The translations under genes and the position numbers were made by a program. Shown one piece after another: positions 1 to 64,000 of a stretch of DNA of 64,000 nucleotides. Location of the stretch: NCBI RefSeq assembly GCF_009467825.1, contig NZ_WIOK01000028.1, forward strand, positions 1 to 64,000. Reading direction: 5' to 3'. Below the pieces are notes generated by a model. It worked only from the letters and a program-made list of their open reading frames with translations, searched no databases and had not been told where the DNA came from. This stretch comes from Cyclobacterium xiamenense. Its GTDB lineage: Bacteria > Bacteroidota > Bacteroidia > Cytophagales > Cyclobacteriaceae. The stretch's first letter is position 1. Each line of letters opens with the position of its first letter.

Positions 1-92
1 ACTGTGAACGGGCAATCCTTATTGATTTTTCACCTCACTTTGAATAATTGGGGTAAAACTGTTTTTGTAGCAACTACAATGGCCTTATCTGC

Positions 93-296
93 TCAATAGA
101 GCACGTTTTTCGGAATTTGAGTTAAGTGATGAAACAGCAAGCCGGCAGCAATCATCCACATACCCGGACCGATGTTTTCCAAATGACGAATGAGATTGGT
201 ATGGGGATCTTTAATAAAAATGATCAAGTGCAGGACAAAATAGACGCCTGCACAGCTCAGAAAAACATATTTCATCAGGTTCAGTAGATTTTTCAT
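93..296 (-). CDS. small two-helix membrane protein, unknown function
   Basis: 67-residue protein with two hydrophobic stretches (about residues 9-28 and 44-56), so probably a small inner-membrane protein. I recognise no family. It lies 48 bases downstream of another small reverse-strand gene (345-530), and the two may be cotranscribed. No catalytic motif is visible. The ATG at 294-296 is the only reasonable start. Composition looks like a real membrane protein rather than chance, but the short length keeps confidence moderate. Confidence 0.55.
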   Translation of the reverse strand: MKNLLNLMKYVFLSCAGVYFVLHLIIFIKDPHTNLIRHLENIGPGMWMIAAGLLFHHLTQIPKNVLY

Positions 297-344
297 GGTT
301 TCTATTTTCTATTCATGCGTTCGTTGTCGATGCTTTCCTTTCAG

Positions 345-530
345 CTATTTGGCAATCCACCTTTTCACTCCGAAAAGGATGAGGTCGAATTGCATGTGGG
401 ACATGCTATCCTGAATCAGAAAGTCGGTGCCGGCTATCCAATTCGTATGCCGGATTCCTGACCCATAGTCTCTAGCCCATCCAAAAACGGAAGGATTTAT
501 CCAAGCAATACCGAGCAAGCAATAGCCCAT
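345..530 (-). CDS. hypothetical protein, 61 aa
   Basis: Short reverse-strand reading frame with a weakly hydrophobic N-terminus and an aromatic-rich, neutral composition. No family is recognised. It precedes the small membrane protein at 93-296 in the same direction and is divergent from the Crp/Fnr-type gene starting at 688, so the interval 531-687 would hold both promoters. It could be a fragment of a degraded gene. Confidence 0.35.
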   Translation of the reverse strand: MGYCLLGIAWINPSVFGWARDYGSGIRHTNWIAGTDFLIQDSMSHMQFDLILFGVKRWIAK

Positions 531-687
531 AACCCTTTTAGGTTTCTGAATTTACCGAGTAGTTTCTCGCTATTACCGTTCGTGGGTGAGTCAAAGGTAC
601 CCGCTTTTTGTATCCGGTGAATTGACCTATGTTAAGTAAATACGTACCTTGAGGGCGAAGCTAACGGTAAAAATCATTCTTACAGGT

Positions 688-1311
688 ATGTCATTACCAC
701 AAACGTTTCTTTCCCAAAAGGAATACAAGCAGCACCTTCAAACCGCCAGGGAATTATTATCCGTTTATTTACCCATGAACGACGTGCATTGGGAGGTATT
801 TAAGCAGGGATTTAAAATTCGAAAATACGCGAAGGACGATTTTATTCTGAATGAAGGCGATACAGAGAAGTACCTCTCGATCGTACTTGTCGGTAGTACC
901 CGGCACTACTTGACGGCCAACGGGGAGGAAAAATCCTTTGATTTTTCCTTTCAATACGAGTTTAGCTGTTCGTATTCGAGTTTTATTCAACAAGAACCTT
1001 CGCAGTTTTGCGTACAGGCAATGGAAAAGAGTGTCCTGGCTTCGTTATCTCACCCGTTTTTACAGCAATTGTATAAGCAATATCCGGAAAGCAATTATTT
1101 TGGGAGGACAGCCGTAGAGCAGTATTACCTGTGGAGAGAAAAAAGGGAAATTTCCCTGATGGTAGACGCTGCCCGTGAACGGTATGTTAAACTGCTTGAG
1201 CAATACCCGATCTATTTGGAACAAGTGCCTTTGAAATACATGGCATCTTACCTAAACATCAAGCCGGAATCCCTGAGTAGGATTAGAAAACAACTGGCCG
1301 GCTCTTCCTGA
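688..1311 (+). CDS. Crp/Fnr family transcriptional regulator
   Basis: Probable cyclic-nucleotide-binding-fold regulator of 207 residues. The N-terminal two-thirds is the beta-roll effector domain, with a segment around KDDFILNEGDTEKYLSIVL typical of the family. The C-terminus carries a short helix-turn-helix (KYMASYLNIKPESLSRIRKQL, near the end) of the kind found in Bacteroidota Crp/Fnr proteins. I chose the ATG at 688 over an upstream TTG at 649 because the extra 13 residues are not family-like. The ligand cannot be told from sequence; many Bacteroidota members show no obvious cAMP-binding arginine. It stands alone, so its targets are unknown. Confidence 0.85.
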   Translation: MSLPQTFLSQKEYKQHLQTARELLSVYLPMNDVHWEVFKQGFKIRKYAKDDFILNEGDTEKYLSIVLVGSTRHYLTANGEEKSFDFSFQYEFSCSYSSFIQQEPSQFCVQAMEKSVLASLSHPFLQQLYKQYPESNYFGRTAVEQYYLWREKREISLMVDAARERYVKLLEQYPIYLEQVPLKYMASYLNIKPESLSRIRKQLAGSS

Positions 1312-1775
1312 AGTGACGCAGCCATTTATTTGGCGATTCAAAACAAGGTTTGCTACGGTGCCGCGAATGCAGCGGCCTGTCTTTGCGGATACTACAGGTA
1401 ACGCGATTTTTCTGCGAGACTTCCATAGCCAGGCGCCTGTCCGGTTGTAATCGAGGGTTTCCGGAACGAAAGGTGTTTCTTTTCGACTGCACCTATAGCT
1501 CGGCTGGGGAGAAAGAATGTGTCGATTGGATTGGACGATACCTTTTCTTTATAATCGCGAACGAATAAGGCCGAATTGTGTGCAGCGGAAGTTGGTAGGC
1601 AGAAATTTTGTCTTGCGTTCCGATTTTTATAAACTTGGAGAATGTATGGCGGCAGTCTCAGACAGCAAGAGTCTGCAGGTGAAAGGTTGGCGCCGAAACA
1701 ACCTCATCGGGCGCCCCTGGTTTTTATTAACTGCCGTGGTGACGGAGTAGTATTTCCCATCAATCCAAGTGACGC
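1312..1775. other. intergenic stretch without a convincing gene
   Basis: About 460 bases between the Crp/Fnr-type gene and the DUF4256 gene. Short open frames exist on both strands, but their translations are rich in Cys, Arg and Trp with no coherent pattern and they overlap each other, so I treat them as noise. I see no tRNA, no clear terminator and no repeat. It must contain the promoter of the DUF4256 gene. Confidence 0.5.
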
Positions 1776-2351
1776 ATGACTACAGAAAAGGTTGATTTAG
1801 AAAGGTGGTTTTCCAACGAGGGAAAGGCATTGCTGGAATGTTTGAAAAAACGGTTTGAAACCAACACCTCGCGTCACGAAACCTGTGACTGGCCCTCCGT
1901 GCAAAAAAGACTAGAAGACCGGCCGGAAAAACTTTGGTCGCTCCAGCAGATGGAGCGAACGGGGGGAGAGCCGGATGTGGTTGCACAGGACTCAGCTACA
2001 GGCGCATTTTTGTTTGTTGATTGCGCAAGGGAGAGTCCAGCGGCGCGTCGGAGCCTTTGTTACGATCGGGCAGCCCTGGATTCCAGAAAAAAATTCCCTC
2101 CCCAAAATTCCGCGCAGGACCTGGCCCGGGAAATGGGGGTTTCGCTATTGACCGAAGAACAATACCTGGATTTGCAGAAATTTGCCCCGATCGATACCAA
2201 AACCTCAAGTTGGTTGGAAACGCCCGAAGCCATACGAAAACGTGGAGGGGCTTTGTTTGGTGACTACCGCTTTGGCCGTGTTTTTATTTATCACAACGGT
2301 GCGGAATCCTATTACGCGGCCAGGGGCTTCCGGGCGTCGCTTCTGATCTAA
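1776..2351 (+). CDS. DUF4256 family protein
   Basis: 191-residue cytosolic protein matching the DUF4256 family along its length. Characteristic segments are a central MERTGGEPDVV, then DCARESPAARRSLCYDR, LTEEQYLDLQ, DTKTSSWLETP and a C-terminal YHNGAESYYAARGFR. The family is widespread in bacteria, but its biochemical function is not established as far as I know. The gene is monocistronic as far as visible, with the next gene starting about 225 bases downstream. The assignment rests on recognised family motifs. Confidence 0.9.
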   Translation: MTTEKVDLERWFSNEGKALLECLKKRFETNTSRHETCDWPSVQKRLEDRPEKLWSLQQMERTGGEPDVVAQDSATGAFLFVDCARESPAARRSLCYDRAALDSRKKFPPQNSAQDLAREMGVSLLTEEQYLDLQKFAPIDTKTSSWLETPEAIRKRGGALFGDYRFGRVFIYHNGAESYYAARGFRASLLI

Positions 2352-2576
2352 ACGGTAAGTTAACCAAAAGGTTGATTGTTGATGCCCGATAGGTGTAGCA
2401 GACGGTGAAACGGAGGGATGGGTCACCGGTTTTTTTATTCCATCCAATCCTGTAAATTGGTAACTAGAGGGGTAGGCTTACTGAAAAAAAGTACCATAAT
2501 TTCCGATAAAAGTAATGGTTTTCGGCAAGTCGGTTCCGTATATTTGAGTCACAACCTTTCGCCTATGACGCTCTCG

Positions 2577-3377
2577 ATGAAACCTAGCCTGGTCCTGCAA
2601 AAACTGCGAGCAGGCCAACATGTGGTCTGTTTTAAATCCAATCTGGCGGATGCCAGGGTGGTGGAAATTGCGGCCCTTTCCGGCTTCGATTGCATCTGGC
2701 TGGATCAGGAACACATTGGTCAGGACTGGTCCATTTTGGCAGCACAGATTTGGGCGGCACAGGCGCAGAACAAGGACACGCTCGTGCGCGTGCCCAGGGG
2801 AAGCTATAGCGATTACGTAAAACCTTTGGAATTGAATGCCTCCGGTATCATGGTGCCGCATGTCATGGGTCCCGAAGACGCCCGTAATGTGGTCCGAATG
2901 ACCCGATTCCATCCTGTAGGTATTCGAGCCATCGATGGAGGCAATGCAGACGGAGCTTACACGGCAGCCGATTTCAAGCAATACCTGCAGGACGCGAATC
3001 GGCAGCGGTTTGTTATCCTTCAGATCGAAGATCCGGAACCCCTGGAGCAATTGGAAGAGATCGCCCAAATCGATGGGTTCGACATGCTGTTTTTCGGTCC
3101 AGGTGATTTTAGTCAGGCCATTGGTGCTCCCGGAGAGATGGATCATCCCAAGATCAAAGCCGCCCGGCACAGGGTCGTGGAGGTGGCAAGAAAATTCGGC
3201 AAATTTGCCGGCACTACCGGAAGCCTGGAAACACTGGAAGACTATCAGAAAATGGGCTATCAATTCCTTAGCCTCGGCGCTGACGTGGTTGGACTTAGCC
3301 GGTATTGCGCCGAATTAATGGCGGGTTTTTACCAAAGAAAACAAGACGGAGCTGCATCCGGGTATTACAACGCATGA
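2577..3377 (+). CDS. HpcH/HpaI family aldolase
   Basis: Class II pyruvate-type aldolase of the HpcH/HpaI (2-keto-3-deoxy acid aldolase) family, about 266 residues. It should cleave a 2-keto-3-deoxy sugar acid or related hydroxy-oxo-acid to pyruvate plus an aldehyde using a divalent metal. Visible marks are WLDQEHIGQDW early, the LVRVPRG loop with its catalytic Arg, IMVPHVM, and the metal-ligand region ILQIEDPE followed by FFGPGDFS. Start is either ATG 2565 or ATG 2577; I prefer 2577 because homologues begin MKPSLVLQKL. Its stop overlaps the aldo/keto reductase start (ATGA), so the two are translationally coupled. The exact substrate is unknown. Confidence 0.88.
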   Translation: MKPSLVLQKLRAGQHVVCFKSNLADARVVEIAALSGFDCIWLDQEHIGQDWSILAAQIWAAQAQNKDTLVRVPRGSYSDYVKPLELNASGIMVPHVMGPEDARNVVRMTRFHPVGIRAIDGGNADGAYTAADFKQYLQDANRQRFVILQIEDPEPLEQLEEIAQIDGFDMLFFGPGDFSQAIGAPGEMDHPKIKAARHRVVEVARKFGKFAGTTGSLETLEDYQKMGYQFLSLGADVVGLSRYCAELMAGFYQRKQDGAASGYYNA

Positions 3378-4324
3378 AAACGCGGCTCCTTGGAAATACC
3401 GGCATCACGGTTTCGGAACTGGCCTTTGGCGGCGTGGAAATCGGCATGCCCTACGGGCCGGGGGTCCGCAGTGAAACGGACATGCTGCAGGAAAAAGAGG
3501 CCCTTTCTCTGCTTCGGACCGCGCTGGATGCTGGCGTTACCTTTTACGATACTGCCCGCATGTATGGCAGGAGCGAATACCTGATGGGCAAGGCTTTCCG
3601 GAACAGGCGGCAGGACGTACAACTTTGCTCCAAGTGCCGGCATCTGCGGGATGCTTCGGGTAGGTTACCGGCTTCGGCAGCGCTGGAAAGTAGGATTCGC
3701 AGCTCCGTTGCAGAAAGCCTATCCGCCCTGGGTACGGACTATCTGGATGTGCTCCTCCTTCACCAGGCGGACGAAGAAATTTTGGCGCATGAAACGATCT
3801 GCCGGGTCTTTCAAGACTTGCAAAAGGAAGGGTTGGCACGGGCCATCGGCGCGTCTACCTATTCCCCGGCCGAATCGGAATGGGCCATCCGTTCGGGGAT
3901 TTGGCAAGTCGTCCAGTTGCCCTACAACCTGCTAGACCAGAGGCAGGATGCAGTTTTTGGACTTGCTTCCGAAAAAGGGGTAGGCCTTGTGGTACGTTCG
4001 GTGCTGTTGCGGGGGTTACTGACAGAGCGTGGAAAGGATTTGCAGGCACCGCTGGCAGCCATCGAAACACATATCCGCGGGTACGCGACATTGGTCGAAG
4101 CAAACGGCATTTCGCTTCCGGAGTATGCGATGCGCTTCGCGCTGGCTCGGCCGGAAGTTTCTTCAGTATTGTTAGGCATCGATCGCCGGGAATACCTGAA
4201 ACAGGCTCTCCAATGTCTGGGGAAGGAGCCGCTGTCTAATAGCCTAATAGCGGGCGGTATCCCATTTCCCGATCCTGAATTTGTAGACATCCCTCATTGG
4301 GACCGAATGGGCTGGTTAACGTAA
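3374..4324 (+). CDS. aldo/keto reductase
   Basis: 316-residue NAD(P)-dependent aldo/keto reductase, a TIM barrel. The catalytic tetrad is visible: Asp in TFYDTA, Tyr in RMYGRSE, Lys in LCSKCR and His in LLLHQAD. The group resembles bacterial sugar dehydrogenase-type AKRs that oxidise aldoses at C1 or reduce aldehydes. The start at 3374 overlaps the aldolase stop by four bases. Six bases separate it from the following Gfo/Idh/MocA gene. In this operon it could supply or consume the aldehyde linked to the aldolase; that is inference. Confidence 0.9.
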   Translation: MKTRLLGNTGITVSELAFGGVEIGMPYGPGVRSETDMLQEKEALSLLRTALDAGVTFYDTARMYGRSEYLMGKAFRNRRQDVQLCSKCRHLRDASGRLPASAALESRIRSSVAESLSALGTDYLDVLLLHQADEEILAHETICRVFQDLQKEGLARAIGASTYSPAESEWAIRSGIWQVVQLPYNLLDQRQDAVFGLASEKGVGLVVRSVLLRGLLTERGKDLQAPLAAIETHIRGYATLVEANGISLPEYAMRFALARPEVSSVLLGIDRREYLKQALQCLGKEPLSNSLIAGGIPFPDPEFVDIPHWDRMGWLT

Positions 4325-4330
4325 ACGAGA

Positions 4331-5266
4331 ATGACACCAGAAAAAATGCTTAACATTGGTATCATCGGCATGAGCCCGGGCAATGCCCATCCCTATTCCT
4401 GGTCTTCCATCATAAACGGTCAATACGACCATCAACGCATGGCGGATGCCGGGTACCCTGCTGTGGGCGATTACCTTCGGGCCAATCGCGATACGCTTGG
4501 TATTCCGGGCGCCAAGATTAGTCACGTCTGGACCCAAGACACCCAGATCTCCCGGGACATTGCGCTGCATTCCGGTATACCCGGGGTCGTGGACAGTCTG
4601 GAAGAAATGGTCGGGCAGGTGGATGCCGTTATTCTGGGCCGGGATGACCCCGAAAGCCATGTGAAAATGGCTCATCCCTTTCTGGAAGCAGGAATACCCA
4701 TTTTTATCGATAAACCGCTTGCATTTACCCGAAAAGACCTGGATTATTTTGAACAGCAGCACGCATCGGGAAGATTTCTCATGTCTTGTTCTTCCATGCG
4801 CTATTCTGGTGAATGCCGCAGCCTAAAATCAGAGTTGGGTGGTCTTGGTCCGCTTCATCTGGTCACGGCAGTAGGGAAAAAGGATTGGAAAAAATACGGG
4901 GTACATTTGGTAGAGGCTCTTTTTAGCAGCCTGGACGATCCCCAACCCCAATGGGTGCAACACCTGGGGGAGCGGCACCAATCGGTCGTGCTGATCGGGT
5001 TTGAGGGGGGGCTAAAAGCCACAATACAGGTGTTTCAGGACATTTGTGGTACCTTTCAACTTTCCTTTTTTGGTTCGGAGGGATGGCGACTGGTGGAAAT
5101 AAAGAATTCCTATGCCATGTTTCGGGAAAACATGAGCGAGTTTATCCGCTCGGTGGAAGAAGGATCCCCACGACTGGATTTTGCAAAGACCCGTTCCATT
5201 ATCCAAACGGTCATCGCTGCTCAGGAAAGTTACGAAAAGGACGGAAAAGTAATTTCATTACGGTAA
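4331..5266 (+). CDS. Gfo/Idh/MocA family oxidoreductase
   Basis: 311-residue NAD(P)-dependent sugar oxidoreductase-like protein. The N-terminal Rossmann part starts NIGIIGMSPGNAHPYSW, a departure from the usual GxGxxG pattern. The family's EKP-type motif is present as IDKPLAF, and the putative catalytic His follows in KKYGVHLVEAL. The C-terminal alpha/beta substrate domain is complete. It lies one base before the SDR gene, in an operon with aldolase and AKR genes, so a role in oxidising or epimerising a sugar acid is likely. The substrate is unknown. Confidence 0.88.
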   Translation: MTPEKMLNIGIIGMSPGNAHPYSWSSIINGQYDHQRMADAGYPAVGDYLRANRDTLGIPGAKISHVWTQDTQISRDIALHSGIPGVVDSLEEMVGQVDAVILGRDDPESHVKMAHPFLEAGIPIFIDKPLAFTRKDLDYFEQQHASGRFLMSCSSMRYSGECRSLKSELGGLGPLHLVTAVGKKDWKKYGVHLVEALFSSLDDPQPQWVQHLGERHQSVVLIGFEGGLKATIQVFQDICGTFQLSFFGSEGWRLVEIKNSYAMFRENMSEFIRSVEEGSPRLDFAKTRSIIQTVIAAQESYEKDGKVISLR

Positions 5267-5267
5267 G

Positions 5268-6044
5268 ATGCACATACAGGAATTATTCAGTTTGAAGGAA
5301 AAAGTAATCGTGGTAACCGGCGGCTCGGGTCTCTACGGGAAATGCCTGGTGGAGGGGTTAGCGGAGGCAGGAGGCAGGGTCATCACCACCTCTCGAAATC
5401 TGGAATCGGCGGAAAGAACGGCCGCTGAATTTCAGAAAAAGGGGCTGGATGTTCAGCCCATGCAAGTGGACCAGGCAGAGCCAGATTCCGTACTAACCTT
5501 TACCCAAGCCCTAGAAAAGCACTACGGTCGATTGGATGTATTTGTCAATAATGCGGTAGCTCGGCCCATGAACGGGTACAACGGGTCCCTGGAGCAGTTT
5601 GCCGAATCCATGCGGGTGAATGCAACCGGCATGTGGGACCTTCTACGGGCCATGATCGAGCAGATTATCGCCTCCGGTGGAGGTTCGGTAATCAATATCA
5701 GTTCCATGATGGGGATGAAAGGACCGGACCTGTCGAATTACGAAGGCACAGATATGGGAGACCTTCCACCGGATTATTTCTTCCACAATGCCGGATTGAT
5801 CAACCTGACACGATTCCTGGCCAAAATGCATGCCGGAAAAAACATTCGATTCAATTGTATTTCGCCGGGCGGGCTATTCAACCATCAACCGGCGGCATTC
5901 GTGCGGAATTATTGCAAGAAAGTTCCTCTGGGACGCATGGCTGCCAACGACGATATAAAGGGCCTGGCAGTACTTCTGGCTTCGGACGCAGGGGCCTACA
6001 TTAACGGGGAAAATATTCTGATGGACGGAGGCTTGAATGCCTGA
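5268..6044 (+). CDS. SDR family oxidoreductase with altered YxxxK motif
   Basis: 258-residue short-chain dehydrogenase/reductase. Seen: cofactor motif TGGSGLYGK (about 17-25), NNAVARP (94-100), the catalytic Ser region ISSMMG (145-149) and Tyr170. The usual YxxxK is Y170-F-F-H-N174, so the catalytic Lys position holds Asn. The C-terminus ends in the typical SDR segment with INGENILMDGG. It follows the Gfo/Idh/MocA gene with a one-base gap. Related SDRs with the PDYFFH segment occur in sugar-acid pathways. The Asn may alter or abolish the classical mechanism; see findings. Confidence 0.88.
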   Translation: MHIQELFSLKEKVIVVTGGSGLYGKCLVEGLAEAGGRVITTSRNLESAERTAAEFQKKGLDVQPMQVDQAEPDSVLTFTQALEKHYGRLDVFVNNAVARPMNGYNGSLEQFAESMRVNATGMWDLLRAMIEQIIASGGGSVINISSMMGMKGPDLSNYEGTDMGDLPPDYFFHNAGLINLTRFLAKMHAGKNIRFNCISPGGLFNHQPAAFVRNYCKKVPLGRMAANDDIKGLAVLLASDAGAYINGENILMDGGLNA

Positions 6045-6075
6045 AAACCGGTAGCATGCGGAAAAGCAATGTTTT

Positions 6076-6117
6076 GTAGCTGGCAAGCAAATAGGGTTCA
6101 TTGGTGGTGCCAGCTAC
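6076..6117. repeat. perfect 10-bp inverted repeat between SDR and Rid genes
   Basis: Arms gtagctggca (6076-6085) and tgccagctac (6108-6117) are exact reverse complements around a 22-base loop. There is no T-run after it, so it is not a standard terminator. In RNA it would form a stem-loop in the 254-base gap that divides the catabolic run, possibly affecting transcript stability or readthrough. Confidence 0.5.
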
Positions 6118-6298
6118 TGGGGCCGGGTGGTGGAGGGCTTGCGTTAGCGCGTCGGTAATTTTCGTTGCGCCGATCTTTCGAACAAAGCTTTTTGTTTTTT
6201 TCCGTCCGTCCCCCGTTACATCACCGCTCAAAACTTGCTCGTTAACGGCAGCTGGACCAAGTTAATAAAAGCAAACTACGTACTAAAAAGAAAAATTG

Positions 6299-6688
6299 AT
6301 GAAAAAGATTAACCATCCAAAAAGAGCAGAAAACTTTGACACCGGCGCCTATTCGGATGCCATCCTCACGGGTGGCATGCTGTATGTCTCCGGTCAGGCT
6401 TCGGTAGATTTTGAAACATCTACCTTTAAATTGGGCACCATTGAGGAAGAGACCCGGCAAACGCTGGATAACATCAAAGCAATTGTGGAAGCCGCCGGTG
6501 GAAGCATGGATCGGATCGTAAAATGCACGGTACACCTGGCCGATATTCGCGATTTTGACCGTTACAATACGGTCTATGCCAGCTATTTTAACGCAATCAA
6601 GCCAGCCCGCATCACGGTACAGTCGGTGCTGGCAGAAGGGCTAAAGGTGGAAATTGACTGTATTGCCAGCATACCCGAAGCCTCATGA
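6299..6688 (+). CDS. Rid (YjgF/YER057c/UK114) family protein
   Basis: 129-residue Rid-fold protein, the family that forms trimers and in RidA hydrolyses reactive enamine/imine intermediates. Family segments seen are LYVSGQASVD near residue 30, a central AIVEAAGGSMDRIVKCTVHLAD, and VEIDCIAS at the end. The position aligned by eye with the RidA catalytic Arg appears to be Val or Leu (in TVQSVLAEGLKVEID), so it may not be a deaminase. The ATG at 6299 is preferred over TTG 6296. Its stop overlaps the M19 dipeptidase start (ATGA), suggesting coupled translation. Confidence 0.88.
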   Translation: MKKINHPKRAENFDTGAYSDAILTGGMLYVSGQASVDFETSTFKLGTIEEETRQTLDNIKAIVEAAGGSMDRIVKCTVHLADIRDFDRYNTVYASYFNAIKPARITVQSVLAEGLKVEIDCIASIPEAS

Positions 6689-7770
6689 AAAAAAGATTGA
6701 TCGTGGATGCCCATTTGGATCTGGCCATGAATGCCATCGAGTGGAACCGGGATTTGCGCTTACCCTTGTCCGAAATCAGGAAAGCAGAGATGCACATGTC
6801 CGATAAGCCCGACCGGGGACGGGGAACCGTTTGTCTTCCCGAATTGCGAAAAGGCAGAATCGGGCTGGTGGTAGCCACCCAATTGGCTCGGTATTCCCCA
6901 CCGGACTCCCCGTTGCCTGGTTGGAAATCTCCCCAGCAGGCTTGGGCCATGACCCAGGCACAACTGGCCTGGTACCGGGAAATGGAGCTCTTGGGGGAAA
7001 TGAAGCAGATTACTACGCGATCCGATTTGCACCAATTGGTATCCCTTTGGCAGGACGAATCGCTTCCTGACGAAAACAAACCCATCGGCTACCTGCTCAA
7101 CCTGGAAGGGGCAGATTCGTTGGTAAGTCTGTCTTATCTGGAGAAAGCGTATGCCTATGGGCTGCGGGCGCTTGGACTTTCCCATTTTGGTCCGGGTAGG
7201 TATGCGCCAGGTACCAAAACCGAAGGCCCGCTCACCGCGCTGGGAAAGGAACTCCTGCAGGCCATGGAACGGTATCGCCTGATACTCGACGTGACGCATT
7301 TGACCGAAACAGGATTTGAACAGGCCATGGATGCCTACGCCGGCCCCATCTGGGCAAGTCACCACAACGTGCGGAAATTTGTACCGAATCAGCGGCAACT
7401 TACCGATGCGCAGCTAAAGAAACTGATCAGCAGAGGAGCGGTCATTGGCGGGATGCTGGACTGTTGGGCCCTGGACATTCGTTTTATCGATACCGTATCG
7501 GATCCCTGGCAGTTGGATATCCGTCTCGAAAAACTGGTGGATCACTGGGACCATATTTGCCAGCTGGCCGGCAACTGTCTGCATGTAGGTATCGGTAGCG
7601 ATCTGGATGGGATTTTCGGTACCGAGCAGTCTCCCTGGGATCTCAATTCCATCGCTGATTTGCAGAAATACGAGGAAATTCTGGACAAGAGAGGCTATAG
7701 CTCAGAGGATATAGACAATCTATTTCATGGCAATTGGCTCCGGTTTTTAGGAGAGGCGCTTCCGGAATAA
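6685..7770 (+). CDS. membrane dipeptidase family (peptidase M19) hydrolase
   Basis: 361-residue zinc-dependent TIM-barrel hydrolase of the renal dipeptidase family, here without signal peptide, so cytosolic. Metal-site elements seen: VDAHLDL near the start (the family usually has DGHNDL), LNLEGAD with the bridging Glu, LDVTHLTE and WASHHNVR with His ligands, and GIGSDLDG with the C-terminal Asp. The family acts on dipeptides, N-acyl compounds or lactams. Translational coupling to the Rid gene suggests an amide- or imine-containing catabolic intermediate. Confidence 0.9.
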   Translation: MKKRLIVDAHLDLAMNAIEWNRDLRLPLSEIRKAEMHMSDKPDRGRGTVCLPELRKGRIGLVVATQLARYSPPDSPLPGWKSPQQAWAMTQAQLAWYREMELLGEMKQITTRSDLHQLVSLWQDESLPDENKPIGYLLNLEGADSLVSLSYLEKAYAYGLRALGLSHFGPGRYAPGTKTEGPLTALGKELLQAMERYRLILDVTHLTETGFEQAMDAYAGPIWASHHNVRKFVPNQRQLTDAQLKKLISRGAVIGGMLDCWALDIRFIDTVSDPWQLDIRLEKLVDHWDHICQLAGNCLHVGIGSDLDGIFGTEQSPWDLNSIADLQKYEEILDKRGYSSEDIDNLFHGNWLRFLGEALPE

Positions 7771-7776
7771 GTCCGA

Positions 7777-7796
7777 AAACAATTGTTTACGTAAAC
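7777..7796. promoter_or_regulatory. overlapping palindromes upstream of PF04734 gene
   Basis: Two perfect 12-bp palindromes overlap here: AAACAATTGTTT (7777-7788) and GTTTACGTAAAC (7785-7796). The second has the CG-centred shape of LacI-family operators. It ends 10 bases before the ATG at 7807, so a bound protein would block expression of that gene. The regulator is not identified. Confidence 0.45.
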
Positions 7797-7806
7797 CCTA
7801 TTTTCG

Positions 7807-9171
7807 ATGAACCTGACTTTTAATCTTTTGGCTGGCGCAGCTCGTTTGGACATTACCCCTCCCCTCGGGACCATAATCAACGGTGATTTTGTCACACATT
7901 ATGCCCGATCCATTCACGATCCGCTTTTCGCAAAAGCACTCTGGCTGGAAACGGCCCGCGAGGTACTCGTAATTGTGGTGGTCGATATCTGCGTGATGGG
8001 CCAGGAACTGATCGATGAAGCCAAAGGATTGATCCAGGAGCAGCTCTCGGTGCCCCCCGGTGCCATCCTGATTAGCAGCACCCATACCCATGCGGCAGGT
8101 TCGGTTGAGGAAGTGCATCTGGTACCTGCAGACCTGAGTTACCGTCAGCGAATACCCGTTAGTATTGCCCGTGCGGTAAAGGAGGCGGCAAAACGAAAAC
8201 AGCCTGCCAGGCTGGCTTTTGGTTCCGCACAGGCGCCGGAACACCTGCTCTGCCGACGTTTTTGGATGCAGGAGGACTATTACCCACGCAATCCCGTCAC
8301 CGGAGGAAGAGATGCCCTAAAAACCAATCCTTTTGGGGCCGAAAACCATATAATTGGTCCGGTTTCCGACCCGGATCCGGAACTGGGCTTCCTGGCTGTG
8401 CAGGGCATACAGGGAGAATGGATCGGTCTGCTGGCAAATTATTCCCTGCATTACGTGGGAGACTGGGATAACGGTACCATCACAGCCGATTATTTCGGTG
8501 CATTCAGCGAAGCCCTTCGGCAGCAGCTGGGAGCCCACGAATCTTTTGTGGGGATGCTTTCCAATGGTACCAGCGGAGACGTCAATATATGGGACTTCCG
8601 TAACGAAAAACAATACCCGGAAACGCACTTTTCCAAAAGCAAGTACATCGGGGAAGCACTGGCAGCCAAGGTGCGCGCTCAGATTGACACCTTGCGATGG
8701 GAATCCGATCCGGAGCTCAGCTATCGGTACGAAGCAGTCCCAGTAAACCGCCGATTGCCGGATAACGCTGCAATCCAACAGGCAAAGGAACTGGTGGCAG
8801 CGGCCGATTTTGAACGGCTGATTCCAAACCCGGAAGGGCTGCGGTTTTTATATGCGAGGGAGCAGGTTCTTTTGGCGCAGTTCGCTAAAGTGGCAACCTG
8901 CCCGGTCCAACTCTTCTCGATTGGCTCGGGCAGGATCGGAGCCCTGGCAGGGGAGGTATTTGCTGAAACAGGGCTGCAGATTAAGCGGGCGAAAGGTGGC
9001 CGGCCCTATTTTACCATCGGGTTGGCAAACGGCAATCTGGGCTACCTGCCGCCGGCACGCGAATTGGAACGGGGAGGCTATGAAACCTGGCGTTGCCGGA
9101 TCAGTAACCTGGACGGCGAGGCCGAAGAGGTACTTCGGATGAAACTAATCAACTGGATTTCCGGTAGATAG
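7807..9171 (+). CDS. ceramidase-like (PF04734) metal hydrolase, cytosolic paralogue
   Basis: 454-residue member of the neutral/alkaline non-lysosomal ceramidase N-terminal family, lacking a signal peptide and the C-terminal domain of true ceramidases. Zinc-site residues appear kept: STHTHAAG (His93, His95), SLHYVGDW (His215), LAGEVFAE (Glu) and NGNLGYLPP (Tyr). The position of the ceramidase nucleophile, Ser in GDVSPN, is Asn260 in SGDVNIW. It probably hydrolyses an amide or ester on a soluble intermediate; ceramide itself is unlikely for a cytosolic protein. It is the most divergent of five paralogues in the window and the last gene of the catabolic run. Confidence 0.82.
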   Translation: MNLTFNLLAGAARLDITPPLGTIINGDFVTHYARSIHDPLFAKALWLETAREVLVIVVVDICVMGQELIDEAKGLIQEQLSVPPGAILISSTHTHAAGSVEEVHLVPADLSYRQRIPVSIARAVKEAAKRKQPARLAFGSAQAPEHLLCRRFWMQEDYYPRNPVTGGRDALKTNPFGAENHIIGPVSDPDPELGFLAVQGIQGEWIGLLANYSLHYVGDWDNGTITADYFGAFSEALRQQLGAHESFVGMLSNGTSGDVNIWDFRNEKQYPETHFSKSKYIGEALAAKVRAQIDTLRWESDPELSYRYEAVPVNRRLPDNAAIQQAKELVAAADFERLIPNPEGLRFLYAREQVLLAQFAKVATCPVQLFSIGSGRIGALAGEVFAETGLQIKRAKGGRPYFTIGLANGNLGYLPPARELERGGYETWRCRISNLDGEAEEVLRMKLINWISGR

Positions 9172-9241
9172 GTTGAAAAAAGAGCGGCTTTCGATAAAAA
9201 AATCGAAACGACCTTCGTCTCCAGCAGGACCAGGACAACCG

Positions 9242-9682
9242 CTAGTGTACCGGACGGTATTTCAAGGAAAGAATGTAGTACACCATGGTTTGGGCATCTT
9301 CCATGCTCACATCCGGATGGGGACTCATGACGGGATTTCCCCAGGAACCAAAGCCGCCGCTAATAATTCTTCTCGCCAATAGGTCGCGGTATGCCGGTTG
9401 AATCGGGTACCGCTCTGCAATGTCCGAAAAAGCCGGCCCTTTTGATTTCTTTTCTTCCCGGTGACAATCGTAACAGTCCGAATAGGCGATTAGGACTTCA
9501 CCCCTGGACACGACCTCTTCCGGAACGGGTTCGTTTTCACCCGGGATTTTCCGGATGTATTCCTTTCTTCGATCCACCGTGTTCGAAGTGGCGGCTGGTT
9601 CTTTTCTGCCGCAGGCAACAAGCCAACCAATTACGAGCAGCCAAAGCAATAGTTTACCTAAAAGGACTGAAAGCAAATGCAT
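9242..9682 (-). CDS. c-type cytochrome lipoprotein
   Basis: Small exported monohaem cytochrome c, 146 residues from the ATG at 9682. The N-terminus is hydrophobic and ends in a lipobox (LVAC, Cys about residue 24), so it is probably membrane-anchored. The haem site is CYDCH, and the axial Met is likely in GNPVMSPHPD, a class I arrangement. Upstream in-frame codons would add 27 residues before the signal and are rejected. It is convergent with the PF04734 gene and divergent from the M20 peptidase. It may carry electrons from a periplasmic dehydrogenase; no partner is adjacent. Confidence 0.85.
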   Translation of the reverse strand: MHLLSVLLGKLLLWLLVIGWLVACGRKEPAATSNTVDRRKEYIRKIPGENEPVPEEVVSRGEVLIAYSDCYDCHREEKKSKGPAFSDIAERYPIQPAYRDLLARRIISGGFGSWGNPVMSPHPDVSMEDAQTMVYYILSLKYRPVH

Positions 9683-9770
9683 GCCCAAAACTACTAAAAA
9701 AGATAAATTTATCCGTATTTTTTTAGGGAAAAAAGACAGCCAGAAATCGAAGGGAACGGCCAAAACTTTT

Positions 9771-9778
9771 TACATTTG
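9771..9778 (+). promoter_or_regulatory. Bacteroidota-type -7 element before M20 gene
   Basis: TACATTTG matches the TAnnTTTG consensus of the primary sigma factor in Bacteroidota and lies 18 bases upstream of the ATG at 9796. No good TTTG -33 element is seen at the usual distance, so this is tentative. Confidence 0.35.
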
Positions 9779-9795
9779 AATTTAAAGGAAAGACC

Positions 9796-11094
9796 ATGAA
9801 AAAATACATCGTACTTAGTTTCAGCGTTTATTTGGGGGTAATGACTGCCTTCGCTCAGGGTAATCTGGATTCCCAAATCGTGGACCGGGCAGCAGAGGTG
9901 GAAGACAAGGTACTGTCCTGGCGAAGGGACTTTCATGCCCATCCGGAGCTCGGTAACGAAGAGACACGCACCGCCGGTATTGTCGCGGATCACCTGCGGA
10001 GCCTGGGAATGGAGGTAACGGAAGGTGTCGCTGTCACAGGCGTGGTGGGCATATTGAAAGGAGGGAAACCCGGACCTACCGTCGCTTTGCGGGCAGACAT
10101 GGATGCCTTACCCGTCACGGAACGAAATGAGTTGCCTTTTCGCTCGCAGGTGCGAACGACCTATAATGGGCAGGAGACTGGTGTCATGCATGCCTGTGGG
10201 CACGACTCGCACGTGGCCATTCTGATGGGGGCAGCTGAGGTACTGGCTTCCATGAAAAAGGATTTGAAAGGGACGGTTAAATTTATTTTTCAACCGGCAG
10301 AAGAGGGATTGGAGGACAAAACGGTCAGCACCTGGGGAGCGAAGCAAATGGTGGAAGAAGGCGTGATGGAGGATGTGGCAGCGGTATTTGGGCTGCACAT
10401 CAATTCCCAAACCCCTGTTGGGGTTATAAAATACAAGTCCGGTCCCGCTATGGCGGCAGTAGACAACTTGGAAATACGTGTAAAAGGCCGACAGGCGCAC
10501 GGGGCTTACCCCTGGTCCTCCGTAGATCCAATTGTGACTTCCTCCCAGATTGTCATGGGCTTGCAAACCATTGTTAGCCGAAACGTTAAGATTATCGAGA
10601 TTCCGGCGATTGTCACCATCGGTGCGATCCATGGTGGGGTCCGACACAACATCATTCCGGAGGAAGTGGAAATGATCGGCACCATTCGTACCTACAGCGA
10701 GCCCCAGCAATCGTTGATTCACCGGCGAATTCGGGAAATAGCGGGAAATATAGCGGAAAGTGCGGGAGCAGCGGCAGAGGTCTCCATAAAAAAGATGTAC
10801 CCGGTGACACACAACGACCCGGAACTTACGGAAAAGATGCGGCCGACACTGGAGAAAGTGGCAGGAAGTGAAAATGTCCGGCTACACGATCCGGTCACTG
10901 GGGCAGAAGACTTCAGCTTCTTTCAGAAAGAAAGACCCGGCTTGTTTATTTTTCTGGGCGGCATGCCCGCCGACGGCGATCCGGAGACCGCTCCTTCTCA
11001 CCATACTCCCGATTTTTACCTGGACGAGAGTGGTTTTGTATTGGGTGTCAAAGCCTTGAGTCAGTTGGCGGTGGATTACATGGAAATGAATTGA
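9796..11094 (+). CDS. secreted M20 family amidohydrolase
   Basis: 432-residue metallo-amidohydrolase of the M20/M40 (hippurate hydrolase, N-acyl amino acid amidohydrolase) family, exported by a Sec signal peptide (residues 1-20, cleavage near AFAQ). Metal and catalytic residues seen: ALRADMDALPV, HACGHDSH and PAEEGLED; the C-terminal metal His is probably in the PSHHTPDF segment. A dimerisation domain sits between. In the periplasm it would cleave N-acyl groups from amino acids or similar small amides. It is divergent from the cytochrome c gene and convergent with the LamG/propeller lipoprotein. Confidence 0.9.
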   Translation: MKKYIVLSFSVYLGVMTAFAQGNLDSQIVDRAAEVEDKVLSWRRDFHAHPELGNEETRTAGIVADHLRSLGMEVTEGVAVTGVVGILKGGKPGPTVALRADMDALPVTERNELPFRSQVRTTYNGQETGVMHACGHDSHVAILMGAAEVLASMKKDLKGTVKFIFQPAEEGLEDKTVSTWGAKQMVEEGVMEDVAAVFGLHINSQTPVGVIKYKSGPAMAAVDNLEIRVKGRQAHGAYPWSSVDPIVTSSQIVMGLQTIVSRNVKIIEIPAIVTIGAIHGGVRHNIIPEEVEMIGTIRTYSEPQQSLIHRRIREIAGNIAESAGAAAEVSIKKMYPVTHNDPELTEKMRPTLEKVAGSENVRLHDPVTGAEDFSFFQKERPGLFIFLGGMPADGDPETAPSHHTPDFYLDESGFVLGVKALSQLAVDYMEMN

Positions 11095-11227
11095 TTGATC
11101 GGAAGGGCAGTACACTTGGATTCATACCGGGCAATGGAATACCATCGGACCCGGAGCGACGAGGTGGCGCTGCTGAAAGCCACCCTTGTTCAGTCATTGC
11201 CGCCATTCCCAGGGTGCAAAAGGGTGC

Positions 11228-12910
11228 TTACAGGTTGTCGGGATCGGCTAAAAAAACAATTTCCAGGGGATTCAGTGCCCGTTGGTACAGGCGCAGACTG
11301 GCCATCTTTCCGTTAAAATAATTGTTTGCACCAAAGCCGATCTTTAAAGGTACGTCGGCATCCAGGTCATACACGTCGGCAGGGTCAATTTCCGAGCTGG
11401 CAACTAGCTCGCCGTCCAGGAAAAGAGCGAGCTTGTTTTTTGATTTTACCGCTGCCAGGTGGTGCCAACCGCCCGATAGGGGGCTTGGACTCAGGACATT
11501 TTTGCCCAGTTCAAAACCGAATATTTTTCCGGAAGGAAGCGTGCTGCAGTACAAGGTACCCTGATTTTCGGCCATGGTCCAGGCCCTGCGGTACCGTACA
11601 TCGGGCGTACGATCGAGACGCGTAAGTTTTTTCCAGGTGGTATCCCCGGCATAGGCATACACCTCAGCGAGCGGAAGCGTGCCTGCCAGCAAGGTGCCAT
11701 TGTGTACCAACATGCCCATTACTTCCAGTTCGGTTCCCAGCCGGCCCACATCCGCCCAGTCGTTGAGGCCATCAAAGCGGTATACCCTTCCGCTGGGCCA
11801 GGTGCCCACATACAATTTCCCGTGGTACACCACAAACGAATAGGTCTGTGTGTTGTCCCCGAGTTGGCCACAATCGGTCCAGGACTGCCCGTCGTAGCGG
11901 TATACGTTTCCGCTATCGTAGCTGGACGCATAAATGTATCCGTCGTATACCGCCAAAGCAACCACGCGTTTTCCTTCCGGGGTGCCGCAATCTACCCAGT
12001 TATGGCCTTCCTCCATTCTGAAAAACCCGGCGGGATGGTAAAGCGAACTTGCATACAGGGCACCTTTATACACAACCAGACCGCCGATGGCCTCCGTATC
12101 GGGCAATTCGCCCGCAGGGATCCATTGCCCGTTTTTTGCATACCGCATGATTCTACCGCCTTTGGTCAGGTTTTCGGACTCGGGAAGGGAGGACCCCGCG
12201 AACCGGTATTTTCCGGTACCGGCGTACAGTTCGTCGTTAAAGACAGCCAGGGCCATGACGCTGTTGGACCCATCAGGTGAGCCGCAGTCTATCCACCGAT
12301 TGAGGGAATCCAGGCGGAATACGTTTCCGGACTTATCTTTTTCCGGGTGGGACAGGCCTGCATAGAGCGAGCCTTCAAAGCTTGTCAATGAAAATGCCCC
12401 CAGGGTACTGTCCGGGCTGCCGTAGTCCTTCCAATCGGAAGCCTGATTGGCATTTATCCCAAAGTGAACCTGATTGAAATTGGCAAGACTGGTGGTGACC
12501 GCCTGCGTCTTCGTACTCAGGTGAAAGCCCGTTTGGTTAACGGAATCAAATTGGCTCAGGAGATCGCCCGATACGTCCTGATCGTTTTCTCGCAGATTTA
12601 TCCAAACCGAAATGGAAAAATCTCCGGTCCCTAGTCGGGGCGCTTCATCCGAGGCAAGTTCCAGCCATGCCTTTTTGCCAGTAAATTCCACAGCGGTACC
12701 CGATTGCCCGGTTGGCCCCTTGGCATTAAAATTCATTTCGCCGCGAACAAGGGCATGCCGGTTGGCCCCTGAATGGTCCCGGGCATCACCGGCAAATTTC
12801 CAGTGGGCGAATTGCCCTTTAGTTAACGAACGGGAATCTCGCTCGCTGCAGGCCCAGGTCAAGAAAAGAAGTAACAGAAAGGGTGAGATTTGGTAAATAT
12901 GTCGATTCAT
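11228..12910 (-). CDS. lipoprotein with beta-propeller inserted in a LamG-like domain
   Basis: 560-residue predicted surface lipoprotein, start at ATG 12910, lipobox LTWAC near residue 20. After the lipobox comes the first half of a LamG/concanavalin-like jelly roll (AHWKFAGDARDHSG, later FSISVWINL). Then follow about six repeats of roughly 48 residues of the type LYAGT..VYRFDG..W.D.G, predicted to form a beta-propeller. The second LamG half (GWHHLAAVKSKN, LFLDGELVAS, GKMASLRLYQRALNPLEI) closes the protein. It probably binds carbohydrate; no catalytic residues are recognised. It sits just before the SusC gene on the opposite strand. Confidence 0.75.
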   Translation of the reverse strand: MNRHIYQISPFLLLLFLTWACSERDSRSLTKGQFAHWKFAGDARDHSGANRHALVRGEMNFNAKGPTGQSGTAVEFTGKKAWLELASDEAPRLGTGDFSISVWINLRENDQDVSGDLLSQFDSVNQTGFHLSTKTQAVTTSLANFNQVHFGINANQASDWKDYGSPDSTLGAFSLTSFEGSLYAGLSHPEKDKSGNVFRLDSLNRWIDCGSPDGSNSVMALAVFNDELYAGTGKYRFAGSSLPESENLTKGGRIMRYAKNGQWIPAGELPDTEAIGGLVVYKGALYASSLYHPAGFFRMEEGHNWVDCGTPEGKRVVALAVYDGYIYASSYDSGNVYRYDGQSWTDCGQLGDNTQTYSFVVYHGKLYVGTWPSGRVYRFDGLNDWADVGRLGTELEVMGMLVHNGTLLAGTLPLAEVYAYAGDTTWKKLTRLDRTPDVRYRRAWTMAENQGTLYCSTLPSGKIFGFELGKNVLSPSPLSGGWHHLAAVKSKNKLALFLDGELVASSEIDPADVYDLDADVPLKIGFGANNYFNGKMASLRLYQRALNPLEIVFLADPDNL

Positions 12911-13150
12911 CGCTACGTTTTCCAGGCTAGGTTTCCATCTGGAGGTACCAATATAACCAAGAATCCCGTATCCTGCGAAAATTTTACAAGGGAGATTTCC
13001 TTGAAACTTACTACTGCAATTTTTCACCAAATAATAGATGTAAAACATTTTGATCTTGTTGAATAAAATTTTATTTTTAAGGTAACGTACACGTAACGAA
13101 TAGCCTTAAACCTAAAGTAACTTTTTGTTCATCCTTTAACACACTACATC

Positions 13151-16100
13151 ATGAAACAACATTACGCAATGCTGGGCAATCGGGCGAAACGGTTGCCAGA
13201 CTCCAGTAAAAAGAGGAAATTCTCCATTCCTCCAAAAATTTTAATACTTTCCCTGATTGCAACGATCTTTTGTTGGTTTTCGGGCAATTTTGCCAGCGCC
13301 CAGCAGGGGACGCAGATCACCGGGCAGGTTTTTGATAATTCTTCCCGGGAAAGCTTACCAGGCGTCAACATTTTGATCAAAGGGACGTCCACTGGTACCG
13401 TTACCGACATCGATGGTTCCTATTCCATCCGTGTGCCGAATGAAGATGCCGAATTGGTGTATTCTTTTGTGGGGTATTTGACCCAGGAAATACGGGTAGG
13501 TAATCGAACCACCGTCAATGTGGACCTGGTTGCAGACCAGACCCAGTTGGAGGAAGTGGTGGTAGTCGGGTACGGTACGGTGAAGAAAAGCGACCTTACC
13601 GGCTCGGTGGTACGTGTAGACCCGGAGAGCTTTAAAAATCAAAGTAACGTACAGCTTACGGACATGTTGGCGGGAACCGTTGCGGGATTCAATGCCAATC
13701 AGGGGACCTCAGCTGCAGGCGGTAGTTCCCTGGAAGTACGGGGCCCTACCTCACTGAGCGCAGGGACCGAACCCTTGGTTGTTTTGGATGGGGTGATTTT
13801 CAACGGAAGCCTCCGGGACATCAATCCCAACGATATTGAATCCGTGGATATACTCAAAGATGCCAGTTCCGCAGCCGTTTTCGGGGCACGGGCGGCATCC
13901 GGGGTAATTTTGGTGACCACCACGCGGGGCACCGCTGGCAAACCAACGATTAATTTCACCACGAAGTTGGGAGTCGCAGGACCGACCAGTGATGCGTTCG
14001 CCGTCCGTGGTCCGCAGGGTTACCTGGATTTCAGAAGAGACTATTTCCGGACACTGGGGCAGGCCCAGCCTGATTATTTTTGGTTCAGTCCCGAAGAATT
14101 GCCCGAGGGTGTTACGCTCGAGCAGTGGCGGGCCTCCAACAACAATCCAAACCCGGATGACACCAGAGAGTGGCTATCGCGGTTGAATTTCTTCCCAGAC
14201 GAGGTAGAGGCATACCTGGCAGGGGAAACCATCAATTGGCGAGACGAAGTAATGAAGCCCGGCTTGCGGCAGGAATACGACCTCAGTGTAGGTGGAGGAA
14301 CGGATAAAGTGAAATACTACTGGTCCCTCGGGTACCTGGATAACGAAGGCATCATTGTGGGGGACAAGTTTTCCACGATACGCTCCCGGGTAAATCTGGA
14401 TTTTGAGCTGACCGATTGGATGAAGGTGGGGCTGAATTCCCAGTTTTCTTCCCGGGACGAAAGTGTGGTGCAAGCCAATCTCACGGGCATGTACCAAACC
14501 GGTCCCTATGCACAAATGTACGAAGAAGATGGATCCGTCAAGTGGTTTCCTCATGGCTATATTGGTGGACAAAATCCATTGATCAATTACCTGGGTCAGG
14601 ATCGTTTCCACAAGCGGAACAGCTTTTTTTCCGCACTCTATACCGAGTTCAAGCTTCCGTTTGGGATCACTTTTCGGTCTTCCTACCAACCAAGGCTTGA
14701 AAGCGTAAGGGATTACAATTATTGGTCTCCAGAGACCATTACAGGTGGGCAAACCTTTGCCGGAGGCAGGGCAACCCGCTTTGAATCCAATACATACGAG
14801 TGGATGGTGGACAACCTGTTGAAATGGAACAGGGAATTCGGTATCCACAGTTTCGACGTTACCTTCCTGTACAACCTGGAGAAAAACAGGATATACAGTT
14901 CCAGTATGGCCAACCAAACCTTTCTACCGAGCTCGGTTTTAGGGTTTCACGGGATGCAGTTTGGGGGTGACCCGACGATTAGCACAGACGATATCACCTA
15001 TACCGGGGACGGCTTAATGGGTCGGATCAATTACACCCTCATGGGAAAATACCTATTCACGGGCTCCCTGCGCAGAGACGGTTTCAGTGCATTTGGACGG
15101 GAGAATCCCCGGGCCATATTTCCGGCGCTTGCATTTGCCTGGCAGATTTCCGACGAGGCATTTTACAATTCCAGTCTGATCGATCAGCTTAAGATGCGCC
15201 TGTCCTGGGGTGTCAACGGAAACCGGGACATAGGTCCGTATTCTGCGTTTGCCCAAATGGGTAGCAACCAGTATTTCAACGGTTCGCAGGTGCAGATGGG
15301 GATTTTTACCTCAACCCTTTCGAATCCGGGACTCTCCTGGGAAGAAACCGAATCCTATAACCTGGGTTTTGATATCGGCATTTTGGCGAATCGAATCAAC
15401 CTGACGCTGGATTATTACGACATGAGCACGGTTAATCTCCTGGTGGACCGTTCGCTTCCACGGGTTACAGGTTTTGAAAACGTAACCACCAATATTGGCG
15501 AGCTGGCCAATAGGGGCTTTGAAGCCACGGTGGGAGCGGTAGCCGTCAACCGGCCTAATTTCAGCTGGAGGACCAATGTCAACTATTCCATGAACCGAAA
15601 CGAAATCATCTCCCTTTTCGGGGATACCGGCGAGTATACCCTTCAGGGACAATCCATTGTCGGGGAAATTCCGGATTTTGAAAACGAATGGTTTATCGGT
15701 CAGCCCATCGATGTGGTTTGGGACTACAATATTTTGGGCACCTGGCAGGTAGAAGAGGCCCAGCAAGCTGCCGAGTATAACCTCAGCCCCGGAGACATCA
15801 AAGCAGAGGATGTGGATGGAAATGGTGTGTACGAAGCGCTGCAGGATAAAAAATTCATTGGATTCAGCCAACCAAGGCACCGGATTGGCTTTCGGAATGA
15901 CATCACTTTTCTTCGAAATTTCACCGCTTCGGTTTTTATCCGGGCAGACCTTGGGCACATGCGGCCGTTTTCACCATCTGTAGCCGGATGGTCTACCTTT
16001 GACAGAAGGAGCACCGCCAATTACCCGTATTGGACGCCTGACAACCGCACCAACGATTATCCCCGGTTGAGTGTGAACGATTCACCCTTTGGTGGCGGCG

Positions 16101-16321
16101 TGATGCCGTACAAATCCTCTTCCTTCGTGCGGATTCAGGACGTTTCGCTATCCTACAATTTACCCACCCCAATTTCACAGCGATACGGTATGCAAAATTT
16201 ACGCATCTTTGGGTCGGTCCGAAACCTGGCTACTTTTTCCAGTTGGCCGGGCTGGGATCCCGAGTCCGGACTATTGCCCATGCCACAAATAGTCACTGTT
16301 GGATTTAATTTATCACTGTAA
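13151..16321 (+). CDS. SusC/RagA family TonB-linked outer-membrane transporter
   Basis: 1056-residue outer-membrane protein that with its SusD partner imports oligomeric substrates using TonB energy. Order: unusually long basic N-terminus before the signal (cleavage near ASAQ, residue 50), carboxypeptidase-regulatory-like domain (ITGQVFDNSSRESLPGVNIL and on), TonB-box region EEVVVVGYGTVKKSDLTGSV, plug with VLDGVIFNG and ESVDILKDASSAAVFGARA, then a 22-strand barrel ending in a Leu-terminal beta signal (VGFNLSL). The SusD gene starts 13 bases downstream. The substrate cannot be read from sequence, but the following hydrolase genes suggest a glycan or amide-bearing polymer. Confidence 0.97.
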   Translation: MKQHYAMLGNRAKRLPDSSKKRKFSIPPKILILSLIATIFCWFSGNFASAQQGTQITGQVFDNSSRESLPGVNILIKGTSTGTVTDIDGSYSIRVPNEDAELVYSFVGYLTQEIRVGNRTTVNVDLVADQTQLEEVVVVGYGTVKKSDLTGSVVRVDPESFKNQSNVQLTDMLAGTVAGFNANQGTSAAGGSSLEVRGPTSLSAGTEPLVVLDGVIFNGSLRDINPNDIESVDILKDASSAAVFGARAASGVILVTTTRGTAGKPTINFTTKLGVAGPTSDAFAVRGPQGYLDFRRDYFRTLGQAQPDYFWFSPEELPEGVTLEQWRASNNNPNPDDTREWLSRLNFFPDEVEAYLAGETINWRDEVMKPGLRQEYDLSVGGGTDKVKYYWSLGYLDNEGIIVGDKFSTIRSRVNLDFELTDWMKVGLNSQFSSRDESVVQANLTGMYQTGPYAQMYEEDGSVKWFPHGYIGGQNPLINYLGQDRFHKRNSFFSALYTEFKLPFGITFRSSYQPRLESVRDYNYWSPETITGGQTFAGGRATRFESNTYEWMVDNLLKWNREFGIHSFDVTFLYNLEKNRIYSSSMANQTFLPSSVLGFHGMQFGGDPTISTDDITYTGDGLMGRINYTLMGKYLFTGSLRRDGFSAFGRENPRAIFPALAFAWQISDEAFYNSSLIDQLKMRLSWGVNGNRDIGPYSAFAQMGSNQYFNGSQVQMGIFTSTLSNPGLSWEETESYNLGFDIGILANRINLTLDYYDMSTVNLLVDRSLPRVTGFENVTTNIGELANRGFEATVGAVAVNRPNFSWRTNVNYSMNRNEIISLFGDTGEYTLQGQSIVGEIPDFENEWFIGQPIDVVWDYNILGTWQVEEAQQAAEYNLSPGDIKAEDVDGNGVYEALQDKKFIGFSQPRHRIGFRNDITFLRNFTASVFIRADLGHMRPFSPSVAGWSTFDRRSTANYPYWTPDNRTNDYPRLSVNDSPFGGGVMPYKSSSFVRIQDVSLSYNLPTPISQRYGMQNLRIFGSVRNLATFSSWPGWDPESGLLPMPQIVTVGFNLSL

Positions 16322-16334
16322 AATTGCCGAAGAG

Positions 16335-18104
16335 ATGAAACGATATATCAATGCATACCTTATATTAACGCTGCTGTTTTTTACGACCACAGCTTGTAAC
16401 GAGGATTTTCTCGAGCCCCAGCCCCTGTCCTTTTTTACCACCGAAAACGTATTCGTAGACAGGGCTGGTTTTGAAGCGCTTTTGGTAACGATGCGCAAGG
16501 ACCTTACCCGGGAACAAACCGCGCAAAAAAACTTCATGGCCCACCAATGGGCGGCGTCTGAAGCCGGTGTTCCCTGGCTACAAATGGACTTTACAGCCCT
16601 TACCCCCAATTCCGACCGGTACCAGCAGTTCGTTACCCAGATCAACGATATCTTTGAAATGGTGAAGAATGCCAATGTGGCCATTACACGGATTGACGAT
16701 CTGGAATGGGCCGATCCGGAGGATCGAAACGAAGTCCTCGCAGAAGCCTATTGGCACCGTTCCTACTGGTATTACCGGTTGATCGGAAACTATGGGGATT
16801 TGCCCTTCTTAAAAGAAGAGGTGCGGGGAGTCCGGCTTGATTTTCAGACCCACAGTAGATGGGCCATTCTGGATCAGATTCAGTCAGACATGGAGTTTGC
16901 GGTGCAGCATTTGCCGGTTTCGGCTGCACCGGGGATACCGACCAAGGGAGCAGGGGATCACCTGCTCACCAAGATTTACCTGGCCAATATGGAATTCGAC
17001 AAGGCCATCGCTTCGGCAGACAGGGTTATCAATGGCCCCTATGCCCTGATGACCGACCGATTTGGCGTGGAGGCAGATGACCCTTCTAAAAACGTAATCT
17101 GGGATCTTCACCGACATGCGAATAAGAATAGCGGGCAAAATACCGAGACGATTTTGGCTTTCGTAGACAGGTGGGAAGCACCACCAACGGCACGGACCCC
17201 CGGCTTGTTTACCATGCGGGTGTACAACTGTTCCTGGTGGCATTCCTCCATCGGTAAAGACAAAGACGGCAACCGGGGGACCATCGATAGGGGACCGCTT
17301 TACGATTCGCTGGGAAGGGGCAATCCGGATGTGGCCTTAAGTGATTGGCACAGTTACGAGATTTGGGAAGAGGCCGGTTTTGATTATACCACCACCCCCG
17401 ATTTGCGAAGGGCCGATATTAACTGGTTTGACCGAGAGGAACTGTATTACAACAATCCTGCTTCCTCTCAATACATGGAACCATTCGACCCCGAAAACAT
17501 GGATATTCCTTCCGAATATTGGGCCAGGGTGTACCCGTCTCCTTTTTACAAAACCTATTCCCCGAACGCGCCAGATCAAACCAGCATTCCCATGGGAAGT
17601 AACGGGGACTGGTACATCTTTCGACTGGCAGAGACTTATCTCCTGAGAGCCGAAGCGTATTATTGGAAAGGCGATTTGGCCAGTGCCGCCACAGATATCA
17701 ATACCGTCCGGCAACGGGCCAATGCTCCCGCAATCGGCGCCAGTGAGGTGACCATCGATTTCATATTTGACGAAAGGGCCCGGGAGTTGTTTGCCGAAGA
17801 GCCCCGGCAAAACGAATTGAACCGGGTGTCTTACATCATGGCTGCCAGAAACGAGGGTGGATACAGCCTGGAAAGCCTCCACGAAAAGAACTGGTATTAT
17901 GATCGTGTAAGAACCTTGAATAACTTCTATGACCGTACCGATGAAATCATCCTCCTGGGTCAGCGGCCCCGAATCATGCCCTACCATTTTCAGTGGCCCA
18001 TCGACGACGACATGGTCAATTCCAATACCCTCGGAAGGATCAATCAAAACCTGGGATATACGGGTGCTGCCAATAATGTCCCTCCGCTGGAAGTGATCGA
18101 GTAG
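16335..18104 (+). CDS. SusD/RagB family nutrient-binding lipoprotein
   Basis: 589-residue outer-membrane lipoprotein that caps the SusC channel. Signal peptide with lipobox TTAC (Cys about 21), then NEDFLEPQP typical of SusD. Helical SusD core with a segment around LAEAYWHRSYWYYRLIGNYG and the C-terminal hallmark FRLAETYLLRAEAYYWKGD followed by INTVRQRANAP and FDERARELFAEE. The ATG at 16335 is chosen because the upstream start lies in the end of susC without a signal peptide. It is paired with the SusC gene, as always in these systems. Confidence 0.97.
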   Translation: MKRYINAYLILTLLFFTTTACNEDFLEPQPLSFFTTENVFVDRAGFEALLVTMRKDLTREQTAQKNFMAHQWAASEAGVPWLQMDFTALTPNSDRYQQFVTQINDIFEMVKNANVAITRIDDLEWADPEDRNEVLAEAYWHRSYWYYRLIGNYGDLPFLKEEVRGVRLDFQTHSRWAILDQIQSDMEFAVQHLPVSAAPGIPTKGAGDHLLTKIYLANMEFDKAIASADRVINGPYALMTDRFGVEADDPSKNVIWDLHRHANKNSGQNTETILAFVDRWEAPPTARTPGLFTMRVYNCSWWHSSIGKDKDGNRGTIDRGPLYDSLGRGNPDVALSDWHSYEIWEEAGFDYTTTPDLRRADINWFDREELYYNNPASSQYMEPFDPENMDIPSEYWARVYPSPFYKTYSPNAPDQTSIPMGSNGDWYIFRLAETYLLRAEAYYWKGDLASAATDINTVRQRANAPAIGASEVTIDFIFDERARELFAEEPRQNELNRVSYIMAARNEGGYSLESLHEKNWYYDRVRTLNNFYDRTDEIILLGQRPRIMPYHFQWPIDDDMVNSNTLGRINQNLGYTGAANNVPPLEVIE

Positions 18105-18129
18105 TAAAAACCAAGTAGCCCAATGGTCA

Positions 18130-18173
18130 TCCCCCACTGCCACGCGTCGGTTCGATCGGTAGGTAGTGGGGGA
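18130..18173. repeat. stem-loop between susD and the next hydrolase gene
   Basis: Arms 18130-18141 (TCCCCCACTGCC) and 18162-18173 (GGTAGTGGGGGA) pair over 12 positions with one G-T wobble; nine pairs are perfect. The 20-base loop contains a further small GATC-centred palindrome. No T-run follows, so it is more likely an mRNA-stability or partial-attenuation element that would keep susCD transcripts more abundant than the downstream genes. Confidence 0.55.
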
Positions 18174-18234
18174 TTCATCGGGTCTGGCCGCAGCGAATGC
18201 CTGCTGTCAACCCAGACCAGTTCATCAAGCAAAC

Positions 18235-19698
18235 ATGAAAAAAAACCGGACCATCGACCGAAGAAAATTTATCCAATCCCTTTCAACAAGCGCATTTGGA
18301 CTGGCATCGGTTCGCGTTTTTCCAAGCGAAAAAACGGCCTGGAACCGAGGGAAAAATGCTTTTGGACTATCGGGTAAATCAAACACATCCCATGATGCCG
18401 GATGGCAAATAGGCATCGGGAAGGCGGTCATTACCCCTACCAACGGTGTTTGGCTGGCTGGCTATGGCAGAAAACGAGTGGCCGACGGAAAAATACACGA
18501 TCTTTGGGCAAAGGTGATCGCGTTAAAAGACGCAGTTGGCCGGCGTGTGGTTCTGGTTACCACCGACCATATGGGTATGTCTAAAACCATTTACGAAAGG
18601 CTGTTCCGAGTGGTACAGCAAGAATTTGGATTGGCCCGGTCGGAGTTCATGCTAGCCTTTTCCCACAACCATTGCGGGCCTTGTCTGGAAGATGATTTGG
18701 TGGATTATTACCCCAGCGATGAAAAGCAGCGTGCGCAGGTGATCGAATACACCGGTTGGATGGAAAAGAAAGTGGTGGCTGCAGTAGCGGAAGCCCTGGC
18801 CAACTGGCAGGATTGCGCGCTGCTACATGGAGAAGGAACCTGTACCTTTGCGGTAAATAGGAGAGACAATAAGGAGGCGGAAGTTCCGGAAATGCTCGCC
18901 AAAGGCCTCCCGCTGAAAGGAGCGGTAGACCATTACGTGCCGGTTTTGGCAGCAAAAGCACCGGGAGGAGACTACCTGGCTGTTTTGTTTGGCTATGCAT
19001 GCCACCCTACCACCCTGGATTTCACTACCTGGTGTGGCGACTACCCCGGATTTGCCCAAATCAATTTGGAAGAAAACTACCCAGGCACCGCCGCCTTGTT
19101 TTTCAATGCATGTGGAGGGGATCAGAATCCGCTACCGCGAAGAAAGGTGGAGCTATGCAAAAAATACGGAGAAATGCTGTCCACTGCCGTGGAAGAAGTC
19201 CTGCGAACGAAAATGCAGTCCATTTCGCCCGTCCTATCGCCCGCCTTTAGCTACGTGGATTTGGCCTACGAGGAACTGGTTGATTTGGAGAAATTGAAAC
19301 CCATAGCCAGCGGTAGTCGCCCCTTGCAGGCGCGGTGGGCTAATCGCATGATAAAAAAAATTGAAGCCGGAGAAAAGTTTTCCAATCGCTATCCCTTTCC
19401 GGTGCAAGCCTGGAAGATGGGAAAAGAGTTGCTGTTTATCGGAATGGGAGGAGAGGCGGTGGTGGATTATTCCCTCCGGTTTAAGCAGGAGTTTCCCCAA
19501 CGGACCTGGGTGTGCGGGTATGCCAATTACATGGCCGCCTACATCCCCTCCAGACGTGTATGGGAGGAAGGGGGCTACGAGGGCGGTCCGCATCTCGATG
19601 AATACGGCCACCCGGCTTGGAGATGGAAGGGAGATATCGAAGACCGGATTACCGGAGCCGTCGCGAAAACTGTGAAGCAAACACAGGATACCGGTTGA
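18235..19698 (+). CDS. ceramidase-like (PF04734) hydrolase with Tat signal
   Basis: 487-residue PF04734 protein. The N-terminus has a twin-arginine motif (DRRKFIQSLSTSAFG), so it should be exported folded with its metal. Metal-site segments: FSHNHCGP, FGYACHPTTLD, GMGGEAVVDY and YANYMAAYIPSRR. Ceramidase Ser is replaced by Asn in GGDQNPLPRR. ATG 18235 is chosen because upstream residues lack signal character and the Tat motif follows directly. It is the first hydrolase after susCD and probably acts in the periplasm on what SusCD imports. True ceramidase activity is doubtful. Confidence 0.85.
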   Translation: MKKNRTIDRRKFIQSLSTSAFGLASVRVFPSEKTAWNRGKNAFGLSGKSNTSHDAGWQIGIGKAVITPTNGVWLAGYGRKRVADGKIHDLWAKVIALKDAVGRRVVLVTTDHMGMSKTIYERLFRVVQQEFGLARSEFMLAFSHNHCGPCLEDDLVDYYPSDEKQRAQVIEYTGWMEKKVVAAVAEALANWQDCALLHGEGTCTFAVNRRDNKEAEVPEMLAKGLPLKGAVDHYVPVLAAKAPGGDYLAVLFGYACHPTTLDFTTWCGDYPGFAQINLEENYPGTAALFFNACGGDQNPLPRRKVELCKKYGEMLSTAVEEVLRTKMQSISPVLSPAFSYVDLAYEELVDLEKLKPIASGSRPLQARWANRMIKKIEAGEKFSNRYPFPVQAWKMGKELLFIGMGGEAVVDYSLRFKQEFPQRTWVCGYANYMAAYIPSRRVWEEGGYEGGPHLDEYGHPAWRWKGDIEDRITGAVAKTVKQTQDTG

Positions 19699-19750
19699 GG
19701 CCGATCCTTTGCAGCGAATGCATTCGAAAACCAACGAAAAACCCAGCACT

Positions 19751-21151
19751 ATGAAATCAACGACTGATCGCTTAACCCTTTACTTTATCTGGGCACTCGG
19801 ATTTTTCGGGATCTGCCAGCCTGCTTTTTCACAGCAGTCCCCTTCCGGTTGGAGGGCCGCGGTGTCTTCCGTGTCCATTACACCGCAGGAATCCATGTGG
19901 ATGGCTGGATATGCCGCCAGGGACCACCCTTCGGAAGGTATACGGCACGATATCTGGGCAAAAGCCCTGGTATTGGAAGATCGTTCCGGAAATCTGGCGG
20001 TACTTGTCACCACCGATCTGGTGGGTATACGGCAGGAACTTTCCCGTAGAATACGTGATCGGCTAATGGGGGAGTACGGATTGTCCAGGCAACAGGTGAT
20101 CCTGAATAGTTCCCATACCCATACCGGACCCGAAACCGATTACGCCAGGTATCAATTCCAACTGGATCCGGTGCAATTGGATAAAATCAAAAGGTATGCG
20201 GAAGATCTGGAGGAAAAAATCGTTGCCTTGGTAGGCCAGACCCTACAATCGCTGGAACCGGTTCACCTGTACGCCCAAAACGGTGTGACTCGTTTTCAGG
20301 TAAATCGGAGAAATAATAAGGAGGCCAGCCTGGTACATCAGGCGGAATTGAATGGTCCAAATGACTACGCCGTACCGGTATTGAAAATAGCGAACCAGAA
20401 GGGTGAAATGGTGGGCCTGGTTTTCGGTTATGCCTGTCATCCGACTGTATTGGCGGACTATTACATTTCAGGAGATTATGCCGGCTTTGCCCAGATGGAA
20501 TTGGAAAAGCAGTATCCTGGAACCACCGCGCTCTTCTTTCAGGGCGCAGGTGCCGACCAGAACCCCCTGCCCCGACGGACCGTTCCCCTGGCCCAACAAT
20601 ACGGTAAGGAATTGGCCGCTGCGGTAGAACGGGTGCTTCACGAAGAAATGAGACCATTGGAAAGTGAATTGGCCACGGCTTATACTGAAATTGAGCTGAC
20701 GTTTGCCAAACCTTCCCCCAGCCGGGAGGAATTGCTGGACATTACGAGTGAAAACTCCGGATATCCCGAATACCTGAAGCAAAATGCGAAAGTCTTAATC
20801 GCCAAACTGGATAATGGGGAATCGTTGATCACGTCCTATCCCTATCCGGTCCAGGTTTGGAAATTGGGAGACCAGCCCCTTTTCTCTTTTGGCGGGGAAT
20901 TGTTGGTCGGATACGCCCTGGCATTGAAACAGTTGTTTGGCCCGGATACCTTTGTTATGGGGTATTCCAACGATGTCATGGCCTATATCCCTACCAAGAC
21001 CGTGTTAAAGGAAGGGGGTTACGAGGGGACGCGCTCGCCCATCTTTACCACTCCCTGGGCCTTCGATATTGAAGAACGGATCCTGTCGGAGGCAGTAAAG
21101 TTGGCAGTAAACATCGGGATAAAGGCGAAGGAGTATCCTTTGATTCAATAG
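19751..21151 (+). CDS. ceramidase-like (PF04734) hydrolase, Sec-secreted
   Basis: 466-residue PF04734 paralogue with a Sec signal peptide (cleavage near AFSQQ). It keeps NSSHTHTGP, FGYACHPTVL, SFGGELLVGY and YSNDVMAYIPTKT, the inferred zinc ligands, and has AGADQNPLPRR where ceramidases carry GDVSPN, so Asn replaces the nucleophile Ser. It is closely similar to the paralogues at 27450 and 61905 and less so to 18235. It lies 52 bases after the Tat-exported paralogue in the same direction, probably one transcript. Confidence 0.86.
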   Translation: MKSTTDRLTLYFIWALGFFGICQPAFSQQSPSGWRAAVSSVSITPQESMWMAGYAARDHPSEGIRHDIWAKALVLEDRSGNLAVLVTTDLVGIRQELSRRIRDRLMGEYGLSRQQVILNSSHTHTGPETDYARYQFQLDPVQLDKIKRYAEDLEEKIVALVGQTLQSLEPVHLYAQNGVTRFQVNRRNNKEASLVHQAELNGPNDYAVPVLKIANQKGEMVGLVFGYACHPTVLADYYISGDYAGFAQMELEKQYPGTTALFFQGAGADQNPLPRRTVPLAQQYGKELAAAVERVLHEEMRPLESELATAYTEIELTFAKPSPSREELLDITSENSGYPEYLKQNAKVLIAKLDNGESLITSYPYPVQVWKLGDQPLFSFGGELLVGYALALKQLFGPDTFVMGYSNDVMAYIPTKTVLKEGGYEGTRSPIFTTPWAFDIEERILSEAVKLAVNIGIKAKEYPLIQ

Positions 21152-21155
21152 GTGT

Positions 21156-21173
21156 CCACCCGGCTATGGGTGG
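21156..21173. repeat. short hairpin after PF04734 gene
   Basis: CCACCC (21156-21161) and GGGTGG (21168-21173) form a six-pair stem with a six-base loop, five bases after the stop codon. No T-run follows. It may mark the end of the susCD-hydrolase transcript weakly or protect its 3' end. Confidence 0.4.
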
Positions 21174-21423
21174 GGAATTCGATCCTTGCCGGTTCTACTT
21201 GTTTTTGGTCGTTCCAATTAACCGATGGCCGCTATCTCATTCAGGAGATTCTGGGTAAAAGGAGTTTACCAAGGCATAGCTACCCAACAGGCTTTTGGAT
21301 TCGCTTTGCATGAAAATAACCAGTAATACCGCTTATTTCACTGAAATTAACCCTGTAGTGATCGAGATTGAGTAGTCGTCCGACAGGGATCGGATGATCG
21401 GTTAAATGAATTAGTTGTATCCC

Positions 21424-24090
21424 ATGACAAAAGTGCCTAAAAATCGACGAGAATTTTTAAAGCAGGCTTCGGTATGGAGCATGGGGATGTATCTTGGCGA
21501 GCCACTGTTTTCTGAGCGCATGCCCCGGATACCGCATGGCTCCCCTGCCGATCCTCTTTTAGATTGGTCCGACTGGAAGAAATACAGGACTTCGGTTCAA
21601 CACCCCTGTCTGACCATTAAGGAGCAAAATGTCGCCAATGCAAAGGAAAACATCCGAAAGTATGATTGGGCGAAGGTACACGGTACAAGGATTCAGGATG
21701 TTATAGAGAATCACGTAGGACTGATTACGGATGATTTTTTGGAAATGATGATCGAAGAGACCACACCGGGGGACCCACTGTGGACGCCTTGTCCTTCTTG
21801 CAGAGAGAAAGGAATGCCGGTCCATCCCCATGGTTTGTGGCACTGGGATGTGGCCTTGCCCCAACAGATAACCTGTACGGAATGTGGCGAGATTTTTCCA
21901 AATAGTAGATATCCCGAGAACATTGTCTTAAAAACCAACTGGGGCAAACCACAAACGATCAAATTCTACGGGGGAGAACCGTTTCCGGTTTTTGGGTATA
22001 AAGAAGGCAGACCTGCTTTCAGTGCGAATATACGATCCCGGAAGGTTCAATGGATAGCAGGGTTTAGCAAGACGCTGGCGGAGGGTTTTCAGCTTTTTGG
22101 AAATCTGGAATATGCGTTGGCTTGTCGTAGAATCTTGCTTCGCCTTGCGCATTGCTATCCAAATTGGCTGGTTCATGTAGGATACGGTGAATATGCAGAC
22201 ATCGATCCGAAGATAGCGGCCATGACCATCAATAATCTGCCCAGGCCTGAATTGTGTCCTCCCCCGAATAAGCCTGACCACAGTCTTTGGACCGGATATT
22301 GGAGTGCCGGAAGGGCGAGCGGTGTAGGTTTGGAATCAGATTTTATACGAAAAACAGTCGCTGCCTATGATCTTACCTGCAACGCAGGCTATCCGGATGG
22401 TAGCCCTGTGTATTCCACTGCTGAAAAAACAGCTATTGAAAGGGATTTATTACTGGAAAGTACGCTTCTGTTGGTCGGAGACAAAGGATTGAATAACAAA
22501 TCGGTAAGCAACCGGACTGCGGTGGCTTTGGTGGGAAGGTGTTTGGGACATCCGGGCTTGTTCAGGTTTGGACTGGAGGGATTCAAAAAGACGGTAGATG
22601 AATGGTTTTTACCTGACGGTGCCACTAGCGAATCGCCTTTCTACGGCCTGATGACCTTGGGGGGGATTTGGGATATGGCCCAGGCTTCCCTTGGCTATTC
22701 GGATCCAGCAGGTTTCAGGGATAATGAAGGAACGCGCATGGATGATCTAAACCTTTATCGTGACACCAACTATCACCGTGTTTGGGAAGCTTTTTTTAAT
22801 GGCTTGCAGGGGGATTTAGCTTACCCGCCCTATGCTGATTCATTTACCACCACGGGACTTGACGTGGCTTATGTAGAGCTAATGGTAGCCAACTACCCGG
22901 AGAAGGCTTCCTACCGATCCCTTTTGAAAGCATTGTGTACACCAACGCTCTCTCTCCATAGCGGATCGCCTTTATTTACTAATTCGTTCAATACCACTAC
23001 GGTAGATCCTGTTCTTACCTTGCCGTATGATCTTACCAAACCCAACGGATCTTCTTCTTTTTCCCTTTACTACCGCATCCCTGGTCTTGAGCGAAGGGCC
23101 GATGACGCGTTGAATTTACCAGATTGGTGCCCTCCTCACCTTCGGATAGGGCATTTGCGGTCCGGGAAGGACGGCAGAGAAAGTTTACTGTTGCTAAGTG
23201 CAAGCCATTGGGGAATTCACCATGAACAAGACAGCCTAAACCTTTACTACTGGAAAAAGGGAAAAGAATTGCTCTCGGACCTGGGTTATTTATGGGACCA
23301 TCCCAAGAAATCTCAAAACATACGGACCCTGGCACATAACACAGTAGTCCTGAACGAAAAAGACCAGATCAAAGCGGGTAGGGGAGGTGAACCAGTGCAT
23401 TACAAAGTCTTTGAAAAAATAAAGATAATGGAGATGGCTTCCTCGGCATATGTCGAAGTAAGTACCTACAAGCGTACTTCTGTATTGGTTGATCACGGAA
23501 ACGGTCATAATTATGCGGTAGATTTTTTCCGGGTAGCGGGTGGGGAAATTCAGGATTACGTGTTTCATGCTACCGGAGAGATTCACGAAATAAATGGCAT
23601 ACCGACAAGCTCCTGGAAAGAATCCTCCATTTACGACTTTTCAGAAGTGAAAACCGCTGAGGGAAATCACGTATGGGTTACCAAATGGAAAGCTGGGGCC
23701 GATTTAACGGTCGCGGCCTGGTCGGTGGGACAGCTCGGAGAGAGGGTATTCCTTGCCAACGGTTGGGGCCAGCGGGACTGGAAGAATGCAGATATTGGTG
23801 CGACCATCCCCTACATTGTCCGAAGGACAAAAGGAAAAGGCCTCAAGACGTTTATGTCAGTTTTTGAGGGCTTTGAAGGAAACCTGCCCTTCGTGAAAAA
23901 TGTAACCTGCCTGGAGGGATCGGGCATCATCGCCATCGATACCCTCGACGGCAGGGACTATATCATGTCCTGTGATGATTCCGGTGCATTAGCATTTGAG
24001 ACGGCGAAGGGGATTCAAGTCCTCACTGGCCATTTTGCCGCCGCGTCGGTTCGAAATGATCAACTGGTCTGGATGGAATCCATTGACTAA
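21424..24090 (+). CDS. heparinase II/III-like protein, Tat-exported
   Basis: 888-residue probable polysaccharide lyase or related enzyme. The N-terminus has NRREFLKQASVWS, a Tat-like signal. An alpha/alpha-toroid follows, and the C-terminal beta-sandwich carries the heparinase II/III hallmark LAHNTVVLNEKDQ and later HYAVDFFRV-like segments. Two Cys pairs (Cys123/126 and Cys151/154, CPSC and CTEC) suggest a small zinc-binding loop. ATG 21424 is preferred over TTG 21415. It heads the second part of the island, with 270 bases upstream for a promoter. It may cleave uronic-acid glycans; the substrate is unknown. Confidence 0.78.
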   Translation: MTKVPKNRREFLKQASVWSMGMYLGEPLFSERMPRIPHGSPADPLLDWSDWKKYRTSVQHPCLTIKEQNVANAKENIRKYDWAKVHGTRIQDVIENHVGLITDDFLEMMIEETTPGDPLWTPCPSCREKGMPVHPHGLWHWDVALPQQITCTECGEIFPNSRYPENIVLKTNWGKPQTIKFYGGEPFPVFGYKEGRPAFSANIRSRKVQWIAGFSKTLAEGFQLFGNLEYALACRRILLRLAHCYPNWLVHVGYGEYADIDPKIAAMTINNLPRPELCPPPNKPDHSLWTGYWSAGRASGVGLESDFIRKTVAAYDLTCNAGYPDGSPVYSTAEKTAIERDLLLESTLLLVGDKGLNNKSVSNRTAVALVGRCLGHPGLFRFGLEGFKKTVDEWFLPDGATSESPFYGLMTLGGIWDMAQASLGYSDPAGFRDNEGTRMDDLNLYRDTNYHRVWEAFFNGLQGDLAYPPYADSFTTTGLDVAYVELMVANYPEKASYRSLLKALCTPTLSLHSGSPLFTNSFNTTTVDPVLTLPYDLTKPNGSSSFSLYYRIPGLERRADDALNLPDWCPPHLRIGHLRSGKDGRESLLLLSASHWGIHHEQDSLNLYYWKKGKELLSDLGYLWDHPKKSQNIRTLAHNTVVLNEKDQIKAGRGGEPVHYKVFEKIKIMEMASSAYVEVSTYKRTSVLVDHGNGHNYAVDFFRVAGGEIQDYVFHATGEIHEINGIPTSSWKESSIYDFSEVKTAEGNHVWVTKWKAGADLTVAAWSVGQLGERVFLANGWGQRDWKNADIGATIPYIVRRTKGKGLKTFMSVFEGFEGNLPFVKNVTCLEGSGIIAIDTLDGRDYIMSCDDSGALAFETAKGIQVLTGHFAAASVRNDQLVWMESID

Positions 24091-24176
24091 GTGCAGGGTA
24101 AACCGAAGGTTTGGTCACGTTGAGAGGAACACGATGGACTATTTTCGTCAAAAGGATACTAAAACCGATAGAAACT

Positions 24177-25520
24177 ATGAATTGCCACCTAGACCGAAGA
24201 AAATTTCTAAGCGCCATGACTTTGGCTAGTGCCGGAGTTACCCTCGGAGGACCTGCTTTTGCGTACCTCCCAAGTGAAAATAAGAAGCCGGCTCTCTTGG
24301 GCGGGCCCAAGGCACACCCGGATCAGTTTCCGAGATGGCCTGTTGCTGGAAAGAGTGATGAGCAGGGGCTGGTTGACGTTTTGAGAAGCAAAAAATGGGG
24401 TAGATTAAGTGGAAATTCGGTGGCTACTTTTGAAAATAAATTCAAGGAATTGACTGGTGCCAAACACTGCTTAGGGGTTTCCAGCGGGACAAACGCCCTG
24501 TACACTTCTTTGGGAGTGTTGGATATTGGTCCAGGGGATGAAGTAATCATTCCGGTATACACCTTCATTGCCACCTATAACGTTGTTGTGTTGAATTACG
24601 CGTTACCGCGATTTGTGGACACCGACTTAGAGAGTTTTCAAATTGACGCCACTAAAATCGAGCAGGCAATATCTCGAAATACCAGACTTATTATGCCCGT
24701 CCACATTGGAGGATCTCCGGCGGATATGGACACGGTCATGGAAATTGCAGGCAGACACGATATTCCAGTCATCGAGGATGCTTGTCAGGCACATTTGGCT
24801 GAGTGGAAGGGACAAAAAGTGGGGACGATTGGAATGGCCGGCGCATTCAGTTTTCAATCGAGTAAAAACCTAAATTCAGGAGAAGGCGGCGCGGTTCTAT
24901 CCAATGATGATGCGTTCGCAAGGAACGCGTTTAATTTCCAGAATCAGAGCCGCGGAACCGATTCGGATTCAAGTACCTATCGATCCACAAGGGGGTCGAA
25001 TCTGAGGATGACAGAGTTTCAGGGTAATTTATTGACGACACAAATGGACATGTTGTCGAGTCAGGCCAGGACACGTTCGCAGAATGCAACGTATCTTACG
25101 GAGTTGTTACGTGAAATACCCGGGATTTATCCAGCAAAATTGTATTCGGGTGTAACCGAAAGTGCCTATCATCTCTACATGTTCCGATACGACAAGCGTG
25201 AATTTGCTGACATGCCGCGATCGAGGTTTTTGCAAGCGCTGGCTGCGGAAGGTGTTCCTTGTTCCGGCGGGTATCGAAGTATGAATAAAGAAGATTACGT
25301 GCAGCGCTTGGCAAAAAACAGGCACTATTTGAAGCTATATGGTGAAAAAGCCATGCAGGAATGGGTTGAAACCTCTAGTTGTCCCCAGAACGATTTACTT
25401 TGTGAGCAGGCAGTATGGTTTACGCAATACATGTTACTCGGAACCAAAAATGATATGGAGCAAATCGCGGAGGCTCTGGTAAAAATAAGAAACCATGCCG
25501 GAGAATTGGTTAAATCCTGA
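24177..25520 (+). CDS. DegT/DnrJ/EryC1/StrS family aminotransferase with Tat signal
   Basis: 447-residue PLP-fold protein of the sugar aminotransferase family. The fold's features are complete: SSGTNAL phosphate-binding region, YTFIATYN, IEDACQAH (Asp201 to the PLP ring N) and FSFQSSKNLNSGEGG with the Schiff-base Lys230. Unusually, the protein begins NCHLDRRKFLSAMTLASAG, a convincing twin-arginine signal, so a cofactor-loaded enzyme is exported. Most family members are cytosolic and make amino sugars; an exported one might instead act on imported sugars. It lies between the heparinase-like and amidohydrolase genes. Confidence 0.86.
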   Translation: MNCHLDRRKFLSAMTLASAGVTLGGPAFAYLPSENKKPALLGGPKAHPDQFPRWPVAGKSDEQGLVDVLRSKKWGRLSGNSVATFENKFKELTGAKHCLGVSSGTNALYTSLGVLDIGPGDEVIIPVYTFIATYNVVVLNYALPRFVDTDLESFQIDATKIEQAISRNTRLIMPVHIGGSPADMDTVMEIAGRHDIPVIEDACQAHLAEWKGQKVGTIGMAGAFSFQSSKNLNSGEGGAVLSNDDAFARNAFNFQNQSRGTDSDSSTYRSTRGSNLRMTEFQGNLLTTQMDMLSSQARTRSQNATYLTELLREIPGIYPAKLYSGVTESAYHLYMFRYDKREFADMPRSRFLQALAAEGVPCSGGYRSMNKEDYVQRLAKNRHYLKLYGEKAMQEWVETSSCPQNDLLCEQAVWFTQYMLLGTKNDMEQIAEALVKIRNHAGELVKS

Positions 25521-25681
25521 TCCCTGAAAAGGGGAAAAGGAAATGAATGACTACTGTATGAAAGGAAGTTTTCGTTTGGCATGTACGAGGATAATGAATC
25601 GAAAGACAATGTCTGGCTTTGCTTTTCAAAACAACTGTCCAGGAGGATTGAACTCTTTTCTTGCGTTAAATAGAAACGGTT

Positions 25682-26602
25682 ATGTCTAAAAATATTACCC
25701 GAAGAAAATTCTTTTCCCACGCCGCGGCCACTGCTTCCGGCCTTGCCTTAGGTAGTGATTTGATTGATTTTTCAGGTACAGGCGAGACCCTGGATGAAGC
25801 CACGGATTTGATGGATGAAGTGCTAAAGTACCGAAAAATTGACTCCCATGCACATGTATACTTTACCCCCGACAGCCCTGAAATTCAGATTGATTTTGCA
25901 GATCGACTAGGAATCGAAAAGCTGGTTATTTCCAGACCCATGTCTCCGGGAAGCAAGGGATTGCCGGAAGAATTCGTTCGATGCAACAACCTGATACTAG
26001 GTGCGGTGTCAAAATTTCCTGATCGTTTCATTGGACAGGCCACGCTGAATCCGACCTACCTTCAAGAATCGATGGATGAAATCGATCGGTGTATGGATCA
26101 TGGGATGGTGGGATTGAAGCTATACAATCACGTTAAATTAAGCGACCCTTTATTTTATCCCATAATTGAGAAGTTCATTGATTTAAAGATGATCATTTTG
26201 ATGCATATGGGAATCGGCAGATCACGGGTAGTTTTAGATGCCAGAGAGCCTAAAAATGTTTCTACCCCCGAGGATTTTGTTATCGCTGCGGAACGCTTTC
26301 CCGAAGCCATGTTTCAACTAGCGCATTTAGGAGGGGGAGGAGATTGGTTGGATGCTTGCAAGGCTGTAAAACCGTATAGCAATGTATACGTGGACCTTTC
26401 TGGTAGCAACAATGAGGCAGACATCATTCCTTTTGCATTGGAGCAGTTGGGTGAAGACCGCTTATTATTTGGATGCGATAACAGTTTTTATCAGGGTGTA
26501 GGCCATGTTTTGGCAGCTGAATTAAATGAAAATCAGCGAAAAAAGATATTTTTTGATAATTACAACTCGATTTTAAAAAAATCAGGAAAAAATGTGGATT
26601 GA
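25682..26602 (+). CDS. amidohydrolase family protein with Tat signal
   Basis: 306-residue TIM-barrel metal hydrolase (amidohydrolase-related/PF04909 type). It starts with a Tat motif (TRRKFFSHAAATASG). The first-strand metal motif is intact: DSHAHVYF (His56, His58). Further conserved pieces are GLKLYNH, ILMHMG and QLAHLGGGGD with His candidates, and a C-terminal FGCDNSFYQG with the metal Asp. The family includes hydrolases and decarboxylases. Its end overlaps the start of the next amidohydrolase-like gene by 11 bases, so the two are made together and may form a heteromer. Confidence 0.85.
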   Translation: MSKNITRRKFFSHAAATASGLALGSDLIDFSGTGETLDEATDLMDEVLKYRKIDSHAHVYFTPDSPEIQIDFADRLGIEKLVISRPMSPGSKGLPEEFVRCNNLILGAVSKFPDRFIGQATLNPTYLQESMDEIDRCMDHGMVGLKLYNHVKLSDPLFYPIIEKFIDLKMIILMHMGIGRSRVVLDAREPKNVSTPEDFVIAAERFPEAMFQLAHLGGGGDWLDACKAVKPYSNVYVDLSGSNNEADIIPFALEQLGEDRLLFGCDNSFYQGVGHVLAAELNENQRKKIFFDNYNSILKKSGKNVD

Positions 26603-27377
26603 CAGCAACGCATACGTGGGTCATTGGCCCTTTCGTCAGGTAACGAATAATTCCTGTAAATCCGCCGTTGAACGAATGGAGAAGTTTGGGGTGGACATTT
26701 CCCTGGTGACCAACATGAATGGTGTTTTTTATAAAAATACACAAGCTGCCAACCAGGAACTGCATGCTGAGATCCGTTCGAACGGCCGGTGGAAGGAACG
26801 ATTACTTCCTTTCGCCGTCATCAATCCGATTTATTCGGGTTGGAGAAGAGATATGGAAGAAAGTCTTTCGAAATTAGGAATGAAAGGGATTCGACTATTT
26901 CCCAAATACCACCGGTATGAATTGACCAATCCTCATTGTGTCGAGTTGGTTAAAAGAGCGCGCGATAGGGGGGTGCCTGTCGGTCTCACTTTGCGAATGG
27001 TGGACAGCCGACCGAGTTCCTGGTTGGACATCACCGACGAATGGACATTGAAGGATATTTTGCCCATCATCAAAGCGGTTCCGGATGGCCAATTTATGAT
27101 TTTAAATATTGCCAATAGTACCGCCATGGAACAGGAAGGCTTGTCCTTGATCAAGAGGGCTAACGTTTTCATGGATACCTCCGGGAGGAATATAGTCGAT
27201 CTGGGAGGATTGATGAGCACCTTTGGAAAAGACAAATTCGGCTTTGGCAGCCATTCGCCCATTCTGGATTACAGAACCGGGGCCTTAAGGATTGCTGCTC
27301 TCCGGGAAGAAGAGGCAAGTCCTGCGATCCGGCAGGATCTAATGTCAGGTAATATTGTAAGGTTTATGAGGCTTTAA
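26592..27377 (+). CDS. amidohydrolase-like protein lacking the HxH motif
   Basis: 261-residue TIM-barrel protein related to its neighbour. The position of the HxH metal motif reads DSNAYVGHWPFR, with Asn6 and Tyr8 instead of His. The C-terminus retains FGSHSPILDYRTGALR, resembling the family's last strand, but with Ser-His rather than the usual metal Asp context. There is no signal peptide, while its partner has a Tat signal, so it could be carried out as a complex or stay in the cytosol. This variant may be a partner subunit or an enzyme with another metal arrangement. Confidence 0.78.
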   Translation: MWIDSNAYVGHWPFRQVTNNSCKSAVERMEKFGVDISLVTNMNGVFYKNTQAANQELHAEIRSNGRWKERLLPFAVINPIYSGWRRDMEESLSKLGMKGIRLFPKYHRYELTNPHCVELVKRARDRGVPVGLTLRMVDSRPSSWLDITDEWTLKDILPIIKAVPDGQFMILNIANSTAMEQEGLSLIKRANVFMDTSGRNIVDLGGLMSTFGKDKFGFGSHSPILDYRTGALRIAALREEEASPAIRQDLMSGNIVRFMRL

Positions 27378-27449
27378 AAAAATGGAATCTAATACACCGC
27401 TTCAGTCAGGCATCGAAATAAAGGAAAGTAGATTAAACCAAATCAACTC

Positions 27450-28853
27450 ATGAAAACAATAACATCTTTAGTATTGATATTCTCCATGGCCTTACTCGGT
27501 ATGAAGGCCGCATATGCCCTTGTAGGAAAAGATCTGGATTCCATGCAATGGAAGGCCGGTGTGTCCAAAATAGACATCACACCGAAGGATCCGATATGGC
27601 TGGCTGGTTATGGCGGAAGGAATCATCCATCGGAAGGCATGCTTCATCCCATTTGGATCAAGGCACTCGCCTTGGAAGATGCTTCCGGTAAGCAAGTAGT
27701 GCTGATCACATCAGACCTGCTTGGCATGCCAAAAGGCCTATCGGATCGCATCCGATCTGGGTTGAAAGAACGATACGGGCTTGAAAAATCCCAGATCATT
27801 ATCAACAGTTCCCATACCCACTCCGGTCCGGTACTGGAAAATTCCCTCTCCGATATTTATCCCCTGGACGAAGCACAAAAGAAACGGGTAAGCACGTATT
27901 CTGAGGAGCTGGTTGCCGAGACGTTGCTGTTGGTGGAGGAAGCGCTGGATTCGCTTCAACCGGCGCATTTGTTTGTGGAAAATGGCGTGACCCGGTTTCA
28001 GGTAAACCGGAGAAACAACGCAGAGAACAGCTTGCTGCAGCAAACCGAGCTGCGGGGACCTAACGACTATGCGGTACCGGTAATCAAGGTAGCCAATGTG
28101 GCGGGAGAGATCCTGGCCATTGCATTTGGTTATGCCTGTCATCCGACGGTGTTAAGCGGCTATGCGATTTCTGGCGATTATCCGGGTTTTGCCCAGTTGG
28201 AACTGGAAAAAAATTATCCGGGCGCCGTGGCCCTGTTTTTCCAGGGAGCAGGGGCCGACCAAAATCCCCTCCCGCGAAGGACGGTTTTTCTCGCGAAACA
28301 ATACGGAAAAAGCCTGGCTGCCGCCGTGGAACGGGTGTTGAGCGAGGGGATGCGACCCCTGGAGGCACGTATCCAAACGGCGTATTCGGAGATCGATTTG
28401 GCCTTGTCCACTCCGCCAAGCATGGAAACGCTGACGGCATTTATTTCCACCGCTTCGGGTTATCAGAAGCGGTGGGCGACCCGCATGAAGGAAGAGCGCG
28501 AGCAAGGACTGCCGGTTTTGACTTCGTATCCTTTTCCTGTTCAGGTGTGGACCCTGGGAGATCAGCCGATCATGACCTTGGGAGGGGAAACCGTAGTCGC
28601 CTATGCGCTGGAGCTTAAAAAGGTTTTTGGACAGGACCTGATGGTCATGGGCTACTCAAATGATGTAATGGGCTACATCCCCTCCACCACCATCCTCCGG
28701 GAGGGGGGCTACGAAGGAGCTTCTTCCCAAATGGTCTACGGGATGCCAAGTACCTGGGCGGCTACCCTGGAAATCGAGATCTTACATGAATTTCATCGGC
28801 TTGCGGAACAGGTCGGTGTTCACCAGGTGCAATCCGGTCTGTTACCCAATTAG
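27450..28853 (+). CDS. ceramidase-like (PF04734) hydrolase, Sec-secreted
   Basis: 467-residue PF04734 paralogue with Sec signal peptide (about 1-24). Inferred metal ligands: SSHTHSGP (His122, His124), YACHPTVL (His231), LGGETVVAY (Glu380) and YSNDVMGYIP (Tyr402 or Tyr409). Asn272 in GADQNPLPRR replaces the ceramidase nucleophile Ser. It is shorter than canonical neutral ceramidases, which carry an extra C-terminal immunoglobulin-like domain. It follows the amidohydrolase pair by about 70 bases, so it probably belongs to the same transcript. Confidence 0.86.
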   Translation: MKTITSLVLIFSMALLGMKAAYALVGKDLDSMQWKAGVSKIDITPKDPIWLAGYGGRNHPSEGMLHPIWIKALALEDASGKQVVLITSDLLGMPKGLSDRIRSGLKERYGLEKSQIIINSSHTHSGPVLENSLSDIYPLDEAQKKRVSTYSEELVAETLLLVEEALDSLQPAHLFVENGVTRFQVNRRNNAENSLLQQTELRGPNDYAVPVIKVANVAGEILAIAFGYACHPTVLSGYAISGDYPGFAQLELEKNYPGAVALFFQGAGADQNPLPRRTVFLAKQYGKSLAAAVERVLSEGMRPLEARIQTAYSEIDLALSTPPSMETLTAFISTASGYQKRWATRMKEEREQGLPVLTSYPFPVQVWTLGDQPIMTLGGETVVAYALELKKVFGQDLMVMGYSNDVMGYIPSTTILREGGYEGASSQMVYGMPSTWAATLEIEILHEFHRLAEQVGVHQVQSGLLPN

Positions 28854-28898
28854 ATCCTTTATTTAAACCTCTCTTATCATGGATAGGACGCATTAAAA

Positions 28899-30200
28899 AT
28901 GGCAATCGACACGACAAAAAATACGGGCCAACAGTTGGAGGCAAAAAAATACTTTTCTGGTTTTAAACTGGCGCACGACACCTACAATGCCATTTCCTGT
29001 GCAAGCAATGGCAGTATTTACTACATTCTCTCCTCCGAATCCCTGGAAACAGGAGGCCGATTCTATGAATACAAGCCGGGCGAGGATCGAATCGTGTATA
29101 TCGGAGACTTGACTGAACTATGCGGCGAAGGCTCCAAGAACGCCGTTCCCCAGGGAAAAAGCCATGTTTCGTTTTACGAGAGACAAGGGAAGCTGTATTT
29201 TGGTACACATGTCGGTTTTTATGAACTGGTCGACGGTATCGAGCGGATGCCGGAGAATCCGCCAAATGGCGTTTCCACCTATCCCGGAGGACATCTTTTG
29301 TCCTACGATCTAGCCAGCCGGGAGGTGGAGGATTTGCTAGTGTTACCTGGGGGCGAAGGAATCTTGTCCATGACCATGGATCTGGACCGCGCTCAGATTT
29401 ATGGCATCACCTGGCCTACGGGGCGTTTCTTCCACTACGATACCGAAGCGAAGACCCTACAGGACCTGGGGCCGGTTTCCGGCCTTGGAGAAGCGGGAAC
29501 CCCCGGGAAGGATTTCAGGACCCTTTGCCGTTCCTTGTTTGTAGATCCCCGATGCGGCAGCGTTTATTTTTCCACCGCCGATGGAGCTATTTTTCGATAC
29601 GATCCCCAGCAGAAAAAACTGCTGCAGGAGGAAGTACACCTGCGTTTGGATTATTTTGGGCAATATGATCCGACCCGACCGGGAAGTATGGCGTATAACT
29701 GGCGAAAGATTTTCTGGCACGAGTCCGAGCAAGTTGCCTATGGTGTGCATGGCAATTCCGGCTACCTGTTCCGCTTTGATCCCAGAAAAAAAACCGTGGA
29801 GCTTGTGGAACGGATCGTCTCCGAACCTTCCCGAAAAAGCGGAATGTTTGACCAGTTCAGTTACGGTTACCTGGGTTTCGACCACTGCATCGACAACGAC
29901 ACCATTTACTACCTGACCGGAGGACCCATCTATAAAAATGGAAAACGGGTCGAAGGTGTTGAATCAATTTCAAAGGGCGCAGCGAAGGGTCTCGAAAACC
30001 TGCATTTGGTTACGTTCCGAATACCGGATGGCAACTACATCGATCACGGACCGATTCTGTACGCAGATGGAGCCATCCCGACTTATGTCAATTCCATCGC
30101 CATCGGAAAGGATGGTTACATTTATACCCTGGCGAGGTTTGATCAAGCGGGGACAATCATTCAGGACTTGATTAAAATTAAAGATCCGTTGCAGGGGTAA
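28899..30200 (+). CDS. beta-propeller protein, unknown function
   Basis: 433-residue protein without signal peptide or lipobox. Repeated segments such as GGRFYEYKPGEDRIVYIGDL, GRFFHYDTEAKTLQDLG and AIFRYDPQQKKLLQEE suggest six or seven blades of a beta-propeller. No catalytic motif of SMP-30 or PQQ enzymes is clear. It is the last large gene before the LacI-type regulator and could bind or process a sugar in the cytosol. I do not recognise a named family, so function is open. Confidence 0.7.
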   Translation: MAIDTTKNTGQQLEAKKYFSGFKLAHDTYNAISCASNGSIYYILSSESLETGGRFYEYKPGEDRIVYIGDLTELCGEGSKNAVPQGKSHVSFYERQGKLYFGTHVGFYELVDGIERMPENPPNGVSTYPGGHLLSYDLASREVEDLLVLPGGEGILSMTMDLDRAQIYGITWPTGRFFHYDTEAKTLQDLGPVSGLGEAGTPGKDFRTLCRSLFVDPRCGSVYFSTADGAIFRYDPQQKKLLQEEVHLRLDYFGQYDPTRPGSMAYNWRKIFWHESEQVAYGVHGNSGYLFRFDPRKKTVELVERIVSEPSRKSGMFDQFSYGYLGFDHCIDNDTIYYLTGGPIYKNGKRVEGVESISKGAAKGLENLHLVTFRIPDGNYIDHGPILYADGAIPTYVNSIAIGKDGYIYTLARFDQAGTIIQDLIKIKDPLQG

Positions 30201-30245
30201 CCCGGGAGAAATACAGCTACTGGCGATGCCGAGGTCAGGGCCAAT

Positions 30246-30518
30246 ATGCCGGGGAAGGGCCCCAAAGCCGATATGCCGGTGGAAGGAAGGCATGGCGGTA
30301 CTTTCGCAAATTTTTGGGATTATTCGGTTGACCTGCATGCGGATATCCCTACCTCCGATGCAGCGGGAACCCGGGTCTTGTTTGATAGGGCAGCCCTTTG
30401 GGGAGTTTTTATTGGGAAAGAATTTGAAGGAGCCTCTACGAAAATTAATGTATGGCTTTCGGCCTTGTTTGCCTGCTTTATTACCGGTTTGTTACTGATC
30501 ATTTACGCCGGCGCATGA
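30246..30518 (+). CDS. small C-terminally anchored membrane protein (tentative)
   Basis: 90-residue frame with a polar first two-thirds and one C-terminal transmembrane helix (INVWLSALFACFITGLLLIIYAGA region, residues 67-90). No family is recognised. It follows the propeller gene by 45 bases in the same direction. An overlapping frame exists, but this one reads more like a protein. Confidence 0.4.
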   Translation: MPGKGPKADMPVEGRHGGTFANFWDYSVDLHADIPTSDAAGTRVLFDRAALWGVFIGKEFEGASTKINVWLSALFACFITGLLLIIYAGA

Positions 30519-30803
30519 TTAGAAAAATGTGTTCCGACACGCAACGCGTTTGCTGAAAGACCCGATAAGCCCTGTCGTATTGAGGATCCGGTGGGAATGG
30601 CCATTTGGTCCGATTCTGCCACTAATCTTTCAAGCAGGTGAAGCCATACATTCGTGTCTATCGATACAGGTACGTGTACATTTTTATTGCTACCTGCGGC
30701 TTATGAAATCACTCGGCAGGAATGGATCGGTGACAGGTAAACGGATTCAAAAAAACTGGGGTGCTATATCTACCGGTCATGGACAGCTAGGAGCATTACT
30801 CCG

Positions 30804-31862
30804 TTACCGATAGAAATCCTGGTTTTCCTTGGTGACAATATCGATAGGCATGAAATACACTTGATCCACCGGAAGGTTAAGGGCCAGGTGATGGTACAGA
30901 CTCATAAGTCCCCGGTATCCTTGTTCCTCCGGCTTGTGGCATATGAGGAAATCGATCAATCCGTTTTTTAGGTAATTTTGGTTTTCTTTGGAAAAATCAT
31001 AACCAACGAGATGAATCTTTTTGTGTTTTTTTGATTCCAGAAACTGCGCTACCGAAAACACCCGGGAATTGGTTACAAAAATGACCTCAATATCCGGATG
31101 CTTCACGAAAGCCTTTTCGAGGTTCCGAAACACAGATTCTTTTTCCGTGTCTGTGATCGTCAGTTTGATCAGTTGGTGGTCTACGTCATTTTCGAAAAAA
31201 TAGTTTTTAAATCCTTCTTCGATTTTGGAGTAATTGTACCGGTTCTTTTCCTTGGAAATGGTGATAAACAAAATCTTTTTCGTGTTTTTCATACCAAAGG
31301 TACAGAGGCGAGCTCCCAGGAATCCGCTTTGAAAAAGGGGAGGACCTATGTAAGAAAGGCTCCCATTTACCTCAATATTGCTATCGATAAAGACAAACGG
31401 TATGGAATGCTCCTGGCAGTACCGTGTGAATGAAATGGATTCTTTGACGAAGGAGGGGGCCATCAGGACCCCGTCGAAGCGTTTTTGCTGCCTAATTTTT
31501 TCGGTCGACGCGATAAAGGTGCTTTTGTCATTCAGGTCAAAGAAAAAGGTGGCTACAGAGATACCGTATTGCCTGATTTCTTCCTCCGCCCGTTTGATGC
31601 CCTTGAGGGGGGTATCCCAGAAGTCGGTTCTTTCGGATCCTCTAGGGATCAGTACCGCAAGCCGATAAACCTTTCCTGAAGCCAGTCGGCTGGCTAAGAT
31701 ATTAGGCTGGTAGTTAAGCTGCTTGATGATGTTCTCTATTTTCGATTTGGTCTTTGCGGAAACACCCGTTCGGTTATGGATGACCCGGTCGACGGTACCT
31801 ATAGACACATCGGCTAATCTGGCAATCTCTTTAACGCCGGATAACTTTTGATATTTTTTCAT
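30804..31862 (-). CDS. LacI family transcriptional regulator
   Basis: 352-residue regulator. The N-terminal helix-turn-helix and hinge are typical: VKEIARLADVSIGTVDRVIH, then NRTGVSAKTKSKIENIIKQL, NYQPNILASRLASGK. The rest is a periplasmic-binding-protein-like effector domain (YRLAVLIPRG onwards). ATG 31862 is used; the upstream TTG at 31880 is less likely. A perfect 16-bp palindrome 63 bases upstream is a good autoregulatory operator. The position beside the utilisation island suggests it senses a sugar derived from the substrate. It is convergent with the island genes. Confidence 0.93.
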   Translation of the reverse strand: MKKYQKLSGVKEIARLADVSIGTVDRVIHNRTGVSAKTKSKIENIIKQLNYQPNILASRLASGKVYRLAVLIPRGSERTDFWDTPLKGIKRAEEEIRQYGISVATFFFDLNDKSTFIASTEKIRQQKRFDGVLMAPSFVKESISFTRYCQEHSIPFVFIDSNIEVNGSLSYIGPPLFQSGFLGARLCTFGMKNTKKILFITISKEKNRYNYSKIEEGFKNYFFENDVDHQLIKLTITDTEKESVFRNLEKAFVKHPDIEVIFVTNSRVFSVAQFLESKKHKKIHLVGYDFSKENQNYLKNGLIDFLICHKPEEQGYRGLMSLYHHLALNLPVDQVYFMPIDIVTKENQDFYR

Positions 31863-31924
31863 TCCTAAGGTATAACCCAATAGAGTAATTGGCTGTTTTA
31901 GCGGTCGAATAGTAAGATTTAGTG

Positions 31925-31940
31925 TAACTTGGCCAAGTTA
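31925..31940. promoter_or_regulatory. 16-bp palindromic operator, probably for the LacI-type regulator
   Basis: TAACTTGGCCAAGTTA is a perfect palindrome located 63 bases upstream of the regulator's start codon. Length, even spacing and position fit a LacI-family operator and suggest autoregulation. I did not see a second exact copy in the island. Confidence 0.6.
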
Positions 31941-32276
31941 GGAAAATATATTTAAAGTCTTCCGTTTGAGGATTTGATCGATTTTATCGGTGGGTCTTAT
32001 CCCGTTTCCCTTTTTCAATGGAGGACGGGTGGTTCGATGTTCAGGTTTTTACCACTACAGTCCATGCAGGCATTGTCAGAAGTTCGGTATATTATTTTTA
32101 TAGTCCTTTTTTTTGCTGCCATACGTACGCAAGGTCTTGCCATGGTTTCAAAGGGGAATGGTCTGGAAAACAGGATTGGAATGGCGTGCGCGGAGGGGTT
32201 ATGCGCGGTAAAAAGGGCGTTTTTTTCCCAAATGGAATCCCGGTGCCACGGGCAACCTAATTTTTTTCTCAAATTT
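31941..32276. other. intergenic stretch without a convincing gene
   Basis: The gap between the LacI-type and ECF sigma genes. Overlapping short frames on both strands have no family resemblance. Apart from the operator on its left and the TGGTTACAT repeats on its right, I see nothing functional. Confidence 0.45.
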
Positions 32277-32303
32277 GGTTACATTGGTTACATTTGGTAC
32301 CAC
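32277..32303 (+). promoter_or_regulatory. tandem GGTTACAT motif, candidate ECF promoter
   Basis: GGTTACAT occurs at 32277-32284 and again at 32286-32293, 27-43 bases before the sigma factor ATG. The first copy is followed after 13 bases by TACCA; upstream of the lipoprotein at 33824 the same motif is followed after 13 bases by TACAA. This fits an autoregulated ECF -35/-10 pair. TACATTTG (32289-32296) also matches a primary-sigma -7 element, so both readings are possible. Confidence 0.45.
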
Positions 32304-32319
32304 TAAGAAACGGATACTT

Positions 32320-32940
32320 ATGAAAAAAGGTACGGTTTGGACTGACCAGGAACTACTTGACGCACTTGCTGGATCCAATCAGGTAAACGAAGCCATTCTG
32401 CAGCTATATCAAGGTTATTACGCCGTTATGGAGAATTACATCGTTCAGAATAGCGGAACAGCAGCGGATGCCGCAGATACCATACAGGAGACCATGTTGG
32501 TATTTCTCAACATGGTGCAAACCGGAAAATTTCGGGGAGATTCCAGTATCAATTCGGTATTGTATGGTATCAACCGCAACATCTGGCTGACCACGCTAAG
32601 AAAACAAAAGAGTAGGGCTAACCGGGACCGGGCGTATACGAGTGAACAGGAAAGGGAAGTGAAGGATATCAGCAAAACGATGGAGGAAATGGAAGGCTAC
32701 CAATTGGTTTTGTCCCTCTTTGAACGCCTTGGGAGCAAGTGTAAGCGTTTGTTGCACTTATTTTATTACGAAAGCATGTCGATGAAAGAGATCAGCGAAG
32801 CGGAGGGGTATACAAACGAGCAAGTGGCCAGGAATACAAAATACAAGTGCATGAAACAATTAATTGATCGCATCGAAGGCAATCCCCAACTTTACCAACT
32901 GGTAAAAAACGCATTGGAAAATGGAAAAGAAATACGATGA
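32320..32940 (+). CDS. ECF-type RNA polymerase sigma factor
   Basis: 206-residue sigma-70 family protein with only regions 2 and 4. Region 2 spans about residues 22-92, with DAADTIQETMLVFL (core binding and -10 recognition helix) and INRNIWLTTLRKQK. Region 4 lies around 135-190, with YYESMSMKEISEAEGYTNEQVARNTKYKCMKQL as its helix-turn-helix. ATG 32320 is chosen over the earlier frame start because homology begins there. The next gene starts inside it (20-base overlap), the normal layout for an ECF sigma and its anti-sigma. It probably drives its own cluster. Confidence 0.92.
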   Translation: MKKGTVWTDQELLDALAGSNQVNEAILQLYQGYYAVMENYIVQNSGTAADAADTIQETMLVFLNMVQTGKFRGDSSINSVLYGINRNIWLTTLRKQKSRANRDRAYTSEQEREVKDISKTMEEMEGYQLVLSLFERLGSKCKRLLHLFYYESMSMKEISEAEGYTNEQVARNTKYKCMKQLIDRIEGNPQLYQLVKNALENGKEIR

Positions 32941-33709
32941 TCCTTATCTGGTAGAATACCTGGACGGAAACCTCACGTCCGACGAAAAAGAATTGTTCGA
33001 GAAGGAACTGGAACGTGACCCGTCGCTTCGCGATCGGGTGAACCTGTATCGCTACACGCTCCGTGCCATAAAATCCAAAGGATATGAAACGTCTATCAAG
33101 GAGATTCAGCACGATTTTTTGAAACAGCGCATTGAAAACAAGGATTTTACGTCCATTTCCACCCCCAAACTCGAAAACAAGGTACGTCCCTTGCATTTTT
33201 GGGGGAGGATCGCAGCCAGTGTAGCCTTGTTGGGTACCCTGGGTTATGGGTTTTTCCTGCTGCAAAATGACGGCAATCAACTTTTCGAAGCAAACTACCT
33301 TTCCTACGAAATCACGGCGGACCGGGGAGTTGCCGAGCAGGAAAATTTGCTCGAATCGCTTTATTTGAAAGGAGATTTTAAGAACATGTTTCAGGCAATC
33401 GAGGGGAGTGAACCGGAAGCATATAGCTCGATGGAACTATTACTATTGGGTGCGGCCGCTTTGGAACTAAATCAGCCATCGGAGGCGTTGCGTTACCTAC
33501 AAACGCTGGAAGCAGAGAATGCCAGCAACCAAGCCGATAATTTTCAAGACGAGGCGGACTTCTACATGGCACTTGCGTATTTGAAACAGGAGGCGTATGA
33601 AGACGCGCTACGAATGATCAAAAAAATAAAGGGAGACGATCAGCACAAATACCGCTCCAGCTTTTCCTGGACAGAAGAGTTGAGCGTTCGCCTGAAAACC
33701 CTTCGTTAG
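32921..33709 (+). CDS. single-pass anti-sigma-like TPR protein
   Basis: 262-residue protein whose start lies within the sigma gene. The N-terminal cytosolic part (1-88) is charged, with YLDGNLTSDEKELFEKELERDPSLRDRV resembling the N-terminal helices of Bacteroidota anti-sigma factors, but without the HxxxCxxC zinc motif. One transmembrane helix follows (about 92-115). The periplasmic part (about 116-262) has helical TPR-like repeats (SLYLKGDFKNMFQAIEG, ALRYLQTLE, ALAYLKQEAYEDALRMIKK). I infer that it holds the sigma factor at the membrane and that its TPR part receives a periplasmic signal, perhaps from the TPR-CHAT protease encoded nearby. Confidence 0.72.
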   Translation: MEKKYDDPYLVEYLDGNLTSDEKELFEKELERDPSLRDRVNLYRYTLRAIKSKGYETSIKEIQHDFLKQRIENKDFTSISTPKLENKVRPLHFWGRIAASVALLGTLGYGFFLLQNDGNQLFEANYLSYEITADRGVAEQENLLESLYLKGDFKNMFQAIEGSEPEAYSSMELLLLGAAALELNQPSEALRYLQTLEAENASNQADNFQDEADFYMALAYLKQEAYEDALRMIKKIKGDDQHKYRSSFSWTEELSVRLKTLR

Positions 33710-33769
33710 GTGTCCCAGAGGCCGATCCAGATCAGTATCTAAAATTTTTTCATTTTTTTTTCGGATAGT

Positions 33770-33795
33770 GGTTACATCTTTCTGCCTGGGTACAA
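33770..33795 (+). promoter_or_regulatory. GGTTACAT motif upstream of acidic lipoprotein
   Basis: GGTTACAT (33770-33777) is followed after 13 bases by TACAA (33791-33795), the same spacing as upstream of the sigma gene. The ATG of the lipoprotein lies 46 bases after the motif. Candidate promoter for the ECF sigma factor encoded in this cluster. Confidence 0.42.
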
Positions 33796-33823
33796 CCAAA
33801 GGAAAACTAAACAACGTAAACAA

Positions 33824-34603
33824 ATGATACACAAACAAAAAAATCTGATTTCGGCAATTGTTCTGATGTTGTTCTTCGCCTCGATAGGCTGTACTCCCGA
33901 GGAGGATATCGTACCCGGAACCGGGGACGGAACCATGGGACTGCTTTTTAAATTGCAAGGAAATTCGACTACGGCCGCCAATGCCAGAACAAACGCAACA
34001 GGGCTACACTTTACCGATGGGTTTATTCAGATCCAGGAACTTGAATTGGAATTGGAAGGGGATTTCGATACGGAGGGTTTACCTGCGGCCGGGTCCTTCG
34101 ATGACGATGACGACGAGGATGGAGACGAGTGGGAATACGAAATCGAGTTTGACGAAATCAAAAAGGTTACATTTGACCAATTTGACAGCGATGCGGATTT
34201 CTTTATTCAGATTCCGGAAGGCATTTATGAGGAAATTGAAATGGAAATAGATCTGATTGACTATCAAAACGAGCCTTCCATTCAATTAAACGGCACCTAC
34301 ACAAATGGTGACAATGAGGAAGTTCCATTTAGGTATGAATATTTTGGTGACGAAATCGATTTTGAAGTGGAAATTGAGGCAGAAAATGGTGGTTTTCGGG
34401 TCGATCGGGTTAACAATCCACTTATTCTCTTCGAGCTTATTCCTTCCCGTTGGTTTTCCACGATCAGTGGCGCGGAACTGGACGATGCCGATTTGGATGA
34501 AACGGGCGTAATGGTCATCAGTCGAACAAGTAACGTCTCTATTTATAGAAAAATAAGCGATAAGATCGCGGTAGACGCGGAAATTGAAATTGAGATTGAT
34601 TGA
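33824..34603 (+). CDS. acidic lipoprotein, DUF4382-like
   Basis: 259-residue predicted lipoprotein: hydrophobic signal and lipobox ASIGC (Cys about 23), then a very acidic beta-rich body. A run FDDDDDEDGDEWEYEIEFDE lies near residues 91-110. The general pattern (lipobox, GxxLxFKLQG, LHFTDGFIQIQELEL, then IPEGIYEEIEMEI) resembles DUF4382-type carboxypeptidase-like lipoproteins of Bacteroidota, but I am not certain of the family. It is the third gene of the sigma-factor cluster and has its own GGTTACAT motif. It probably faces the periplasm or cell surface and could bind Ca2+ through its acidic stretches. Confidence 0.7.
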   Translation: MIHKQKNLISAIVLMLFFASIGCTPEEDIVPGTGDGTMGLLFKLQGNSTTAANARTNATGLHFTDGFIQIQELELELEGDFDTEGLPAAGSFDDDDDEDGDEWEYEIEFDEIKKVTFDQFDSDADFFIQIPEGIYEEIEMEIDLIDYQNEPSIQLNGTYTNGDNEEVPFRYEYFGDEIDFEVEIEAENGGFRVDRVNNPLILFELIPSRWFSTISGAELDDADLDETGVMVISRTSNVSIYRKISDKIAVDAEIEIEID

Positions 34604-34612
34604 TTTGCTTGG

Positions 34613-37414
34613 TTACCTGTTAAAAAGTCCGGGTTTTCCCGGGCTTTTTTTCGACAACCACCAAGCGAAGATGAGAGGAGCCGGCAAAAGCGAAAGGTAC
34701 CAAAACCGGATCCATGCGGGAGCCGGTTCGGTGCTGTTACCAATAAATACCAAATTAGCCCAATAGTACGGATGATGAAATTGAGCCATTTCGGGATCAT
34801 TTCTCAGGGCATTTTTGGCCCGCTGCAATGCAACTGGAAAGCTGTATCCCCGATCCACCCAACGATAAAACTCCTGGCTAATATAAGCGGTAGCTTTGTC
34901 ATTGGCTTTCCAGATACTGCTAACGACGTTGGAACATCCGGCGTACGAAAAGGCCCGGGACAAACTAATCAAGCCTTCGCTGGCGATCAAGGTGCCGGTG
35001 TGCGTTTGGCAGGCGCTTAGAAATACCAGTGACGTGTTTTGAAGGTTTAATTGATACAATTCTTCTGCATACAGCAGGTGGTCGGTTTCAGCGGGCGAAA
35101 AAACGATGAAGGGATCCGTGCCGGGTTTGGATGAGGAAAACGCGTGGGTAGCCAGATGGATCAGCGAAGCGCTTTCGGAATGTTTTAGAAATTCCGTTTT
35201 GGTAGCAGATTGGCCGGTGAAAGCCAGACCCGCCAGGACATCAATTTCGGATCCGGAATAGGGTAGTGGTTCGAATGCAGGATGGGGCATGGAATCCTGA
35301 CCGGTGAAGGGAGCAAAGCCCAATCTTTGACCTCCGGCCGGTTTTTCTGAATCCTCGTGAAGGAATTTGCCAGAATAGAGGTACGAGAGGGCATGGTTTT
35401 CGACCAGAAATTGTCCTGCCGGATCCAGCATCATGTCAAAAGGAACGTGAACGAGAATCTGATCCGGCAGGATGATCCAATCGCGGTAGTCTTCGATCTC
35501 CGTGTAAGCTTCGGCAATCACTTGTTGGAACGCTTTGGTAGCTGCCGATTCCAGGTCTTTTCGGCGATTTCCTCTGGAATTGAGTACAGAGGATTGGAGT
35601 GTTCGGATGGTCGAGGTGACGGTCGCTTTTTCGCTGCTCTCGGCTAGTTTCAACCCCTGCGGAGTCAGGGTAAAACAAAAAACATCGTCCGCCGCGAAGA
35701 AGTACGAAAGAACTGCTAGATTGTTCGAATTCACGTGGGACTGAAGCGCGGAAAATTCAATGCGCTCGGCAGCTATCTTTTCGGAAAAATACACGGTAAA
35801 ATCGTTATAGGAAGCGTACAGCCGACTTAGCGCCAGCTTGCTATCTCGTACGGCGGCCTCGAGTTCTTCGGCCCGTTTGGGAGAATAGTTTTCCATCAAC
35901 TGCCTATTGGCACGGGTCAGCTGAAATTTTAGGGTCTTTTCTTGTTGAAGAAGTTCGGGTGGAATGCCGGCCTTTTCTTTTATTCGGGCCTCGTTACGTG
36001 CGAGTTCCAGTGCGGTGGCTTTGCTTTCTTCTGCCCAGCTGAAGCCTTGAATTAAATCATTGGGATCGTTGGTTTGTTTGTAACGGTCTATGGCGGCCGC
36101 TACTGCCGATTCGTAGCCTTTGCGTACGGCCTCGCCCAAAAATATCCGTGCTTCTTCATTGTCGTACAAATTATTCATGTAAAACACCAAATCGAAAGCC
36201 GTTTGGTAGGTGTGAAAGGACAGCCGATGCAGCGAAACTTCCTGGGTTTCCTTTGCCAATAAACCCGCGGTCTCTGCTTTGAGTAAAAGGGTCTCAAAGA
36301 GGTCGGTCATTCCCCAGTTTACATTTCCCGGCATAGGGTTCTGAAAAACATCCGTTTGCTGGAAGCTTTCATCAAAACTTAGTAGGGCAAGGTGGAATGA
36401 TTGAAGCGCTTTCTTGTATTGTTTTTTTTGATGCCATGCTTTTCCCAGTAATTGGAATGATTCCCCGTTTCGGTAATTGTTCGCAGTTGGCGTGTTCGTT
36501 CCGGGGTTCATTTCTTTTGTTGCCGCATCTTGCAGCAAATCGATCACTTTATCGGGCTGATTTGTCAACAGGTAAATATCAGCCAGGATATTCTGGTGGA
36601 GTCGATTACCGGCGGCCGCTTGTTGCTCGGTCTGTTGCAGGTAATAAAGTGCGGTGTCCGGCGCATTTTTTTCTACATATAGTGCGGCCAGCTTGCGCAT
36701 GATTTCATCCCTGTCAATGGTTAGCTCCAATGCCTGCGTGTATAGATCGGCCGCTTTGGTAAAGGCGTTTAGGTTGGTCCATGCGGCTGCTTCGTTGCTG
36801 AGCAGGCTAAATAAGGCGTATTCTGTGGCGGTAGAATTATCCAGAGACCGGTCCTCCAGCAGGGCTGACTTTGCCTTGGAGAAGTAATTGACAGCCTGGG
36901 TGTAATTACCCGATTCGTAGTAGATAACGCCGAGAGAGTTGTAGAGCCTCCCCGTTTCGTTTTTATCGGCTTTGGTGCGTAAGGCTGCTTCCGCGCGGTT
37001 CAGGTAAAAAATACTGCTATCCGCCTGATTCATTAAAAAGAAGTTTTCCCCCATAAACAAATAGGAATGGAAGAGCAACGAGTCCGATAGGTTGTTTTTC
37101 CTGGCAGTTAGAATTCCCTTTTTAAGGGTTTGTATGCTTTTTTCCGGCGCGTTTTGGATTAGGAAAAGCGTGCCTAGCTTTTCGTAAGCGTCTAGCAAAA
37201 CGGTGTCTGGTACCATCCCGTCTGCCTGGGCTTCAATGATCCCCTGGAACAAGTGCATGGCGCTACTGTCGGTTTTTGCGTCCGGGACTTCGGCATAAAA
37301 ATAGGAAACAGCTGCCTCGTAGTTCTCCAACCAATCGCTTTCCTGTCCCATTCCTGCAACAGGTAGAAGCAGGAAAAAAAATGATAGATAGTGTATGCAC
37401 CGGGTTTTATCCAT
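34613..37414 (-). CDS. exported TPR-CHAT protease, membrane anchored
   Basis: 933-residue protein: Sec signal (1-23), about ten TPR units (roughly 30-400), a helical linker, and a CHAT (caspase-like) domain at about 640-895. The catalytic dyad is visible: His757 in HLATHAF and Cys802 in LVFLSACQTHTG. A C-terminal transmembrane helix (about 901-919) is followed by a basic tail. TPR and CHAT parts should thus lie in the periplasm, tethered to the inner membrane. It is 20 bases downstream of the poly-Asp lipoprotein gene and convergent with the sigma/anti-sigma genes. CHAT proteins are cysteine proteases that cut specific partners; the target here is unknown. Confidence 0.88.
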   Translation of the reverse strand: MDKTRCIHYLSFFFLLLPVAGMGQESDWLENYEAAVSYFYAEVPDAKTDSSAMHLFQGIIEAQADGMVPDTVLLDAYEKLGTLFLIQNAPEKSIQTLKKGILTARKNNLSDSLLFHSYLFMGENFFLMNQADSSIFYLNRAEAALRTKADKNETGRLYNSLGVIYYESGNYTQAVNYFSKAKSALLEDRSLDNSTATEYALFSLLSNEAAAWTNLNAFTKAADLYTQALELTIDRDEIMRKLAALYVEKNAPDTALYYLQQTEQQAAAGNRLHQNILADIYLLTNQPDKVIDLLQDAATKEMNPGTNTPTANNYRNGESFQLLGKAWHQKKQYKKALQSFHLALLSFDESFQQTDVFQNPMPGNVNWGMTDLFETLLLKAETAGLLAKETQEVSLHRLSFHTYQTAFDLVFYMNNLYDNEEARIFLGEAVRKGYESAVAAAIDRYKQTNDPNDLIQGFSWAEESKATALELARNEARIKEKAGIPPELLQQEKTLKFQLTRANRQLMENYSPKRAEELEAAVRDSKLALSRLYASYNDFTVYFSEKIAAERIEFSALQSHVNSNNLAVLSYFFAADDVFCFTLTPQGLKLAESSEKATVTSTIRTLQSSVLNSRGNRRKDLESAATKAFQQVIAEAYTEIEDYRDWIILPDQILVHVPFDMMLDPAGQFLVENHALSYLYSGKFLHEDSEKPAGGQRLGFAPFTGQDSMPHPAFEPLPYSGSEIDVLAGLAFTGQSATKTEFLKHSESASLIHLATHAFSSSKPGTDPFIVFSPAETDHLLYAEELYQLNLQNTSLVFLSACQTHTGTLIASEGLISLSRAFSYAGCSNVVSSIWKANDKATAYISQEFYRWVDRGYSFPVALQRAKNALRNDPEMAQFHHPYYWANLVFIGNSTEPAPAWIRFWYLSLLPAPLIFAWWLSKKSPGKPGLFNR
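34626..34651 (+). terminator. intrinsic terminator of the acidic lipoprotein gene, inside the CHAT gene 3' end
   Basis: AGTCCGGG (34626-34633) pairs with CCCGGGCT (34638-34645) around a TTTT loop, with one G-T pair, and is followed by T residues to 34651. It starts 22 bases after the lipoprotein stop. The same DNA encodes the last residues of the convergent CHAT protein. Confidence 0.75.
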
Positions 37415-37434
37415 AAAGCCATTTGTCGCCGCAA

Positions 37435-38376
37435 TTACCGCGCGAGGCGCGAAACAACGACCAGGTAAGGCGGCCTAGGTCTTCGTGTTTCGGGCGAAAA
37501 TCGGCGGGTTGTTCTGGGTGTGCTAAAGTTAAAACGCATGGTTGATGCAGAAGGTTTGGCAGATACGATTTGCCCTTGTTTTTCCTGGATTTCGTTGATG
37601 AGATCCTGGGGCACATCGTCCATGGTTTCGAAATAAAAGAATTTTATTCCCAACGAATTCAACGCGCGCATGCTGCCATCGCTGAGCCGGTAGTAGAGGG
37701 TAACGTCTTTTTCGGTGCCGTTTACTGGTTGGACTCCAAAGAAATTATTTTCAAGGCTTTGTTGGAGGTCAATTATCCCGGTTTGATTCCCTACGATCAG
37801 CCCTTGATCCGCCAGGCGTTCTCCGCCGGGACCCACTTCGTCAAACGCACACTCGTCGTCATCGCTATCCTCGTCATCGCTATCCTCGTCATCACTGTCA
37901 TCATCGTCATCGTCATCATCATCGTCGTCATCCTCACATACGGGCAGCGCAGAAGGAGTTCCATTAAAAACAGGTACTACCGTCGCAGCGCCCTGGTCCA
38001 CCACATAGATACCATCCAGGTAATTGATACCGCCTATGCTTACAAAAAACTCACAGGTAGTTTCACCCTGGCTAAAGCTAACCTGGTATTTCAATCCGGT
38101 TTCGCTGGCATTGATATCGATGGTGCCGGTTTGGGGATCAATGACCAACCCTTCTGGAAACACCGAAAAAGTCCCCGATCCTTCAATACCTACCGGATTG
38201 ACAAAATTATCCCCGGTTTCTGTAATAAAGAAAAGCGTATCCGGATAGGCGAAGCCCGTACAATCTTCCATAGCAGGACCGTTTCGAAGATCGGCCTCTG
38301 TCTGCTCGGGATCACAAGATATCCAGGTTAAGCAAAGGAGCAAAAGAAAATAGACGAAATAGCTGTGAGAAACCAT
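37435..38376 (-). CDS. lipoprotein with poly-Asp tract
   Basis: 313-residue predicted lipoprotein from ATG 38376 (MVSHSYFVYFLLLLCLTWISC, Cys about 21). An upstream in-frame ATG at 38400 is less likely because the candidate promoter motif would sit only 13 bases before it. The N-terminal half has IDPQTGTIDINASETGLKYQVSFS, resembling cadherin/Ig-like putative-binding repeats. A run of Asp with Ser and Glu (about 28 residues) follows, then an unrecognised C-terminal domain ending in a Pro/Arg-rich tail. It heads the transcript that continues into the CHAT gene. It could be a surface sensor or CHAT substrate; no function is known. Confidence 0.72.
   Translation of the reverse strand: MVSHSYFVYFLLLLCLTWISCDPEQTEADLRNGPAMEDCTGFAYPDTLFFITETGDNFVNPVGIEGSGTFSVFPEGLVIDPQTGTIDINASETGLKYQVSFSQGETTCEFFVSIGGINYLDGIYVVDQGAATVVPVFNGTPSALPVCEDDDDDDDDDDDDSDDEDSDDEDSDDDECAFDEVGPGGERLADQGLIVGNQTGIIDLQQSLENNFFGVQPVNGTEKDVTLYYRLSDGSMRALNSLGIKFFYFETMDDVPQDLINEIQEKQGQIVSAKPSASTMRFNFSTPRTTRRFSPETRRPRPPYLVVVSRLAR
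37852..37935 (-). repeat. trinucleotide microsatellite encoding the poly-Asp tract
   Basis: 84 bases of GAT/GAC codons with interspersed AGC/GAA-type codons, coding mostly Asp with Ser and Glu. In-frame triplet repeats of this kind change length by slippage without frameshift, so the acidic linker may vary between strains. Confidence 0.8.
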
Positions 38377-38412
38377 GGGTAGTTTTCTTGTATGTCGCAT
38401 CGGAATCGAATC

Positions 38413-38420
38413 ATGTAACC
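38413..38420 (-). promoter_or_regulatory. GGTTACAT motif upstream of the poly-Asp lipoprotein/CHAT transcript
   Basis: On the minus strand this reads GGTTACAT, preceded by T as in the other two units. It lies about 44 bases before the ATG chosen at 38376, comparable to the 43-54 bases in the other two transcription units. The downstream half-site seen there is only weakly matched here. Confidence 0.38.
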
Positions 38421-38557
38421 AGAAATCTCATAAAAAAGATCATTTTGGTGTAATAATTGTAGCCATTTTTTTTGTGTGAGTCAAATACAATGGATGAGAA
38501 GCTGCCTTTTTTTGGTTAGGCTATATTTTTTTGAACGAAAAGCTACACCTAAAACAG

Positions 38558-39484
38558 ATGGATGCAATGAATACCCCCAAATTACTTGAAACAGTACTGG
38601 ATAAGCTGGAAAAATGGCTCACTGCTTTGGTAGCCTATTTACCGAATCTTGTCCTGGCTATTTTAGTTTTTATGGTTTTTCTTTTCTTCGCCCGTTTCGT
38701 CGAGCGTTTTTCTAAGAAGCAGCTGATCAATGTACATCTGGATGAAACGATTAGCCGTTTTTTGAGCCGCCTGATCTTCCTTGGAATAATGGTAGGAGGA
38801 CTAATGCTGGCACTGTCTATCTTAAACCTTACCGGTACAGTCACGTCCATTCTTGCCGGACTTGGGATACTTGGCCTGGCTCTGGGATTTGCCTTTCAGG
38901 ACACGGCGGCCAATTTTATGTCCGGTATTTACATTACGTTTCAGCAGCCCTATGCCATCGGGGATGTGATCGAAACCCACGACGGCATCATGGGTAATGT
39001 GGTGGACGTAAACTTGCGGGTGACCAAGGTAAAAACATTTGATGGTCCGATGGTGTACGTTCCAAACCGATTCCTTTTTCAAGAAAATTTCATTAATTAT
39101 ACGGAAGCAGGTAGAAGAAGAATACGGATAGATTGTGGGGTAAGCTATGGAGAGGATTTGGAGCTGGTAGAGAGAGTAGCCTTGGAGGCCGTCAGTGATG
39201 TGCCCGGAAAAATAGAGGGGGAGGATGTTTCCCTTTTTTGGAAGGGGTTTGGCGATAGTTCCATAGATTTCTCGGTCAATATTTGGCTGGAATACACCCG
39301 TGAAAACCGGGCCTATATTGTTGCAAAAAATCAGGCGATTAAGAATATCAAAAAAGCGTTCGATGAACACGGGATTACCATCCCTTTCCCCATTCGTACG
39401 CTGGATTTCGGCATCAAGGGAGGAGAAAAATTCTCCGAACAATTGACCAATGCCCAGGTTTCCTTTCGCAATAAACCGGACTGA
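38558..39484 (+). CDS. MscS family mechanosensitive ion channel
   Basis: About 308 residues. Three transmembrane helices (approximately 23-45, 62-85, 92-115), the third being the pore-lining helix with GLGILGLALGFAFQDTAANFMSG, the MscS signature rich in Gly and Ala. A cytosolic beta-domain follows (GDVIETHDGIMGNVVDVNLRVTKV, VYVPNRFLF), then the C-terminal alpha/beta domain. Length is near E. coli MscS. It should open under membrane tension to release solutes on hypo-osmotic shock. ATG 38558 and 38567 are both possible. The neighbouring CsbD gene also points to stress. Confidence 0.93.
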   Translation: MDAMNTPKLLETVLDKLEKWLTALVAYLPNLVLAILVFMVFLFFARFVERFSKKQLINVHLDETISRFLSRLIFLGIMVGGLMLALSILNLTGTVTSILAGLGILGLALGFAFQDTAANFMSGIYITFQQPYAIGDVIETHDGIMGNVVDVNLRVTKVKTFDGPMVYVPNRFLFQENFINYTEAGRRRIRIDCGVSYGEDLELVERVALEAVSDVPGKIEGEDVSLFWKGFGDSSIDFSVNIWLEYTRENRAYIVAKNQAIKNIKKAFDEHGITIPFPIRTLDFGIKGGEKFSEQLTNAQVSFRNKPD

Positions 39485-39581
39485 TTCAAACGATGCGGTC
39501 GGTAACCCGCAGTGGGATCCGTTGACTCGCCGCACATGTCTTGTAAAAGGGAGAAGTGATTACGACCACAAGGGATCAAGC

Positions 39582-39617
39582 AAAAAAAAACGGGTCCCCA
39601 ATTGATGGTGGACCCGT
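39582..39617 (-). terminator. intrinsic terminator of the CsbD gene
   Basis: ACGGGTCC (39590-39597) and GGACCCGT (39610-39617) form a perfect eight-pair stem with a 12-base loop; on the minus strand it is followed by eight or more T. It lies 31 bases past the CsbD stop. MscS transcription from the other side may also end here. Confidence 0.85.
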
Positions 39618-39647
39618 CTTTAACCTACGATTGTAGAAATCAGTGGT

Positions 39648-39845
39648 TTATTTTTCTTCTTCCGCGAAGATCATTTCCTTCAGCTCTTCTTTTGCTACCC
39701 CGGTTTTTTGCTGGAGTTTACCGATTAATTGGTCCTCCTGACCTTCAGCGTACGTGAGGTCGTCGTCGGTGAGCTCTCCATATTTGGCCTTAAGTTTGCC
39801 CTTTAGCTCGTTCCAATTTCCTTTAAGTTTCAATTGATTTGACAT
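39648..39845 (-). CDS. CsbD family stress protein
   Basis: 65-residue small protein with the CsbD pattern KGNWNELKGKLKAKYGELTDDDL followed by a Glu/Lys-rich helix (GQEDQLIGKLQQKTG). Members are general-stress proteins of unknown mechanism, often strongly induced. The gene is monocistronic with its own terminator and is divergent from the AI-2E-family transporter. Confidence 0.93.
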   Translation of the reverse strand: MSNQLKLKGNWNELKGKLKAKYGELTDDDLTYAEGQEDQLIGKLQQKTGVAKEELKEMIFAEEEK

Positions 39846-39924
39846 GTGACTATTGGTTTTAATGAAAAATTATTTTCTAATTTGTATACGATTAGTACAA
39901 TAACTGTTCCAAACCTCTTGCTCT

Positions 39925-41010
39925 ATGACAAAAATAAAACTGCCGGGCCATTTAAAAGCGCTTACCATATTGCTTTTATTGATCGTAATCATTTACATTC
40001 TGATCATCGGCAGAAGCTTACTGATTCCGATCATACTTGGCGGATACATCGCCATGCTTTTAATTCCGGCCTGTAATTGGATGGAAACCAAGCGATTTCC
40101 CCGTCCATTGGCAGCAGTAGTGGCATTGTTGACTTCACTTGCCGTATTGGTTGGATTGATCTTACTGGTAATCTTGCAGGTCAGGAGTTTTTCAAGGGAT
40201 TTTGAGGATGTTTCGGGGCGATTGAATCAATACCTGGCCGATCTGGACCAAATGGCAACGGATGTTTTTGGCGCCAATTTGGGCATTGAAAACGGTGTCG
40301 ATAAGACCCAATTGTACGAGTTACTGGAATCAAACAGTGAAACCGTTTCTAATTTTTTACTTTCGACGATCGGTTCGCTTTCGGGAGTGGTGCTATTGCC
40401 GGTTTTTATATTTTTTATGCTTATCTACCGGGACCACCTGGCAAATTTTATAGCCAAATTTTTTGTATCAGAGGAAGAAGAGCATGTCAAATCAACGATA
40501 AGGGACTTGCGAAAAGTAGTGCAATATTACATCATTGGCATGGTGAAGGTGATGGGGATTTTAGCAGTTCTCAATACAGTGGCGTTATACAGCATCGGGG
40601 TCGAGCACGCTGTTTTTTTTGGGCTTTTTGCAGCCTTGTTAAATATTATCCCTTACCTGGGGCCATTTCTGGGCGCAATACTTCCCTTTATTTTTGCTTT
40701 TCTGACCATGGACGGGTTGATTTATCCCTTAATGGTGGTGATGACGTTTACCGTTATTCAGCTGATCGAAAGTAATTTTCTTACACCGAAAATCGTCGGA
40801 GGAAATGTCAATTTGAATGCCCTGGTAACGTTTTTAGGCTTGCTGATAGGTGGGGCGATCTGGGGAGTCATTGGGATGATTCTCATTATTCCGACGCTTG
40901 CGATTTTAAAACGGATTTTTGAATTGAAAAATAGCACCAAACCCTTTGCGTATTTGTTTGGAGAAGAAGAGATCAAACCGGTATTCAAAAGTGAAAAAAA
41001 TGAACGTTAA
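39925..41010 (+). CDS. AI-2E family transporter
   Basis: 361-residue polytopic membrane protein with the AI-2E/PerM family layout: paired N-terminal helices (LLLLIVIIYILIIGRSLLIPII), a central soluble segment (about 90-150), then further helices including LNIIPYLGPFLGAILPFI, the family signature, and IESNFLTPKIVGGNVNLNALV. Members export or exchange small molecules or Na+/H+; few export autoinducer-2, so that name should not be read as function. Its stop overlaps the next gene by 11 bases. Confidence 0.93.
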   Translation: MTKIKLPGHLKALTILLLLIVIIYILIIGRSLLIPIILGGYIAMLLIPACNWMETKRFPRPLAAVVALLTSLAVLVGLILLVILQVRSFSRDFEDVSGRLNQYLADLDQMATDVFGANLGIENGVDKTQLYELLESNSETVSNFLLSTIGSLSGVVLLPVFIFFMLIYRDHLANFIAKFFVSEEEEHVKSTIRDLRKVVQYYIIGMVKVMGILAVLNTVALYSIGVEHAVFFGLFAALLNIIPYLGPFLGAILPFIFAFLTMDGLIYPLMVVMTFTVIQLIESNFLTPKIVGGNVNLNALVTFLGLLIGGAIWGVIGMILIIPTLAILKRIFELKNSTKPFAYLFGEEEIKPVFKSEKNER

Positions 41011-41926
41011 CTGGCCATTTTTTCTGACGGTAGTCACCATGCTTTCCCTCTCCTGTGCCTCCGAGGCGGACAAAAAGGGGAGGTTCTTATTGAAAGGAAA
41101 CAATGAAATGGCGGAAGGGAACACCAAGGGGGCTATTTCCTATTACGATGAGGCCCTGGCCATCGATCCTTTTTTTAAGGAAGCGTATTATAATCGGGGA
41201 CTGGCCAAGCACGGGCAGCTGCGCTATGCAGAAGCCATAGCTGATTTTGATAAGGCGATCGAACTGGATGAAACCTACCGAGACGCCCAGCTTCAACGCG
41301 TCATCGCTTATCTGGATTTTGGAGAAAACTACAAAGCCTTAGAGAGCAGCAATGCGTTGGTAGCGCAGAACAAAGCAGATGCCCAAGCCCATTTTGTAAG
41401 CGGTCTTAGCCTTACGGCTTTGAAGCGGTATCAGGAAGCAAAACAGGCGTTCGAGCAGGCACGCGTGCTGAATCCAGAAAACGTGGAGCTTTATATCAAC
41501 CTGGCCACCGTAAATTACCACCTGGGCGAATGGGATAAGGCGACCGAGGATTTAACCCGGGCAGAGGGACTGGACCCGGGCCACAGCATGATTTACAACC
41601 TGCAGTCGCTGATTCATTTTGAGCAGGGTGCCTACCAAAAGGCGTTGGATAGCGTGGAGGAGGCCATATCGCTGGAAAAAGATCAGGCGTTTTATTACAA
41701 CAACAGGGGTTTATACCGCCTTTACCTGGGTGATCTGGAGGAAGGTTTGAAGGACATCAATTTCAGCCTAAAGCAAAACAGCCGCAACCTGTATGCGCTG
41801 CGCAATAAAGGTATTTACTACTATAAAAAAGGAGAGATGAAACTGGCAGAACGATTTCTTGGCGAAGTGTCGGAGAAAGATCCGTCGATGCCCTTGGTGG
41901 AGGAGTACCTGCCTTCCGGCGAATAG
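41000..41926 (+). CDS. TPR-repeat lipoprotein
   Basis: 308-residue predicted lipoprotein: signal and lipobox LSLSC (about residue 18) followed by about seven or eight TPR units (GAISYYDEALAIDPFFKEAYYNRG, AIADFDKAIELDETYRDAQLQ, EAKQAFEQARVLNPENVELYIN and so on). TPR arrays bind other proteins. Start ATG 41000 lies inside the transporter gene (11-base overlap), so they are coupled. The partner is unknown; it might organise the transporter or envelope machinery. Confidence 0.9.
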   Translation: MNVNWPFFLTVVTMLSLSCASEADKKGRFLLKGNNEMAEGNTKGAISYYDEALAIDPFFKEAYYNRGLAKHGQLRYAEAIADFDKAIELDETYRDAQLQRVIAYLDFGENYKALESSNALVAQNKADAQAHFVSGLSLTALKRYQEAKQAFEQARVLNPENVELYINLATVNYHLGEWDKATEDLTRAEGLDPGHSMIYNLQSLIHFEQGAYQKALDSVEEAISLEKDQAFYYNNRGLYRLYLGDLEEGLKDINFSLKQNSRNLYALRNKGIYYYKKGEMKLAERFLGEVSEKDPSMPLVEEYLPSGE

Positions 41927-42256
41927 CGATCCGCTTTCGGTCCCCACGGGCTATTCGGATAGGCCTTTTTTGGTACGGCGCCATATATGGCTCCTGGAAG
42001 CTTTTTTTGTAAAGCGGCTGGCGGATTCCCTGCAAGAGGCAGGCCGTTTGCCTGAATCGTAACCGAACCATTCACCCATACCTAGGACGAACCAACACAG
42101 CGTGCCCGCCCCCTACCGTGGGTGAGGCAGGTGGTTGGTAGGCTAGAAACAATTTCCGGTTTCAGTTGGATTGCGCCTCGCTTCAATGTGACAAAAATTA
42201 CTTTTTCTCCCTTTCCCTTTCCCTACTTTTGTTAGGTAATTTGACAAAAGAAGAAG
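41927..42256 (+). promoter_or_regulatory. intergenic region with a -7 element before the sulfur genes
   Basis: 330 bases without a convincing gene. TACTTTTG (42224-42231) matches TAnnTTTG and lies 25 bases before the rhodanese ATG, making it the likely -7 element of the sulfur gene set. A pyrimidine-rich tract precedes it. No tRNA is seen. Confidence 0.45.
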
Positions 42257-42583
42257 ATGTTTAACTTATTCCATAAAAAAGCAAAAGCGTACAGCGATCT
42301 CAGTGCCGAAGAATTTTATCAAGGCATGAAACAAAAAAATGCAGTAGTAATTGATGTTCGGACCGCAGGTGAATTTCACGGCGGCAAACTGGCTGGAGCC
42401 AGAAATCTGGACATGATGTCTCCCGACTTCAAAAAACAGGTACAAAATCTCCCAAAGGACAAAGCATACTACCTGTATTGCCGGAGTGGTAACCGAAGTG
42501 GCCATGCGTGTGCTACCATGGCCGGATTGGGTTTCGAAAACGTGTACAACCTCGCGGGAGGCATTGTTTCCTGGCCCTATTAA
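42257..42583 (+). CDS. rhodanese-like sulfurtransferase
   Basis: 108-residue single rhodanese domain. The active-site loop is CRSGNRS, with the catalytic Cys that carries persulfide. VVIDVRTAGEFHGGKLAGARNLD is the family's N-terminal motif. There is no signal peptide, so it is cytosolic. It is the first gene of a sulfur module with the MBL-rhodanese enzyme and a split YeeE/YedE transporter, and probably transfers sulfane sulfur from thiosulfate or persulfide. Confidence 0.95.
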   Translation: MFNLFHKKAKAYSDLSAEEFYQGMKQKNAVVIDVRTAGEFHGGKLAGARNLDMMSPDFKKQVQNLPKDKAYYLYCRSGNRSGHACATMAGLGFENVYNLAGGIVSWPY

Positions 42584-42664
42584 ATCACCTATGTGACCGA
42601 AGTCATACAGTACTTGGGGCACCACCCATACCTTTGAATAATCCATCATTAATCTATAAATGCC

Positions 42665-44086
42665 ATGAAAGTAGAACAAATTTATACCGGTTGTCTTGCC
42701 CAAGGGGCCTATTACATCGAATCCAATGGTGAAGCAGCCATCGTAGATCCGCTTCGGGAAGTACAGCCTTATATAGAGAAAGCAGAGCGAAATGGGGCTA
42801 CCATTAAATACATCTTTGAGACGCATTTTCATGCGGATTTTGTTTCCGGTCATCAGGACTTATCGGCAAAAACAGGTGCTAAAATCGTTTTCGGTCCTAC
42901 CGAGATGCCAATGGGTTTTGACGCAATCGTAGCCAAAGACAATCAGGAATTTCGCGTAGGAGGGGCCACCATCCGGGTGATTCACACACCCGGCCACACC
43001 ATGGAGAGCTCGGTTTTCTTGCTTTCCGATGAAGCAGGTAAAGAAGTAGCGCTATTTACAGGTGATACCCTCTTTATCGGCGATGTAGGAAGACCGGACC
43101 TTGCACAAAAGGTGATCAAAGACCTTACCCAGGAAAAACTTGCGGCTCATTTATACGATTCCCTGCGGGAAAAGATCATGCCATTGGCCGACCATCTGAT
43201 CGTTTACCCTGCGCACGGGGCGGGAAGTGCTTGTGGGAAAAACATGAGTAAGGAGACGAGCGATACCCTTGGAAACCAAAAGAAAACGAATTATGCCTTG
43301 CAGGAGATGAGCAAGGAAGCCTTCATCAAAGAAGTTCTTACGGGGTTGACGCCTCCTCCGGCCTATTTTCCGCAGAACGTGTTGATGAATATCCAGGGGT
43401 ATGATAGCATTGATGAGGTACTGGATAGGGGACAGCAGGCTTTGTCGCCAGCGGCGTTTGAAGCGGCTGCCAATGAAACGGGTGCGGTAGTACTGGATAC
43501 CCGTGCCCCCGAGGTTTTTGCGAAGGGATTTATTCCGAATTCGATAAATATCGGAATCGACGGAAGTTTTGCCGTATGGGTAGGTACCCTGATACCGGAT
43601 GTGAAGCAAGAAATTCTGGTGGTAGCAGACGAAGGAAGAGAAGAAGAGGTGATCACGCGATTGGCTCGTGTGGGATACGATCATGCACTGGGTTACCTCA
43701 AAGGCGGTTTCGCAGCCTGGCAGGAAGCAGGAAACGACACCGATCGTATTCCGGTGGTTTCTGTGGAGGAGTTGGCCGAGTTGAAATCAGCAAATCCAGC
43801 CCTGAATGTGCTGGATGTGAGGAAAGCCAGCGAGCACCAAAGTGAACATGTAATAGGTGCCGGGAATGTACCACTCGACTACATCAATGAAAACATGGCG
43901 ATGATCAAAAAGGACCAAACGTACTATGTGCATTGTGCAGGAGGGTATCGCTCCATGATCTTTAATTCGGTGTTGAAGGCGAGAGGCTACGACAATCTGG
44001 TGGATATTCAAGGCGGTTTTGACGCGATCAAGGCCTCTGGAAAATTTCCGGTCAGCGACTACGTTTGCCCAACCACCTTATTGTAA
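42665..44086 (+). CDS. MBL-fold/rhodanese fusion, persulfide dioxygenase-like
   Basis: 473 residues. N-terminal metallo-beta-lactamase domain (about 1-230) with ETHFHADFVSGH, HTPGHTMES and FTGDTLFIGDVGRPDL, which supply the iron ligands of ETHE1/CstB-type persulfide dioxygenases. Two rhodanese domains follow: the first (about 265-365) has VVADEGREEE in place of a Cys loop and is likely inactive; the second (about 375-470) has HCAGGYRS with the catalytic Cys. Such fusions oxidise glutathione or other persulfides to sulfite or thiosulfate. A terminator follows. Confidence 0.92.
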   Translation: MKVEQIYTGCLAQGAYYIESNGEAAIVDPLREVQPYIEKAERNGATIKYIFETHFHADFVSGHQDLSAKTGAKIVFGPTEMPMGFDAIVAKDNQEFRVGGATIRVIHTPGHTMESSVFLLSDEAGKEVALFTGDTLFIGDVGRPDLAQKVIKDLTQEKLAAHLYDSLREKIMPLADHLIVYPAHGAGSACGKNMSKETSDTLGNQKKTNYALQEMSKEAFIKEVLTGLTPPPAYFPQNVLMNIQGYDSIDEVLDRGQQALSPAAFEAAANETGAVVLDTRAPEVFAKGFIPNSINIGIDGSFAVWVGTLIPDVKQEILVVADEGREEEVITRLARVGYDHALGYLKGGFAAWQEAGNDTDRIPVVSVEELAELKSANPALNVLDVRKASEHQSEHVIGAGNVPLDYINENMAMIKKDQTYYVHCAGGYRSMIFNSVLKARGYDNLVDIQGGFDAIKASGKFPVSDYVCPTTLL

Positions 44087-44115
44087 GCCCATTTTTGGTT
44101 GATGTTTTGGTTGTG

Positions 44116-44143
44116 ATGGCAGGGACCTGGTCCCTGCCATTTT
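44116..44143 (+). terminator. intrinsic terminator after MBL-rhodanese gene
   Basis: Arms 44116-44126 (ATGGCAGGGAC) and 44130-44140 (GTCCCTGCCAT) are perfectly complementary with a three-base loop, followed by a short T-run (TTT). It would separate the two-gene rhodanese transcript from the porin/YeeE genes. Confidence 0.8.
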
Positions 44144-44192
44144 CGTAGAAAGCCACCAAAGGTGACAAGGGTCACAAAAAATCTGAAAAAAA

Positions 44193-45590
44193 ATGAATTG
44201 GTTTACAGTTGGTTTTGTGGCAGCGACGTTCCTTTTGTTCGGAAATGCTGCCCGTGGGCAGGAAGTAACGGATACCGTTGCAAGGGATTCCGAAAAGCGG
44301 AATCTGGCCTCCTTTGTAAAAAGTGGGGAATTTGACTTTCATGTGCGGAGCGTTTACATGCAAACGATCAACAAGGGGGATTTAACAGACTATTCTACCT
44401 GGGCATTGGGTGCCGGTATGGGCTATTACAGTCCGTCCTTTAAAGGATTTCATGTAGGGTTCAGTGGTTTCTTCGTCTTTCAGATGTATGCGCAAAATTT
44501 GCAGTTAGCGGATCCCCTCACCGGGAATCTAAACCGGTACGAAATTCTGTTGTATGACATGAACGATTTTGAAAACACCAAGGATCTGGACCGGCTCGAA
44601 GACTTGTACCTGAGTTATCTGAATGGAGATATAAGTTTCACCTTCGGACGGCAGAAAATAACGACTCCTTTGCTTAACGAGCAGGACAACCGAATGCGAC
44701 CGAACATCTTCAGCGGATTAACGCTGCGGTATAACCCGGGCAAATGGAAGTATACCCTGGCCTGGTTTGATCACGTTACCATGAGAGGTACCGTGGATTG
44801 GTACGGCGTCGGAGAATCCTTTGGTGTATATCCGTTTGGTAGAAACGTGTGGGGGGAAGCATCGAAATACAAGGGGAATATCGAATCAAAGGGCATTGGT
44901 TTGCTGGGTATTTCAAACAGCAGTGAAAAGCTAGGACGCCTGAAACTCTGGAGTTATTTCGCAGAAAATGTGTTTGGGTTGCAATTTGCGCAATGGGATA
45001 AGACCCTTCCGCGGGGTAAACTGAACCTTGACCTGGGCCTGCAGGGGTTTTACCAAACCGCTCTCGAAGCGGGAGGGAATGGTGATCCGGCAAAAGCCTA
45101 CATGCTCCCAGGAGAACGTAGCCACGGCTTCGGCATGAAACTGGGTATTTCCGACAGGCAGCAGGGAGTGTCGGTAAACGTATTGCGAATCGCAGCGAGT
45201 GGAAGGTTCTTGTTTCCCAGAGAATGGGGGCGAGAGCAGTTTTATGCCAGTCTTCCGCGCGAACGATTTGAAGGAAACGGAGGTTTGACAGCCTTGGCGT
45301 TAAAATACGATTGGTTTCCAGAAGATAAACCTTTTCGTGGGAATTTGGGCCTGAGCAGGGTAGCCGCACCGGAGACAAACGACTACCGAATGAATAAATA
45401 CGGCGTTCCCTCCTACTTTCATGTCTCAGCGGGGCTGGATTTTCCCCTTAAAGGATACCTGGAGGGAATGGACGTAAAATTTCTGCTGGTAAACAAGACA
45501 GCGACTGCCCCGGAACGTGTAGCAGAAGCTAGTAGAATTAATCGGGTGGACTTATGGAACATTAATGTAATTCTCGATTATAGATTTTAA
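44193..45590 (+). CDS. outer-membrane porin, OprD-like
   Basis: 465-residue predicted beta-barrel with Sec signal (cleavage near ARGQE). Alternating hydrophobic strands and aromatic girdles run through the protein, and it ends in DYRF, a C-terminal Phe signal for outer-membrane insertion. The segment [27 protein letters not shown]-type (from about residue 148) resembles the OprD-family porins of Bacteroidota. Placed between sulfur enzymes and YeeE/YedE subunits, it may let thiosulfate or a related anion cross the outer membrane; that is inferred from position only. Confidence 0.8.
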
Positions 45591-45614
45591 CAAAAAAGAA
45601 AAAACGATAGAAAA

Positions 45615-46196
45615 ATGGAACAAATGATTGAATGGATCAAGCAGCCCTGGCCTTGGTATGTGGCGGGCCCTTTGATAGGACTTACCGTACCGGTTTTATT
45701 GATTATTGGGAATAAGTCCTTTGGGATATCTTCTTCACTGCGGCATGCATGCGCAGCCTGTATTCCGGCAAAAATTCCTTTTTTCCAGTACGATTGGAAA
45801 AAGGAAAACTGGAATCTGGTGTTCGTTTTGGGGGTGTTTTTGGGAGGAGGAATAGCTTCGCTTTTCCTGTCCAATCCGGAGGCAATTGTGGTAGCGGAGA
45901 GTACCCAGCAGGATTTGGCCCAATTGGGGATCACAGATTTTAGAAGCCTTTTACCGGCAGATATCTTTTCCTGGAGTAATTTATTTACGTTGAAGGGTCT
46001 TTTCTTCTTTGTTATAGGGGGATTTCTGGTAGGATTCGGAACCCGGTACGCCGGTGGATGTACTTCCGGGCATGCCATAATGGGGATAAGTAACCTACAA
46101 TGGCCTTCCATGGTAGCGACTATGTTTTTCATGCTTGGCGGGTTTGCAATGACCCACCTGATTTTGCCCTATATCATGCAATGGGTCGGGCTTTAA
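45615..46196 (+). CDS. YeeE/YedE sulfur transporter, first half
   Basis: 193-residue membrane protein with about five helices. The YeeE/YedE signature Cys is in [16 protein letters not shown]; further Cys occur in [11 protein letters not shown]. In the one-piece thiosulfate transporter TsuA/YeeE, conserved Cys residues relay thiosulfate through the membrane. Here the protein is split, and the second half follows 43 bases downstream. It probably imports thiosulfate or another reduced sulfur species. Confidence 0.92.
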
Positions 46197-46239
46197 TAGC
46201 GCAGGGTAACAAAAGACATCATTTCAAACAAAACAGACA

Positions 46240-46728
46240 ATGAAAGTTAAAGAGATAATTGAAAGCAACCCCGTAGAATGCGAAGCACCGAACATGCGGA
46301 AGGACCAGGAATCAGGCTGGAAGCTGTTGAAATACCTGATTGTGGGCATTTTATTCGGAATTGTATTTGTAAAGGCAGAGGTAATCTCCTGGTTTCGGAT
46401 TCAAGAGATGTTTCGGCTGCAATCCTTCTTCATGTACGGGGTAATTGGCTCGGCTATCCTGGTGGGGGTACTATCCATACAGGTAATCAAGCGGTTGGGA
46501 ATAAAGACCCTGGCTGGAGAACCCATAAAAATTGCCAATAAGGAATTTCGGAAGGGACAGGTTATTGGAGGTTTTATTTTTGGCCTGGGTTGGGCACTTA
46601 CCGGTGCCTGTCCAGGGCCCTTGTTTGCCCAGATAGGATTTGGCTACTCGGTAATTGTCGTAACCCTGCTTAGTGCCATTGCCGGTACCTGGGTGTACGG
46701 AAAATTCGCCGACAAGCTACCCAATTAG
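46240..46728 (+). CDS. YeeE/YedE (DUF6691) sulfur transporter, second half
   Basis: 162-residue membrane protein complementing the previous gene. It carries GWALTGACPGPLFAQIG, the second conserved Cys motif of the family. An N-terminal cytosolic extension of about 30 residues, with a Cys in PVECEAP, precedes the first helix. Together the two halves reconstitute a full transporter. A strong terminator follows. Confidence 0.92.
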   Translation: MKVKEIIESNPVECEAPNMRKDQESGWKLLKYLIVGILFGIVFVKAEVISWFRIQEMFRLQSFFMYGVIGSAILVGVLSIQVIKRLGIKTLAGEPIKIANKEFRKGQVIGGFIFGLGWALTGACPGPLFAQIGFGYSVIVVTLLSAIAGTWVYGKFADKLPN

Positions 46729-46753
46729 AAACAATCCACTTGCAGGGAAGCAG

Positions 46754-46796
46754 GCCGGACCGGAAGTACATACGTACGCTGGTCCGGCTTTTTTTT
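46754..46796 (+). terminator. intrinsic terminator of the sulfur-transport genes
   Basis: GCCGGACC (46754-46761) and GGTCCGGC (46781-46788) form an eight-pair stem with a 19-base loop that itself contains the palindrome GTACATACGTAC-like; eight T follow. The T-run touches the stop codon of the convergent smc gene. Confidence 0.88.
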
Positions 46797-49700
46797 AGGG
46801 GGTTTCCCCGCCTTCCTCCTCCACCAATTCCCTCAAATCTACGGGTACCACCCGCGACACACCGGCTTCGATCATGGTTATACCGTAGATGATATCCGTA
46901 CTTGCCATGGTGCGTTTGTTGTGGGTAACGATGATGAATTGGGATTCGTTGGAAAAGGTCTGAATGATCTGGTTAAACTTATCGATATTGGCATCGTCCA
47001 GGGGTGCATCTACCTCATCAAATATGCAAAAGGGGGCTGGTTTTAGCAGGTAAATGGAAAAGAGCAGGGAGGTGGCTGTAAGCGTTTTCTCTCCTCCGGA
47101 TAGTTGGTTGATGGATAAGGGCCGTTTTCCTTTTGGCTTGGCGATGATTTCGATGCTGCTTTCCAAGGGCATGTCCGGATCGGTTAGTTTTAGGTCACAG
47201 TCATCCTCTTCTGTGAAGAGCGAACGAAATACCTTGATAAAATTCCCCTTAATTTTTTCAAAAGCATCCAGGAAGGTTTCTTTCGCTACCTGATCAATTT
47301 CGTTAATGGTCGTAATGAGCGATTCTTTTGCTTTTAGCAAATCTTCTTTCTGTTCGGTAATGAATTCATGCCGCTTTTTGATCTCGTCAAATGCTTCCAT
47401 TGCCATGGGGTTAATGGGGCCCATTTTTTCCAGCTTGTTTTTTGCTTGTTGTACCTCTTCCCGAAGACTGGCTTCGTCTTTGGTAGCAAAAGCTTCCGAT
47501 TCTTCGGGGTCTTCCTGAATTAGCTGATCCAAATCGAGTTCGAATTCTACACTGAGGCGTTCCTTCAATCCATTTAATTTGAGGTTGATTTCATTGGCCG
47601 CCTGTCTGAATTCCATGATCAGGGCGTCTACCTGCTCTTTTTTTTGCTGGATTTCGCGGATGGCTTTTTCGGCCTGGTCGATTTCTCCCCGAAGCGCATA
47701 ATAGCCCTTCTCTGCCTCACTGACCCCCAACTCAATCTGCTCTTTCTCGGTGTAGAGCTCGATCAGTTCGTCATCCTTTATTTCGTTATTGTCAATCAGG
47801 GATTTTATTTCCAGATCCGTCTGGGTAAGTTCCCGCTGTGCTTTTTCGATGCGCTCACGGCTATTCTGGAAGGTACTTTGCTTGAACCCAATTTCCTGCT
47901 CAATGCTCTGCAACTTATTCAGCTGTTGGTGGAATTGTATGTTTTGCTCGTTGTATTCCGAAGACCGGCGGGAAAGCTCATCGGATGCCTCCTGCAACTG
48001 CTCGTTAACCTCGCGAATGTCCGCCTCCAAGGATGCGAATGCCTCCTTTTCTGTGCCCAAAAGTGGGCCTATTGCGTCCAGTTCTTCTGTCAGCTGCTGG
48101 ATTTTTTCCTGGATATCCTCCTTCTTGTCGGCATTCGACGTCAGCATTTCTGCCAGTTGTTCTTTCTTTGTACGAACAGAGACGAGCTCCTGGTTTAGCT
48201 CGTTGACCACGGACTGCTGTTCTTCCAGTTCCGTTTTGAAGGTGATGGCTTTCAGCGCAGAAAGGTCGGCAGATTTTCTGTCCAGATTGGCTTTTATCTC
48301 CGTGATGGTTTTTTGGTGGGACTTGATCTCTTTTTCCAGTTTTTCGAGATTTTTAGCCCGACCGATCCTTTTTCCTTCGAAGAGCCCGACCGATCCGCCC
48401 GAAATGGTAAACCGCCGGTCGATAAACTTCCCGCTTTCGGTGATAAAGATAGCCTCCTGTGTTTTGGGTACCTGGTGGATGTCTCCCTTGAAAATGTAGA
48501 CATCGTCTAGCAAGTAGCCTACCAGTCGCGCATATTTGCTGTCGTATTCGATGATTTCGGTGGCAGGTACCGCGTCCGAAAACAGTTTATTCTGGGTAGG
48601 GCGAAATTTCTCGAACCGATCCAATACAAAAAAATGTGCCTTGCCCTTACCCGCGTCACTCAAGAGTTTAACGGCATCGATCGCCTCTTTTTCGCTGTCC
48701 ACCACATAATAATTCATGTAGTTTTCCAGGAAGTTTTCGATGGTTACCCGGTATTTTTCGTCGGTGGTCAATACATCCGAGAGCAAGGGGGTATTTTTTC
48801 CCCATTTGCTATTTTTTTTCAGAAACTTGATGGCCTCCGGATATCCTTCCAGGTTGTCTACCAGTGATTTGGTAAGCTGGAATTCGTTGTTTTTAGCATC
48901 CAGCTTCCGGTTAACCTGCGTCAACCCTTCCCGGATCAATTCCAGGGTGTGCGTGGCCTGCTCTAGTTTTTGTTGGTGGTCGGCTTCTTCTGCCTTCAGG
49001 CGAAGCAGCTCTCGTTTTTCTACCTCCAGACGTTCCTGGATTTGTTCCAATTTTTCCTTAAACCCGGCCAGACTCTCCACCTGACTGCTGTCATCCGTAG
49101 CGGTCTTTTCCAGTTCCTGTTTTAGGGTAGATACTTGAATTTGTTTGATCTCCTGGCTTTTAGAAAGCTGGTAGACGGCGTCTCGTTTGCTGGCATACGT
49201 CGTTTGCAACTGCTTTTGCTTTTCCTGCGCAGCGCCATGTTGGGTCTTTTTGTCCTCGTACACTGTTTTCAGCTCCTGTACCAGTTGCTCCTTCTCGGCA
49301 ATTAGTTTTTCGGCAATTGTCTTTTCCTGTTCCAGGGAGCGTATGCTGAAGCCAGCCCGTTCGTTACTCTTTTTATCTTCGTCGATTTGTGCCCGTAATT
49401 CCTGGGATTTGTCCTGAAGGAAGCGCAGCCGTTCGTTTTTAATTTTTTTATCACTTTCAAATTGCCGAATTTTCAGCACGTGCTCATTTAACGTTTTTTG
49501 CCTACTTGCTAACAATTTCTCTTTGTTGACCATGTCAGCTTTCAAACGTTCGAGAGCGGCTTCTTTGGCGCCCATGGCCACATTCAACTGAATTTTATGA
49601 TCGCTCTCCTCTTCGAGTTTCCGGTTCAGTCCGATTAGGTTATCGCGGTGCTGCAAAACGCCTTTCTTAGCCAGTGCAATACTGGAGGCCTTATATGCTT

Positions 49701-50358
49701 TTTTTATTTCAAAGTAACGCGCCGCCTGCCGGGCCTGTTTCTCCAGTGACTTCAGGTTTTTATCTATTTCATACAGTAAATCTTCCACCCGGTCCAGGTC
49801 GGCATCGGTGTCTTCCAGTTTGCGAAGCGTTTCTTTTTTACGGGTTTTGAATTTGGATATGCCGGCTGCCTCTTCGAATAATTCCCTTCGGGAATTGTTC
49901 TTGTCATTGAGAAGCTCGTCGATCATCTTCAACTCGATGATGGCATAACTGTTCGAATTGATACCTGTATCCATAAACAGGTTGGTGATGTCCTTTAGCC
50001 TACACGTGATCCCATTTAACAGGTACTCGCTATCCCCGGATCGGTAGTACCTCCGGGTAATGGTCACATGGGTATATTCGGTTGGAAGAAGGTTTTTTGT
50101 ATTTTCAAAAGTAAGGGAGACCTCTGCCATGTTTAGCGGTTTCCGGTTTTTTGTCCCGTTAAAAATGACATTCTCCATTTTGTCTGAGCGGAGCATCCGC
50201 GTTTTCTGCTCCCCCAATACCCAGCGGATCGCATCTACCACATTGGATTTACCGCAGCCATTGGGCCCTACGATCCCGGTAATGCCCTTGTCGAAATGAA
50301 TCAGTACCTTGTCACCGAAACTTTTGAATCCCCTGATTTCTAATTTGGAAAGCTGCAT
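46795..50358 (-). CDS. smc: chromosome segregation protein SMC
   Basis: 1187-residue SMC ATPase. N-terminal Walker A GPNGCGKSN (about 32-40), long coiled coils (about 170-500 and 670-1020), a hinge around 510-660 (EGYPEAIKFLKK, NYMNYYVVDSEKEAIDAV, later FTISGGSVGLFEGK), and a C-terminal ABC signature LSGGEKTLTA with Walker B FCIFDEVDAPLDD. The homodimer with ScpAB compacts and segregates chromosomes. ATG 50358 (MQLSKLEIRGFKSFG) is the canonical start; a longer frame upstream adds 17 non-homologous residues. Monocistronic. Confidence 0.98.
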   Translation of the reverse strand: MQLSKLEIRGFKSFGDKVLIHFDKGITGIVGPNGCGKSNVVDAIRWVLGEQKTRMLRSDKMENVIFNGTKNRKPLNMAEVSLTFENTKNLLPTEYTHVTITRRYYRSGDSEYLLNGITCRLKDITNLFMDTGINSNSYAIIELKMIDELLNDKNNSRRELFEEAAGISKFKTRKKETLRKLEDTDADLDRVEDLLYEIDKNLKSLEKQARQAARYFEIKKAYKASSIALAKKGVLQHRDNLIGLNRKLEEESDHKIQLNVAMGAKEAALERLKADMVNKEKLLASRQKTLNEHVLKIRQFESDKKIKNERLRFLQDKSQELRAQIDEDKKSNERAGFSIRSLEQEKTIAEKLIAEKEQLVQELKTVYEDKKTQHGAAQEKQKQLQTTYASKRDAVYQLSKSQEIKQIQVSTLKQELEKTATDDSSQVESLAGFKEKLEQIQERLEVEKRELLRLKAEEADHQQKLEQATHTLELIREGLTQVNRKLDAKNNEFQLTKSLVDNLEGYPEAIKFLKKNSKWGKNTPLLSDVLTTDEKYRVTIENFLENYMNYYVVDSEKEAIDAVKLLSDAGKGKAHFFVLDRFEKFRPTQNKLFSDAVPATEIIEYDSKYARLVGYLLDDVYIFKGDIHQVPKTQEAIFITESGKFIDRRFTISGGSVGLFEGKRIGRAKNLEKLEKEIKSHQKTITEIKANLDRKSADLSALKAITFKTELEEQQSVVNELNQELVSVRTKKEQLAEMLTSNADKKEDIQEKIQQLTEELDAIGPLLGTEKEAFASLEADIREVNEQLQEASDELSRRSSEYNEQNIQFHQQLNKLQSIEQEIGFKQSTFQNSRERIEKAQRELTQTDLEIKSLIDNNEIKDDELIELYTEKEQIELGVSEAEKGYYALRGEIDQAEKAIREIQQKKEQVDALIMEFRQAANEINLKLNGLKERLSVEFELDLDQLIQEDPEESEAFATKDEASLREEVQQAKNKLEKMGPINPMAMEAFDEIKKRHEFITEQKEDLLKAKESLITTINEIDQVAKETFLDAFEKIKGNFIKVFRSLFTEEDDCDLKLTDPDMPLESSIEIIAKPKGKRPLSINQLSGGEKTLTATSLLFSIYLLKPAPFCIFDEVDAPLDDANIDKFNQIIQTFSNESQFIIVTHNKRTMASTDIIYGITMIEAGVSRVVPVDLRELVEEEGGETP

Positions 50359-50433
50359 GTAGCTAGAGTTTATGCCAAACAAATTTAACCCAAACGAACC
50401 AAATAGCAAGGAAGACCGGGTTTGTTATGCATC

Positions 50434-50466
50434 AAAAAAGCCAGTCTTCCCTTCGGTAGACTGGCT
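50434..50466 (-). terminator. intrinsic terminator of the response regulator gene
   Basis: On the minus strand AGCCAGTCT (50466-50458) and AGACTGGCT (50447-50439) pair perfectly, followed by six T. It ends the response-regulator transcript before smc. Confidence 0.85.
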
Positions 50467-50494
50467 GGACCTGTAGTGACAGGAGCTTAATCCA

Positions 50495-50923
50495 TTAATT
50501 GAGGTTTTTTTTATTTTTTGTCAGGACAATGTTTTTATCAAATAAGTCGTATATCTCTGTAAAAACTTGTGGATAAACCGGCTTTTCCAGATACCCAATC
50601 ACTTGCGGATATTTGTTTGACTTTGCCTTGTCTGCCGGGTCGGTAGAAGAGGTCACCATGACTACTTGTATTTTGTCTTTATAGTCCTTCTCCTGAAGCA
50701 TTTCCAAAAAAGACCATCCATCCATTACAGGCATGTTGATGTCCAGAAAAACCAAAATGCTATCAAAATCCGCATTTCTACTCTCCAGTACATCGAAGGC
50801 AAGTTTGCCGTTTTCTGATGTGTGGATGGGCCCACCTATGGGAGAGGTCTTGACAATCTTTTTGATGTAATGCAAGGTCAAAATATCATCATCCACGATG
50901 ATCGTTTCAAGTTTTTGTTTCAT
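50495..50923 (-). CDS. stand-alone response regulator receiver (CheY-like)
   Basis: 142-residue single receiver domain without output domain. Acidic pocket VDDD near residue 10, phospho-acceptor Asp in FLDINMPVMDGW, switch residues in VMVTSSTD, and the conserved Lys in YLEKPV. Cognate histidine kinase not in the window. Such single-domain regulators are common in Cytophagales and may act in phosphorelays or on protein partners. A terminator lies directly downstream. Confidence 0.95.
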   Translation of the reverse strand: MKQKLETIIVDDDILTLHYIKKIVKTSPIGGPIHTSENGKLAFDVLESRNADFDSILVFLDINMPVMDGWSFLEMLQEKDYKDKIQVVMVTSSTDPADKAKSNKYPQVIGYLEKPVYPQVFTEIYDLFDKNIVLTKNKKNLN

Positions 50924-51587
50924 TCCCTAGCTTAGTTTAGTTGACCTGGAAATTTATCGGAATGTCCGTTAAATCTCTGTCATTCGAATTTATCACTTAA
51001 ATCAAGATAATCAAAACGGAAATTAAAAAAATAAGGTACAGATTCATAAAACTAACCCGATACTTATTTAATAAAATATTTGGAATATTTAGTAGTAAAA
51101 AACCTATTCCTTCTTATCCAATAAATTGAGATCAGGTCGGTAAATCCATCGTTTTTTGTCGTTCAAATGGGATTAAATAGAGTTGATCCAAGGCGGAATC
51201 TACCACGCTATCTTTCTGAATTCGAAGCTCCAAAAAGTAGTTGAATTCTAGTTAAATGCCGTTGGTTTGACCTAATTTGTCTTTCAATCTTGAACTATTG
51301 GTTTGGTAAAATAAAATCATTAAAAAATGCTAATTTAAATCAATGGATCTAATCCGACGCGTTATAATTAAAAAATTAATAATCGTAAATTGTGCCGATA
51401 AATTAATTAACGGTAATATATACGGAAATAATTACTTTAATTACTTTTAAATGCTTTGTAAAAATTTTTGTTGCACCATGTTTTTTTTATCTCTATGTTT
51501 ATACAATTGAAAGAGATACTTGTAATATTTAAACCTGTATCTCGATGGATTTCGGATTTACTGTTTATCAAATTAAAAAATTAAACC
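50924..51587. other. AT-rich intergenic region, divergent promoters
   Basis: About 660 bases between the response regulator (minus) and bactofilin (plus). It is clearly richer in A and T than its surroundings, with many short ATTAAT/TTAATT tracts. I find no open frame with protein-like content, no tRNA and no strong hairpin. It must contain both promoters; the AT content may reflect nucleoid-protein binding or DNA gained from elsewhere. Confidence 0.5.
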
Positions 51588-52058
51588 ATGTGGACCTCAG
51601 AAAAAAAATCAAGCCAGTCTATGGCTGAGCCAAGTACAACTTCTTTTTTTGCTCCCGGATTCAGGATGAATGGTGACATAGATTCCAACAACGACGTGCG
51701 GGTAGAGGGGATTATCCAGGGAAACCTGACAACTACCAAACGCATCATTATTGGCAAAACCGGGCAGGTTATCGGTAATGTGAAAGGAAGCCAGGTATCG
51801 ATTATGGGAGAAGTGGTCGGAGAGGTCATCGCCACGGACATCACCGTTATTGGAGAAACAGGAGTTGTCCACGGTACGGTACTAACGAACAAAATCAAAA
51901 TCGAATCCGGAGCAGAAATAGAGGCCTGCATCAAAAAATACAAAGAAACTCCGGAAACGGAAGCGATTCCGTCCGAGACGAAAAAATTGGATCTCCACAA
52001 ACGGAAAGAGCACGTATTGCAGCAGTCCGAACTGGCTAAAATCAGCATGGAAAACTGA
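51588..52058 (+). CDS. bactofilin (polymer-forming cytoskeletal protein)
   Basis: 156-residue protein with the bactofilin right-handed beta-helix core (about 22-120): DIDSNNDVRVEGIIQGNL, RIIIGKTGQVIGNVKG, VVGEVIATDITVIGETGVVHGTV. Flanking tails are disordered, with a charged C-terminus. Bactofilins self-polymerise without nucleotide and act as scaffolds for envelope or stalk assembly. Common in Bacteroidota. Monocistronic, with the long AT-rich promoter region upstream. Confidence 0.95.
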   Translation: MWTSEKKSSQSMAEPSTTSFFAPGFRMNGDIDSNNDVRVEGIIQGNLTTTKRIIIGKTGQVIGNVKGSQVSIMGEVVGEVIATDITVIGETGVVHGTVLTNKIKIESGAEIEACIKKYKETPETEAIPSETKKLDLHKRKEHVLQQSELAKISMEN

Positions 52059-52086
52059 CTCAGCCAGGTGCTCGATCGCCAAGGGA

Positions 52087-52626
52087 TTAATTGTCCCTTA
52101 GCGATTGACCAAGTTGCAATGGCTGTTCGGACAGCACCAGTCGGGAGGCTTGCTCAACAATACGGTCCAACGTATCGTTTGTGGCCCGAAAGCCTTCCAG
52201 AACTACCCGGGTGCATCCGGTTTTGTCAAGGAAGTAAACCGGGTTCCGTAGCGTTATTTCCTTACCTAAATCCCTTTCAAGACAGGTTTTCACATCGTTT
52301 TTAGGCTGGTAGAACACCGGGAAGACCAAATCGTCAGTCAAATAGGAATTGATCCAGTTGATAGCGCGTAGATGCTCGTCGAACGTATTTCTATTGAATC
52401 CGATGAGGTGAAAATTCAGTTTTTTAATTTTTTTTAGTGACTGTACCAATTCTTTCCGATTTTCCTTCGTAATAGGGATCATGTCAGAAGGATTGGTAAC
52501 GACAATGACGCGCTTGTTCTGTATGAGGGATCGGAGATGAACGTTTCCATGATGGGTTTTGACCAAGAGATCCGGAAAAGCAAGGTTCATCTCAAGCCGG
52601 GATGGGGTTTGACTTTCTGTTTTCAT
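52087..52626 (-). CDS. peroxiredoxin-like protein lacking the catalytic Cys
   Basis: 179-residue thioredoxin-fold protein resembling 1-Cys (Prx6-type) peroxiredoxins: LAFPDLLVKTHHGNVHLRSL, VVTNPSDMIPIT (peroxiredoxins have xHPxDFTPVC), and FDEHLRAINWINSYL. The position of the peroxidatic Cys is Thr53, so it cannot work as a classical peroxidase. Two other Cys (KTCLERD, KTGCTRV) are not at the known resolving position. It may be a redox sensor or a scaffold that lost activity. It is convergent with bactofilin. Confidence 0.75.
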   Translation of the reverse strand: MKTESQTPSRLEMNLAFPDLLVKTHHGNVHLRSLIQNKRVIVVTNPSDMIPITKENRKELVQSLKKIKKLNFHLIGFNRNTFDEHLRAINWINSYLTDDLVFPVFYQPKNDVKTCLERDLGKEITLRNPVYFLDKTGCTRVVLEGFRATNDTLDRIVEQASRLVLSEQPLQLGQSLRDN

Positions 52627-52937
52627 TGCAGTGGAGGGTTTATAACTTCTTAAAGTAGCATTTTTTTGTAGTAGGAATATACGAAAAAACTATTACTATA
52701 TTTATGAAAATTAGTACTTTACTTTCAAAAACTGATTAAAATCATAGAATCACCCCATTAATGACGGGTTTGAACGGGTCCATAGGGCTGCCCACGGCTG
52801 AGCGCTTCCCTGGCAGATCAGCCTGATACGGGGAACCTTTCGACGTGGCTTCTTCATAAAAGGAGCTTCCCATTAAAAAATAGTACCGGGAAACGAATAT
52901 ATTTTGTACATTCAACCTTTGAAGAAAGTGAAAACCT
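52627..52937. other. intergenic region, nothing recognised
   Basis: About 310 bases between the divergent peroxiredoxin-like gene (minus) and the membrane-anchored gene at 52938 (plus). I see no open frame of interest, tRNA or hairpin. It should contain both promoters. Confidence 0.45.
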
Positions 52938-53447
52938 ATGGATTCAGGTACTATATTTTACATCATTGCCATCGTCATTTATTTCATCTATACTTCGTTC
53001 ATACAGAAGAAACCGGGCAGCCCGGAGGCAAACCCCGAAAAAACCGAAGGCCCACCCCAGAAAAAAACCAGCTTTGAAGACTTATTGCGTGAAATCAGAA
53101 ACGAACAGGGGCAAAGAGAACGGGATTTGGAGGGTACATCCGAACCTGAACCAGTAAAAACCGCTTCTTCTGCCACCGAAGTCGCGGAGCAAAGGGAAGC
53201 AACATACGTCGCACAACAGCAAGAGGCGGAGGGCGCTTACAAAAACCCGTACAGGGACATCAAACAACCTTTGGTGAAGTTGGATGACCAGGTAGACCTG
53301 GAAGATGGTAAAAAGATCCTTGGCGAAGTCGTAGATGTGGCGGAGGAATTTCCCGGAACCAGCAAATACGCCAGGTTACTTAAAAACACCTCTTCAGCCC
53401 GGGATGCCGTTATTTTGACGGAAATTTTCAACAGGAAACATTTTTGA
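52938..53447 (+). CDS. membrane-anchored hypothetical protein of Bacteroidota type
   Basis: 169 residues: one N-terminal transmembrane helix (TIFYIIAIVIYFIYTSFI), a disordered Pro/Glu/Lys-rich middle, then a conserved short C-terminus (SSARDAVILTEIFNRKHF). The ending LRDAVILSxILNRP-like is typical of a Bacteroidota protein family of unknown role. It lies 54 bases before the Nramp-like gene in the same direction. Function unknown. Confidence 0.8.
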   Translation: MDSGTIFYIIAIVIYFIYTSFIQKKPGSPEANPEKTEGPPQKKTSFEDLLREIRNEQGQRERDLEGTSEPEPVKTASSATEVAEQREATYVAQQQEAEGAYKNPYRDIKQPLVKLDDQVDLEDGKKILGEVVDVAEEFPGTSKYARLLKNTSSARDAVILTEIFNRKHF

Positions 53448-53501
53448 TCCATCCATGCGGATTTTCCTCCTATTGACTTCTGCAAAACCGGTCCTCGCCT
53501 C

Positions 53502-54698
53502 GTGTTAGCCCGATGGTTAAAATCGTTGGGGCCAGGCCTGATTACTGCCGCCCTGGTATTCGGACCGGGCAGCCTGACCATCACTTCCAAATTGGGGGCG
53601 GTATACGGATTTGAGCTGTTGTGGGTCATCGTGGTTGCGGTGGTGTTGATGATCACATTTACCGGAATGGGCGCCAGGATCGGCATGGCCTCTGCTGATT
53701 CGCTGATCGGATTATTCCGCCAGAAATGGGGCAATCTGGCCGCCTGGGTTGCCGGCTTGGGAATTTTCTTTGTAACGGCCTCTTTTCAGGCAGGAAATAC
53801 AGTAGGGGCGGGCCTGGCGCTTTCGGAATCACTGGGTAGTTCCAATGCGGTTTGGATCGTACTTATTTCACTACTAGCCATCTCGTTACTTTTTTTCAAG
53901 TCCTTTTACCGAATTCTGGAGAAGGTCATGATTTTGATGGTGACCATCATGGTGGTCTCGTTTCTGTTTACCCTGGTTTTGGCGCCTCCTTCTTTTGCCG
54001 ATGTATACTCCGGATTGGATCCAACGATCCCTACTGGATCCTTTATATTGGTGATTGCGCTGGTGGCGTCGAGTTTTTCCATAGCGGGTGCTTTCTATCA
54101 ATCGTACCTGGTTCAGGAAAAGGGCTGGAAGAAATCCCAGAAGGGAGATGCGCTGCGAGAGAGCTTTACGGGGATTGTAATTTTGGGCCTTATTTCTTCA
54201 CTGATCCTTTTGAGTGCAGCCACCATTTTATATCCGCAAGGAATTACCGTGGCCTCGGCTGCAGATATGGGCATGGCGTTGGAGCCGGTGTATGGGAAGT
54301 TTTCCTTCATGGTATTCATGATCGGCTTATTTGGAGCCTCTTTTTCGTCCTTGTTGGGCAATGCCACCATCGGGGGTACCTTGCTAGCAGATGCCCTTTC
54401 CCTGGGAAGGGACCTCAATAGCATTCCGGTGAAACTCCTGATCACGTTGATTGTGGTAATCGGCGCCGCTGTAGCACTGATATTTGGTAGATTGCCACTC
54501 GAACTGATCGTATTTGCCCAGGGAATTACCATTTTTGCGGTTCCATTTATTGGCCTGGGAATCTTTCTGATTGGAAACGACAAAAAAATAATGGGAAGCT
54601 TGAAGAATAAAGTTGGGTCGCAGATCTTGGGGTTGGTGGGTTTATTGGTCCTTTTAACGCTTGCGATTAGCAACGCCTACGTTTTGTTTCTTCAATAA
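53502..54698 (+). CDS. Nramp-like transporter with altered metal motifs
   Basis: 398-residue polytopic protein with about 11 helices and LeuT/Nramp fold features (GPGLITAALVFGPGSLTITSKLGA at helix 1). The canonical DPGN metal motif is GPGS, and the helix 6 region reads VASSFSIAGAFYQS, lacking the conserved Met and His of Mn/Fe transporters. It may carry another ion such as Mg2+ or a non-metal substrate. The start is GTG 53502; no in-frame ATG is better. Confidence 0.85.
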   Translation: MLARWLKSLGPGLITAALVFGPGSLTITSKLGAVYGFELLWVIVVAVVLMITFTGMGARIGMASADSLIGLFRQKWGNLAAWVAGLGIFFVTASFQAGNTVGAGLALSESLGSSNAVWIVLISLLAISLLFFKSFYRILEKVMILMVTIMVVSFLFTLVLAPPSFADVYSGLDPTIPTGSFILVIALVASSFSIAGAFYQSYLVQEKGWKKSQKGDALRESFTGIVILGLISSLILLSAATILYPQGITVASAADMGMALEPVYGKFSFMVFMIGLFGASFSSLLGNATIGGTLLADALSLGRDLNSIPVKLLITLIVVIGAAVALIFGRLPLELIVFAQGITIFAVPFIGLGIFLIGNDKKIMGSLKNKVGSQILGLVGLLVLLTLAISNAYVLFLQ

Positions 54699-54779
54699 AT
54701 CTCCTTCATTTTACCACTATTGTGGGCCCTTTGCTGCCACAGCGCTGGGTGCAGTCAAACTAACGGAAACGATACATGT

Positions 54780-55796
54780 ATGAAAACCATCGCAGAACTC
54801 GAAGAAAAACTAAGCAGGCCTTCCCGGGAATTGGTGAAGGATATCGGTAAGATCGAAGGAGATATTTTGTTGCTGGGCGTGGCCGGAAAAATGGGACCAA
54901 GTTTGGCAAGACTCTTGGTCCGGGCCATTCAGGAGGCTGGTATCCAAAAGGAGGTAATTGGCGTATCGCGCTTTTCGGACCAACGTATGAAAAACGAACT
55001 GGAAAACGAAGGCGTGCGTTGCGTTCAGGCAGACCTGCTGGATGATGCGGCCTTGCAGGACCTGCCGTTTGCCGAAAACCTGATTTACCTCGCCGGAAAA
55101 AAATTCGGTACTTCTGCAGACGCGTCCACCACCTGGGCGATGAATGCGTACCTTCCCGGCAGGGTCTCGGAAAAGTTCCGAAAATCCCGTATGGTGGTTT
55201 TTTCCAGCGGTAACGTCTACCCCTTTGTGCCGTGTGCCTCCGGGGGTGCGACGGAAGATACGCCACCGGATCCACTGGGAGATTATGCCCAATCTTGCTT
55301 GGGCCGGGAACGGATTTTTCAGTACTTTAGCCATCGGTACCAGATACCCATGCTCATTTACCGGTTGAACTATGCGATCGACATGCGGTATGGCAACCTT
55401 CTTGAAATTGGCAAAATGGTGCAGGAAGGGAAAGCCATTGATCTGCGAACGGGCCATATGAATGTGATCTGGCAGGGAGATGCAAACGAAGTCGCCATCC
55501 GGTCCCTGCTACATACGAGCTGTCCACCCAAATTGCTAAACGTGACCGGACCGGAGACCGTTAGCATTCAACAGGTGGCCGAAAAATTTGGCGAATTGAT
55601 GAATACCCGCCCCCAATTTGTGAACGAGCCGGAGCAGTTTGCACTGCTCAGCAACGCTTCCCGCAGTCACCGGATGTTTGGATACCCGCGTGTTTCCCTG
55701 CTTGAGATGATTGAATTGACAGCCGAATGGATTCTAAGCGGCGGACCGACGCTGGACAAACCCACCCATTTTCAGGAACGAGAAGGAAAATTTTAA
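54780..55796 (+). CDS. NAD-dependent epimerase/dehydratase-like protein
   Basis: 338 residues. N-terminal Rossmann part LLLGVAGKMGPSLARLL, then LIYLAGKK, the Ser region FSSGNVYPFV, and Tyr169 in GDYAQSC. The expected YxxxK is Y169-A-Q-S-C173, so Lys is replaced by Cys. ATG 54780 is chosen; the upstream frame has no homology. It lies 17 bases before the DapA-like gene, and the two likely act in one sugar-acid pathway. Whether it is an active redox enzyme is uncertain. Confidence 0.85.
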   Translation: MKTIAELEEKLSRPSRELVKDIGKIEGDILLLGVAGKMGPSLARLLVRAIQEAGIQKEVIGVSRFSDQRMKNELENEGVRCVQADLLDDAALQDLPFAENLIYLAGKKFGTSADASTTWAMNAYLPGRVSEKFRKSRMVVFSSGNVYPFVPCASGGATEDTPPDPLGDYAQSCLGRERIFQYFSHRYQIPMLIYRLNYAIDMRYGNLLEIGKMVQEGKAIDLRTGHMNVIWQGDANEVAIRSLLHTSCPPKLLNVTGPETVSIQQVAEKFGELMNTRPQFVNEPEQFALLSNASRSHRMFGYPRVSLLEMIELTAEWILSGGPTLDKPTHFQEREGKF

Positions 55797-55812
55797 TGAA
55801 CAACGGTATCAG

Positions 55813-56871
55813 ATGAATGCATTGCTAGAAAAACACCTGCAGGAGGGGACGGTTATTCCTGCGCATCCCCTTGCCTTAACCGCACAGCGAAAACTGGACG
55901 AACCACACCAACGGGCACTGACCCGCTACTACATCGCTTCCGGGGCAGGAGGAATTGCTGTCGGCGTACATAGCACACAATTTGAAATTCGCGATAAAAA
56001 ATACGGCTTGTTACGACCGGTTTTGAAAATGGCCATGGAAGAGGTGGAGCAAGCCGCCCTACACCGGCCTTTTCTTAAAGTAGCAGGCATCGTGGGGGGA
56101 ACCGAGCAAGCGCTGCAGGAAGCTTCGCTGGCCCGAGACCTGGGCTACGACATGGGCCTCCTCAGTGCCGGAGGATTGGGAGATTGGTCCGAAAAAAAAT
56201 TAATCAAGCGAGCCGAAAAGGTGGCAGAGCTTATTCCTCTTTTTGGTTTCTACCTGCAACCCTCTGCCGGTGGCAGGCTGCTGAGCTATGATTTTTGGAG
56301 GGATTTTGCGCAAATCCCCCATGTAAAGGCCATAAAAATGGCGCCGTTTAACCGGTACCAGACATTGGACGTGGTTCGGGCCGTTTGTGCATCCGGACGT
56401 CCGGAGCAAATCGCGCTCTATACCGGGAATGATGACAACATTGTCGCGGACCTACTGACCACGTTCACGCTTTTGGTTCATGGGCAGCAGGTATCAAAAC
56501 GAATCGTTGGCGGATTGCTCGGGCATTGGGCGGTGTGGACGTCCGAAGCGGTAAACTTGTTGAAAAAAATTAAACATTGCCTAAAAAACGACGGAAACGG
56601 CATGGGAGCGCTACTTACTCAGGGTGTCCAAATTACTGACGCCAATGCAGCGATTTTTGATCCCAGTCACCAGTTTAAGGGCTGTATATCGGGCATACAT
56701 GAAGTGTTGCGCAGGCAAGGCTTGCTGCAGGGAACCTGGTGTCTCAACCCGGAGGAGCAACTCTCTCCGGGACAATTGGAGGAAATCAACCGCGTGTGTG
56801 CGGATTATCCCTGGCTAACCGACGACCGCTTTGTCAGGGAAAACCTGGATCGATTCATGCACGCGTCTTAG
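55813..56871 (+). CDS. dihydrodipicolinate synthase/DapA-like aldolase
   Basis: 352-residue class I aldolase-like TIM barrel. The Schiff-base Lys is in VKAIKMAPFNRY, and the Tyr motif is FGFYLQPSAGG. Family members condense or cleave pyruvate, or act as lyases or dehydratases on sugar acids. It is longer than DapA (about 290) by a C-terminal helical part (about 295-352). It is coupled to the epimerase gene upstream and ends four bases into the convergent SGNH-hydrolase gene. A role in sugar-acid breakdown is more likely than lysine synthesis. Confidence 0.85.
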   Translation: MNALLEKHLQEGTVIPAHPLALTAQRKLDEPHQRALTRYYIASGAGGIAVGVHSTQFEIRDKKYGLLRPVLKMAMEEVEQAALHRPFLKVAGIVGGTEQALQEASLARDLGYDMGLLSAGGLGDWSEKKLIKRAEKVAELIPLFGFYLQPSAGGRLLSYDFWRDFAQIPHVKAIKMAPFNRYQTLDVVRAVCASGRPEQIALYTGNDDNIVADLLTTFTLLVHGQQVSKRIVGGLLGHWAVWTSEAVNLLKKIKHCLKNDGNGMGALLTQGVQITDANAAIFDPSHQFKGCISGIHEVLRRQGLLQGTWCLNPEEQLSPGQLEEINRVCADYPWLTDDRFVRENLDRFMHAS

Positions 56872-58676
56872 GGCACGAGGTAATACTCAAAAAATGAATA
56901 GATTATTTCGTTGGATTCAGGGGTAGGTGCATGCGTGGGACGGTTGCTCATGCCTACCCGGTTTTCGGTTTCATAAAAACCATTCGCCCGCAAGCTGTAA
57001 TTCAGCGGTACCCATCGGTTTTCCGGATCCTCCGAGCCACCAGACACCAGAAATGGTCTGGGTGCCATCAGCACGTGCAACTCGTGCAGGTTCATATCGG
57101 CTTCCAGAAGTTTGGTATACAAGCCCCTCGCAGGATTTTCTTCCGTAGGAATACCCCGTTCCCGCCAGGGTTTGGGATGGTATCCGAGGTACCAGGGTTC
57201 CCAGTAGTTGACGCTTGGTTTGTCTTCCTCAAAAACTATCCCCGGATCGGACCAGGCAGCCGCTGCGAAGTTTTCAAAAAGGCAGGAGGCAAACATGGCC
57301 CACTTTCCTCCATAGGAATGCCCGGTGATGCCGATTCGCTTTTCATCCACCTCGGGCATCTGTGCGAGCAGGTGCCAGGCATTGCCCGCAGCGTAGGCCA
57401 AAAGGGACAATGGCTGCACGCTGGCGCTGTCGATGTGCGGGTAGTACAGGGAATACGTTTCGTTTTCGGTAGTTTCCGTGGTTCCCAGAGAAAGGGTAAC
57501 AAATCCCCTTTTTGCAAGCTGTGCGGCGAAGTCACGGTTTGGTTTTCCCTTCCCGATAGCCGTTTCGGGTTCGTAGTACACCGTGACCACTGCAGGGTTG
57601 TTTTTGGCTCCGTAGGGAAGCAACAGGTACCCTTCGGTCAGCTGTCCAGGTACCCATTCGAACCGAACTTTCCGTTGCACATAGTCTTCGGTATTTTCGG
57701 TTTCCAATACTTCAAAGGTGGGATTGGTAATCATGGCGGGCCATTTCCCCATCATCCCATGCCATTTGTCCCGAATTTCTTTTCTACGTTCCTTCCAGTC
57801 GGCCAGGTCCTCAACGGAGCTGCCATCGTTGAAAACAAAGGGATCAGAAAAATCACCTTCCAGCTCCTCGTACTCGTAGGGAATGGAAAAATAGGGCGCC
57901 AATTCATCCCATTGAATCATTTTTTTTAGGTAGGCTGGGAAGGTCTGTCCCTGGCTGGTGCCACTCCCTTCCACGCCCTGACCAAAAGTAATGCTATCGC
58001 CAAAGAAAACCAGGCGCTTTTTGTTGGCTATTTTTCCCGTGGCGACGAGGAAGTTAAAAATCTGTTCGGCGATGAGACGGTTGCCCGCGCTGGTAGGATG
58101 GACGCCATCCGGTATTCCGGAATTTGCCACATTCATGATGAGTGAGCTTTTTCCCGGATTGGGAGATTCCCGTTCGATAAACTTCTGGTAAAGATCGATC
58201 AGGGGTAACCCGTTTTGCCTGGCCAAATCGGCAATAATGTCATTAGCTGTTCGGATTTTCGTAAGCGGTGGGGCGTCAAAAAAGGAAAGTTCATACCGGC
58301 TGGAAATGGCATTGGTATCGACCGGCGTGAGGTTAAGTAAGACGGTCTCGATTCCGGCATTTTTAAGTCGTGTGATGAGCTGTTGGTAGGATTTTCTGAA
58401 GGTTCCATAATCCAAAAATTTATGCAAGTTGATCATGTCGTGCATGCCTACCATGATAAAAACCATTTCGGGATTTTCGCTCAGCACGTCTCGGTCTAGC
58501 CGGGCCAATAGGTCCATGGAGTTATTGCTTCCAGCACCTTTGTTGAGAATGCTCCAGGATGCTTCTTTTGCGGTCGTTTCCCGCTGGATAGAATCTTTTG
58601 CCAGTTTAGCGCTTGCAAAGGCTGCATTCCCGCCTGCAAAAAAAAGGATCCACGCGATGATTATTTTGAAATGCAT
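56868..58676 (-). CDS. SGNH hydrolase (permuted) fused to alpha/beta hydrolase
   Basis: 602 residues with Sec signal (1-22). The N-terminal SGNH/GDSL-type domain starts at block II (GAGSNN, 47-52), then GMHD (77-80, block III-like) and DGVH (190-193, block V), while the nucleophile block GDS (226-228, in RLVFFGDSIT) comes after them instead of first. From about 255 on there is an alpha/beta hydrolase of the acetyl-xylan-esterase/dienelactone type: nucleophile GHSYGG (Ser454), probable Asp550 and His582. Two esterase activities on one polypeptide would suit removal of acyl groups from a glycan. Divergent from the toroid gene. Confidence 0.83.
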   Translation of the reverse strand: MHFKIIIAWILFFAGGNAAFASAKLAKDSIQRETTAKEASWSILNKGAGSNNSMDLLARLDRDVLSENPEMVFIMVGMHDMINLHKFLDYGTFRKSYQQLITRLKNAGIETVLLNLTPVDTNAISSRYELSFFDAPPLTKIRTANDIIADLARQNGLPLIDLYQKFIERESPNPGKSSLIMNVANSGIPDGVHPTSAGNRLIAEQIFNFLVATGKIANKKRLVFFGDSITFGQGVEGSGTSQGQTFPAYLKKMIQWDELAPYFSIPYEYEELEGDFSDPFVFNDGSSVEDLADWKERRKEIRDKWHGMMGKWPAMITNPTFEVLETENTEDYVQRKVRFEWVPGQLTEGYLLLPYGAKNNPAVVTVYYEPETAIGKGKPNRDFAAQLAKRGFVTLSLGTTETTENETYSLYYPHIDSASVQPLSLLAYAAGNAWHLLAQMPEVDEKRIGITGHSYGGKWAMFASCLFENFAAAAWSDPGIVFEEDKPSVNYWEPWYLGYHPKPWRERGIPTEENPARGLYTKLLEADMNLHELHVLMAPRPFLVSGGSEDPENRWVPLNYSLRANGFYETENRVGMSNRPTHAPTPESNEIIYSFFEYYLVP

Positions 58677-58741
58677 TTTATGTTATTTAAAGAATATTTT
58701 TTTAAATCTAAGAATTTTCAATCTTTTTCACTATACCTGCG

Positions 58742-58776
58742 CCAACAATTCTTTTTGGTAGCTAAACAATTGTTGG
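58742..58776. promoter_or_regulatory. inverted repeat in the divergent promoter region
   Basis: CCAACAAT (58742-58749) and ATTGTTGG (58769-58776) are exact inverted copies. The right arm includes AAACAATTGTT, which also occurs upstream of the PF04734 gene at 7807. It lies between the SGNH/alpha-beta gene and the toroid gene and could bind a regulator of both. Confidence 0.4.
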
Positions 58777-58880
58777 TCAATGTTTTATAATTTGTAGTTT
58801 TTCAAGGAATAATACAATTTATTCGTTCTGAAATAGGTTTCAGATTTGCCCGTTATGGCGTATCTTGCCCGAGTAAAGAA

Positions 58881-61025
58881 ATGAACGTTTACTATATGGG
58901 TAAGAGATGCATGCTGGCACTGCTGGCAATCGGATTGGCCTGCGCAACGGTCGCGGGAAAAACCGTTTATGTGGTTGGTAAAGCGGAAAATGACTTGGTG
59001 CTATGGCTTTCATCCGAAGGGTTTCAGGTTGAATTTTTCCGAGATACCCAGTCCGCCATGGAAGAAATTCCGGCAGCTTCCACCCTGCTGGTGCTGGCGG
59101 ACGCCTATCCGGTAGAGAAGGTGCCGGTTCCCGGCGATTTTTATCGGGTGATGGACGAAAAAAATATCCGCTACTACATCGAGTTTCCGCAGCGGGCACC
59201 CGGCCTCATCGGGGAGGGAAAGGTATTGCATAACCGACTGGAACGGGCCGTGGTGGCCGGAAATCATTTTGGCACCAAGCTTCCCGCTCTGCGCATATTG
59301 GGCATCAATGACTGCCACCTAATTGCGGCGGAGGCGTCCGATCCGCTGTTGGTTTTGGCGAAGGTAGCCGGCCTGGATACGGCACCCTATGGACTGTCTG
59401 GCGTGCCTGTCCATCCCCTGTTGGTGAAGAAAGACGCCGGATACATCGCGCTGACCAAACTCTCCGACTTTGCCAAAGGCCGATACGGACCGCAAGCACA
59501 CTGGCAGGAAGTCTGGGCGCACCTGATCGGACAGCTTACCGGTACCTGGGATTTAACCTTCGCCGGTTGGCCCCGTTACTTGAAGCCCGCTTTTGGAGAA
59601 GGCGAGGCGGTTACCCTTGCGGACAAGGAAAACAGCGTCGACCGGGGAGTGGCATGGTTTGCCAAGGGGAAATTTTACATTCACGAAGATTGGAAGGAAC
59701 GTTGGTTAAGGTATCAATCCGATGGTACCAACCCGGTAGGGCCTCCGGTTCCACGCGACTTTCCGGTCGGTGATGGCAGTGAAGGACTTTTAGAGGGACA
59801 TTCCTCCACCATTTACTACGATGGCAGCCAACAATACCGCTATTGGATCCGAGCGGATGTGCAAGGGGAAGGGGCATTTGCCCTCTCGGCGGCCGGTCGT
59901 CTGCTGGATGAACCGGATCATTTTTCCACCGCCGAAAACCTGGTCGATTTTATTTTCCGGGAAAACCTTCGCAACGGTCCCAGAAATCAGCCAGACTCGG
60001 CGGCATTTGGCCTGATCGGATGGTCGCATACGCACCCCCATGTCTATTATGGAGACGATAACGCCCGGGCCGTTTTGGGAATTCTGGGTGCCATGGCCTT
60101 TATGGAACGGGATACCTGGAACCAGGAAATGACCGAAGCCATCCTGGCAAATTTTCGAACCTCTGGCAAGAATGGGTTTCGCAGCAACCGTATTGAAAAC
60201 CGGGACCTGCAACGGCAAGGCTGGAAACATTACTGGAACCGGGACATTGTCAATCCTGCCCCGCATTTTGAATCCTGGATGTGGGCCCTGTATCTCTGGC
60301 TGTACGACAAAACCGGGTACGAACCGCTCTTGGAGAAAGCAAAAACAGCCATTAAAATTACCATGGATGCCTATCCGGAGGACTGGCTGTGGACCAATGG
60401 CATCCAACAGGAAAGGGCCCGGATGATTTTGCCGCTGGCATGGCTGGTTCGTATCGAGGACCGTCCGGAACACCGGGCCTGGCTGGATCGGGTGGTGAGC
60501 AAATTGCTGGATAATCAGGTAGAAAGCGGAGCTATTCGGGAAGAATTGGGTGGGAACGACAAAGGAAGGTACGGCCGCACCAAATCAAACGAGGCCTATG
60601 GACTGCATGAGGCGCCGCTGATTTTCGAAAACGGAGACCCCATTGCCGACATGTTGTATACGAGTAACTTTGCTTTTTTCAGTTTGAACGAGGCTGCGCA
60701 CGCAACTGGAAATCCCCGGTACCAGGAAGCCGTGGGCAGGTTATCGGATTTCCTGACCCGTATACAGGTGAAAAGCGAACGTTTTGCCGACCTGGACGGG
60801 GCCTGGTTCCGCGCTTTCGATTACAACCGCTGGGAATACTGGGCTTCCAATGCCGATGTGGGCTGGGGAGCCTGGGGTACCCTTAGCGGCTGGACACAAA
60901 GCTGGATCGTTGCTACGCAGGTATTGGTACTGACCGATCAGAGCTACTGGGACCTGACCGGCGATTCCAAAATACATCGGCACATGGAAGGCCGGCTGGA
61001 ACGGATGTTAGAGGATTACAAATAG
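58881..61025 (+). CDS. secreted protein, probable alpha/alpha-toroid glycosidase-like
   Basis: 714 residues with Sec signal (cleavage near TVAGKT). The N-terminal 280 residues form an alpha/beta domain. The C-terminal half has Trp- and Asn-rich helices (SHTHPHVYYGDDNARAVLGILGAMAF, HFESWMWALYLWLYDKTGYEPLLEKA, YPEDWLWTNGIQQERARMILPLAWLVR) like six-hairpin glycosidases. No exact GH family recognised. ATG 58881 or 58896 could be the start. It follows the divergent promoter shared with the SGNH gene and probably acts on glycans in the periplasm. Confidence 0.7.
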   Translation: MNVYYMGKRCMLALLAIGLACATVAGKTVYVVGKAENDLVLWLSSEGFQVEFFRDTQSAMEEIPAASTLLVLADAYPVEKVPVPGDFYRVMDEKNIRYYIEFPQRAPGLIGEGKVLHNRLERAVVAGNHFGTKLPALRILGINDCHLIAAEASDPLLVLAKVAGLDTAPYGLSGVPVHPLLVKKDAGYIALTKLSDFAKGRYGPQAHWQEVWAHLIGQLTGTWDLTFAGWPRYLKPAFGEGEAVTLADKENSVDRGVAWFAKGKFYIHEDWKERWLRYQSDGTNPVGPPVPRDFPVGDGSEGLLEGHSSTIYYDGSQQYRYWIRADVQGEGAFALSAAGRLLDEPDHFSTAENLVDFIFRENLRNGPRNQPDSAAFGLIGWSHTHPHVYYGDDNARAVLGILGAMAFMERDTWNQEMTEAILANFRTSGKNGFRSNRIENRDLQRQGWKHYWNRDIVNPAPHFESWMWALYLWLYDKTGYEPLLEKAKTAIKITMDAYPEDWLWTNGIQQERARMILPLAWLVRIEDRPEHRAWLDRVVSKLLDNQVESGAIREELGGNDKGRYGRTKSNEAYGLHEAPLIFENGDPIADMLYTSNFAFFSLNEAAHATGNPRYQEAVGRLSDFLTRIQVKSERFADLDGAWFRAFDYNRWEYWASNADVGWGAWGTLSGWTQSWIVATQVLVLTDQSYWDLTGDSKIHRHMEGRLERMLEDYK

Positions 61026-61179
61026 ACCATCGACCGTATAGGCTCACCCTTCCCGCACCTTTCGGCAGAGATACCTGTATGCGGTGCAGGACGAGCACCC
61101 GTACTTCTGGGCAAGACGCGGCGGTTTTTCATCCAAGGTAGCTTTCCCGGCAATAACGCCTGGAAAACGCATTCCTCGC

Positions 61180-61884
61180 TTATAACTTCTTGATTTGTAT
61201 GTTGCGGAAGTACACCTTGTCTCCATGATCGGTCAGTAGAATGTGGCCTTCTTCCAGCTCCCCGTATCGGGCATCGTCTTTAAACTTGTTTTCGTTCTTT
61301 TTTTCAAGAAAATCTTTGCTGCCCCGCTTGTAGCTGAGCACTTTTTTACCATTTAGCCAGTGCGATACATTCTGGCCTTTTGCCACAATTTTGCCCGTAT
61401 TCCATTCTCCGTGGGGGTGAAGGGTTTTGTTTTTCGGCGGGTAAAACAAGTAGGCGGCGGCCGTGGAACTGAGCCCGTTGGGATCTTCTTTGATGCCTGG
61501 GTAGTTGTAATCGTCGATGATCTGGTATTCCGGACCATTTACCATCATTTTCCCCGTCGTTTCCTTATACAGGGTATCGACAAAATATTTGATGCCACTA
61601 TTGGCGCCCTCGGTGAGTTTGAATTCAAAAATCACTTCAAAGTCACCGAATTTTTCTTTTGTCAAAACATCTCCTCCACCGGATGACTCCAGAAAAAGCA
61701 TGCCGTCTGCTATTTTCCACCCTTTTTCAGGAAAATTGAGCGATTGTTTGCCCCGCCATTTTTCTACGGATTTCCCGTCAAATAAAACCTCGTAACCGTC
61801 AGCCTGGGCTAATGTCCGGGAAACTCCCGGTAGTAGCAGGCAGAGTAGAAGCAATAGCAGGGGGATCTTGGTTCGTTGTAGCAT
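61180..61884 (-). CDS. DUF1080 (3-keto-disaccharide hydrolase-like) protein
   Basis: 234 residues with Sec signal (1-26). DUF1080 hallmarks: EVLFDGKSVEKWRG, GWKIADGMLFLESSGGGDVLTKEKFGDFEVIFEFKL-type beginning, GPEYQIIDDYNYPG, NGKKVLSYKRG and a C-terminal VYFRNIQIKKL. The concanavalin-like fold is known from 3-keto-disaccharide hydrolases. It is 20 bases after the PF04734 gene on the reverse strand, so it is the last gene of the ThuA-PF04734-DUF1080 operon. Probably hydrolyses oxidised disaccharides in the periplasm. Confidence 0.88.
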   Translation of the reverse strand: MLQRTKIPLLLLLLCLLLPGVSRTLAQADGYEVLFDGKSVEKWRGKQSLNFPEKGWKIADGMLFLESSGGGDVLTKEKFGDFEVIFEFKLTEGANSGIKYFVDTLYKETTGKMMVNGPEYQIIDDYNYPGIKEDPNGLSSTAAAYLFYPPKNKTLHPHGEWNTGKIVAKGQNVSHWLNGKKVLSYKRGSKDFLEKKNENKFKDDARYGELEEGHILLTDHGDKVYFRNIQIKKL

Positions 61885-61904
61885 AGAATGGTATTTTTTA
61901 TGGT

Positions 61905-63305
61905 TTAAGGATTAGTTGGACGCATCGTCGGATCGATTTGTTGTGCCAATTGGTCAAAGGAGGCTAGAATCTGTTCTTCCAGCCCGGGTTTCCAGGTATT
62001 GTGCAGCCCATAGACCATTTGGGAGGAATAGCCCTCGTAGCCCCCTTCGCGGAGGATGGTTTCCGTGGGAATGTAGGCCATCACGTCGTTGCTATAAGAC
62101 AGCACGAAGGCAGCGATACCGTACCGGGCTTTCAGTCGGTTGGCGTATCCGATGGTAGCCTCTCCCCCCATGGAGAATAGCAGCTGGTCTCCCAATGCCC
62201 AAATTTGGATGGGAAAGGGATAGGTAGCAGCTGGACGGATACCCTGCCTTTGTTCGAAGAGCATTCGTTCGGCCCATTGTTTCATGTATCCACTTTTGTT
62301 GGAGGCCATTTTCTCTAACGTTTTTGGACTCATGGGATCGTTCAAGGCTAGATCAACTTCCTGGTAGGCGTAGCGTAGCTTCGGTTCCAGGGGCTGCATT
62401 TCTTCTTCCAGCACCCGCTCTACTGCTGCTGCCAGTTCCTTGCCGTATTGTTTTGCCAGGGGTAAGGTCCGCCTTGGGAGCGGATTTTGATCTCCGGCGG
62501 CACCCTGAAAAAACAGCGCCATGGCTCCCGGATGATTTTTTTCCAATTCCTCCTGCGCGTACCCCGGAAAATCCGCCGACCAAAAATAGCTGCTTAATAC
62601 CGTAGGGTGGCAGGCATATCCAAAGGCAACCGCCGTCACCCGGTCCTGCAAATCGGTAACTTTGATCACCGGTACCGCATGGTCTATCGGGCCTTTAAGC
62701 TCGGTCAGCAAGTGAATATCGCTTTCCTTGTTATTCCGTCGGTTTACCTGAAACCGAGCCGTGCCGTTGCCTGCGTAAACCCGGGAGGCTTGCATGCGTT
62801 GCAGTGCATTTCCGACACTTTCGACAATATCCGCTTCCAATTGCTTGCTGTAGGCCTCCACCTCAGCCCGTTGCTGCGCATTCAGTGGGTAGATATCAAA
62901 CAGAGCGGCCGCGAGCACCGGCCCGGAGTGGGTGTGTGAACTGTTGAGTATCACCTGAGATTTACTCAAGCCATATTTTTGAAATATGGCAGTGCGGATC
63001 GTTTCAGACATCTTTTTTGGAAAGCCAAGCAGATCAGAGGTCAGCAGCACCGACTGGTTTCCCTCCGGATCTTCAAATGCAAGCACTTTTATCCAAAGCT
63101 CGCTATAGGTTCCCTGGGCGGGTTGATCCCTGTGGGCGTAGCCAGCCATCCACAAGCGATCTTTTGGGGTGATTTGGAACTTGTCGGTTCCGGTTTTCCA
63201 TACCGGGCCGTTTTGCCCGTAGCAAGAAAACACGGCGCCGGCAAAGAAAAAAAGCAGGCCTAAAATCGAGATGGGAGTAATGGATAGAGCGAATGATGGG
63301 TGCAT
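61905..63305 (-). CDS. ceramidase-like (PF04734) hydrolase, Sec-secreted
   Basis: 466-residue PF04734 paralogue, signal about 1-30. Metal-site segments SSHTHSGP, FGYACHPTVLSSY, MGGEATIGY and YSNDVMAYIPTET are present, with AAGDQNPLPRR where the ceramidase nucleophile Ser would be. It is closely related to the copies at 19751 and 27450. It lies between ThuA-like and DUF1080 genes (28- and 20-base gaps), linking this family to sugar breakdown. Confidence 0.86.
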   Translation of the reverse strand: MHPSFALSITPISILGLLFFFAGAVFSCYGQNGPVWKTGTDKFQITPKDRLWMAGYAHRDQPAQGTYSELWIKVLAFEDPEGNQSVLLTSDLLGFPKKMSETIRTAIFQKYGLSKSQVILNSSHTHSGPVLAAALFDIYPLNAQQRAEVEAYSKQLEADIVESVGNALQRMQASRVYAGNGTARFQVNRRNNKESDIHLLTELKGPIDHAVPVIKVTDLQDRVTAVAFGYACHPTVLSSYFWSADFPGYAQEELEKNHPGAMALFFQGAAGDQNPLPRRTLPLAKQYGKELAAAVERVLEEEMQPLEPKLRYAYQEVDLALNDPMSPKTLEKMASNKSGYMKQWAERMLFEQRQGIRPAATYPFPIQIWALGDQLLFSMGGEATIGYANRLKARYGIAAFVLSYSNDVMAYIPTETILREGGYEGYSSQMVYGLHNTWKPGLEEQILASFDQLAQQIDPTMRPTNP

Positions 63306-63333
63306 GGGTTGGTGGTTTGAGGCAATAGCCTGG

Positions 63334-64000
63334 TTAATCTAGTGTCCAGCGGATGGCATTTTTCAGTAGCTGTAGAAATTGGGGATGGGTAAAGTCTGTA
63401 GGATAGCCCAGCGAGGTATAAAACACCCTGCTTTTTCCGGCTTTTCGCGTATAGGCGATGGCGTTGGATTGGCCGGAAGAGCTCCCATTCAGGAGTACTT
63501 CTGCTTTTGGGTCGAGGCTGTAGCCAATTAGGTACAGGTTGCCGTCGCTCGTCCAGGGATGGGAGGAAAGGCCTTCCAGAAGGCGCTTGCCCGGCTTTTT
63601 TGCGTAGGCAACGGTGGTTTTGACAGTGGCTGGCCCGTATCCCTTATTTTCATGGCCCAATACCTCGGGAACAAAGTCCCACCAGTCTTCGTAGCCGGGA
63701 GCGATTTCCTCGCGTACCGAAAAGGCATGGTTTGCTGTTCGGATTCCCAGGACCGGTTTACCTTCTTGCAGGTGCTTTTTAATCAAGCCCAGCTGTTCGG
63801 GGGAAAGCGCCACCCGACGCAGGAATAGCACCAGCAAATCGCTGTTCTTGATGCGTTCCAGATCGGGCAGGTGAAAAGCCGTCCGTTCCCCTTGTCCAAG
63901 AATTACCTCCGTTTGGTACCCATTCTCTTTGGCTAATTTCATCGAAAAGTAAGGGACGGTGAGATCCGCTTCGTAATTATCCGGGTCTTTGCTAATTAAA
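63334..64000 (-). CDS. ThuA-like domain protein, cut by the window edge
   Basis: Open reading frame continues beyond base 64000; 222 residues are visible. Internal Met at 63942 is not the start, because the upstream codons to the edge stay open and read SKDPDNYEADLTVPYFS in ThuA style. Later parts show LLVLFLRRVALSPEQ, GIRTANHAF, ENKGYGPATV, VFYTSLGYPTDF and a C-terminal LKNAIRW. ThuA domains are class I glutamine-amidotransferase-like and linked to trehalose or disaccharide use. First gene of the visible reverse operon. Confidence 0.85.
   Translation of the reverse strand, partial: LISKDPDNYEADLTVPYFSMKLAKENGYQTEVILGQGERTAFHLPDLERIKNSDLLVLFLRRVALSPEQLGLIKKHLQEGKPVLGIRTANHAFSVREEIAPGYEDWWDFVPEVLGHENKGYGPATVKTTVAYAKKPGKRLLEGLSSHPWTSDGNLYLIGYSLDPKAEVLLNGSSSGQSNAIAYTRKAGKSRVFYTSLGYPTDFTHPQFLQLLKNAIRWTLD

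Follow-up and report, generated by a model that had tools for sequence, protein, structure and literature searches.

A candidate transmembrane gene switch in Cyclobacterium xiamenense linking a TPR-CHAT protease to an ECF sigma factor and its TPR anti-sigma-like partner

The window analysed here, a stretch of 64,000 nucleotides from Cyclobacterium xiamenense, contains a five-gene cassette at positions 32277-38420, which is the exact span from the first promoter copy to the last. Genes for a sigma factor, an anti-sigma-like protein and lipoprotein A follow one another on the forward strand and are convergent with an operon on the reverse strand that encodes lipoprotein B and a TPR-CHAT protein. 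The sigma factor (32320-32940, 206 amino acids) is assigned to the ECF type by its length, its match to TIGR02937 (63.0 bits, cut-off 42.9) and related loci, its matches to Pfam sigma regions 2 and 4 lying below the cut-offs. Its gene overlaps by 20 nt that of the 262-residue anti-sigma-like protein (32921-33709, forward strand), for which a cytoplasmic N-terminus, one transmembrane helix (residues 91-115 in the AlphaFold model) and a periplasmic TPR domain are predicted from profile A3, hydropathy, AlphaFold and Foldseek (best E 0.013); the original prediction of an ECF sigma gene overlapping a single-pass TPR protein gene is thereby borne out. A single central transmembrane segment was found in 34 of 39 family members, the window protein itself falling under the hydropathy cut-off. 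The anti-sigma profile NF052375 is matched by 11 of 37 family members at E 0.001, and by the window protein with 26.3 bits, below the cut-off of 100. Two anti-sigma sequences of locus L072 were removed from profile A3 by choice.

The TPR-CHAT protein (34613-37414, reverse strand, 933 amino acids) is placed among CHAT peptidases by PF12770 (174.1 bits, cut-off 24, E 5.8e-51) together with its catalytic dyad, H757 (codon 35144-35146) and C802 (codon 35009-35011), both invariant in 29/29 rows of the CHAT alignment and in all 92 CHAT proteins paired with anti-sigmas, so that the convergent TPR-CHAT gene with an intact dyad was correctly read at the outset. The best 60 PDB chains for profile A4, from which the CHAT proteins of L067 and L072 had been removed by choice, were TPR and other repeat proteins, with no CHAT or separase chain among them; CHAT pieces below 800 amino acids were excluded from the local CHAT alignment. 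A Sec signal and a C-terminal anchor had also been proposed for this protein. By simple hydropathy, a hydrophobic N-terminus is present in 31 of 32 CHAT relatives, the window protein included, which agrees with the signal; the C-terminal transmembrane segment is found in 29 of 32, the window's own segment being below the cut-off, and the anchor stands as a prediction. On these features, the CHAT catalytic domain and the TPR domain of the anti-sigma are predicted to share one compartment, the periplasm. The genome of the window was found to hold one full-length CHAT protein, one TPR-type anti-sigma and an M50 site-2-type protease.

Lipoprotein A (33824-34603, forward strand; profile A2, mean column identity 54%) is the acidic lipoprotein originally noted beside the sigma and TPR genes, and is weakly DUF4382-like (3 of 18 members, best E 0.0058). 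Lipoprotein B (37435-38376, reverse strand; profile A1) is modelled (pLDDT 80) with an Ig-like domain, an Asp-rich linker and a C-terminal domain. Structure comparison returned Ig-, cadherin- or S-layer-like folds at low TM scores. With E values of up to 1 allowed, He_PIG was recognised in 8 of 27 members (best 2.2e-5), but not in the window protein. A PDB sequence search with lipoproteins A and B returned nothing useful. The poly-Asp lipoprotein gene described before the CHAT gene is thus present, with an amended start: translation probably begins at an internal ATG (38376) and not at the listed ATG at 38400, because the -10 element of the promoter (38397-38391) lies downstream of the latter.

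A common promoter, GGTTACA-N16-CGACnwA, precedes the sigma gene, the lipoprotein A gene and the lipoprotein B-CHAT operon, both in the window and across genera. Its copies in the window are GGTTACA-N16-CCACTAA (32277-32306, forward) before the sigma/anti-sigma operon, GGTTACA-N16-CAACCAA (33770-33799, forward) before lipoprotein A, each with one mismatch to the consensus, and GGTTACA-N16-CGACATA (38391-38420, reverse), an exact match, before lipoprotein B. Within 833,578 bp of 60 loci, the spacer of 16 gave 32 exact matches and 63 at up to one mismatch, against 0 and 16 for 17 other spacers (8 to 25) combined, a comparison that shows sharpness rather than independent proof, since the motif was derived largely from the same loci, and in which a few sites may be counted twice owing to three overlapping locus pairs (L049/L126, L052/L127 and L072/L129). 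At up to two mismatches, the promoter was found upstream of 39/58 sigma, 28/41 lipoprotein A and 30/51 lipoprotein B genes and before 0/55 anti-sigma and 0/58 CHAT genes, both of which are second in their operons, with 0 or 1 per gene set in shuffled upstream controls. A regulon drawn genome-wide from the motif alone was rejected; at one mismatch the reversed control outscored the motif (23 against 13 in the window's own genome), for which reason the analysis was limited to sites that recur in front of orthologous genes, while exact matches alone numbered 37 for the motif and 11 for the control in 20 chosen genomes. One such conserved site lies before a hybrid histidine kinase gene, which is far from the cassette and present in 12/12 Cyclobacterium genomes; the promoter precedes it in 8/8 genomes with a cassette-type CHAT and in 0/4 without. 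Beyond what was first proposed, the switch reaches this kinase gene elsewhere in the genome. From these sites we infer that the sigma factor of the window reads the GGTTACA promoter. Since the CHAT operon, lipoprotein A and the sigma operon carry the same promoter, CHAT is very probably a target of the sigma factor, and hence an output of the switch with feedback. Being a sigma target is also compatible with a pure effector role.

The neighbourhood is conserved in other loci, all five genes being present in 26 of the 37 named loci with lipoprotein A; two others are interrupted by contig ends, and nine have lipoprotein A without the cassette. CHAT relatives occur in 169 of 196 genomes of the bacterial family (E 1e-5), and an anti-sigma was counted by hand, among the matches listed, in 123/169 CHAT-positive versus 5/27 CHAT-negative genomes, absences in these counts not being firm because scoring was confined to the 4 best CHAT and 13 best anti-sigma candidates of each genome. 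At the level of loci, a CHAT gene lies within 3 kb of 91 of 135 TPR-type anti-sigmas (a set that excludes those of at least 300 amino acids or with E above 1e-12) and of 0 of 27 anti-sigmas of another type, although the latter comparison is not a random sample, as the 40 loci behind it were hand-picked, some being already known to lie near CHAT. A further 80 anti-sigma loci were added from the top of the matches listed. Among the neighbours of CHAT-less anti-sigmas, 20 of 154 listed proteins were scanned, yielding one peptidase (M20, beside L066). Another of these neighbours, in L312, is a TPR protein broken off where the contig stops and may be an incomplete CHAT protein.

A candidate cleavage site is provided by the juxtamembrane periplasmic loop, where R135-G136 (codons 33323-33328, forward strand) falls in a low-confidence loop of the AlphaFold model and arginine occupies the position in 36 of 37 anti-sigma rows. 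In 91/91 near-CHAT anti-sigmas this loop holds an Arg or Met followed by a small residue, a pattern fitted after the alignment had been viewed and sought within an 11-residue segment; shuffling a wider stretch gave such a pair in 38/91, and the strict alignment column holds arginine in 68/91. L263 was scored as R-type by the pattern, its aligned pair looking like Leu-Ser, and many M-type anti-sigmas have an extra R-A/G about 10 residues downstream. Arginine is retained in 31 of 33 anti-sigmas without CHAT in the retrieved locus, a persistence that could stem from a different protease or from a structural role. Only 2 of 135 anti-sigmas are without Arg, Met or Leu, both in loci without CHAT. 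In one of these, from C. lianum, the sigma and anti-sigma genes lie between the usual neighbours with neither CHAT nor lipoproteins, and Trp replaces Arg; this locus is generally divergent and the promoter is missing before its sigma gene as well, so the Trp may reflect decay. On the protease side, residue 839 (D839 codon 34898-34900, reverse strand), which we take to be equivalent to the S1-pocket residue of separase, is Asp in 75/76 R-type pairs and Glu in 15/16 M-type pairs, nearly all of one clade. With exceptions in L230, L240 and L348 and too few independent changes on the tree, these sequences weakly support a covariation of position 839 with the anti-sigma residue, as had been predicted beforehand. 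In PMC10028731 and PMC9729208, Csx30 is reported to be cut between 427 and 429 (M427) in one and after L407 in another, alanine scanning of Csx30 revealed no essential residue, and separase cuts after ExxR.

Taken together, it is somewhat probable that CHAT cuts the anti-sigma at the R135 loop and frees the sigma factor, forming a transmembrane gene switch with positive feedback. The anti-sigma would hold the ECF sigma factor at the inner membrane, with its TPR domain in the periplasm, where the membrane-anchored, separase-like TPR-CHAT protein, its catalytic domain on the same side, would cut it in the juxtamembrane loop, R135 being the likeliest residue to precede the cut. As with RseA, general intramembrane and cytosolic proteases would then clear the remaining stump. 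The freed sigma factor would transcribe the operon that encodes it, together with lipoprotein A, lipoprotein B-CHAT and (in Cyclobacterium) the hybrid histidine kinase gene, which would give positive feedback as well as an output at the envelope. The two lipoproteins would probably sense the presumed signal or gate CHAT. The computed support consists of the gene set, the shared and kinase promoters, the linkage of anti-sigma and CHAT, the loop residue, the dyad and the predicted topology. Bacteria may in this way turn genes on with a relative of the chromosome-separating protease. The CHAT-anti-sigma switch of the original prediction is strengthened in its neighbourhood, same-compartment topology, dyad, linkage and candidate loop; cleavage itself is a step that we infer.

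A rather unlikely alternative is that CHAT is output only, processing lipoprotein A, lipoprotein B or damaged envelope proteins, while an envelope protease of the DegS/HtrA kind cuts the anti-sigma at the Arg. The place of CHAT with lipoprotein B behind a sigma-type promoter would suit this role, as would the lipoprotein B-CHAT pairs whose retrieved locus showed no sigma gene (L111, L113, L114, L115 and L117) and the persistence of Arg in anti-sigmas without a nearby CHAT. It fits less well with the linkage of TPR anti-sigma and CHAT through several gene orders, even where lipoprotein B was not found (L065, L070 and L072), with the other anti-sigma type being unlinked to CHAT, and with the missing Arg in the CHAT-less C. 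lianum locus. That CHAT binds rather than cuts, its TPR arm engaging the TPR domain of the anti-sigma and so titrating the inhibitor, is improbable: the TPR repeats of both proteins and their predicted shared compartment would suit it, but a dyad invariant in every paired CHAT would be unlikely for a pure binder. Least probable of all is an ordinary ECF operon travelling beside an unrelated surface-protein operon, for although CHAT relatives are common in the family, the shared promoter, its kinase copy elsewhere in the genome and the contrast in linkage speak against it.

More tentatively, and with some doubt on our part, the cleavage reading may extend to a large family of transmembrane switches in the Bacteroidia, in which periplasmic, separase-like CHATs act as site-1 proteases of TPR anti-sigmas and a conserved Arg, Met or Leu marks the cut. 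The CRISPR Csx29-Csx30-sigma module would then be a cytosolic version captured from this more ancient module, RNA having taken the place of the envelope signal. To our knowledge, few targets of CHAT proteases are known. If this reading is true, bacteria employ separase-like proteases naturally and widely outside CRISPR, to release anti-sigma locks from the outer side of the inner membrane; the CRISPR protease-sigma module gains a testable origin; and a substrate motif for CHAT proteases is suggested, along with a model for the choice of cut sites by separase.

Several known systems invite comparison. In the RseA/DegS/RseP pathway, a transmembrane anti-sigma factor receives its first, periplasmic cut near the membrane and the sigma operon is autoregulated. 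The cassette shares a predicted transmembrane anti-sigma, a sigma operon that is probably autoregulated and, as proposed here, the position of the first cut. It differs in the protease put forward for that cut, which belongs to the cysteine proteases of the separase/CHAT group and is probably a sigma target in its own right. RseA-type regulated proteolysis of anti-sigma factors is mentioned in PMC10028731. Type III-E CRISPR systems (Cas7-11, Csx29, Csx30 and CASP-sigma; PMC10028731 and PMC9729208) resemble the cassette in several ways: one locus combines a TPR-CHAT protease with an ECF-like sigma factor and a protein that inhibits it (a candidate inhibitor in the cassette), the cut falls in a small flexible loop (proposed here), and sigma motifs within the locus suggest autoregulation. 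Unlike type III-E, the cassette has a predicted periplasmic, membrane-anchored protease, two envelope lipoproteins, a predicted transmembrane TPR anti-sigma in place of Csx30, and no CRISPR-like array nearby. Neither the CRISPR array (window positions 24000-46000) nor the Cas7-11 partner (five cassette proteins) that mark a type III-E CASP locus was found; PADLOC gave no CRISPR effector match for these proteins, only weak ones to Csa3 (E 0.038, sigma factor) and TPR (E 0.0044, CHAT), and within that scope the initial claim of a system without CRISPR parts holds. Geodermatophilus is an actinobacterium. It supplies a listed example of the ECF54 group, in which CHAT, subtilase and carboxypeptidase genes lie near the ECF gene and proteolytic control without an anti-sigma is proposed (PMC8999054), the CHAT neighbour and the proposed proteolysis being shared with the cassette. 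Gene content sets the cassette apart from ECF54, an anti-sigma-like gene overlapping the sigma gene here. Separase is a eukaryotic protease that cuts cohesin and is inhibited by securin, whereas the protein described here is bacterial. The two nevertheless have in common a helical arm joined to a caspase-like domain and an Arg at the cut site, a candidate one in the cassette (PMC9729208).

The cassette of five genes and its common promoter are close to certain. The layout claimed for the window in the original prediction is borne out: a sigma factor gene and an overlapping anti-sigma-like gene are followed by the gene for lipoprotein A, and a convergent gene for the TPR-CHAT protein (hereafter CHAT, a predicted periplasmic separase-like protease) is preceded by that for lipoprotein B. 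The profile scores of the sigma factor and CHAT exceed curated cut-offs, and the anti-sigma gives weak matches to known anti-sigma models. The predicted model of the anti-sigma consists of a helical N-terminus, a helix at residues 91-115 taken as the transmembrane segment, a loop, of which residues 131-140 are of low confidence (mean pLDDT 58), and a TPR domain; the predicted topology is based on hydropathy counts across relatives. One full-length CHAT gene and one TPR-type anti-sigma were found in the genome to which the window belongs, together with a 125-residue open frame (contig C14, 134652-134873, locus L002) whose match to CHAT is restricted to the C-terminal portion of that protein and which is possibly a CHAT remnant.

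The expectation that this neighbourhood is conserved in relatives also held, as all five genes are present in 26 of the 37 lipoprotein A-bearing loci from named genomes, including those of Cyclobacterium, Algoriphagus, Aquiflexum, Cognataquiflexum, one Belliella, and other genera; two of the remainder are cut by contig ends and nine hold lipoprotein A without the cassette. Among 40 loci taken around the best sigma matches in 196 genomes of the family, a CHAT match occurs in 31 (in one it is truncated where the locus ends), and 16 contain all five genes when compared directly with the proteins of the window. Pairs of lipoprotein B and CHAT are found in other families of the same order as well. 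Lipoprotein A without cassette and without promoter was observed at L081, L082, L084, L086, L087, L089, L090, L091, and L096 (Belliella, Cecembia, Indibacter), in two copies at L086 and L091. Algoriphagus-type loci have two or three intervening genes that separate lipoprotein A from CHAT. According to Pfam, those of locus L110 encode a DUF2490 protein, a protein weakly matching P-loop domains, and an ABC transporter, and the set of L052 is alike; these genes occupy the interval from lipoprotein A to CHAT or lie close to the cassette (L110, 2339-5293; L052, 8793-12431). Judged by gene length, L099, L100, and L104 carry the same set. On contig C37 of genome G377 (156-193 kb), eight consecutive CHAT-like matches are confined to the final portion of the CHAT profile, and some contain internal stops.

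The regions upstream of the sigma, lipoprotein A, and lipoprotein B genes share the motif GGTTACA-16 bases-CGACnwA, which is enriched at a spacer of 16 only (exact matches number 32, and those with no more than one mismatch 63; the 17 other spacers combined give 0 and 16). If up to two mismatches are allowed, the motif is found upstream of sigma genes in 39 of 58 cases, of lipoprotein A genes in 28 of 41, and of lipoprotein B genes in 30 of 51; it precedes none of 55 anti-sigma and 58 CHAT genes, both of which are operon-internal. The window carries all three sites (32277, 33770, and 38420). Of the 13 lipoprotein A genes lacking the promoter, 11 lie outside cassettes, and the sigma genes lacking it are mostly more distant ones, with L056 of C. 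lianum among them. From ECF autoregulation and this co-occurrence, we infer that the cassette sigma factor reads the GGTTACA promoter. In Cyclobacterium, lipoprotein B has an MscS-type channel gene as its neighbor (window 38531-39484). In C. lianum (L144), a second MscS-like gene is preceded by a promoter match with one mismatch, and sequences near-identical to this match occur in three more Cyclobacterium genomes. In one genome (L175), an exact match lies upstream of a DUF2490 gene.

A promoter site is also located 57-63 nt upstream of a distant gene for a hybrid histidine kinase (HisKA, HATPase, and receiver domains), a gene that all 12 Cyclobacterium genomes possess. All eight genomes with a cassette-type CHAT have the site (seven exact, one with one mismatch), whereas it is absent from the four without such a CHAT, in which the best match within 260 nt upstream has four or five mismatches; these four may share one loss, so the contrast can reflect a single event.

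Linkage of anti-sigma and CHAT was considered across 180 loci, which yielded 135 distinct anti-sigmas of the TPR type. For 102 of these, the fetched stretch includes a CHAT gene (62 convergent, 21 in line downstream), and for 91 such a gene lies within 3 kb. A second anti-sigma type, whose periplasmic linker is acidic or rich in proline, is encoded after related sigma factors; in the same 40 hand-picked loci, it is linked to CHAT in 0 of 27 cases, compared with 7 of 12 for the TPR-type. By genome, 123 of the 169 that are CHAT-positive carry a TPR anti-sigma, as do 5 of the 27 that are CHAT-negative; this is a hand count over related genomes in which only the best candidates were scored, so the p-value of the accompanying test is indicative. 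The periplasmic part of one anti-sigma-like protein (L229) seems by eye to hold its own trypsin-like domain.

The leading single interpretation is that CHAT acts as the protease opening the anti-sigma, with the balance of probability slightly in its favor. The candidate cut site is R135, in the loop past the transmembrane helix, where Arg occupies 36 of 37 aligned anti-sigmas at identities to the window protein down to 18%. The sole exception, with Trp, is a C. lianum locus in which sigma and anti-sigma stand between the usual LacI and MscS neighbors and CHAT and the lipoproteins are absent; its sigma gene lacks the promoter, so general decay is possible. A second, complete cassette is present in C. 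lianum. The 91 anti-sigmas near CHAT show Arg in 76 and Met in 15, a pattern fitted after the alignment was seen; the strict alignment column gives Arg in 68 of 91, and in a shuffle control over a wider stretch a pair of Arg or Met and a small residue arises in 38 of 91. This pair occurs in 2 of 27 anti-sigmas of the second type. The residue following the 76 Arg is Gly (36), Ser (28), Asp (7), Asn (3), or Glu (2). With CHAT 3-6.5 kb away, Arg is found in five, Leu in four, and Met in two, and Arg is kept in 31 of 33 anti-sigmas without CHAT in the fetched stretch. At class level, 28 loci inspected by eye give Arg in 18 (one followed by Leu), Met in nine, and neither in one (L325); these loci are short, and eight include a CHAT domain.

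Position D839 of CHAT presumably corresponds to the Arg pocket of separase, and it was predicted beforehand that this residue should differ between the CHATs of Arg-type and Met-type partners. It is Asp in 75 of 76 Arg-type and Glu in 15 of 16 Met-type pairs, the Met-type CHATs being mostly one clade, and on the tree the independent changes are too few to settle the pairing. L300 is an independent match to the pattern; L230 and L348 (Met-type) and L240 (Arg-type) are exceptions. Many Met-type anti-sigmas have a further Arg about 10 residues downstream.

No description of the gene set was found among the titles and abstract beginnings retrieved from open literature, a scope too narrow to establish absence from print. 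CHAT genes near ECF genes have been noticed before, as the ECF54 remark in PMC8999054 shows. Along with that remark, the nearest published counterpart found is the CRISPR Csx29/Csx30 system (PMC10028731, PMC9729208). Alanine is tolerated at every tested residue of Csx30, and the reported cut residues of separase and two Csx30 proteins are Arg, Met, and Leu (PMC10028731, PMC9729208).
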